Source: Opitutaceae bacterium
GTDB taxonomy: Bacteria; Verrucomicrobiota; Verrucomicrobiia; Opitutales; Opitutaceae
Direction: 5' to 3'
Length of the DNA stretch: 32,108 bases
Assembly (NCBI GenBank): GCA_016794725.1
Contig: JAEUGZ010000594.1
Span: forward strand, 1-32,108
Shown here: positions 1 to 32,108 of the stretch, in pieces
Layout: each line of letters begins with the position of its first letter
Position numbering within the stretch: position 1 is the first letter of the stretch
Program-made: the position numbers and the translations under genes
Notes under the pieces: model-generated
Databases searched by the model: none
Told to the model about the DNA's origin: nothing
Seen by the model: the letters and a program-made list of their open reading frames with translations, nothing else

Positions 1-1290
1 GGCGTTGGGGTCGATGAACACCGAGCCGCGGCGGGCGGGACTGGCCGCCACCTGGTTGCCGCGTCCACCACCAAAGTCCGGCGTGTCAAAGTGAATGCCG
101 TCCTTCGAGGTCCAGACAGCCACGCCTTCTCGTCCCTCACCGTAGAGCCGGATCAGTCCGTCCTCATCTTCGATCACGGTGCTCCAGCCGGTGCCGGACG
201 GCAGCACCGTCTCCTCGATGCGCGCCGGATGCGCCGTGAACGTGGTGTTCGTCTGCCGCGCAATCAGGGCCTGATCGATGAACAGGTGCTTGTGACCGGC
301 CAGCTCCACGACCGGGCCCGCCGGCCGGCCGCCCGGGAATTGGAGCGGGGGGCCCTTCTTCAGAACGATCGGCGCGGGCGGAGCGCTGTAGCGGCGGGAA
401 AAACTTCCCGGGACCGGAAACGCCTCGCGGTAGAGGGCCTCGTCAGAAATGCGCACCTCGTCGAGCAGCGCCGCGAGCGGACGGCCCCAGACGGCATCGC
501 GCCCCAGGCTGACATAGTCCTCCTTGCCTTCCGGCAATGCCGCCAGTCGCGCCGCCACCGTGGCCTTCAGACGGCCGTCGAGGTAGTGGCGCACTTCGCC
601 CCGCGCCGCGTCATACACCACCGCGCAGTGGGTCCACTCCCGCAGGAGCTTCGCGCGGTCGGTCGGCAGGCGCGCCGTGACTCCGGCCGGTTGGTTGAAG
701 AGCCGGAATTCGTTCGCAGCCGGATCGAAGCTGAGCCGGGTGACCACGTCATTCTCGCCACGCGGTCCGGAACCTACTTCAAACACCACTCCCTCGGCCG
801 AGGCTTCCGTCGCAGCCTTGAGCCAGAATTCAAACGTGAAGTCGCCGCGACCGAGATTCAGCGACCCTTTCGTCGGGCTCGCGAAGGGCCAGCGCCGCAG
901 GTGGTCGTCACCATTGACGAAGGCGGCCGCAAACGTGGCGTTGAACCACGTCATCGGTTCGACCGTGCGGCCGGGCTTGCGCGGCGGCGTCTCGAGTCCA
1001 AACGCATAACGATTGGCATTGCTGAACTCCTCGTGGTCTTCGCGCCGTTTGAACGACGGATTGAATGGCACCGGCTCGACCGGCCGGAGCGCGCGGCCAA
1101 ATTTCCCCGGCACGAGAGAACCGCCGCGGCCAAACACGAGGAACCAGTCCTGCGGGCCCGCGTCATTGAGGATGGAACTGGGATAAAGCTGCTCCTGCTC
1201 GTCGAAGAGCCAGAGTGCGACTGTGCCAGCGGACAAGGAGGCGCCCGACGCGAGTGCGGCGACCGCCACCAGGGTGGTGCGAAGATTCAT
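1..1290 (-). CDS. Secreted LamG-domain protein with C-terminal glycosidase-like propeller, 3' end outside window
   Basis: The frame is open from an ATG at 1290 to base 1 without a stop, so 430 residues are visible and the C-terminus is missing. The N-terminus (MNLRTTLVAVAALASGASLSA) is a signal peptide. Residues of about 130-290 look like a LamG/concanavalin-A-type jelly roll: FTFEFWLKA strand, EWTHCAVVYD, HYLDGRLKA, and LLDEVRISDEALY near the end. From about residue 335 (HLFIDQALI, then VIEDEDGLIRLYGEGREGVAVWTSKDGIHFD) it resembles the start of a five-bladed propeller of the GH32/GH43 kind. The start overlaps the stop of the upstream PdxA-like gene in an ATGA, so it is the last visible gene of the LacI-led operon. 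Carbohydrate binding or hydrolysis is an inference; no catalytic residues can be assigned because the domain is cut. Confidence 0.75.
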   Translation of the reverse strand, partial: MNLRTTLVAVAALASGASLSAGTVALWLFDEQEQLYPSSILNDAGPQDWFLVFGRGGSLVPGKFGRALRPVEPVPFNPSFKRREDHEEFSNANRYAFGLETPPRKPGRTVEPMTWFNATFAAAFVNGDDHLRRWPFASPTKGSLNLGRGDFTFEFWLKAATEASAEGVVFEVGSGPRGENDVVTRLSFDPAANEFRLFNQPAGVTARLPTDRAKLLREWTHCAVVYDAARGEVRHYLDGRLKATVAARLAALPEGKEDYVSLGRDAVWGRPLAALLDEVRISDEALYREAFPVPGSFSRRYSAPPAPIVLKKGPPLQFPGGRPAGPVVELAGHKHLFIDQALIARQTNTTFTAHPARIEETVLPSGTGWSTVIEDEDGLIRLYGEGREGVAVWTSKDGIHFDTPDFGGGRGNQVAASPARRGSVFIDPNA

Positions 1291-2324
1291 CGAGTGGAAA
1301 GGGGACGCACCGCGGAGCCGGTCGCCCGCAGGCGGTTCCCGGCCATGGTGGCGGCGAGCTTGAGCGCGGCGACCAGGCTGCGTGGATCGCCGCGACCCGT
1401 GCCGGCGTTGGCGAAGTCCGTCCCATGCTCCACCGAGGTGCGGATGATGGGGAGTCCGAGGGTCACGTTCACGCCGAGCCAAATGCCGAGCATTTTCGCA
1501 GCGACATGGCCCTGGTCGTGGTACATCGCGAGGGCACAGTCGAACTCACCCTGCAACGTTCGGAAAAAAACGGTGTCGCCCGCATAGGGCCCGCTTACGC
1601 GCCAGCCCCGTGCGCGCGCCTCGGCCACGGCCGGGGCGATGTAGGTGATCTCCTCGTCGCCAAACAGGCCGCCCTCGCCCGCATGGGGATTGAGCCCGGC
1701 CACGGCCACGTGGGGATCGGCGATGCCGAGTTCCTGCACACCGGCACGGGCCAATTCGATGACCGCAAGGATCCGCTCGGGTCGTACCCGGTCAATCGCC
1801 TGACGCAGCGAGACGTGGGTGCTGACATGGCAGACGCGAAGTTTGTCCGCCACCAGCATCATGGTGACACGGGGGCGTCCACACAGCTCGGCCAGGAGTT
1901 CCGTGTGTCCATCGAACGCATGCCCGGCCGCGTGCAGGGCCGCCTTGTTCAGGGCGGACGTCACCACCGCATGGGTGCTTCCCGCCTGGGTGAGTTCGAC
2001 CGAGCGGCGGATGCAATCGTAGGCCGCCTGGCCCGCCTGCGCACTGATTTCGCCCCGCCTGAGCTTCGCCAGATCGACATTGCCGAGGTCAATCACATCC
2101 ACCGTCTCGGACTCGCCCGTCTGGGCGGGGTCCGTGATCACGCGCACGGAGGCCGTGCCCCCGGTAAACGATGCCGCCGCGCGCAGCACGCCTGCATCTC
2201 CGACCACGATGGGGCGGCAGACCGCGCGCACCTCGGGCAGGACGAGCGCCTTCATGATCAGCTCCGGACCGGTCCCGGCCGGATCGCCCATCGTGACCGC
2301 GAGAATGGGTTTGGCCTCGCTCAT
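1287..2324 (-). CDS. PdxA/PdxA2-family 4-phospho-hydroxyacid dehydrogenase
   Basis: 345 aa, a usual length for the PdxA family of NAD-dependent, metal-dependent oxidative decarboxylases. Seen directly: the N-terminal VTMGDPAGTGPE signature, FDGHTE, the three regions that carry the metal-binding histidines (STHVSLR, NPHAGEGG, YHDQGH) and the C-terminal IRTSVEHGTDFA block. In vitamin B6 synthesis PdxA oxidises 4-phosphohydroxy-L-threonine. PdxA2 paralogues act in catabolism of four-carbon sugar acids (threonate, erythronate) after phosphorylation by a DUF1537 kinase. The location between a DapA-like aldolase and a LamG protein in a LacI-led operon favours the catabolic type, but no DUF1537 kinase is visible here. 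Both ends overlap neighbours by 4 bp (ATGA). Confident of the family, not of the substrate. Confidence 0.9.
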   Translation of the reverse strand: MSEAKPILAVTMGDPAGTGPELIMKALVLPEVRAVCRPIVVGDAGVLRAAASFTGGTASVRVITDPAQTGESETVDVIDLGNVDLAKLRRGEISAQAGQAAYDCIRRSVELTQAGSTHAVVTSALNKAALHAAGHAFDGHTELLAELCGRPRVTMMLVADKLRVCHVSTHVSLRQAIDRVRPERILAVIELARAGVQELGIADPHVAVAGLNPHAGEGGLFGDEEITYIAPAVAEARARGWRVSGPYAGDTVFFRTLQGEFDCALAMYHDQGHVAAKMLGIWLGVNVTLGLPIIRTSVEHGTDFANAGTGRGDPRSLVAALKLAATMAGNRLRATGSAVRPLSTR

Positions 2325-3256
2325 ACCATCGCCTCCGCCACGGCTAGTTCCCGACGGATGATACCGAGTTCCTCGTCACTCACGGGCAGCAAGGGTGGAA
2401 ACACATGCCGTCCGCACAGGCCCTTGATTTCCAGGATTCCTTTGAGCGCGGCAAAGAGCTGGCTGATGGTCCGGCCCTTCTGATAGGTGGCATTGACCGC
2501 GTCGATCCGGCGCTGCACGGCATCGGCCGCCGGATCACCCGCCACCAGGCGATCCATCAGCTCTCGCATCAGTGACGGGGCGAAGTTTCCGCCGCCGGGA
2601 ACAAACCCGTCCGCTCCGGCGCGCATCGCGCGACTGGCCAGTGCGACCGAGCCGCAGACCACGGCAAAGTCCGCACGGCCCAGGAAACGACGCGCCAGTT
2701 CCTCCTGCCTCGTTCCATCAGGCTCCGAGTCCTTGATGCCCGCGATGCGCGGATGCAGGCTGAGCCGCTCCACCACGTCAAGCGGAATGCTCTGCTTGGT
2801 GGTCTGGGGAATATTGTAGAGGTACATCGGCCCGCCCGCCGCATCGGCCAGCCGGGAAAAGTAGGCCTCCATCATCTCGGGCGTGAGCGGATAATACGAC
2901 GGCAGATTGGCCACGACGGCATCGGCCCCGGCGGCGAGAAACTCGCGGGCGAGGGTCACGGAGTGGGCCGGGCAGGTGTCCCCGATCCCGCCAAACAACA
3001 GCGCCCGTCCGCGCACGGCCGCGGTCACCAGGTGTCCGATCCGGACACGCTGGGCCACGGTCAACGACGCGAACTCGCCGGTGGTGCCACAGAACATGAT
3101 GCCCTGGGTGCCGCCCGCGATGACGTGTTCAACCAGGCGCACCAGCGCCGTTTCGTCGATCTCGCCCGCAGCGGTCGCCGGCGTGAGCAGCGGTACGATG
3201 GAGATGCCGCGCAACTGGGCGCGGGACCGGCCGTGGACGGTGAGCAGTTTGGTCAT
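2321..3256 (-). CDS. DapA-family (dihydrodipicolinate synthase / N-acetylneuraminate lyase superfamily) aldolase
   Basis: 311 aa TIM-barrel class I aldolase. Visible motifs: GTTGEFASL (substrate carboxylate loop), YNIPQTTK around residues 147-154 with the conserved Tyr, and GIKDSE with the Schiff-base Lys near residue 174. True dihydrodipicolinate synthase has an Arg two residues after the YN(V/I)P motif that binds aspartate semialdehyde; here that position reads Thr. This argues against lysine biosynthesis and for a catabolic aldolase or dehydratase, for example one acting on a 2-keto-3-deoxy sugar acid. It overlaps both the alcohol dehydrogenase upstream and the PdxA-like gene downstream by 4 bp, which ties it to the same pathway. 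The precise reaction is not known. Confidence 0.88.
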   Translation of the reverse strand: MTKLLTVHGRSRAQLRGISIVPLLTPATAAGEIDETALVRLVEHVIAGGTQGIMFCGTTGEFASLTVAQRVRIGHLVTAAVRGRALLFGGIGDTCPAHSVTLAREFLAAGADAVVANLPSYYPLTPEMMEAYFSRLADAAGGPMYLYNIPQTTKQSIPLDVVERLSLHPRIAGIKDSEPDGTRQEELARRFLGRADFAVVCGSVALASRAMRAGADGFVPGGGNFAPSLMRELMDRLVAGDPAADAVQRRIDAVNATYQKGRTISQLFAALKGILEIKGLCGRHVFPPLLPVSDEELGIIRRELAVAEAMV

Positions 3257-4401
3257 AAGTAGGCTTCGCGATAAATCCGCTCCGCATCGGCAGCGGTGAG
3301 TTCGCGCGGGTTGTTGCGGAGCAGGCGGGTCACTTTCATGGCTTCTCCCGCCAGGCGCGGGAGATCGGCCTCGGGCACTCCGACATCACGCAGGCAGCGG
3401 GGTATGCCGCAGGCGCGGGCAAGCTCCTCCAGGCGACGCAGCCCGGCCTCGGCGGTGGCGATGTCGGTCGCTTCCCGCGGACAGCCAAGGGCGCAGGCCA
3501 GATCGGCATAGCGTCCGGGCATGGCGGGCAGGTTGAACCGGAACACGTGGGTCAGGAGCAGTGAATTGGCCACGCCGTGAGGCACGCGGTACTCGCCGCC
3601 GAGGGGATAGGAGAGCGCGTGCACGGCCGCGGTATTGACCGGTCCAAGACAAAGCCCGCCGTAGAGCGCCCCGAGCATCACGTCCGCCCGGGCGGCGCGG
3701 TCGCGTCCGTCGCGCACCGCAGCCTCGATGCTGCGGCCGATGCGGCGCACGCCCTCGAGCGCGTACACGTCCACAATCGGGTGCGCGTGCCGGTTGGCGT
3801 AGGCTTCAAGGCAATGAACCATCGCATCAATGCCCGTGGCGGCGGTCACCGCCGGCGGCATGGAGTGGGTGAGCTCCGGATCGCACACCGCCACGTCCGG
3901 CACCAGGTGCGGGCTGACCACGCCCTTTTTCAGGCGTTCGGTCTCATCGAGAAGGATCGCGTTGGGTGACACGTCAGCCCCCGTGCCCGCAGTGGTGGCC
4001 ACACAGACGAGCGGAAGCGCCCGGCCGGACAACAGTCCAATGCCGAACACCGCGCGCACCGTCTGGCGTCCGTCATGGAGCGCGGCCACGAGCTTCGCCA
4101 CGTCGAGCGGACTGCCTCCTCCCACCCCAACAATGACCGAGGGCTGCATGGCGCGGGCGGCCGCGGCGACCTGCTCAAACAGCGCAATCTCGGGCTCGCG
4201 GTCCACCAGCGCACAGACTTCGACCGTGAGTCCCGCCGCCCGCCAGGTGTCAAACAAGGCGGCCTGGGCCGCCGCCACCTGCGGGCTGGTGACCACAAAG
4301 AGGCGGGTCCAGCCGGCGCGCGTGAATTCCTCGGCCGCGGAGCGGCTGGTACCGTCGCCGAAGAGGATCCGGCGGGGTTGCTGCAGGATGACAGGCATCA
4401 T
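3253..4401 (-). CDS. Iron-containing (group III) alcohol dehydrogenase
   Basis: 382 aa with the ATG at 4401, whose ATGA overlaps the stop of the upstream sulfatase. An open frame runs on to 4548 but that part lies inside the sulfatase gene and is not conserved-looking. Family signs: N-terminal PRRILFGDGTS, the dinucleotide-binding VGVGGGSPLDVAK near residue 95, VATTAGTGADVSPNA, and the metal ligand set Asp and His in GIDAMVHCLEAY followed by His in AAVHALSYPLG and in RVPHG. Relatives interconvert alcohols and aldehydes or ketones with NAD(P) (lactaldehyde/propanediol, 1,3-propanediol and maleylacetate reductases). Inference: it oxidises or reduces a small intermediate in the operon's pathway, in the cytoplasm. 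A second ATG at 4398 is equally possible. Confidence 0.9.
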   Translation of the reverse strand: MMPVILQQPRRILFGDGTSRSAAEEFTRAGWTRLFVVTSPQVAAAQAALFDTWRAAGLTVEVCALVDREPEIALFEQVAAAARAMQPSVIVGVGGGSPLDVAKLVAALHDGRQTVRAVFGIGLLSGRALPLVCVATTAGTGADVSPNAILLDETERLKKGVVSPHLVPDVAVCDPELTHSMPPAVTAATGIDAMVHCLEAYANRHAHPIVDVYALEGVRRIGRSIEAAVRDGRDRAARADVMLGALYGGLCLGPVNTAAVHALSYPLGGEYRVPHGVANSLLLTHVFRFNLPAMPGRYADLACALGCPREATDIATAEAGLRRLEELARACGIPRCLRDVGVPEADLPRLAGEAMKVTRLLRNNPRELTAADAERIYREAYL

Positions 4402-5759
4402 AGGGTGTAGGGAGTGTCGGGATCGCCCGGCGGAGGAGACGCGCGCTGCCCGCCGCGCGACGCATCGAACGCGGGATTGGGCACCATCTCCTGCGCTCCG
4501 ACCGCTTTCCGCCAGGCACGGAGCCGCTCGAGCAGTGCGGCTGCGCACTCCGGCTCGCGGGATGCCAGGTTGACGGATTCGTCCGGATCGGTGGTGAGAT
4601 CGAAGAGCTCAACCGGATCACCCGAACGGGCCGCGCCCACCGTCTGCTCAAACCACTCGATGAGTTTCCAGCGACCGGAACGGATCGCCCCGCAGGGCGC
4701 ACGACCCAAGTGATGGTAGTGCGGATAATGCCAGCAGAGTTCGGCGTGCGGTGACGGTCCCGCCGGGTCGCGCAGCAGCGGCACCAGGCTGCTTCCATCC
4801 GACGACGGCAGCGGCGGGAGACCCGCCAGGTCCAGCAGGGTGGGCAGTATGTCTGTGCCGAACACCGGTGCTCGGATGACCCTGGGCTCGGACTGGGCAC
4901 CCGGCAATCTCAGCAGCAGGGGCACGCGGATGCCCCCCTCGTAGAGATCGGCCTTCGCCCCGCGCAGCGGCTTGCGCTCATCGCTGCGACCGAAGGCACC
5001 GTGGTCGGAGGTGAAGAGCACGAGGGTGTCACGCATGCGACCACTCCGATGCAACTCCTGGAGCAAACGTCCCATGCTGCGGTCCACCTGCGCCATCATG
5101 GCTGCGACCACGGGACGGTTGCAGTCCCGCTCCGCCCCCGCTTTGACCGCAAACCGGGCTACCTCCGCAGGCGCGGCAATCTCGGGCCGGTGCAGCGCAT
5201 TGTGGGCGACCACGCAGAGGAACGGTCGATCACGGGTCGCCCGCATGAAATCAACGGCGTCATTTGTGATCAGGTCGATGTGGTGCGGATCGGCGTCGGG
5301 ATCAGCGTCGGCCAGCGGCTTGCGGGTCACCCGCACCGCGTCAAATCCCTGGGATTCGGGGTCCATCGGCCGGCCCGGGCGGTAGTGATAGTCTGACGCC
5401 AGATGCCATTTGCCAAAGTGGCCGGTGGCATATCCATGCCGCTTGAACACATCACCCACGGTATCCACCTCGACCGGCAGGTGGGCCCGCCAGGGCGGGG
5501 TGAGCAGCCGGGGATTGGCCGGTTCCGTGCCCGGGATGTAGTTCGTCAGGTGCAGACGCGCCGGATGCAGGCTGGTGTAGAGGGCGGCGCGGGCGGGCGA
5601 ACACACCGGGCTCGCGCTGTAGGCGGTGTCAAACCGCACCCCTTCCCGCGCGAAGCGATCAAGATGCGGAGTCTCGTAAAACGGGTTTCCGCTGCAGCCC
5701 AGCTGGTGGACACCCATGTCGTCCACAATCACCAGGAGGATGTTCGGAGCACCGGACAT
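4398..5759 (-). CDS. Type I sulfatase without signal peptide
   Basis: 453 aa, alkaline-phosphatase fold. The N-terminus runs straight into the first core strand (ILLVIVDDMG with the metal Asp pair), so there is no export signal and the enzyme should be cytoplasmic. The active-site signature reads SPVCSPARAALYTS; the Cys would be converted to formylglycine. The usual LTG end of the motif is YTS here. Further on are GKWHLA, FLCVVAHNALHRPE, SDHGAFGRSDE and RGAKADLYEGGIRVPLL. It closely resembles the exported sulfatase at 14070-15497 along its whole length. It starts 3 bp after the stop of the SSS transporter, fitting hydrolysis of a sulfate ester after import. The maturase it needs is not in this window. 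Confidence 0.92.
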   Translation of the reverse strand: MSGAPNILLVIVDDMGVHQLGCSGNPFYETPHLDRFAREGVRFDTAYSASPVCSPARAALYTSLHPARLHLTNYIPGTEPANPRLLTPPWRAHLPVEVDTVGDVFKRHGYATGHFGKWHLASDYHYRPGRPMDPESQGFDAVRVTRKPLADADPDADPHHIDLITNDAVDFMRATRDRPFLCVVAHNALHRPEIAAPAEVARFAVKAGAERDCNRPVVAAMMAQVDRSMGRLLQELHRSGRMRDTLVLFTSDHGAFGRSDERKPLRGAKADLYEGGIRVPLLLRLPGAQSEPRVIRAPVFGTDILPTLLDLAGLPPLPSSDGSSLVPLLRDPAGPSPHAELCWHYPHYHHLGRAPCGAIRSGRWKLIEWFEQTVGAARSGDPVELFDLTTDPDESVNLASREPECAAALLERLRAWRKAVGAQEMVPNPAFDASRGGQRASPPPGDPDTPYTL

Positions 5760-5762
5760 GGT

Positions 5763-7319
5763 TCAGCGCGATGCGTTCGTCGCCGCCGCCCGGTACCAGT
5801 AGGTCAGCCGTTCGACGTCGGCCGGCCGGTATCCGCCCAGCAGCCGGCTCGCGATCCAGCCGGAGCCAAAGAGCACGAAGTGTCCGACCACTCCGATCAG
5901 GAGAGGGTTGAGCGGAAAGTTGAACCGGCCGAGGTCCAGCAGCCGGGAACCGGGCTGGGTGAAGATGGCCCACGCGGTATAGACGAGGCACACCGCCATG
6001 CCGACGTAGCACCCGCGTCGGGTGGCGGTCCGGCTGAAAAATCCGAGGCAAAACAGTCCCAGTGTGCCGCCAGCGAGGATGGAGGCGATCGTGACGACGC
6101 GTTCCATCAGGGGAGCCGAGTCGTCCTTCGGCAGGAGCAGCCAGGCCACGATGATGGTCAGCGCGCCTCCCACCACGACCATGACCCGTCCGCAGGTGAC
6201 CTGCGCCCGGTCGGACGCCTGCGGCACAAAGCGTCGGTAGTAGTCCGTCGTCAGCACGGTCGCCACGCTGCTCAGGTCGGCGCTCACCGTGGACATGGCG
6301 GCGGCGAGGATTGCCGCCACAACGACACCGAGCAGGCCGACCGGCATGTAGTGCGCGAGGAAATAGGGCATCACGCTGTCCGGCATCGGCGGCGGCGGCA
6401 TGTGACTGAGGGTGAAGAATCCGTTGAGACAGGCCCCGCAGAACATGAACAGGGCGAAGATCGGCACGCAGACGACGGCACTGAGGAATGCGGCCCGGCT
6501 GGCCGCCTTGTCGTCCTTGGCCACCAGGTATCGCTGCACCATGTGTTGATCAGTCGAATACCGGCGGGTCCACTGCACGGCGTAGGCGAGAATGAACAGC
6601 CACATGGTGTGATTCTCCTTGGCAAAGAGCAGGTCCCAGGAGAGTCCGCCGGTGCCCAGCGTGAGTTTGCCCTGCCGGTAGGTCTCCCCCACGACGGCAA
6701 AGGCCGGGCCGGCTTCCGGCGCAAACATGAGCCGGCCCAGGATGAAAAGACCGCCGACCATGAGCACGATGCCCTGGACCACATCGGTCCAGACCACGGC
6801 GGTCACTCCACCGACCATGGTGTAGAGAATCGTGAAAAGTCCCACCACCAGGATGACGGGCACCAGGTCCCAGCCCGTGAGCACATTCACCGCCAGCGCC
6901 GTCGTCAGCAGCGTGACCCCCAGGTCGAAGATCCGGTCGGCCAGAAAGCCGAACGAAGTGTAAAACCGGCCGCCCAGGCCAAAACGCTCGCCAATGTACT
7001 CATAGGCGCTCATCCGGACCACCCGGCGATAGAACGGGACGACGACCCGCGAAACGACCAGCAACACGAGCGGCACGGTCAGGTGCGGGATGAGCAGGAC
7101 CAGGCCCTTCTGGTAGGCTGTGCCCGGATGCCCCACGATCGTCCCGGTGCTGATGATCGTCGCCATCAGCGTGAAGGCGACCGCCCACATCGGAATGCTG
7201 CGGCTGGCGACGAAGTAACTTTCGGCGGTTTTCTGACCGCGGGAGACATAGATGCCAATGGCACCGATCGCCGCGAAATAGACGGCGATGATCGTCAGAT
7301 CGATGAAGGAGAGCGTCAC
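5763..7319 (-). CDS. SSS-family sodium/solute symporter
   Basis: 518 aa from a GTG at 7319. The open frame extends to 7412, but that part overlaps the upstream gene and is Arg/Ser-rich, whereas the GTG start leads directly into the first membrane helix (LTIIAVYFAAIGAIGIYVS). Roughly 13 hydrophobic segments follow, as usual for this family. Typical features are the loop after helix 1 (GQKTAESYFVASRSIPMWAV), the broken helix GTIVGHPGTAYQKG, and WTRRYSTDQHMVQRYLVAKD in the middle. Related proteins take up sugars, sialic acid or sugar acids with Na+. There is no clear Shine-Dalgarno site. The 25-bp gap upstream and 3-bp gap downstream place it in the operon, probably as importer of the substrate of the cytoplasmic sulfatase and the dehydrogenases. 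Confidence 0.9.
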   Translation of the reverse strand: MTLSFIDLTIIAVYFAAIGAIGIYVSRGQKTAESYFVASRSIPMWAVAFTLMATIISTGTIVGHPGTAYQKGLVLLIPHLTVPLVLLVVSRVVVPFYRRVVRMSAYEYIGERFGLGGRFYTSFGFLADRIFDLGVTLLTTALAVNVLTGWDLVPVILVVGLFTILYTMVGGVTAVVWTDVVQGIVLMVGGLFILGRLMFAPEAGPAFAVVGETYRQGKLTLGTGGLSWDLLFAKENHTMWLFILAYAVQWTRRYSTDQHMVQRYLVAKDDKAASRAAFLSAVVCVPIFALFMFCGACLNGFFTLSHMPPPPMPDSVMPYFLAHYMPVGLLGVVVAAILAAAMSTVSADLSSVATVLTTDYYRRFVPQASDRAQVTCGRVMVVVGGALTIIVAWLLLPKDDSAPLMERVVTIASILAGGTLGLFCLGFFSRTATRRGCYVGMAVCLVYTAWAIFTQPGSRLLDLGRFNFPLNPLLIGVVGHFVLFGSGWIASRLLGGYRPADVERLTYWYRAAATNASR

Positions 7320-7344
7320 GGGAGAAAGAGATTGCGAGGGGAAT

Positions 7345-8340
7345 TCACCACGGCATGACGCGCTTCGTGTGCTTCCGGCCGATCTCGGCCGCTTCCTGAC
7401 TGCCGCCGGCACCGATCATCACGCCCCAGTCGAGTCGCTGGATGACATTCCCGGGTAGCACATTGTCCAGGTAGGGCCGGCCCGCGCGTTTGCAGGCTGC
7501 GAGGACTTCGTCCACCACGACCTGCACATCCGGCGGCAGCGGGGGATCGGCCCGTCCTTCAAGGTGTCCGCGCAGCAGGCTCTGGTCGCGCGGACCCGCC
7601 TCGCCGAAGGCGACACCGGGGACGCGCAGGCTCGCGTCGGCGTTGCGGACGGCATGCGCGTCCTCCAGCTTCACCCCGAAAATGAGCTCGCCCTTGGGAT
7701 TGAGCGGCCAGGCGTCGGCGAGCTGGAAATACTCCTGCGGTTTCACCCCCCAGATGCTCGCCGGAAAGTTCTGGGATCCAAAGCCGCGGATTCCGTCCTC
7801 CAGGCCCGCGCCCACCCCCTGGGAGTGAATCGGATAACGCGCCTGACGGATGAACTCGCGCACGGCCTCGGGATCGCGAGCCCGGTTGAGATGGAGCCCG
7901 TGGATACCACAGGCGAGCGCCTGCTGGATCATCCAATGGTTGTTGCGCACGGTCTCGCGATCGAGTCCGAGCAGAGGCAGCGTGACGACGACGGCGGGCG
8001 TGCGATGTCCACTGGGAGTGGGACCTCCGGCGGCCAGTCCCTGCATGAACGCGCGCAGCAGGTTGAAGTCGAGCGGCGCGTGCTCCATGTCGTACATGAT
8101 CAAATCGGCCCAGGTCCGCGCGAGGGACTTGCCCAGGTCGAACATCTCCTGGGTGGTGCGGGCGGGATCCGTGCCGCGCGCCCCGTAGGTGTAGTACACG
8201 GGCTGGCCCGCCTCGAGCAATTCAATGACCTTGTTGATCCGCTTCGGCGCGCCATAGGCGACGGGATCCCCGCCGGCGCCACGCAACGGAACCAGCAGGA
8301 CCCAGACAGCGAGGAAGGAGAGCACTAAGTTCGATTTCAT
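7345..8340 (-). CDS. Exported HpcH/HpaI aldolase-like protein
   Basis: 331 aa from the ATG at 8340, chosen because it begins a clear signal peptide (MKSNLVLSFLAVWVLLVPLRGAGG); the open frame upstream to 8532 is low-complexity. The fold is suggested by DLIMYDMEHAPLD (the D-x-EH-x-P-x-D box of HpcH/HpaI class II aldolases), the long helix QQALACGIHGLHLNRARDPEA, RYPIHSQGVG and the acidic GVKLED segment. Family members are normally cytoplasmic and split 2-keto-3-deoxy acids. By eye the catalytic Arg of the V-R-x-P box is replaced (VVVTLP) and the R-G-x-G loop is changed. Export and altered motifs make normal aldolase activity doubtful. It sits between the beta-helix gene and the transporter gene. 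Confidence 0.8.
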   Translation of the reverse strand: MKSNLVLSFLAVWVLLVPLRGAGGDPVAYGAPKRINKVIELLEAGQPVYYTYGARGTDPARTTQEMFDLGKSLARTWADLIMYDMEHAPLDFNLLRAFMQGLAAGGPTPSGHRTPAVVVTLPLLGLDRETVRNNHWMIQQALACGIHGLHLNRARDPEAVREFIRQARYPIHSQGVGAGLEDGIRGFGSQNFPASIWGVKPQEYFQLADAWPLNPKGELIFGVKLEDAHAVRNADASLRVPGVAFGEAGPRDQSLLRGHLEGRADPPLPPDVQVVVDEVLAACKRAGRPYLDNVLPGNVIQRLDWGVMIGAGGSQEAAEIGRKHTKRVMPW

Positions 8341-8437
8341 GATTTCCGGTGCGAGGTTGTGAACGCCGGTGTCGGGCGCGTCGGCCGCTACCGGTCCAGA
8401 TCGTTGGGGGTTGGGAGTCGTCGGGGACCGGGCGTGA

Positions 8438-10153
8438 TCAGGTTCGGCTGGTCGTGGGCGCCCCCTGCTTCCGTCGGGCGCCGAGCCCGGCGGGCACGTC
8501 GGGTTTCGGGGTGAAGGTGCGCAGGATCTCAAAGAAAGCCGGGGCTTTGGTCACGGCGTCCAGTCGTCCCCAGATGACAATCTCGGTGCCGCTGGCCCGT
8601 GCAATCACCCGCCACTGTCCGCCCTTCGCGAGATTATCCGCCAGCTTGACCGCACGACCAGCGAAGTCCACGCCGGCGGGCAGGGGTTCTTTCGCCGTCA
8701 GGACTGTGGTCCGCGTGGCCGGATCAAAGCGCAAGTCGCTCAGTCCGCCACGCAGGCCGTCGGCCAGGAACACATCTTCGACCGGACGGTGCGGACCGCC
8801 CGGCACACCCGGGCCGGCCATGTTGCCCGAAAACGTCACCCGCGCCTCCACCGCATCGGCCGGCCCTTTGAGGATGTTGCCCGTGAAGCGGCTCGGTCCG
8901 AGAGTGGCCTTGTCCTCGACGAACCGCCACTCCTGCCAGACCGTGTTGCGCTCGGCCACGATTTCGGAGCGCTGCAGGTAGAATCCTCCGGCGTTCTCGG
9001 CGATGACGTTGTCCAGAAAACGCGCGCGACTCTCCATCGTCACCCGCATCGCCCCGGAGTTGCGGCTGCCGTTGGCGTTGCCGACAAACAGGTTGCCCTC
9101 GACCAGGATCTCGAAGCGGTCGGCCGGCGGATACGGATCGAGCGGGGCGTCGTAGCGGTGCTCCTGCCCGCCAAGGAAAAGGCCGCCGGCGTCGTCACCA
9201 CTCTCGTTGGCCACGATGACATTGCGGCGGATGGCCGGCGCGGACCAAAGCGCCACGAACACGCCGCCGGCGTCGTTGCGCGTGAGCGATTCATTGGCCA
9301 CCACGACGTTGTCCTCGAACACGCCACCGGAACCATCGAAGAAGGAGACCGCGCCCCCGTCCGAGCTGCGCATCGGATCGTCCAGTCCGGCGCGATTGTT
9401 GGCGAAGACATTGGCGACGACCTGCGGACGGGCGCCCCGGTCGGCGGCGAGCGCGGCGCCCCGGCCGCACTCGGTCGTATTGGAATAGAAGAGACAGTGC
9501 TCGATCCGCGGCGCCGCACCATTGAGCGCCATGACGGCGCCGCCGTCGTGCGCGGTCTCGTGGAGCAGCGGGGGATTCCAGGGCAGCGGGATGAGCGTGC
9601 GATTGCCAACAAAGACGCAATGGGTCACCGTCGGCGAGGTGCCGTCGCACAGCAGGGCCGCCCCCTTGCCCCGCACCTGGCCGTCGACAAAGTGAAATCC
9701 ATCGATGCGCGCGTGGTCCGCCCCGAAGGCGATGCGCTGCCGTCCTTCACCATCGAGCACCGTGGCGTGACGGTAGAGGTCGCGGCTTCCCCCGGGCGAG
9801 GCATAGCCGCCAAACAGGTCGACATGGGACTTCAGCGCGAACGTCGGCTGCCGGTAGCGTCCGGCCGAAACCAGCACCGCCACCCGCGCGCCGGCTTCCG
9901 GCCGGCCGGCGGCCTCGAGCGCGGCGACCACGCCTGCATAGGGGCGCTTCAGGGATCCGTCGCCCTTGATGTCGTCGCCCCGCGCCTGGTCGACATGGAG
10001 CACGACGCGATAGTCCGAGAGATTTACGGCCGGCTGGGCCGCGGGCCCCGGACTGACGGCCGCCCGGGTCGGCACGGCCAGGATCAGGGCCGCGACCGCC
10101 CACCAACCTCGGAACACAGCACGACCAGGAGCCGGAAGGAGCGATGAGTTCAT
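8438..10153 (-). CDS. Secreted right-handed beta-helix protein
   Basis: 571 aa with a signal peptide (RGWWAVAALILAVPTRAA). The mature part opens with HVDQARGDDIKGDGSLKRPY, the typical first-coil signature of pectate-lyase-like and DUF1565 beta-helix proteins (V-D-x-x-x-G-D-D-x-x-G-x-x-x-x-P). It is followed by repeated coil motifs with Asn ladders, such as FVGNRTL, FYSNTTECGRGA, FANNRAGLDD, VVANESLTRNDAGG, VIVANESGDDAGG and FVGNANGSRNSG, over residues of about 170-420. The last 120 residues form a beta-rich tail. Function could be polysaccharide lyase, isomerase or a structural surface protein; no catalytic set can be picked by eye. It starts 27 bp after the LacI stop, so it is the first structural gene of the operon. 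Confidence 0.82.
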   Translation of the reverse strand: MNSSLLPAPGRAVFRGWWAVAALILAVPTRAAVSPGPAAQPAVNLSDYRVVLHVDQARGDDIKGDGSLKRPYAGVVAALEAAGRPEAGARVAVLVSAGRYRQPTFALKSHVDLFGGYASPGGSRDLYRHATVLDGEGRQRIAFGADHARIDGFHFVDGQVRGKGAALLCDGTSPTVTHCVFVGNRTLIPLPWNPPLLHETAHDGGAVMALNGAAPRIEHCLFYSNTTECGRGAALAADRGARPQVVANVFANNRAGLDDPMRSSDGGAVSFFDGSGGVFEDNVVVANESLTRNDAGGVFVALWSAPAIRRNVIVANESGDDAGGLFLGGQEHRYDAPLDPYPPADRFEILVEGNLFVGNANGSRNSGAMRVTMESRARFLDNVIAENAGGFYLQRSEIVAERNTVWQEWRFVEDKATLGPSRFTGNILKGPADAVEARVTFSGNMAGPGVPGGPHRPVEDVFLADGLRGGLSDLRFDPATRTTVLTAKEPLPAGVDFAGRAVKLADNLAKGGQWRVIARASGTEIVIWGRLDAVTKAPAFFEILRTFTPKPDVPAGLGARRKQGAPTTSRT

Positions 10154-10180
10154 GAAACAGAGGCGACGTCGGTCCGCCGA

Positions 10181-11290
10181 TCAGACCACCGCGACAGACC
10201 CGCCTTCAATGAAGGTCGGCTCCACCAGGATCTTCGTGACGATGGTGTCGGTTTTATTGCGGATGCGCCAGAGAAGCTGCTGCACCGCGCGCCGCCCGAT
10301 GGCCTCGGCGCGGACATCCAGGGTCGTGAGAGGAGGCACGAGCCCGGTGACCAGCGGCTTCTCGTGGTTGAAGGAAAGCACGCTGAGGTCGACACCCACC
10401 TTGAACCCGCGCTGGCGCAGGGCGGCGTAAAGCTGCACCGCGATGCTGTCGGCGCTGACCACCATCGCCGTCGGTCGTTCCGCCTCAGGCAGCGCAGCCC
10501 AGCGTTCCAGCAGAGGCATGACCTCGGCCGGACGCGTCACCGCCGGCAGCGGCCACTTCACCGGATCCGTCTGGGTCTTCTCGAAGTAGCGCAGGTTCAT
10601 CCCCAGTCGCTGGGCATGGGCCGAGAGCGCGCGTTTCAACCCCTCGGAGCGGGTCTGCCCAAGCCGCGGGTGCAGATAACCGACACGCCGGTGCCCCCGC
10701 CCATGCAGGTACTCCATGCCGATTCGGGCGCCGACGTCAAAGTCCATACCGCACATGTCCCCTTCTCCTGAGTCGGGCTTCCCCAGCAGCCAGACGTGGG
10801 GAACCCGGTTGATGGCCTCGACCAGCGCCGGGCTGGCGCAAAGCCGCAGGTCGCCCAGCAGGGGACACTTGAGGATCAGCCCGTCGACCTGGTTCTTCGC
10901 CAAAAACACGGGCACGCGGTCCGCAGCCGGCACGTTGGCGAGCATCAGGTTCATGCCTTCCGCCGCCATCGCCAGTTCCACACCGTGCAGGGCCTCGCTG
11001 ATCACCGGCAGGTGCGTGAGCGAATCATCCATTCCAAACAGCAGCAGCCCGAAATTGCCCCGGCGGCGGTATCCACCAGGGCCCTCCGTCATCAGGCCTC
11101 CCTTGCGCCGCTTGCGCAGGGGCTTGTAGCCAATCCGCTCCACGGCCTCCACCACGCGCTGACGAATGTCCGCCCCCACCGCGTCGGGTGTATTCAAGAC
11201 ACGCGAAACCGTGCCAACCGAAACATCCGCGGCCAGAGCGACGTCAAGAACTGTGGGCTTGGCCGGAGCCAAGGGGGTAGCACGGGTCAC
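10181..11290 (-). CDS. LacI-family transcriptional regulator
   Basis: 369 aa from a GTG at 11290 with AAAGG just upstream. The DNA-binding domain is unmistakable: PTVLDVALAADVSVGTVSRV, then LNTPDAVGADIRQRVVEAVERIGYKP. A periplasmic-binding-protein-like effector domain follows (FGLLLFGMDDS, KNQVDGLILKCP, VGYLHPRLG, LSVLSFNHEKP). The linker after YKP is unusual: it reads LRKRRKGGLMTEGPGG rather than the N-x-x-A-R-x-L hinge helix. The gene heads a co-directional nine-gene run and faces a plus-strand sulfatase gene pair across a gap with a palindrome. Inference: it represses the operon, itself included, and perhaps the divergent pair, and is released by a sugar-type effector. Confidence 0.93.
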   Translation of the reverse strand: MTRATPLAPAKPTVLDVALAADVSVGTVSRVLNTPDAVGADIRQRVVEAVERIGYKPLRKRRKGGLMTEGPGGYRRRGNFGLLLFGMDDSLTHLPVISEALHGVELAMAAEGMNLMLANVPAADRVPVFLAKNQVDGLILKCPLLGDLRLCASPALVEAINRVPHVWLLGKPDSGEGDMCGMDFDVGARIGMEYLHGRGHRRVGYLHPRLGQTRSEGLKRALSAHAQRLGMNLRYFEKTQTDPVKWPLPAVTRPAEVMPLLERWAALPEAERPTAMVVSADSIAVQLYAALRQRGFKVGVDLSVLSFNHEKPLVTGLVPPLTTLDVRAEAIGRRAVQQLLWRIRNKTDTIVTKILVEPTFIEGGSVAVV

Positions 11291-11309
11291 GGCGCCTTTA
11301 GAGGCCTGC

Positions 11310-11338
11310 AGCCTAGCCTGAGCAAGAAAAAAGTGAAA
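11310..11338 (-). promoter_or_regulatory. Possible sigma-70-type promoter of the LacI-led operon
   Basis: Reading the minus strand, TTTCAC (11338-11333) and TAGGCT (11315-11310) are separated by 17 bp and lie just upstream of the GTG start at 11290. Both boxes are weak matches to TTGACA/TATAAT, so this is a candidate only. It lies against the ATAGGCCTAT palindrome, which would suit repression. Confidence 0.22.
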
Positions 11339-11347
11339 TAGGCCTAT
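11338..11347. promoter_or_regulatory. Palindrome ATAGGCCTAT, candidate LacI-family operator
   Basis: A perfect 10-bp palindrome lies 47 bp upstream of the regulator's start, in the gap shared with the divergent plus-strand genes. It is flanked by GTGAAA on the left (11333-11338) and TGAAA-N6-TTTCA on the right (11347-11362). LacI-family operators are usually palindromes of 14-20 bp with a central CG or GC step; this one has the central GC and is short. Autoregulation is an inference from position. Confidence 0.35.
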
Positions 11348-11488
11348 GAAATTGTTCTTTCACCTGTTCATTCAAGGCTGCTGTGGCCGGGTGAGTGACG
11401 CAAAAACCGTCTATCCTGGCACCCGCCGCACGGCCTTTTTTAGCTCGGAGATTGGCCTGGCCGACCCTTCCGGAACGCATCGGTACCC

Positions 11489-11496
11489 AGGAGGAG
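11489..11496 (+). promoter_or_regulatory. Strong Shine-Dalgarno AGGAGGAG deciding the start at 11500
   Basis: AGGAGGAG stands a few bases before the ATG at 11500, in frame with the fused FGE-like/sialidase gene. Strong sites are rare among the other genes of this window, so it favours 11500 over the ATG at 11569 that would give a shorter signal peptide, and over the first codon of the open frame at 11395. Confidence 0.65.
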
Positions 11497-11499
11497 CAA

Positions 11500-14058
11500 A
11501 TGCGTTCGCTATTTTCCTATATTTCAGACTGGTTTCGTCACCCCTACCCCCCCTTATCCCGCCTTTCGATGAACCCCTCACGTCGCTGGCTCACCCTCAT
11601 TCCCTGGTTGTTGACCCCGATCTGCGCCGCCGAGCCACAGGCGAATTCGCTCGGGATGCGTTTGCTGCCGATTCCGGCCGGCCAGTTCCGGATGGGAGAG
11701 ACCCGGCCGACCCCGCCCGAGACGTTCCAGGTGGCGTCGTACCTGACGCAGGGCGACTGGGACGAGCACCCGAGCCACGACGTGTCGATCACGCGGGGGT
11801 TTCTCCTCGCCGAGCGCGAGGTGAGTGTGGAGCAGTTTCGCGCGTTTCGTCCTGACTACGTCGGACCCGAGGGCGGCGGCGCAGCCACTGGCATCAGCTG
11901 GGACGAGGCGGTGGCGTTCTGCGCCTGGCTTTCCGCGAAAGAGGGTCGCATCTACCGGCTGCCGACGGAGGCCGAGTGGGAGTACGCGGCGCGGGCCGGC
12001 GCCGCCGCGCCCGGTGCGGCTTCGGAGAACGATGCGCCCAACGCCTGGGGACTGCGCGCCATGCTCAGCGGCGCCTCGGAGTGGTGCGCCGACTGGCACG
12101 GCGAGTACCCCGCCTCGCCCCAAACCGATCCGGTCGGGCCCGCCTCGGGCTGGGCGCGGGTGGTGCGCGGCGGCGGACTGGACAAACAGACGCCCTACTA
12201 TGCCCGCGCCGCCAACCGCGCCGGCATGCCGCCGAACTTCCCTCCCGTGCCCCGGGAGGAGATCCAGCGGCGTATCCAGGGATCTGCGACCACGGCCCAT
12301 GACCCCAAGGGCGCCGGGCAGCAGCGCAGCGGTGAATACCGGAGCGAGTTCCTCTACCAGGCCTTCACCCGGTCAGTCCTCAACAACCAGGGCAACCACA
12401 CCATCGGTTTTCGCGTGGTCTGCGCCCCTCCGCCCGCCACGCCGCCGTCGCCCGCCTTCCGCAGTTTCGCCCAGCTCGGCGTGCGGCAGTCCGGGCCGGC
12501 CGCCACGATCGGCCCCGACCTCAACCGGCCCTGGTTTCGCAAACGGTACCTGCTGCCCACCCCGCCCGAAAACACCGATCCGCGCCAGATCCGAACGTTC
12601 CGGACTCTCGGCTGGCACCGGGCCTTTCTGCGCCACCACCACAGTCCCGGCCTGGAGGTCGCGAGCAACGGCGACGTGCTCTTCATCTCCTTCACTTCGG
12701 TGTCGGAAACCGATCCGGATGTCGCCCTGATCGCCACCCGCCTGCGCTTCGGCGCCGACAGCTGGGATTCCCCCGACCTCTTTCTCGACCTGCCCGACGT
12801 TGACGACCACGCCCCCCTGCTCTGGAACGATGCCGGGCGTCTCTGGTTCTTCTTCGGTTCCAACAAGCTGGATTCAGGTTTCCCGTTTCAGTGGACCACC
12901 TCCGACGACCACGGAGCCACGTGGAGCCCAATTCAATTTCCCCTTTTCACCACCCCGGTCGGCGGCCACTCGGCCCAGCCGATCACCAACGCGTTCCGCG
13001 ACGCCTCCGGCCGGATCTATGTTGCGAGTGACGCGATCGGGCCCGAATCCGTGCTCTGGCAAAGCGACGACAACGGCCAGACCTGGCGCGACCCGGGCGG
13101 CCGCAGCGGTGGACGCCACACCACGTTCGTCCTGCTCCGGGACGGTCGCATCCTCGGACTCGGGGGCAAGAGCTCCAACATCGAAGGATTCATGCCCCAG
13201 TCGATCTCCAGCGACGGCGGTGCGACCTACACGGTGACCAAAACGGGCTTCGCCCATCTCGGCAGCAATCAGCGCCCGACCTGCATTCGCCTCGCCAGCG
13301 GCCGCCTTTTCATGGCCGGCGACCTGCAGAGCGAAAAAGGAGTCCAGCCGCCCGGCACCACGCAACGTGGCTGCTATGTGGCCCTCTCCGATGACGACGG
13401 CGTGACCTGGAAAGTCCGCACCCTGCCGGGCACCCAGCCGCACGAGCGGGCCGATCGTTTCGCGATCATGAAGGGCAACACCCTCGGCTATGCCGTCGCC
13501 CGCCAGGCGCCCAACGGACTCATCCACCTGATCGCGACCATGACCGAGCCCTGCCTGCACTTTGAACTGAACGAGTCCTGGATCCTCCACGGTTCCGACT
13601 CCAAAGGTGACGAGGTTGTCCTGCGGTCCTCAAAAGCGACCACTGTGCGCGACGTGCGCACGACCACCGAAACCGACGGGCAGGGCCGGCGCACCCTGGT
13701 CGCCAGCGGCGGCATCGGCAACGACGGACGCTTCCTGCTGCACGGGCCGTGGACCGCCTACGACTCGAACGGACAGGTCCGGCGCGAGGCCACGTACGCG
13801 CTGGGTCAGTTGCGCGGACGCGAGACGGTGCGCGACGCCGCGGGCAAAGTGTCCTGGACCCGCGACTACGCCGACGACGGAAGCGTGATCTGGATGACCT
13901 ACTGGCCCGACGGAAAGGTGCGGACCCGCTCCACCTGGCGCGACGCCCACGCGGAAGGCGAGGCCGTGCTCTACGATCCCGCGGGACGCGAATGCTACCG
14001 GGTGGAGTTCCAGCACGGCCGCCCCGTACGAGAAAGCGGCGACCCGGGTGAGTATTGA
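11500..14058 (+). CDS. Secreted fusion: degenerate SUMF1/FGE-like domain, sialidase-type propeller, MORN-like tail
   Basis: 852 aa. A signal peptide with a long basic n-region ends near PWLLTPICAAEP. Residues of about 45-308 match the formylglycine-generating-enzyme (SUMF1) fold: NSLGMRLLPIPAGQFRMGE, ISWDEAVAFCAWLS, RLPTEAEWEYAARAG, SEWCADWHGEY, VRGGG and GFRVVCA. The catalytic Cys pair expected in the C-x4-C segment is absent (region reads YYARAANRAGM), and the stretch before SEWC is shortened, so it is probably not an active FGE. Residues of about 327-700 hold an Asp-box propeller with four boxes (SDDHGATW, SDDNGQTW, SSDGGATY, SDDDGVTW), as in sialidases. Residues from about 708 carry MORN-like strands (YDSNGQVRREATY, WPDGKVRTRSTW). 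It is followed after 11 bp by an exported sulfatase, suggesting joint expression. The biochemical role is unknown. Confidence 0.85.
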   Translation: MRSLFSYISDWFRHPYPPLSRLSMNPSRRWLTLIPWLLTPICAAEPQANSLGMRLLPIPAGQFRMGETRPTPPETFQVASYLTQGDWDEHPSHDVSITRGFLLAEREVSVEQFRAFRPDYVGPEGGGAATGISWDEAVAFCAWLSAKEGRIYRLPTEAEWEYAARAGAAAPGAASENDAPNAWGLRAMLSGASEWCADWHGEYPASPQTDPVGPASGWARVVRGGGLDKQTPYYARAANRAGMPPNFPPVPREEIQRRIQGSATTAHDPKGAGQQRSGEYRSEFLYQAFTRSVLNNQGNHTIGFRVVCAPPPATPPSPAFRSFAQLGVRQSGPAATIGPDLNRPWFRKRYLLPTPPENTDPRQIRTFRTLGWHRAFLRHHHSPGLEVASNGDVLFISFTSVSETDPDVALIATRLRFGADSWDSPDLFLDLPDVDDHAPLLWNDAGRLWFFFGSNKLDSGFPFQWTTSDDHGATWSPIQFPLFTTPVGGHSAQPITNAFRDASGRIYVASDAIGPESVLWQSDDNGQTWRDPGGRSGGRHTTFVLLRDGRILGLGGKSSNIEGFMPQSISSDGGATYTVTKTGFAHLGSNQRPTCIRLASGRLFMAGDLQSEKGVQPPGTTQRGCYVALSDDDGVTWKVRTLPGTQPHERADRFAIMKGNTLGYAVARQAPNGLIHLIATMTEPCLHFELNESWILHGSDSKGDEVVLRSSKATTVRDVRTTTETDGQGRRTLVASGGIGNDGRFLLHGPWTAYDSNGQVRREATYALGQLRGRETVRDAAGKVSWTRDYADDGSVIWMTYWPDGKVRTRSTWRDAHAEGEAVLYDPAGRECYRVEFQHGRPVRESGDPGEY

Positions 14059-14069
14059 ACCATGCCGTC

Positions 14070-15497
14070 ATGATCCCCTCCTTCCTTCGTCACTCCCTGG
14101 CCCGGCCCGGCGCGGCCGGTTTCCTCATTCGATCGATCGTCGCCTGCCTCCTGCTCGGGGCAGCTGCTCCGGCCATGGTGAAAGCCGCGACCACGCAGTC
14201 CCCGAGGCCACCCAATGTCGTCCTCATCCTGGCCGACGACATGGGCTGGAACCAGGTCGGGTATCACGGCTCCACCTTCTACGAAACGCCCCACCTCGAC
14301 CGCCTCGCCGCCCAGGGCATGCAGTTTCGCCAGGCCTACAGCGCCGCCCCAATCTGTTCGCCCACCCGGGCGGCACTGATGACGGGACGCGCGCCCGCGC
14401 GCCTTCACCTCACCGACTACATTCCGGGCCGGGCATGGGAGGACAAGCCGCTCGTGACGCCCCAGATGCAGCAGGGGCTGCCCCTCGCCGAAGTCACCCT
14501 GCCGGAGCTCCTGCGCACCCGCGGCTACACCTCCGGACTCTTTGGCAAATGGCACCTGGCCGCGACCTACGACTATGCGCCCGGGCGGCCCATGGATCCG
14601 GAGTCGCAGGGGTTCGACGTCGTGTACCACACCAACAAGCCGGATGAGGAGAACCTGACCAAGCCGGACGCACACAACGCCGTGGCGATCACGGATCAGG
14701 CGATCGCCTTCATCCGCCAGCAGCGGGACCGTCCTTTCTTTTGCTACGTGGCGCACAACGTCGTCCATCGCCCGCTGACCGAGTCGCCGGAGCAAATTGA
14801 AAAATACCGGCGCAAGGCCGGGGCGCAGCTGCCCGAAAACGTGCCGGTGATGGGAGCGATGATCGAACGGATGGATACAGGCATCGGCCGCCTGCTCGCC
14901 ACGCTGGCGGAGCTGGGGCTCGAAGAGTCGACGGTGGTGGTGTTTGCCTCCGACAATGGGAACGTGATCGCGGACCAGAGCCAGGCCCCCTTCCGCGGCG
15001 GCAAGGCCACGCTCTGGGAGGGCGGAATCCGCGTTCCCCTCCTGATCCGCTGGCCCGGACACGTCGCGCCTGGCTCGCGGAGCGAGCTTCCGGTCATCAC
15101 GCACGACCTGTTCAGCACCCTCCTCGACCTCACCGGAACGGAATTGGATCAGCGCAGGGTCGACGGCACCAGCCTGCTGCCCTGGCTCACCGGTCAAGCC
15201 GGCCACTCCACCCGAGGCCCCCTCTTCTGGCACTATCCGCATTACCATCACCTCGGTGACATGCGTCCGGCCGGAGCCATGCGCGATGGACGGTTCAAGC
15301 TGATCGAGTGGTACGAGGGCGCGCTCCTCGGGCGCGGCCCGGTCGCCAGCCTGTTCGATCTCGAGCAGGATCCCGGCGAAACCCGGGATCTCGCCGCCGC
15401 GCAGCCCGAACGCACCCAGGCCATGCTCGCGCAACTGCGGCAGTGGCGCCGGGACGTCGACGCCCAGGAGATGTCCGTGCGCGAGCGCCGCCCCTGA
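14070..15497 (+). CDS. Exported type I sulfatase
   Basis: 475 aa from the ATG at 14070. A TTG 15 bases upstream would overlap the previous stop but the ATG gives the better signal peptide (IRSIVACLLLGAAAPAMVKAA). Core motifs are VVLILADDMGWNQVG, the canonical active-site box CSPTRAALMTG (Cys to formylglycine), the GKWHLA box, FFCYVAHNVVHRP, FASDNGNVIADQ, RGGKATLWEGGIRVPLLIRWPG and WHYPHYHHLG. Length and motif order match the type I family. It shares long blocks with the cytoplasmic-type sulfatase at 4398-5759, so the two are paralogues, but this one is sent to the periplasm or outside. It forms a two-gene unit with the upstream fusion protein and runs convergently, 3 bp away, into the FAD enzyme gene. 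Substrate unknown. Confidence 0.93.
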   Translation: MIPSFLRHSLARPGAAGFLIRSIVACLLLGAAAPAMVKAATTQSPRPPNVVLILADDMGWNQVGYHGSTFYETPHLDRLAAQGMQFRQAYSAAPICSPTRAALMTGRAPARLHLTDYIPGRAWEDKPLVTPQMQQGLPLAEVTLPELLRTRGYTSGLFGKWHLAATYDYAPGRPMDPESQGFDVVYHTNKPDEENLTKPDAHNAVAITDQAIAFIRQQRDRPFFCYVAHNVVHRPLTESPEQIEKYRRKAGAQLPENVPVMGAMIERMDTGIGRLLATLAELGLEESTVVVFASDNGNVIADQSQAPFRGGKATLWEGGIRVPLLIRWPGHVAPGSRSELPVITHDLFSTLLDLTGTELDQRRVDGTSLLPWLTGQAGHSTRGPLFWHYPHYHHLGDMRPAGAMRDGRFKLIEWYEGALLGRGPVASLFDLEQDPGETRDLAAAQPERTQAMLAQLRQWRRDVDAQEMSVRERRP

Positions 15498-15500
15498 CGC

Positions 15501-16697
15501 TCAAGGAGGCAGTTGTGCGAACAATCCGGTCTTCAAGCCGGCCATGGTCTTCACCATTTCGCGACGCAGCCAGGGGATCTTCGCAAACCAGGGAAACAGC
15601 AGGTCGCGGGCGCGCCCCAAGGCCGGGTGATCCGATTGGAAAAACGGGGTCAGCCACCGCGTGCTCCACTGGTAGAACGCGAGGTGACGTCGCCGGCGCG
15701 CGGAAAAGTCGGCCAGGGCCGCGGCCAGTGTGGAGTGTCGGGAGAGCGTCGCCGCCAGCTCGGCGGCATCCATGAGCGCCAGGTTCACCCCCTGGCCGAG
15801 TTGGGGACTGAGCGCATGTCCCGCATCGCCCAGGATTGCCACCCGGTCCGCATGCCACCGGGGCAGGCGGACGTCGTGATAAGCGGCCACGGCCAGCTGG
15901 CTGTGATTGTTTATCTGGGCGAGGAACGCCTCCGCCCGCGGCACCTGCCGCAGCACCTCCCGCTTCCAGGTCTCCAGCGGCGTGCTCCGCCAGGCCGCCA
16001 CTTGATCGAGACGGATGCTCCAAAAGAAACTCAACAAATCGGCCTCCGTCCCGGTGGGCAGGAACCCCACCAGCTCGCGGGTCGTCCCAACCCGCTGCCA
16101 CAGGGTGTCGGGCGCAAAGGCCCCGGGACGCCGGCCGATGAACCAGAGCGCGCCCCAGGGATAACGATCCACCCGCACCGGCAGACCCGCCCGCGCGCGC
16201 AGCACGGACTGGGCGCCATCGCAGCACAGCACCAGGTCGTAGGGACCGTGCTCGTCACCCTTCGCATCCCGCAAGCGCGGTCGACCGGTCGACGTTCGTT
16301 CCAGCGCCACCACCTCGCGTCCCCAGCGCACCCGTGCCCCGGCCTGCTCCGCTGCCGCCAGCAGCAGCCCAAGGAGGGCGGCGCGGTGGGTACCGGCGCC
16401 GAACAACCGGGGCGAAAGCTCGCCGTAGTGCAGGTCGAACAGGGCGCGATTCCGGGAGTCGAGACAGGTGAGGCGGCGAATGGCACGAGTCTTCGGCAGG
16501 AGTTCGTTGAGGAGTCCCAAGTCCTCAAGCACGTGCATGCCCGTGGGCTGAAGCAAAAAGCCAGCACCCACCGGAAGATTGCGCGGGGCCCGTTCTATCA
16601 GTTCAACGGTGTGTCCGGCCCGACTCAGGTACACGGCCGCAGCCGGGCCCGCGGTTCCCGCGCCCACGATCCCGATGGAAAGGCTGGAGCATCCCAT
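15501..16697 (-). CDS. FAD-dependent monooxygenase-like oxidoreductase (PHBH fold)
   Basis: 398 aa. N-terminal FAD-binding Rossmann motif SIGIVGAGTAGPAAAVYLSRAG followed by the acidic end of strand 2 (VELIERAP), the DG motif LVLCCDGAQSVLRA near residue 165, and the second FAD motif VAILGDAGHALSPQLGQGVN near residue 285. These are the three hallmarks of the p-hydroxybenzoate-hydroxylase class, which also includes squalene-epoxidase-like and geranylgeranyl-reductase-like enzymes. The C-terminus is basic and aromatic (WLTPFFQSDHP, LFPWFAKIPWLRREM) and could touch a membrane. It lies 39 bp downstream of the HDOD gene on the same strand and could be co-transcribed with it. No substrate can be inferred from the sulfatase neighbourhood. 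Confidence 0.88.
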   Translation of the reverse strand: MGCSSLSIGIVGAGTAGPAAAVYLSRAGHTVELIERAPRNLPVGAGFLLQPTGMHVLEDLGLLNELLPKTRAIRRLTCLDSRNRALFDLHYGELSPRLFGAGTHRAALLGLLLAAAEQAGARVRWGREVVALERTSTGRPRLRDAKGDEHGPYDLVLCCDGAQSVLRARAGLPVRVDRYPWGALWFIGRRPGAFAPDTLWQRVGTTRELVGFLPTGTEADLLSFFWSIRLDQVAAWRSTPLETWKREVLRQVPRAEAFLAQINNHSQLAVAAYHDVRLPRWHADRVAILGDAGHALSPQLGQGVNLALMDAAELAATLSRHSTLAAALADFSARRRRHLAFYQWSTRWLTPFFQSDHPALGRARDLLFPWFAKIPWLRREMVKTMAGLKTGLFAQLPP

Positions 16698-16736
16698 GCG
16701 CAGCGGGACGCTGGCAGACGGACGGCCGCCGTCAAA

Positions 16737-17600
16737 TCAGCTGGAGGTGAGTCCGCTCCGCACCGCCTGAAAGCGCTGGTGGGCCTCGTCCGCCGACGGC
16801 TTCAAGGCCGATTCCAGCAACCGGGCACAGGCAAACTTGGCATGGTTGGGCTCCCAAGCCAGTTCCTCACCGGGGAGACTGTGGCCCAGGTCCGCCGCAA
16901 TCCCGCTGGCCACGTTGAGGAGCGCCGCAATCGGATGATTGGGGGCGAAGGGATCGGGAATGTACTGGTCGAGCACACCCGCGACGACCAGATCGGGAAA
17001 TCCCCAGACCTTCAGCACGATCGCACCGGCTTCCGGCGAGGTGATGCTGAAGCGATCCTGCTCCCAGGCTTCCAGCGTGAATCCGGCCGCCTGCGGATAG
17101 TCGGGGCCCGGCACTTTCGCCGCCGCGCTGCCAAGGACGAGTTTTCCAATCGAACGAAAGAGCCCCACCGTGTAGGCCGCGCGCGGATCCGCCCCGGAAC
17201 GGCGGGCCAGGCTTTCACAGGCCAGCGCGGTCAGAAGCGAATTCTCGCTCAATTGCAGCGACGTAATGCCATAGGCGGAAATCGGGATCTCCGCCAGCTG
17301 GTTGACCGAGGCCAGACCGGCCAGGCGATACACTTCACTGAAGCCGACGCGCTGCAGGGCGTCCTCAATCGAAGCCACGCCCTCACCGCGGTAGGCAGGG
17401 CTGTTCGCCACCCGGATCACCCGGGCGGCCAGCGAGGCGTCGCGCCGCAGCAACTCGGCAATCTGACCCAGATCTGCATTGGCGTTGTGCAACAGGGTGT
17501 TCAGCTGCGCCATGATCTGCGGCGCAGCGGGCAATCGATTTGCGTAATCGAGCAGGCGGTCGGGGGAAAGTGCGATGGCGGACATGATCCTTGCGTCCAT
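16737..17600 (-). CDS. HDOD-domain protein
   Basis: 287 aa from the ATG at 17600; a GTG at 17606 and an ATG at 17585 preceded by AAGGA are alternatives. The HDOD domain fills residues of about 15-210: RLPAAPQIMAQLNTLL at the start, AELLRRDASLAARVIRVANSPAY, the helix pair SIEDALQRVGFSEVYRLAGLA, and FRSIGKLVL, where HD-GYP relatives carry the metal-binding HD. HDOD proteins are non-catalytic HD-fold scaffolds found in signalling, stress and motility circuits. No receiver, GGDEF or other partner domain is attached. The gene probably has its own promoter in the 100-bp gap upstream, which holds a 16-bp hairpin sequence. Confidence 0.88.
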   Translation of the reverse strand: MDARIMSAIALSPDRLLDYANRLPAAPQIMAQLNTLLHNANADLGQIAELLRRDASLAARVIRVANSPAYRGEGVASIEDALQRVGFSEVYRLAGLASVNQLAEIPISAYGITSLQLSENSLLTALACESLARRSGADPRAAYTVGLFRSIGKLVLGSAAAKVPGPDYPQAAGFTLEAWEQDRFSITSPEAGAIVLKVWGFPDLVVAGVLDQYIPDPFAPNHPIAALLNVASGIAADLGHSLPGEELAWEPNHAKFACARLLESALKPSADEAHQRFQAVRSGLTSS

Positions 17601-17640
17601 CGGCACATTCGCGGCCTAGCCAAAGCCAAAGCGATGCAGG

Positions 17641-17656
17641 GCACAGGTTCCTGTGC
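17641..17656. promoter_or_regulatory. Hairpin or operator-like inverted repeat GCACAGG-TT-CCTGTGC
   Basis: Two 7-bp perfect arms with a 2-base centre lie between the end of the DUF1501 gene and the start of the HDOD gene. On the plus strand TTTT follows directly, which looks like a terminator, yet no plus-strand gene ends here. On the minus strand there is no T-run. It may be a protein-binding site 41 bp upstream of the HDOD gene or a processed hairpin at the end of the DUF1501 message. Confidence 0.35.
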
Positions 17657-17700
17657 TTTTCTCCTTCAATCAGCCGGCGACGGGCCGGGTCCCCGTGCGA

Positions 17701-19131
17701 TCACGCCATCACGCCTCGCACCACATTGCCGGCAATGCCGGTCAAACGGACATCGAGGCCCTGGAACTTGGTGCTGAGGCGGAGGTGATCGACCCCCATC
17801 AAGGCGAGCAGGGTGGCATGCAGATCGTGCACATCGACCACGTCCTGCGTGGCGCGGTAACCGAGTTCGTCGGTGGCACCATAGACCGTGCCTTTTTTCA
17901 CACCCCCGCCGGCCATGAACAGGCTGAAACCGAGGATGTGGTGATCGCGCCCGGTGCCCTGCCCCATTGGGGTGCGGCCGAACTCTCCCCCCCAGAGGAC
18001 CAGGGTGTCATCGAGCATGCCGCGCTCCTTCAAATCGGAAATCAACGCCGCCGTGGCCTGATCGACCGCCAGCGCTCCCTCCTTCATGCCCCCGACGATG
18101 TCGGAGTGATGGTCCCAGCCGCGGTGGTAGAGCTGGATCATGCGCACCCCGCGCTCCGCGAGACGCCGGGCGAGCAGGCAATTGGAGGCGAAGGAACCAT
18201 CCCCCGGCTCTTTGATGCCGTAACGCTCGAGCATGGCGGGCGATTCGCTCTTGAAGTCGGTCAGCTCCGGCACACTCGCCTGCATCTTGAAGGCAAGTTC
18301 ATACTGCGCGATGCGCGTGGCGATCTCGGGGTCGTGCATCTCCTCGGCGAGACTCCCGTTCAGGCGCATCACCTCCTCGATGACCTGCCGCTGCGTGCTC
18401 TGACAGACGCCGTCTGGATTGCCGATGTAGTGCACCGCATCGCCCCGCGACTGAAACTGGATCCCCTGGAACCGGCTGGGCAGCACGCCGCTGCTCCATT
18501 GGCGGGCGGACACCGGTTGCACCCCGTTCCTGCCCTTGGACGTCAACACGACGAAACCGGGCAGGTTCTCCGACTCCGTACCGAGGCCGTAAAGCAGCCA
18601 CGAACCCATGCTGGGCCTTCCCTTGATGATGCTGCCGGTGTTCATGAAGGCGTGGGCCGTGTCATGATTGATCTGTTCCGTCTTCATCGAACGGATGACG
18701 CAGAGATCGTCGGCCAGCGCACCGATATGCGGAAACAGGTCGCACACCTCCATGCCACACTGCCCCCGCCGGCTGAACGGAGCGATGGGGCCGCGCGCCT
18801 TCAGCACGGTGTTCTGGAGTTGCGCCAGCTGCTGGCCCTGCGTGAACGAGTCGGGAAACACCTTGCCGTCGAGACGGACCAGTTCGGGCTTGTAGTCGAA
18901 AGTCTCCAGGTGCGACGGACCACCCGCCATGCAGAGGTAGATGATGCGGCGCGCCTTGACCGGAAAATGGGGCCGCCGCAGCGTCCCGCGCCAGCCCGGC
19001 TCCGCGGGCAGGTCGGCGCCGGCGCCCAGCAGCCGGTCCGCCAGCAGGGCAAAGGAGAGCCCGCCCAGGCCATAGGCGCTCCGGGTCAGGAAGGTGCGGC
19101 GGTTGATCAAGTCGGGGGAAAGCGGTGTCAT
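17701..19131 (-). CDS. DUF1501 protein, Tat-exported sulfatase-fold protein
   Basis: 476 aa from the ATG at 19131; the open frame to 19185 overlaps the upstream gene. The N-terminus INRRTFLTRSAYGLGGLSFA has the twin-arginine motif and a modest hydrophobic stretch, so Tat export is expected. DUF1501 signatures: IIYLCMAGGPSHLETFDYKP, PHIGALADDLCVIRSM, NHDTAHAFMNTG, RGWDHHSDIVGGM, VLWGGEFGRTPMGQG and RDHHILGFSLFMAGGG. The family is distantly related to alkaline phosphatase and sulfatases, is abundant in Planctomycetes and Verrucomicrobia, and has no firm biochemical role. It starts 8 bp after the stop of the PSCyt1/DUF1549/DUF1553 gene, the standard partner, and the two surely form one transcript. 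Confidence 0.93.
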   Translation of the reverse strand: MTPLSPDLINRRTFLTRSAYGLGGLSFALLADRLLGAGADLPAEPGWRGTLRRPHFPVKARRIIYLCMAGGPSHLETFDYKPELVRLDGKVFPDSFTQGQQLAQLQNTVLKARGPIAPFSRRGQCGMEVCDLFPHIGALADDLCVIRSMKTEQINHDTAHAFMNTGSIIKGRPSMGSWLLYGLGTESENLPGFVVLTSKGRNGVQPVSARQWSSGVLPSRFQGIQFQSRGDAVHYIGNPDGVCQSTQRQVIEEVMRLNGSLAEEMHDPEIATRIAQYELAFKMQASVPELTDFKSESPAMLERYGIKEPGDGSFASNCLLARRLAERGVRMIQLYHRGWDHHSDIVGGMKEGALAVDQATAALISDLKERGMLDDTLVLWGGEFGRTPMGQGTGRDHHILGFSLFMAGGGVKKGTVYGATDELGYRATQDVVDVHDLHATLLALMGVDHLRLSTKFQGLDVRLTGIAGNVVRGVMA

Positions 19132-19139
19132 GGCTCGGG

Positions 19140-22100
19140 TCAGTAACGAGTGATGGTTTCCTGGGCATTGAGCAGCACGCGGCACACCTGGGTCCAGGCG
19201 GCCAGGGTGGCCGGAGCCACACCGGCGGGCGCAGGCTGGAGTCCGACCGCCAGCAGTCGACGCGACTCGTCCGGATTTCCTGTGTAGTGCTGGAGTTGTG
19301 ACTCCAGCAAGGCGAGCAGCCGCTCGCGATCGGCGGGCCTGGGCGCATGCCCGACGGCGAGGATAAAACCGCGGTCGAGGCGGGCCGCGTCGGTGGTTTG
19401 CGGTCCGGTCAGCAACCGCGCGGCAAAGACACGCGCCGCTTCGACGAACGTGGGATCATTGAGCAGGGTGAGCGCCTGCTGCGGGGTGTTGCTCAGCGTC
19501 CGCTGGGCCGTGCATTCATCCCGGTTGGGCGCGTCGAAATTCACCAGCATCGGGTGGAGAAAGGTGCGCTGCCAGTGCATGTACACCCCGCGGCGCCACT
19601 GCTCCCCGGCTCCGCTCTCGACATAATCACGATCCGGGAACTGCAGCGCCGCATAGTGTCCCTCCGGCTGGTAGGGACGCACACTCGGCCCGCCGATTGC
19701 CTCGAGATTGAGCAGTCCGGCGACAAAAAGAGCGTTGTCGCGGATAAACTCCGCCTCGAGCCGGCGGGGTGTCTGGGCCGCGAGCAGCCGGTTGCCCGGA
19801 TCGAGCTCGCGCAGCTCGGGCCGCATCACCGTGCTTTGCCGGTAGGTGCGGCTGGTCACGATCAGGCGGATCAGGTGCTTCACATCCCAGCCGCTTTCCC
19901 GAAACTCGCAGGCCAGCCAGTCGAGCAGGTCGGGATGCGAGGGCAGTTCTCCCTGGGAACCCAGGTCGTCGACCACCGCGCTCAGGGCCGTGCCGAAGAA
20001 GGGTTGCCAGAGTCGGTTGGCGACGGTGCGGGCCGTGATCGGATTCTCCGCGGAGGTGAGCCAGCGCGCGAGGTCGAGGCGGGTCAGGCGCGACTCCGGC
20101 GTGCTGACGCGACGGCCGGGCAGAAAACTCGGCGTCGCCGGCAGGACCAGCGGCCCCGACTCGTCCTGCCAGTTTCCCCGGGGCAACACGCGCACCGGTA
20201 TCGGCGGCGCGGGTTCAGTCACCAGCGTCCAGGCCCGCCCTCCCTGCGCGGCCCGAACCTCGGCCGCCAGGCGGCGGGCCGTCGCGAGCGCGTTGGGGTC
20301 AGCCGCGCCCGAGCCCAGCCAGAGTTCGGACAGCAGCAGGGACTGCTCGCGAGACCGCGAGGCCGGCGCCGCGGACAGTGCCGCCACGGCCTCGGGCGCA
20401 TCGAGCGTGCGGGGATCGAGCGCGGCAAAGGGGGAGAGGGAAAAGCGAACGGTCCCGGTGACATCGTACGACAATCGCAGTCCGAGTTCATCCCCCTCCC
20501 GGAAATCGATCGTTTCCGCGAACACCCACACAGCGGAGAGGGGCTCGGCCGGATTTTCGGCGGGCAGGCGCCACCCCTCGGCCACACCGTCGGTCTCAGC
20601 GCCGTTGCGGTAGCGGGGACGCTTGTGTTTCGCCTCGGCAAACTGCACCTCCACCTTGCGGTCCTTTCCGCCCTTGCGGTGAATCAGGGCGTAAAGTCGA
20701 AGGCCCGACCCCTCCGCGTCCTCCGGCGGAAACGCCACCGAGTCGATCTGCAGCCGGAGTGACGCGTAGCGCCCGGCTGCGGGCTTGAGGGTGACCTTCA
20801 CCTCGTCACCGGACCGCGCTTTGGCGCCGAGTTCCAACCCGCCTCCCGGCGCCGCGGTGAGGACACCCGTCGCCTCGGTTTGACCGCGTTTGAAACGCTG
20901 GGCCTCCGCCGGCGCGGGTGCCCAAAGTCCGTGGTGCTCCTTCACCCACGCCGCCGAGTCCTTGAGCCAGGAGGCGCGCGCCTTCGCGGCCGGGGCCTTC
21001 GCCTGCACCGTTTCCTGCAGGTAACGCACGAGCGCCTCTCGCGCCCGCCGGTCCTTGGCCTGCAGGTAGGGACTCTCGACCTGAAGCTCCGGCGGGAACG
21101 GGTGATCGTTGCTGAATCCGCGCAGCTCGGGGTTCGGGGTGTACGTGTAGTCGTGATACACCCCCCATTGCCGGACATCGGCGAAGAAGGCCTGCAGCTC
21201 GTAGAAATCGCGCGTGGCGATCGGATCGAACTTGTGGTCGTGGCACTCCGCGCAGCCAAACGTGCTGCCAAGCCAGGCGGCGGCGACCGAGCGCACGCGT
21301 TCCGCCCCGTACTTGGCCAGGTACTCCTTGGGCTGTGCCCCGCCCTCGCGGGTCATCATGTTCAGGCGATTGTAGCCGGTGGCGACCCGTTGCTCCACCG
21401 TCGGACTCGGCAGTAGGTCGCCGGCGAGTTGCTCCGTGGTGAACACGTCGAAGGGCTTGTTGGAATTGAACGCGGCAATGACGTAGTCGCGGTAGGGAAA
21501 AATGCGCTGATTCTGGTCGCCGTGGAATCCCACCGTGTCCGTGAAGCGGGCGATATCCAGCCACCACACCGCCATCCGTTCGCCGAATCGGGGTGAGGCC
21601 AGCAGGCGGTCGACCTGACGCTCGTAGGCTCCCGGTGTGCGATCCTTGAGGAAGGCCTCGCGCTCCGACTCCGTCGGCGGCAGTCCCGTCAGGTCGAGGG
21701 ACAGCCGGCGAAGCAGCCGTTCCTGCGAGGCCTCCGGAGCGAGGCCAGCCGCCGCGGGCGGGAGTTTTTCGAGAACGAAGGCATCGATCGGGTGCTCCCC
21801 GGACGTTCCCGGCACCGCCGGGCGCACCAGAGGCGCATAGGCCCAGTGCGGCTCGTAGACCGCACCTTCGGCGATCCACCGGCCAAGTTTGGCCTTTTCG
21901 CCGGCGGTGAGGGTCTTGTGACTCTCCGGCGGTGGCATGACCTCCTCGGCATCAGCGGAGAAAATGCGTTTCACCACCTCGCTTGCCTCGATCTCTCCTG
22001 GCGCCAGGACCAGCACTGCCTCCTCGCCTCGCACGTCCAGCCGCAGGTCGGCCTTCCGGTTGCCGCCATCCGGACCATGGCAATGGTAGCAGCGATCCGA

Positions 22101-22205
22101 GAGGATCGGGCGGATGTCGCGATTGAAGCTGAGGCGGGATTCCGCCGCCGAAAGCCCGGCAGGCAGAACACAAGCAACGAACAGGAAACGGCTAAGGAAA
22201 TTCAA
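19140..22205 (-). CDS. PSCyt1 / DUF1549 / DUF1553 cytochrome-type protein
   Basis: 1021 aa from a TTG at 22205, chosen because it gives a compact signal peptide ([20 protein letters not shown]); a TTG at 22274 would add 23 residues with no such pattern. Residues of about 25-100 are the planctomycete cytochrome C domain ([18 protein letters not shown] with a heme-binding C-x2-C-H, then [14 protein letters not shown]). The DUF1549 part follows ([38 protein letters not shown]) and contains a second C-x2-C-H in [15 protein letters not shown] beta-rich insert lies in the middle, and the C-terminal DUF1553 part has [39 protein letters not shown] and [20 protein letters not shown]. With the DUF1501 gene it forms the usual pair of periplasmic, possibly redox-active proteins whose reaction is unknown. 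Confidence 0.92.
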
Positions 22206-22290
22206 GGGGCGGGCGGGTCTTCGGGGTGAAGGAAAATAACAGCAAAAGGCAGATGTGCCAGAAAGCAAAAACAAGCCCGAACCGCTCCCC

Positions 22291-22321
22291 GTGCAACCGC
22301 GGTGACATGCCTGCGTTGCAC
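22291..22321. promoter_or_regulatory. Inverted repeat GTGCAAC-N17-GTTGCAC in divergent promoter region
   Basis: Perfect 7-bp arms 17 bp apart lie in the 173-bp gap between the divergently read PSCyt1 gene and the heparinase-like gene, 57 bp before the latter. A related element, GGTTGCGCACC, follows near 22341. The position suits a regulator binding site shared by both directions, but no regulator gene is adjacent. Confidence 0.35.
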
Positions 22322-22378
22322 GCGGATGACCTCACTCGCATGGTTGCGCACCGCTCCGAGTCGGTAATGGTTGGGCCC

Positions 22379-24388
22379 ATGCGTTTGCCCCTTCTCACCT
22401 TGCTGCTGGCGAGTACCCTTGCGCCGATCGATTGTGTCGCCGTCGAGTACCCCAAGCCCCAACCGGAGCGGGTCCTGCCCGAACTCAAGCGCTACGATGC
22501 ACAGGGACACCCCTGGCGCGCCGCGCGCGAGGACTGGGACGGCGCCCGTCTGCGGTGCTCCCAGGATCCGGCCTGGAAGGAGTGGCTGGGCAAGGAACGC
22601 GCCGCCGTCGAGGCCTGGATGGCCCGGCACCGCGACCGGGTCGAATGGGTCGCCGGCTGGTCTCACGACGGCGTCAGTCCGAAGGACGGCTCACGCCTCA
22701 CCTGGACGGAGAAGATTCCGGGCGAGGAGGTGTTTCAATTTTCGAGTCGCTCCGATACCCGGGTCGAAATCACCCCCAAACTCAAGGCCTGGTGGGTCGT
22801 TTCCTTTCGGGATCGTCATGTCGACATGATGCGCCGCGCCGCGCTGCTCCACCGGCTGACCGACGAGGATCGCTTTCGCGACTGGGCGGCCGGGCAGATG
22901 GACTTCTACGCGGACAACTACCTCAAGTGGGAGGTGCAGCGACCCGACCAGGGGGCGCGCCTTTTCTGGCAGTCGCTCACCGAAGCGACCAATCTGGTAA
23001 AATTCACCGAGACCGTTCGGCTGATCGGCGGACGGGTCGCTCCCGAACGCCTCGAGTCCTGGAAAACGAAGTTCTTCCTGCCGGAGGTGCGGGTGCTCAA
23101 TCACAACTTTCAGATCATCCACAACATTGCGGTCTGGCAGCGCTGCGCCGTCGCCCAGGTGGCGCTGCTGTTCGGTGACGACGCGCTGTGGCGCGAGGCC
23201 ATCGACGGCCGGTTCGGCCTGCGTCGCCAGATCGCCGCCGGCATCACCAGCGACTACCTCTGGCACGAACAGTCGTTAGGTTACAATGGATACGTGGTGC
23301 GCGCCCTCGTCCCCCTCTTCGTCGCAGCCGGGCTGCACGGACGGGCCGGCGACCTCGCGACGGAGATGGCGGTGGCCCAGAATCTCCTCCTCGCGCCGCT
23401 GGTCCTCCGGTTCCCCAACGGACAACTGCCCAATCCGGCGGACAACATCGGCATCGGCACCGCCCCCAATCCGGCGCTCTTTTTTGAAGCCTACCGATGC
23501 CTGCCCACCTCGCTCGGGCTTTCGGGCGCGTCCGCGCGTCGCGACTGGGACACGTTGCTGGACCCGCCGGCGGACTTTCCCGCCGGGGTTTCGGTCTTGC
23601 CGGAGGTGACCAGCCGCAGCCTGGAATCGAGCCGCATGGCCGTGCTTCGCTCCGGGCCGTGGCAGGTGTTTTTCCACTACGGTCAGCTGGTGCGGTCGCA
23701 CGCCCAGGCCGAGGCGCTCAACTACTCCGCCTTTCTGGAAGGCACGGATTTCACCCACGACCCGGGTGTCGTGGGCTATGGGTCACCGCTCTATCGCGGC
23801 TATTACACCCGCGGTCTTAACCACAATGTTCCGCTGGTGGGCGGCGAGGGTCAGGAGGGAATCCATCCGGGTGAACTGCTCGGGTTCGAACCCACGCGCG
23901 TCTCCGCGGCCCAGCCGGTCTACCGCAAGGGGGTTCAGGCACGTCGCACGCTGGCAATCGAGTCGGGCTCACTCGTCGACACGGTCGAGGTGGTGCGCTC
24001 CGCGCCCGCCACGGGAGCGCTCGGATTGGCTCTGCACCTGCAGGGGGTGGTGCGCCGCAGTCCGGCCTTTGAGGCCGATCCCGAGTTCGCCCAAGGGCGT
24101 CCGCCCGCCTTCGGATTCTGGCAGGACGTGCGGGTGACGCAGTGCAACCAGACCCTCGAACTCGAGGTCGAAACCGGAGACACCCGGGTGCAGGTGACTG
24201 TATCAGCTCCGGGGATGTTTCGGGTCTGGCAGGGCAGCTCGCCCGACGTTCCGCCCAAGCGCCGCACCAGCCTCTACATTGAATTGAATGACCCCACCCT
24301 GGGTGAAGCCGTCTTTGTCACCCGTTTTTCTCCCCTCAGCCGGAACTATGCATTTGAACCACGAATTGACACGAATCGACACGAATGA
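22379..24388 (+). CDS. Secreted heparinase II/III-like polysaccharide lyase
   Basis: 669 aa from the ATG at 22379 (MRLPLLTLLLASTLAP signal peptide); an ATG 12 bases upstream is equally possible. The N-terminal half is helical, as in the alpha-toroid of these lyases, with VRVLNHNFQIIHNIAVWQ and LWHEQSLGYNGYVVRAL in the expected positions for the catalytic Asn/His/Tyr region. The C-terminal half fits the heparinase II/III beta-sandwich: VRSHAQAEALNYSAFLEGTD, DPGVVGYGS, YYTRGLNHNVPLVGG. Such enzymes cleave uronic-acid polysaccharides such as heparan, alginate and related glycans by beta-elimination. The substrate is not known. The last ten residues (EPRIDTNRHE) and the stop codon come from an interspersed repeat copy, so the original C-terminus may have been altered. 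Confidence 0.85.
   Translation: MRLPLLTLLLASTLAPIDCVAVEYPKPQPERVLPELKRYDAQGHPWRAAREDWDGARLRCSQDPAWKEWLGKERAAVEAWMARHRDRVEWVAGWSHDGVSPKDGSRLTWTEKIPGEEVFQFSSRSDTRVEITPKLKAWWVVSFRDRHVDMMRRAALLHRLTDEDRFRDWAAGQMDFYADNYLKWEVQRPDQGARLFWQSLTEATNLVKFTETVRLIGGRVAPERLESWKTKFFLPEVRVLNHNFQIIHNIAVWQRCAVAQVALLFGDDALWREAIDGRFGLRRQIAAGITSDYLWHEQSLGYNGYVVRALVPLFVAAGLHGRAGDLATEMAVAQNLLLAPLVLRFPNGQLPNPADNIGIGTAPNPALFFEAYRCLPTSLGLSGASARRDWDTLLDPPADFPAGVSVLPEVTSRSLESSRMAVLRSGPWQVFFHYGQLVRSHAQAEALNYSAFLEGTDFTHDPGVVGYGSPLYRGYYTRGLNHNVPLVGGEGQEGIHPGELLGFEPTRVSAAQPVYRKGVQARRTLAIESGSLVDTVEVVRSAPATGALGLALHLQGVVRRSPAFEADPEFAQGRPPAFGFWQDVRVTQCNQTLELEVETGDTRVQVTVSAPGMFRVWQGSSPDVPPKRRTSLYIELNDPTLGEAVFVTRFSPLSRNYAFEPRIDTNRHE
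24357..24386 (-). repeat. Interspersed repeat copy A (three 10-bp units, inverted relative to copies B and C)
   Basis: AACCACGAAT, TGACACGAAT, CGACACGAAT in tandem. It matches the reverse complement of the copy at 24474 at 28 of 30 positions. It forms the 3' end of the lyase gene, and with that copy could fold into a long stem with an 87-base loop. Confidence 0.85.
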
Positions 24389-24473
24389 AAACAGGGACCG
24401 AGAGTTGCGAGGGATTGATTCACACTCTGGGTGAACTCAATTCAGGTACTCGATTCCTCGGATCTCCGTCCGG

Positions 24474-24503
24474 ATTCGTGTCCATTCGTGTCCATTCGTG
24501 GTT
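24474..24503 (+). repeat. Interspersed repeat copy B
   Basis: Three 10-bp units of the ATTCGTGTCC type ending in ATTCGTGGTT. Near-perfect inverse of copy A 87 bp upstream; 26 of 30 positions match copy C. Confidence 0.85.
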
Positions 24504-24691
24504 TCTCGACCGAATGGTTACTAAGGCTAGGGGCTCTTCCCCAGCGCTGAGCCGCACTTCGACTTTGAAAAACACTTTGGACTAGGTCGGACAACGAGAC
24601 CACCCGAGGCGCCGTGCCACTCTGAACAAGAACGATTTGCCGGTCGGTGCAGGCTGCAGCTGCAGATGGTTCAGCACTCGACGGATGGCCC

Positions 24692-24721
24692 ATCCGTGTC
24701 CATCCGTGTACATCCGTGGTT
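24692..24721 (+). repeat. Interspersed repeat copy C
   Basis: Same plan as copy B, but each unit reads ATCCGTG instead of ATTCGTG, a change carried by all three units. One unit in reverse (ACGGATGG at 24681) precedes it, giving an 8-bp-arm hairpin. Confidence 0.85.
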
Positions 24722-24791
24722 GAGAGGCTTGAACGCATTTGCCCTTTCCAAGCCAACGGCACGCGCCACTGTTTCAGTCATCAGTTTGTCC

Positions 24792-25208
24792 ATGAATCTC
24801 GCCACCGCCGAATCTCTCGTCCGCTCCCAGCTCCAGCGCATCGACGCCGTTTACCTGCGGCCGCTCTTTGATGAGTGGGCCATTCTCAGTATTGCTGCGT
24901 CAGGAGTAACCCTTATCGCCTACCAGGGAAAACGGCCCGACACCTACCGCGAACGCCTGCCACAGGACAGCGCTCCGCTGCGGGCGGCCATGGCGCGACG
25001 CAGTTATGCGGTCGGCGATTTCGAGTTCGCCCTCGAAGCCGCCGGAACCGGCTACGATGCCGGCATGAAAATCGGCGAGTCCGCTTACCTGGTGTGCAAC
25101 AACCTCGCCGCCACCATGGACGAGCTGCGCAAGGATCCGCAGTGGCTCAAAGCCCAGGTCCTCTGGTTTGAGCTCGGCGAAAAATTCCGCGCCGACCCGC
25201 TGGTGTAG
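24792..25208 (+). CDS. Conserved-looking 138-aa cytosolic protein of unknown function
   Basis: 138 aa from the ATG at 24792 (MNLATAESLVRSQLQRID). The frame is open further upstream, but only through the interspersed repeat, so the internal ATG is the likely start. No signal peptide or membrane helix. It begins with an amphipathic helix, then a probable strand pair (DEWAILSIAASGVTLIAYQGKR), a basic loop, a second helix-strand unit (RSYAVGDFEFALEAAGTGYDAGMKIGESAYLVCNN) and a charged C-terminal helix. The alternation recalls small alpha/beta folds such as roadblock/LC7, but this is a weak impression and I do not recognise the family. The composition is normal for a coding region of this genome. 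No operon partner is evident. Confidence 0.7.
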   Translation: MNLATAESLVRSQLQRIDAVYLRPLFDEWAILSIAASGVTLIAYQGKRPDTYRERLPQDSAPLRAAMARRSYAVGDFEFALEAAGTGYDAGMKIGESAYLVCNNLAATMDELRKDPQWLKAQVLWFELGEKFRADPLV

Positions 25209-25375
25209 GTGCTTGCGCAGAATCGCGCCGCCTCGGCCGTTTTCCCTCCGAGCGCCGCCTCAGGTGGGACCGCGCATCCTCCGGAAACCACCCCGAACCC
25301 ATTCGCGGCTCGCGGGATCAGTGACAAAGCCCGCAAAAGCCTTGCACCTCTCTGCGTCGATGCCGACGTTCGGGC

Positions 25376-27382
25376 ATGCGTTTTTGTTGGAGCGGCTGGA
25401 TTGCGTTTTTGATTTGGGCGCACGCCTCCACCGGTCTGGCTCAGTCCGCATCGTGGAGCGCCTCTGTCTCACCCACGCCCGAGACACTGTGGGGCGTGTG
25501 CTCCGGTCCGCAGGGCTTCGTCGCGGTCGGAGAGAAGGGTGTGATCGTGACCTCGAGCGACGGTGTCACCTGGGTCAGCCGCGCCTCCGGCACCTCCGTC
25601 TGGCTTCTCGCCGTCACCTGGGCCCAAGGCGTCTACCTCGCGGTCGGTGACAACGGCACGCTGCTGGTATCCAGCGATTCTGTCACCTGGCAACTCCGCA
25701 GCACCGGCACCCTCCAGCGGCTGAATGCGATCGTCTTTGGCGACGGCACCTGGGTCATCGCCGGCGAGGCAGGCACCGTGCTGACCTCGCCCGATGGCCT
25801 CGTCTGGACGGTGAACACCGTCGGTGAATCCGTGTGGCTCCGGGGCCTCGCCTACGGCCTCGGCCGCTTTGTCATCAGCGGCCAGCAGGGCCGGATCTAC
25901 GTGACCACCGATCGCGGGCGGAGCTTCACCCGGTCGTTTGCCGCCACCTCGGGTGGACTGGAAGGCGTCGCGTTTGACGGTGAACACTTTCATGTGGTGG
26001 GTGAGGCGTCCTTCCTTGCCTCCTCGGACGACACCACGTTCTGGCGCCGCGACGCGGGTACCGTTCCGAGCCGGCCCAACACCTACCGCGCAGTCACCTC
26101 GTTTGTGGGCGACCGGCTGATTGTCGGTGATACGGCTCACCTGGGCTCCCCTTCGCCTCCTTGGAATGGCACGCCCTATCGGGCCATCGCCGCCAATGAC
26201 CGCCGCGCCGTCGCCGTGGGCCTGGGCGGGGCCATTTCCACCGTCCTTGCTCAAGCTTATCGCACCCGGGTGAGGTTGAGTCTACCCGAAGGTCAGGTGA
26301 TCGGCGCCCCGGCGATCTTCCGCTGCCTCGACGACTTCGGACCCGGCACGCAGTGGCAATGGTACCGCAACCACGACCCCATCACCGGAGCCACGGCGCC
26401 CGAGTACCGCATCGCAGCGATGACTCCCTCCGTGTGGGGCACATACACCGTTCAGGTTACGCGCACCGACGGCGGACCTGCTCCAGACAGGAATAGCGTC
26501 AATCTGCTTCCCCTGCCCGCCCACTTCCCCACCCAGAACGCCGTCGATCCTACGTTTCAGGTCCCCTTCACGTTTGTTCCCCAACTCGTCGTCCCCGCAA
26601 ACGACGGCTCGATCTACGTCGCGGATTCCGATGCGTTTTTTGACATCGACGGTCGTATCCAACACGGAATGGCACGCCTGCGACCGGACGGGTCATTTGA
26701 TCCGTCCTTCAATCTCGGCAGCGGACTTGATGCGGACGGAGCCATCCACCAAATCTACCTGCTCGCTTCCGGCGACGTGGCCATTCGCGGCACCTTCCAG
26801 TCGGTGAATGGCCAGCCGTCGCCCAAGTTCGCCCGACTCAAGGTCGACGGACGCCTCGATGCCGAGTTTCAGCCCGATCCCGAGTTGCGCGAAATGTTGG
26901 GAACGAGATACGTGGCGAAGGGTGATCGATGGATCGTAGCCAGTCACGTTTCCCCTGGGTTCGCATCCGCCGCTCGGTTCGATGCCGAGGGCAAGCTTCA
27001 CGGGCGGACTACATTCGCCGTGCCGACCCAATTCTCGACTAGCCCTCCGCAGTGGCAAGACCGTTGGCTAGAGGACGCCAAAGGGAGATTGTATTTGTTT
27101 GGTTCAATGAATCAGTATAATGACTACTATAATTACCTCATTCGCTTACTGCCAAACGGTGAAAAGGATACAGGCTTTGGAATCTTTGGAACCGTGATTG
27201 GGACTGCCGAGCTGGTTCCCGATGGTCTCCTCGTTTCCAAGAGCGACAGGGGTGGGCGAGTCACCTGGCGTTACGATGGAGAACTCGCCGTCATGGACCT
27301 TGAAACCGGAGAGAAACGCACTTCATTCAGTGCGATAAAGTGGAGCCATGGATTCAATGGCACACAAAGTATTGTGTCCTGA
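25376..27382 (+). CDS. Secreted propeller / Ig-like / delta-60 repeat protein, N-terminal part (frameshifted gene)
   Basis: 668 aa, with a signal peptide (WSGWIAFLIWAHASTGLAQ). Residues of about 35-295 are repeats of roughly 40 residues of the YCF48/BNR type (FVAVGEKGVIVTSSDGVTW, YLAVGDNGTLLVSSDSVTW, WVIAGEAGTVLTSPDGLVW). Residues of about 300-370 look like an Ig-like domain (PAIFRCLDDFG, WQWYRNHDPITGATAPEY, GTYTVQVT). From about residue 400, delta-60-type repeats appear (ARLRPDGSFDPSFNLGSG, ARLKVDGRLDAEFQPDP, IRLLPNGEKDTGFG). The frame then stops shortly after a partial repeat (MDLETGEKRTSFS). Matching repeat sequence and the expected C-terminal domains continue in another frame from 27339, so this is the 5' part of a broken or mis-sequenced gene. 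It is probably a surface or outer-membrane-associated protein. Confidence 0.85.
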   Translation: MRFCWSGWIAFLIWAHASTGLAQSASWSASVSPTPETLWGVCSGPQGFVAVGEKGVIVTSSDGVTWVSRASGTSVWLLAVTWAQGVYLAVGDNGTLLVSSDSVTWQLRSTGTLQRLNAIVFGDGTWVIAGEAGTVLTSPDGLVWTVNTVGESVWLRGLAYGLGRFVISGQQGRIYVTTDRGRSFTRSFAATSGGLEGVAFDGEHFHVVGEASFLASSDDTTFWRRDAGTVPSRPNTYRAVTSFVGDRLIVGDTAHLGSPSPPWNGTPYRAIAANDRRAVAVGLGGAISTVLAQAYRTRVRLSLPEGQVIGAPAIFRCLDDFGPGTQWQWYRNHDPITGATAPEYRIAAMTPSVWGTYTVQVTRTDGGPAPDRNSVNLLPLPAHFPTQNAVDPTFQVPFTFVPQLVVPANDGSIYVADSDAFFDIDGRIQHGMARLRPDGSFDPSFNLGSGLDADGAIHQIYLLASGDVAIRGTFQSVNGQPSPKFARLKVDGRLDAEFQPDPELREMLGTRYVAKGDRWIVASHVSPGFASAARFDAEGKLHGRTTFAVPTQFSTSPPQWQDRWLEDAKGRLYLFGSMNQYNDYYNYLIRLLPNGEKDTGFGIFGTVIGTAELVPDGLLVSKSDRGGRVTWRYDGELAVMDLETGEKRTSFSAIKWSHGFNGTQSIVS

Positions 27383-28478
27383 ACCACTTCCGGGCACAAC
27401 AATGTTTTCCGCAACAGTCGCAGGGGTCGAACGCACAGGAGGATATCTCGTCCATACTCAAGGATATGAAGGGCGTATGGGACTGATCCAACTCGACGGC
27501 CGAGGGAAGAGGAATCCGGAGTTTTCATTGGAGACGAACGGCGCGCTCATTTACCTGGCCCCACTAGCGGATGGCAAGGTACTGGCCAGTACAACCACCC
27601 TGACCGATGAACGGCTGCCTCCCATCGTTCGCATGGTGCCGGATCGCACCGCCGGGAAGGTGGGCTTGAGCAATCTCTCGGTGCGAGCCCGAGCCGGTTC
27701 GGGCGCGCAGACCTTGATTGTCGGATACATCACCGCCAACGGCTCGACGTCGGTCCTCGCTCGCGGCGCAGGGCCCGCGCTCGGTGGCTTCGGGGTGCCG
27801 GATCCGCTGGCCGATCCGAGCCTCACGTTCTTCCAGGGTCCCACCGCCCTCGCCCAGAACCAGGACTGGTCGGCCGGCACGGACGCCGGAGCGCTGGCGT
27901 CCGCCGCCACCCGGGTCGGGGCCTTTGCCTTTGCCCCGGACAGCCGCGACGCCGCCCTCCTCGCCAGCGCGCCGGCGGGCGCCTACACCCTGCAGGTGGG
28001 ATCCTCCGGCGCGAGTTCGGGAGTAGCCCTGGCCGAGCTCTACCTCACGAGCGATCCACCCACGAGCCTGCAGTCGCCGCGCATCATCAATTTCTCCGTC
28101 CGCACGCAGGTGGGCACCGGTGCCGATGCGCTCATCGCCGGATTCACGGTGGCAGGACCCAATACCCGCAAGCTGCTCATCCGCGCGATCGGCCCGTCCC
28201 TCGCCTCGTTCGGCGTCACCGGCACGCTGGCCGATCCGCAGCTGACTCTCTTCCGTGGCAACCTACCCATCGGCGAGAACGACCAGTGGGGCAGTTACGA
28301 GACGCCGTACGGCGGCATCTACGAGGCCACCCGCGTGGCCGGCGCCTTCGCCCTCCCGCCCACGTCCAAGGACGCGGCCCTCATCGCCAATCTCCCGCCC
28401 GGGGGCTACACGGTTCGAGTCACCGGCGTCGGCGACACCACCGGTGTGGCCCTGCTCGAGGTCTACGAACTGCCCTGA
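27348..28478 (+). CDS. C-terminal part of the same frameshifted secreted repeat protein
   Basis: 376 aa counted from the ATG at 27348, with the frame open from 27339. It has no signal peptide and opens mid-domain. One more delta-60-type repeat is present (IQLDGRGKRNPEFS, then LAPLADGKVLAST), continuing the series in the preceding frame. Two tandem copies of a domain of about 130 residues follow: NLSVRARAGSGAQTLIVGY with LARGAGPALGGFGV, and NFSVRTQVGTGADALIAGF with IRAIGPSLASFGV. Each ends with a GGYT/GAYT strand and an E-x-Y near the end (LLEVYELP at the C-terminus). This arrangement is familiar at the C-terminus of secreted Opitutaceae-type proteins but has no known function. Independent translation is unlikely, as no ribosome binding site is seen. 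Confidence 0.8.
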   Translation: MDSMAHKVLCPEPLPGTTMFSATVAGVERTGGYLVHTQGYEGRMGLIQLDGRGKRNPEFSLETNGALIYLAPLADGKVLASTTTLTDERLPPIVRMVPDRTAGKVGLSNLSVRARAGSGAQTLIVGYITANGSTSVLARGAGPALGGFGVPDPLADPSLTFFQGPTALAQNQDWSAGTDAGALASAATRVGAFAFAPDSRDAALLASAPAGAYTLQVGSSGASSGVALAELYLTSDPPTSLQSPRIINFSVRTQVGTGADALIAGFTVAGPNTRKLLIRAIGPSLASFGVTGTLADPQLTLFRGNLPIGENDQWGSYETPYGGIYEATRVAGAFALPPTSKDAALIANLPPGGYTVRVTGVGDTTGVALLEVYELP

Positions 28479-28479
28479 G

Positions 28480-28495
28480 GTTCGCCCCGGCGAAC
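28480..28495. terminator. Hairpin between convergent genes, GTTCGCC-CC-GGCGAAC
   Basis: A perfect 7-bp-arm hairpin begins 2 bp after the stop of the repeat-protein gene and touches the stop codon of the oppositely oriented exchanger gene. It could end transcription from both sides. No run of T follows on either strand, so intrinsic termination is not certain. Confidence 0.45.
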
Positions 28496-29508
28496 TAGAC
28501 CGGCAGACCGAAGTACAGGAACACCGCGTAGCCGGCCACCAGGGCCCAACCGGCCCAGCGGGCCAGCCCCCCTCCAACCAGCACGGCCACAAGGTGCACG
28601 CCCAGCGCGCCGCCCACCAGCAGCAGGCCGTCCGAAAAGGCGGGGGGCAGGAGGAGCGGACTGAACAGCGCCGAGAGACCGAGGCAGAGGGGGATGCAGA
28701 TGTGACCGTCCCCCACCTGGGAGGCATAGACCACTTCGGCCCGGCGACGGGCCGCGTAGTAAAAGGCGATCAGTCCATTCGGCACCACCATGAGCAGTCC
28801 GCTGATCCAGCCCAGCGCTCCCGCCCCCCAGCCCGTCCCGGCTTCATGGCTCATCCACTCCACCAGCCAGTCGATGGAGGTGTAGAGCACGCCGGCCGCC
28901 AGCAAGACGAGGAGAATGTCGAGGTAGACGGACGGCGGCAGCGCCCGGTTGCGGTGGACGTTGTACTTCATCACGTCGAAGACCTGCACAAACATCCAAA
29001 ATACAAATACACCGACCAGCATCGCTCCGTCCGCCAGGTCATAGCGTCCGTCGCGGCCGAGAATCCAGGCCGCCGCCGTGAAAAACAGTCCGGCCAGGAG
29101 GGTGAAGACGAGGGAAAGGCGGTTCAGTCGGCGGGCCACGCCCGCGTTGCCGCCCGCCCGGCCCTTCGCGGACCGGCCCTTTCTCACCGTCGGCTCAAGG
29201 GAAAGTCCGAAGAGCACGGCCGGAAGGCCGATCATGAGGGTGAGGTTGGTGGCGTTGTTGACCAGCGCGTTGGTCGCAATCTCCGCGCCCGGCAGGCCGC
29301 GCTGATGCACAATCGCGACAAAGAGCAGGTTCCCCAATCCGGAACAGAACGGCATGATGACCGTCCCGAGCGCGGTCCCTTCCAGCCCCCGGTTGCCCAT
29401 GACTTCCAGCCGCCAGATCATGAAGAGCGACGCGGCCAGAAACAGCGCCACGTAGGTTCCCACGCTCACCAGTCCCAATTCCATGATCAGGGAACTGATC
29501 GGATTCAT
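28495..29508 (-). CDS. CaCA-superfamily Na+/Ca2+ exchanger-like membrane protein
   Basis: 337 aa from the ATG at 29508, preceded by GGGAG nine bases upstream. About ten membrane helices are visible. The two alpha-repeats of the family can be picked out. The first lies near residues 45-100: GTALGTVIMPFCSGLGN, EIATNALVNNATNLTLMIGL. The second is in the C-terminal half: SGLLMVVPNGLIAFYYAARR, ASQVGDGHICIPLCLGLSAL. A basic loop (RKGRSAKGRAGGNAGVARR) separates the halves. Family members exchange Ca2+ or other cations for Na+ or H+. The substrate ion is uncertain, since key acidic residues are only partly recognisable (Glu in AEVV). The gene stands alone, convergent with the repeat protein. Its leader contains a strong hairpin at 29607-29627. 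Confidence 0.82.
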   Translation of the reverse strand: MNPISSLIMELGLVSVGTYVALFLAASLFMIWRLEVMGNRGLEGTALGTVIMPFCSGLGNLLFVAIVHQRGLPGAEIATNALVNNATNLTLMIGLPAVLFGLSLEPTVRKGRSAKGRAGGNAGVARRLNRLSLVFTLLAGLFFTAAAWILGRDGRYDLADGAMLVGVFVFWMFVQVFDVMKYNVHRNRALPPSVYLDILLVLLAAGVLYTSIDWLVEWMSHEAGTGWGAGALGWISGLLMVVPNGLIAFYYAARRRAEVVYASQVGDGHICIPLCLGLSALFSPLLLPPAFSDGLLLVGGALGVHLVAVLVGGGLARWAGWALVAGYAVFLYFGLPV

Positions 29509-30166
29509 GACCGGATTCTCCCTTGGTGCACACTCATCCGCTCGTCCCGAAACCGGCCCGGTGGGCAGGAGCCGCAGTCCGCCCCGGAATCGGGGGGCCG
29601 AGCCCACCGCTGCGTCCGAAGCAGCGGGCGCAGCCCAGCAGTGGGAGCATGGGGTCCGAAGGTGCGGGATCGGCGAACGGAAACGGTCCAACTTCAACCG
29701 GCCGGAGGTTCATGCGGATGATGAATCGTTCCTGCGGGAGGGTGTTGCGGCAATCGGAGAGGCCTTGATCATTGCGCGGCCATTCCCGGGGCACACATGC
29801 GCCCCGGCGGGCGGGCGCGGCTGGACTTGAGGGACGGTAGTGCGGGAAGGCGGTGCATGGCCGGCAGCGTCCCCTTACATCGCTCAACCCTCGGGTCACT
29901 TTAGGCAATCCGCCCTGGGTCCGATGGTCCTGACCGGTCTTTCCGGGGTAGCGTCTCCCAGCCCGCCCCAGGAACAATCTCCCACCGCGCATCCATGGGA
30001 AAACGGGAGGGCCTGCGAAAAACTGGTAAAAGACACCCCGGGCGCCAGTTCGTCCAAAATGGCATGGCTTTTGGTTCGAGGGAAGGGCACCAGCCTCCTT
30101 CCGCTTCAACCAACCACCGCACGCCCACCACCCACCCTTATCCGCCACACATTCCCTTCGACCGCT
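29509..30166. other. 658-bp gene-free divergent intergenic region
   Basis: It separates the cation exchanger gene (minus) from the FN3/Ig protein gene (plus). Open frames on both strands are rich in Pro, Arg and Gly and look like chance. Seen: a hairpin CCGCTGC-N7-GCAGCGG at 29607-29627 in the exchanger leader, and a purine-poor stretch of about 90 bases before the start at 30167. No recognisable tRNA or riboswitch. A small RNA or a short leader cannot be ruled out. Confidence 0.6.
29607..29627 (-). promoter_or_regulatory. Leader hairpin upstream of the cation exchanger
   Basis: Perfect 7-bp arms CCGCTGC and GCAGCGG around TTCGGAC (minus strand), about 100 bases before the exchanger's ATG. 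It is extended by a GCCC/GGGC pairing with a bulge. It might be part of a structured 5' untranslated region. No match to a named riboswitch class was recognised. Confidence 0.3.
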
Positions 30167-31801
30167 ATGTCACGTTCGTTCGCCGCGGCGCGTCTTCACG
30201 CTCTTCAGGTTCTGCAACACTTTGCCTCCACGCGCCACTTCCTCCGGTCACCGGCATGTGTCCCAGGGGTTCGTCGATGCTGTTCCTGGCTGGTTCTGTC
30301 GCTGGCCGTTGCCGCGGGCGACCTGGCCCCGGCACGGGCCGCGCAGCTCGTCCTGACCTGGCAGGACAATTCAAACAATGAATCCGGATTCATCATCGAG
30401 CGGGCCATCCTGGGCGGTCTATTCCTGCCGATTGCCTGGACCGGCGCGAATGTCGTCACCTACACCGACGCCAACCTGGCGCCCGACACCTCCTATTCGT
30501 ATCGAATCTGTGCCTACCGCGGGCTGCTGAATTCCTCCTACACCGCGGTCGTCACCGCCCGGACCGCCGCCGCCGCTGCCGCGCTCGTCCCGCCCAACAC
30601 CGCCCCGACCCTCTCCGACATCGCGTCGCGAACGATTCCCGCCCAGGGAACCACCGGAGCCATTCCGTTCACGATCGGGGACGCCACCACTTCCGCCGCC
30701 TCGCTCATCGTCACCGCATCGTCGTCCAATCCCACCCTCATCCCGTCCTCGGGACTGATCCTCGGCGGTTCGGGCGCCAACCGCTCGATCACCGTGCGAC
30801 CCAGCGGCTCGCTCTCCGGCAGCGCCACGATCACAGTGCGGGTCAGCGACGGAAATCTGAGCAGCACCGACACCTTTGTCGTCACCGTCACTCCCCCCAA
30901 TCTCCCCCCCACCCTCAGCACGATCGCCGCCCGGACCATCGAGTGGGGCACGGCCTCGCCGCCCATTCCCTTCACCGTGGGCGACTCAACGACCGCGGCA
31001 AACCTGCTCGCGGTGAGCGTCTCTTCGAGCAACCCGGCGCTGCTTCCGAGCTCCGCCCTGTCACTGCAGGGGAGCGGGGCGGCTCGAAGCCTGGTGATCA
31101 GGCCTCCCGCCGCCGTCGCCGGCTCCGCGACGCTCACGGTCGCCGTGACGGACGGTGTCCACACGACGCGGCAGGCGTTCGTCGTCACCATCGTTCCATA
31201 CAACTCCCCTCCCCAATTGTCGGGACTCAAGCCGCTCACCGCGAGTGTCAATGGTTTTGTCCGGAAAGACTTTTTCGCGTTCGACACGGAAACTCCCGCC
31301 CATCTCCTCACCTTTTCCGCCGCGACCAGCAATCCGCAGCTCCTTCCGGTCGCCTCCCTCAGGCTGGAGGGCTCGAACTCGTCCCGCGTCTTCAGCGCCA
31401 CCCCGGCACCGGGAAAAACCGGTGTCGCGCAGGTGACCCTGGGGGTGAGTGATGGAAAGAAAATCACCACGGCCGTGTTCTCCATCACGATCGTGCCCGA
31501 GAACACCCCGCCCGTGATCACCGGCCTCCAGGATCTCACCTCGCGAAGCACCTCCTATCTCTGGCAGGCCTTCACGGGCACGGACGCGGAGAGTTCGCCG
31601 GAGTGTCTGCTCATGTCCACCACGTCGTCCAACGCCGATTTCATCCCTCCATCCCGGATCGCCTTCGGCAGCGACGGCATCGACCGGGCCATCGTGATCA
31701 CTCCGGTCTACGGTCGGACGGGAACCTCCACCATCTCCGTCACCCTCAGCGACGGCGTGCTCAGCACCGTCCGGACCTTCAAGGTCACGATCACACCCTA
31801 G
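30167..31801 (+). CDS. Secreted protein with fibronectin-III domain and four Ig-like repeats
   Basis: 544 aa from the ATG at 30167, chosen from the frame open since 29840 because a signal segment (WLVLSLAVAAGDLAPARAA) follows within 60 residues. An FN3 domain (LVLTWQDNSNNESGFIIERA, then YTDANLAPDTSYSYRICAYR) is followed by four repeats of almost exactly 100 residues. They open NTAPTLSDIASRTI, LPPTLSTIAARTI, SPPQLSGLKPLTA and TPPVITGLQDLTS. Each repeat carries an S/T-S-N-P or T-S-S-N block, a GSG/GSD turn and a closing D-G-x-x-(S/T)-T strand. These resemble bacterial Ig-like or cadherin-like adhesion modules. There is no anchor or sorting signal at the C-terminus. The stop codon TAG shares a CTAG with the stop of the rhamnose mutarotase gene on the other strand. 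Probably an extracellular binding or structural protein. Confidence 0.83.
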   Translation: MSRSFAAARLHALQVLQHFASTRHFLRSPACVPGVRRCCSWLVLSLAVAAGDLAPARAAQLVLTWQDNSNNESGFIIERAILGGLFLPIAWTGANVVTYTDANLAPDTSYSYRICAYRGLLNSSYTAVVTARTAAAAAALVPPNTAPTLSDIASRTIPAQGTTGAIPFTIGDATTSAASLIVTASSSNPTLIPSSGLILGGSGANRSITVRPSGSLSGSATITVRVSDGNLSSTDTFVVTVTPPNLPPTLSTIAARTIEWGTASPPIPFTVGDSTTAANLLAVSVSSSNPALLPSSALSLQGSGAARSLVIRPPAAVAGSATLTVAVTDGVHTTRQAFVVTIVPYNSPPQLSGLKPLTASVNGFVRKDFFAFDTETPAHLLTFSAATSNPQLLPVASLRLEGSNSSRVFSATPAPGKTGVAQVTLGVSDGKKITTAVFSITIVPENTPPVITGLQDLTSRSTSYLWQAFTGTDAESSPECLLMSTTSSNADFIPPSRIAFGSDGIDRAIVITPVYGRTGTSTISVTLSDGVLSTVRTFKVTITP

Positions 31802-32108
31802 GTCGCCGCGCGTTCCGGGACGCCCGCGGCGGTGACCGCGGTCTCGATCTGACCGAGGTGAAACACCTCGCGCAGCGGCAGTGCCTGGAACCGGCCTTCA
31901 CGGTCGGTCGCCACGACGTCACTGAGAAACCGGCCCCAGCGCCGGTAGACCGGGGCCTGCCGCACCGCCTCCCAGGCGGCGTCGCTCTCCACCTCGACGT
32001 AACCAAAAAGCTGATTCGACTGGGGCTCGTGAAAGAGCGAATAGGTCACGATGCCCTGGCTGCGGAGCACCTGGACCAGCTCGCCCCAGGCTGTCTGGTG
32101 GCGGAGGG
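31798..32108 (-). CDS. rhaM: L-rhamnose mutarotase (5' end outside window)
   Basis: 103 residues are visible; the true start lies beyond base 32108. A GTG at 32070 is internal, since matching sequence (LRHQTAWGELVQVLRSQG) continues upstream of it to the window edge. The protein aligns by eye with RhaM: RH near the N-terminus, W-x-EL, GIVTYSLF with the conserved Tyr, LFGYVEVESDAAWEAV, the YRRWGRFLSDV block with the conserved Trp, and LREVFHLG near the end. RhaM interconverts the alpha and beta anomers of L-rhamnose, helping flux into the isomerase. A 20-residue tail follows the usual end of the family. It is likely to belong to a rhamnose-use or rhamnose-glycan operon to the right. Confidence 0.9.
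   Translation of the reverse strand, partial: LRHQTAWGELVQVLRSQGIVTYSLFHEPQSNQLFGYVEVESDAAWEAVRQAPVYRRWGRFLSDVVATDREGRFQALPLREVFHLGQIETAVTAAGVPERAAT

Follow-up and report, generated by a model that had tools for sequence, protein, structure and literature searches.

Gene-less inverted-repeat elements with iterated arms in an Opitutaceae genome and a small nuclease that probably takes part in their movement

The repeat in the stretch of DNA analysed here (the window, 32,108 nucleotides of a contig from an Opitutaceae bacterium) is one copy of a small mobile element, MITE-like and without genes, that numbers in the hundreds. Its two inverted arms consist of short iterated units, and in many bacteria arms of this kind also enclose a lone gene of the GxxExxY family (TIGR04256/PF13366), whose product is, judging from its sequence and a structure model, a PD-(D/E)XK nuclease of about 120 aa with a QxxxY motif. 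This small nuclease probably takes part in moving the arm-bounded elements. Comparison of the sequences leads us to favour, with a probability of roughly 0.6, the reading that the GxxExxY nuclease moves arm elements and that the gene-less window copy was moved in trans.

The window element and its relatives

The three repeat copies described in the original prediction are located at 24357-24386 (minus strand), 24474-24503 (plus) and 24692-24721 (plus). The first two are complementary at 28 of 30 positions, as had been claimed. Between the second and third, the predicted T-to-C change is seen in every unit (positions 3, 13 and 23), and a further difference lies at position 19. Copies one and two form the arms of a whole short element of subfamily A, approximately 190 bp long, that extends from an outer CTCAG (24335-24339) to an outer CTAAG (24521-24525). 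Arm 1 carries CACGAAT cores at 24360-24366, 24370-24376 and 24380-24386, arm 2 carries ATTCGTG cores at 24474-24480, 24484-24490 and 24494-24500, and between them lies an interior of 87 nt (24387-24473) common to other subfamily A copies. The outer end is supported by a pattern match at 24335-24353 and by alignment with 15 other copies. Being a short inverted repeat present in many copies, with terminal inverted repeats and neither a transposase gene nor an ORF of its own, the element is MITE-like. The third arm is of the ATCCGTG type (core CACGGAT); its partner arm is absent from the window, and it is therefore a solo or decayed copy.

A scan of the genome (6.78 Mb in 641 contigs) returned 470 exact matches to the unit pair ATYYGTGTNNATYYGTG, 240 on the forward and 230 on the reverse strand, and none to the reversed pattern. 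The suspicion of a widespread interspersed element was thus well founded, and the notion that only these three copies exist is overturned. Within the window, seven matches with at most two mismatches were found against a shuffle expectation of 0.29, and the six exact ones all lie inside the three copies. Among the matches listed, eight relatives of the window element from its own genome are 84-87% identical over about 186 bp. In 490 kb of this genome, sampled as contigs picked mostly for containing arm matches, 28 facing arm pairs were found, with arms mostly of three units. Across the two arms, these pairs span 142-145 bp in 12 of the 28, mostly with ATTCGTG units (subfamily A), and 116-118 bp in seven, mostly with ATCCGTG units (subfamily B). 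Copies of subfamily A share a conserved interior of about 87 nt and the outer ends CTNAG-CCG(C/G)AACC. Inspection by eye of short element interiors revealed no recognisable remnant of a nuclease gene.

In the congeneric genome G296, the stretch corresponding to 24338-24735 is missing together with all three repeat copies, and 28 bp are found in its place. An upstream ORF at 22226-24388 (plus strand), with a weak heparinase II/III-like match, runs into arm 1 and stops there, such that its last residues are encoded by the element; in G296 the stop codon of the same ORF falls where the extra DNA of the window starts. Iterated arms can also produce false protein starts. A mechanically called ORF at 24666-25208 translates the third arm as SIRVHPWL, while its likely true start is MNLATAES, and the peptide noted earlier is readily accounted for, as ATT CGT GTC CAT TCG TGG TTC translates as IRVHSWF. 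A 668-aa ORF at 25376-27382 with a DUF5122 beta-propeller match bears no relation to the repeats.

GxxExxY genes between iterated arms

The assignment of the arm-linked gene rests on profile matches well above the curated thresholds: proteins P0001-P0003 score 125, 124.5 and 133.7 bits against TIGR04256 (cut-off 35) and 117-130 bits against PF13366 (cut-off 22). Across 19 sequences, the D..ExK..QxxxY pattern keeps D, K, Q and Y without exception and E almost always, P0001 having D in its place. The structure model (pLDDT 97.5) is most similar to 4ic1 (SSO0001; Z 9.7, rmsd 3.5, 97 residues aligned), which we take to be Cas4. Foldseek likewise ranks 4ic1 first, followed by LHK-Exo and lambda exonuclease with weak E-values, and a PDB sequence search with GxxExxY gave no match. 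GxxExxY has its active-site pattern and fold in common with QxxxY nucleases of the Cas4 and lambda-exonuclease type, but differs from them in being a stand-alone domain of about 117 aa encoded between repeats.

The genome carries three GxxExxY genes. One of them, at locus L055, is enclosed by arms with the same unit type as in the window, and a likely start codon falls within the left arm; on inspection, the other two have different iterated flanks. A survey was carried out on 30 loci from the same phylum and 80 named loci (the best 80 of 583) from 18 phyla, two of the 80 being archaeal. Inverted flank matches with a score of at least 20 were detected at 82 of 109 GxxExxY loci (4 of 113 were dropped for short flanks), compared with 7 of 90 at an offset of about 1 kb and 1 of 109 for the best of five shuffles. 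They occur at one or more loci in 14 of the 18 phyla and in none of Chlorobiota, Thermodesulfobacteriota, Sumerlaeota and Cloacimonadota, each represented by one locus; the Sumerlaeota locus does have core arms. Iterated cores of the form C[AG]CN[AG]A[GT] are present in both arms at 65 of 110 loci (3 of 113 dropped), compared with 0 of 90 offset controls and 11 of 110 in the opposite orientation. Among 30 PIN control genes of similar size (PF01850), none reached a flank score of at least 16 and none had core arms. The units in the inverted arms are 8-10 bp long. At 45 of the 110 loci one or both arms lack clean cores. Some of these have other unit types recognised by eye, namely ACAGGATA in L068 and L069 and CCACCCGC in L074, L075, L078 and L084, and at others, for example L135, L149 and L181, no cores were found. 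The last four loci with a unit type of their own (L074, L075, L078 and L084) make up a GxxExxY subgroup whose element ends start with ACCACCCGC and are not simple iterated cores.

Unit sequence and spacing follow the nuclease clade. Core position 7 is T (CRCNRAT) in all 25 scorable relatives of the L055 protein and G (CRCNRAG) at all 64 other GxxExxY loci, and the spacing in arms of L055 relatives is 10 bp in 104 of 106 steps. The relatives comprise 30 loci including L055 itself; left out of the 25 are L259, which is almost the same as L258, and loci lacking a clean pair of arms, while L138, which encodes the same protein as L060, was kept among the 64 loci and removed before the 64-protein tree was built. 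The search query contained residues translated from its own arm, possibly favouring loci with such arms, and 20 lower-ranked loci were therefore checked. At 12 of these the match starts at residue 15 or later, beyond most of the arm; eight of the 12 have cores (T alone in seven, T and G twice each in L297), and no cores were found at the other four (L290, L292-L294). The remaining eight loci have T, with one G core of six in L305, and some of the 20 show 9-bp or mixed 9/10-bp spacing. In trees based on about 115 columns, with many forks unresolved, core positions 4-5 require 7 changes on the subclade tree versus 10.9 when shuffled (1/2000), the full core 11 versus 13.95 (18/2000), and unit type on the 64-protein tree 26 versus 31.8 (1/500). 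Core position 2 clusters on neither tree.

The abundance of arms is likewise linked to the clade. Of 288 sampled genomes of this phylum, 163 have a GxxExxY match, and 43 have a hit to the L055 clade at E <= 1.6e-30, a limit chosen after the search result had been seen. The arm pattern, which covers CAC cores only and hence undercounts CGC-type genomes, has a median of 43 matches in these 43 genomes versus 0 in the 245 others (p=3e-18, kinship between genomes ignored). Arm matches are absent from 2 of 43 versus 143 of 245 genomes and number at least 10 in 31 of 43 versus 38 of 245, and 5 of the 245 without a close clade hit reach at least 40. The reversed pattern occurs 0 to 5 times per genome among the genomes listed.

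The original prediction suggested that units are homogenised or amplified within a copy. The units of one element do tend to be identical, but copying of whole units finds no support. Unit identity in GxxExxY loci is 0.67 within an arm and 0.63 between arms, compared with 0.24 for random pairs. For core positions 4-5, 86% of unit comparisons agree in 76 arms of this genome and 78% in 64 subclade arms, while the two linkers of one arm agree in just 11% and 14%, respectively; whole-unit copying would carry the linkers along. At three orthologous copies in the murA-ruvB gap, the differences are single-unit changes. Concerted change thus looks more like the result of a shared recognised core than of slippage or homogenisation in place.

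Movement of the elements and its possible agents

The arm-gene-arm structure at L055 is an insertion into a tight gap. Nine congeners were searched, of which G290 gave no match, and in all eight holding the site it is empty of both arms and gene, with 4 to 11 bases separating the stop codon from the next start codon. The gap between murA and ruvB (gene names assigned by eye) provides a second case. Among 15 genomes of one genus, 13 have the site (L058, L208-L219); it is empty in five and holds a GxxExxY element in three, and the short elements in the other five genomes represent three further unit families (one, two and two genomes). One of these families has AATGACCA-type units. On a larger scale, a protein from the window's phylum is 82% identical to a Bacteroidota protein (L073 and L139), which is compatible with transfer between phyla.

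Because unit type co-varies with nuclease clade, we infer that the nuclease binds and cuts at the arms. Acting as a multimer, it would recognise cores in both arms and cut there or close by; host repair or replication would then finish the transposition, and copies without a gene, the window element among them, would be mobilised in trans. All units of an element would change together since a single specificity reads them all, and the linkers would be free to vary. Several observations speak against this model: one matched gene at L055 faces hundreds of arm matches in the genome; subfamilies A and B have extra outer ends with possible target duplications; the short interiors do not look like gene remnants; 38 of 245 genomes lacking a close clade hit nevertheless contain at least 10 arm matches; two clean core arms are missing at 45 of 110 GxxExxY loci, and cores at 4 of the 20 lower-ranked loci; core position 2 fails to track the tree; and a second gene family also has arms (see below).

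The outer ends are the basis of a different explanation, according to which the elements are ordinary MITEs whose mover is a DDE transposase, presumably IS5/IS1031-like and targeting CTNAG, and the iterated arms are passengers in longer terminal repeats. The outer end CTNAGCCGSAACCATKCAG has 84 sites with at most three mismatches versus 18 for the reversed pattern, identical CTNAG flanks both sides in 6 of 10 pairs (p 0.047 against 0.3) and in 8 of 18 pairs of a wider set, and subfamily A is a unit of about 190 bp with a conserved interior. In three cases (L337, L339, L340) a subfamily B copy is nested in subfamily A beside an A arm, in both orientations and adjoining, as judged by eye, repeated ATGAA/TTCAT. 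However, the window copy is not among the matching pairs, its own two CTNAG ends being unlike each other (CTCAG and CTAAG). The same arms bracket GxxExxY genes in other genomes without the outer ends of subfamilies A and B, and L055 itself has arms as in the window but lacks outer CTNAG. In addition, no plus/minus pair of ends 0.8-2 kb apart, as expected of an autonomous element, was seen by eye among the sites listed, which lie on short contigs, and a DDE transposase leaves unaccounted for that arm number and unit type both track the nuclease clade. We regard this explanation as rather unlikely when taken by itself; a combination, in which the arms are generally of the nuclease type and were amplified locally by a DDE enzyme in this genome, may apply.

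Three further explanations have much lower probability. GxxExxY could be a homing endonuclease, inserting into arm elements that owe their spread to another agent, in keeping with a lone small nuclease gene and with gene-less elements vastly outnumbering gene-bearing ones. The empty L055 sites have no arms, which means either a joint arrival of arms and gene or a clean loss of the arms; homing into pre-existing arms is disfavoured by these sites, and we consider it improbable. About equally improbable, perhaps slightly more so, is a role of the arms as RNA, with transcribed long hairpins being cut as in 23S intervening sequences (IVS). The predicted fold of 24335-24525 is stable (-79 kcal/mol, z -6.3), at 51 of 96 loci the longest frames to either side share the direction of GxxExxY, and the 28-bp terminal stem of the Coxiella IVS is described as cut by RNase III (PMC4990558). 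A selected RNA stem was nonetheless rejected, given compensatory change in just 1 of 30 predicted pairs among 13 copies (L341, L342 and L346, which differed in the alignment, were omitted). Between facing arms, the linkers match at rates of 0.42 and 0.27 in clade elements and of 0.83 and 0.00 in this genome, and Rfam gave no matches for the window, L055, L258, L058, L242 and L247. Finally, the repeats are abundant, intergenic and palindromic and occur as inverted pairs, like the REP/BIME elements moved by RAYT (Y1 transposase), and a REP-associated transposase had been proposed as one link to look for. The genome has three Y1_Tnp genes, none of which has arms within the 2.2-3.3 kb around it; the arm-linked gene encodes the GxxExxY nuclease instead, and three-unit iterated arms set the window element apart from REP/BIME. 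Mobilisation by RAYT is accordingly the most remote of the candidates, with hardly any likelihood.

A second gene family and kindred elements

Iterated arms at genes of the TIGR02436 family (four-helix-bundle or 23S-IVS proteins) had been predicted beforehand from 'junk peptides'. Of 30 such loci (L227-L256), 20 have a flank score of at least 20, compared with 2 of 30 at an offset and 0 of 30 shuffled; the units, judged by eye, are approximately 7-8 bp long and of many sequences. The architecture is therefore not tied to one enzyme. It is tempting to generalise and to see in GxxExxY nucleases, whether or not host repair assists them, a new class of mobility enzyme, about 120 aa long and Cas4-like, acting on ends that are arrays of about three identical sites, with site sequence and spacing rewritten as the nuclease evolves. 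The unrelated four-helix-bundle proteins of the 23S IVS would use the same end architecture, and many intergenic 'junk-peptide' repeats found in bacteria and archaea would belong to one element superfamily. We put this broader view forward tentatively, at somewhat less than even odds.

Small elements bounded by inverted repeats, whether empty or carrying a single gene, are of an already known kind. The 23S rRNA IVS with its S23p ORF resembles the GxxExxY elements in that its long terminal inverted repeats enclose a single short ORF. In the parts of the Coxiella burnetii report relevant here, the IVS is described as a selfish element, and its origin is called unclear (PMC4990558). It differs in encoding another protein, in sitting in rRNA and in a 28-bp stem that those parts do not describe as iterated units (PMC4990558), whereas the window element is intergenic, without an ORF, and the whole window has no Rfam match. 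As the IVS ORF family occurs with iterated arms outside rRNA in this phylum, in elements built alike, the origin of 23S intervening sequences becomes testable. The MITEs of Thiomargarita nelsonii are, like the window element, short, non-coding and present in many copies with inverted ends; in the section of that study used here they are linked to PD-(D/E)XK_2 genes, and a parent element containing PD-(D/E)XK is suggested (PMC4853749). They belong with the PDDEXK_2 family, and the same section does not describe their 19-bp inverted repeats as iterated (PMC4853749). Unlike in these MITEs, unit type in the elements described here goes with the nuclease clade. A search of the open PMC literature, which covers no bioRxiv and few subscription papers, yielded no description of GxxExxY genes flanked by iterated repeats. 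If the nuclease moves the elements, they would be a new kind of mobile element. A common, uncharacterised nuclease family gains a genomic context and a testable role, as do short repeats that are read as protein ends, and the naturally occurring combinations of clade and site type offer a way to learn how a nuclease of this sort recognises DNA.

With respect to the vertical history of single insertions, inheritance at an aldehyde-dehydrogenase-like site was considered and set aside, the six loci concerned (L257-L260, L270, L273) not forming one clade on a tree with weak supports. Several operon gaps are occupied by GxxExxY elements in more than one genus (gene names by eye): gatA/gatB (L064, L067, L072, L085), a pyruvate dehydrogenase-like gap (L068, L069), the aldehyde dehydrogenase-like gap and the gap upstream of purH (L268, L269, L274).
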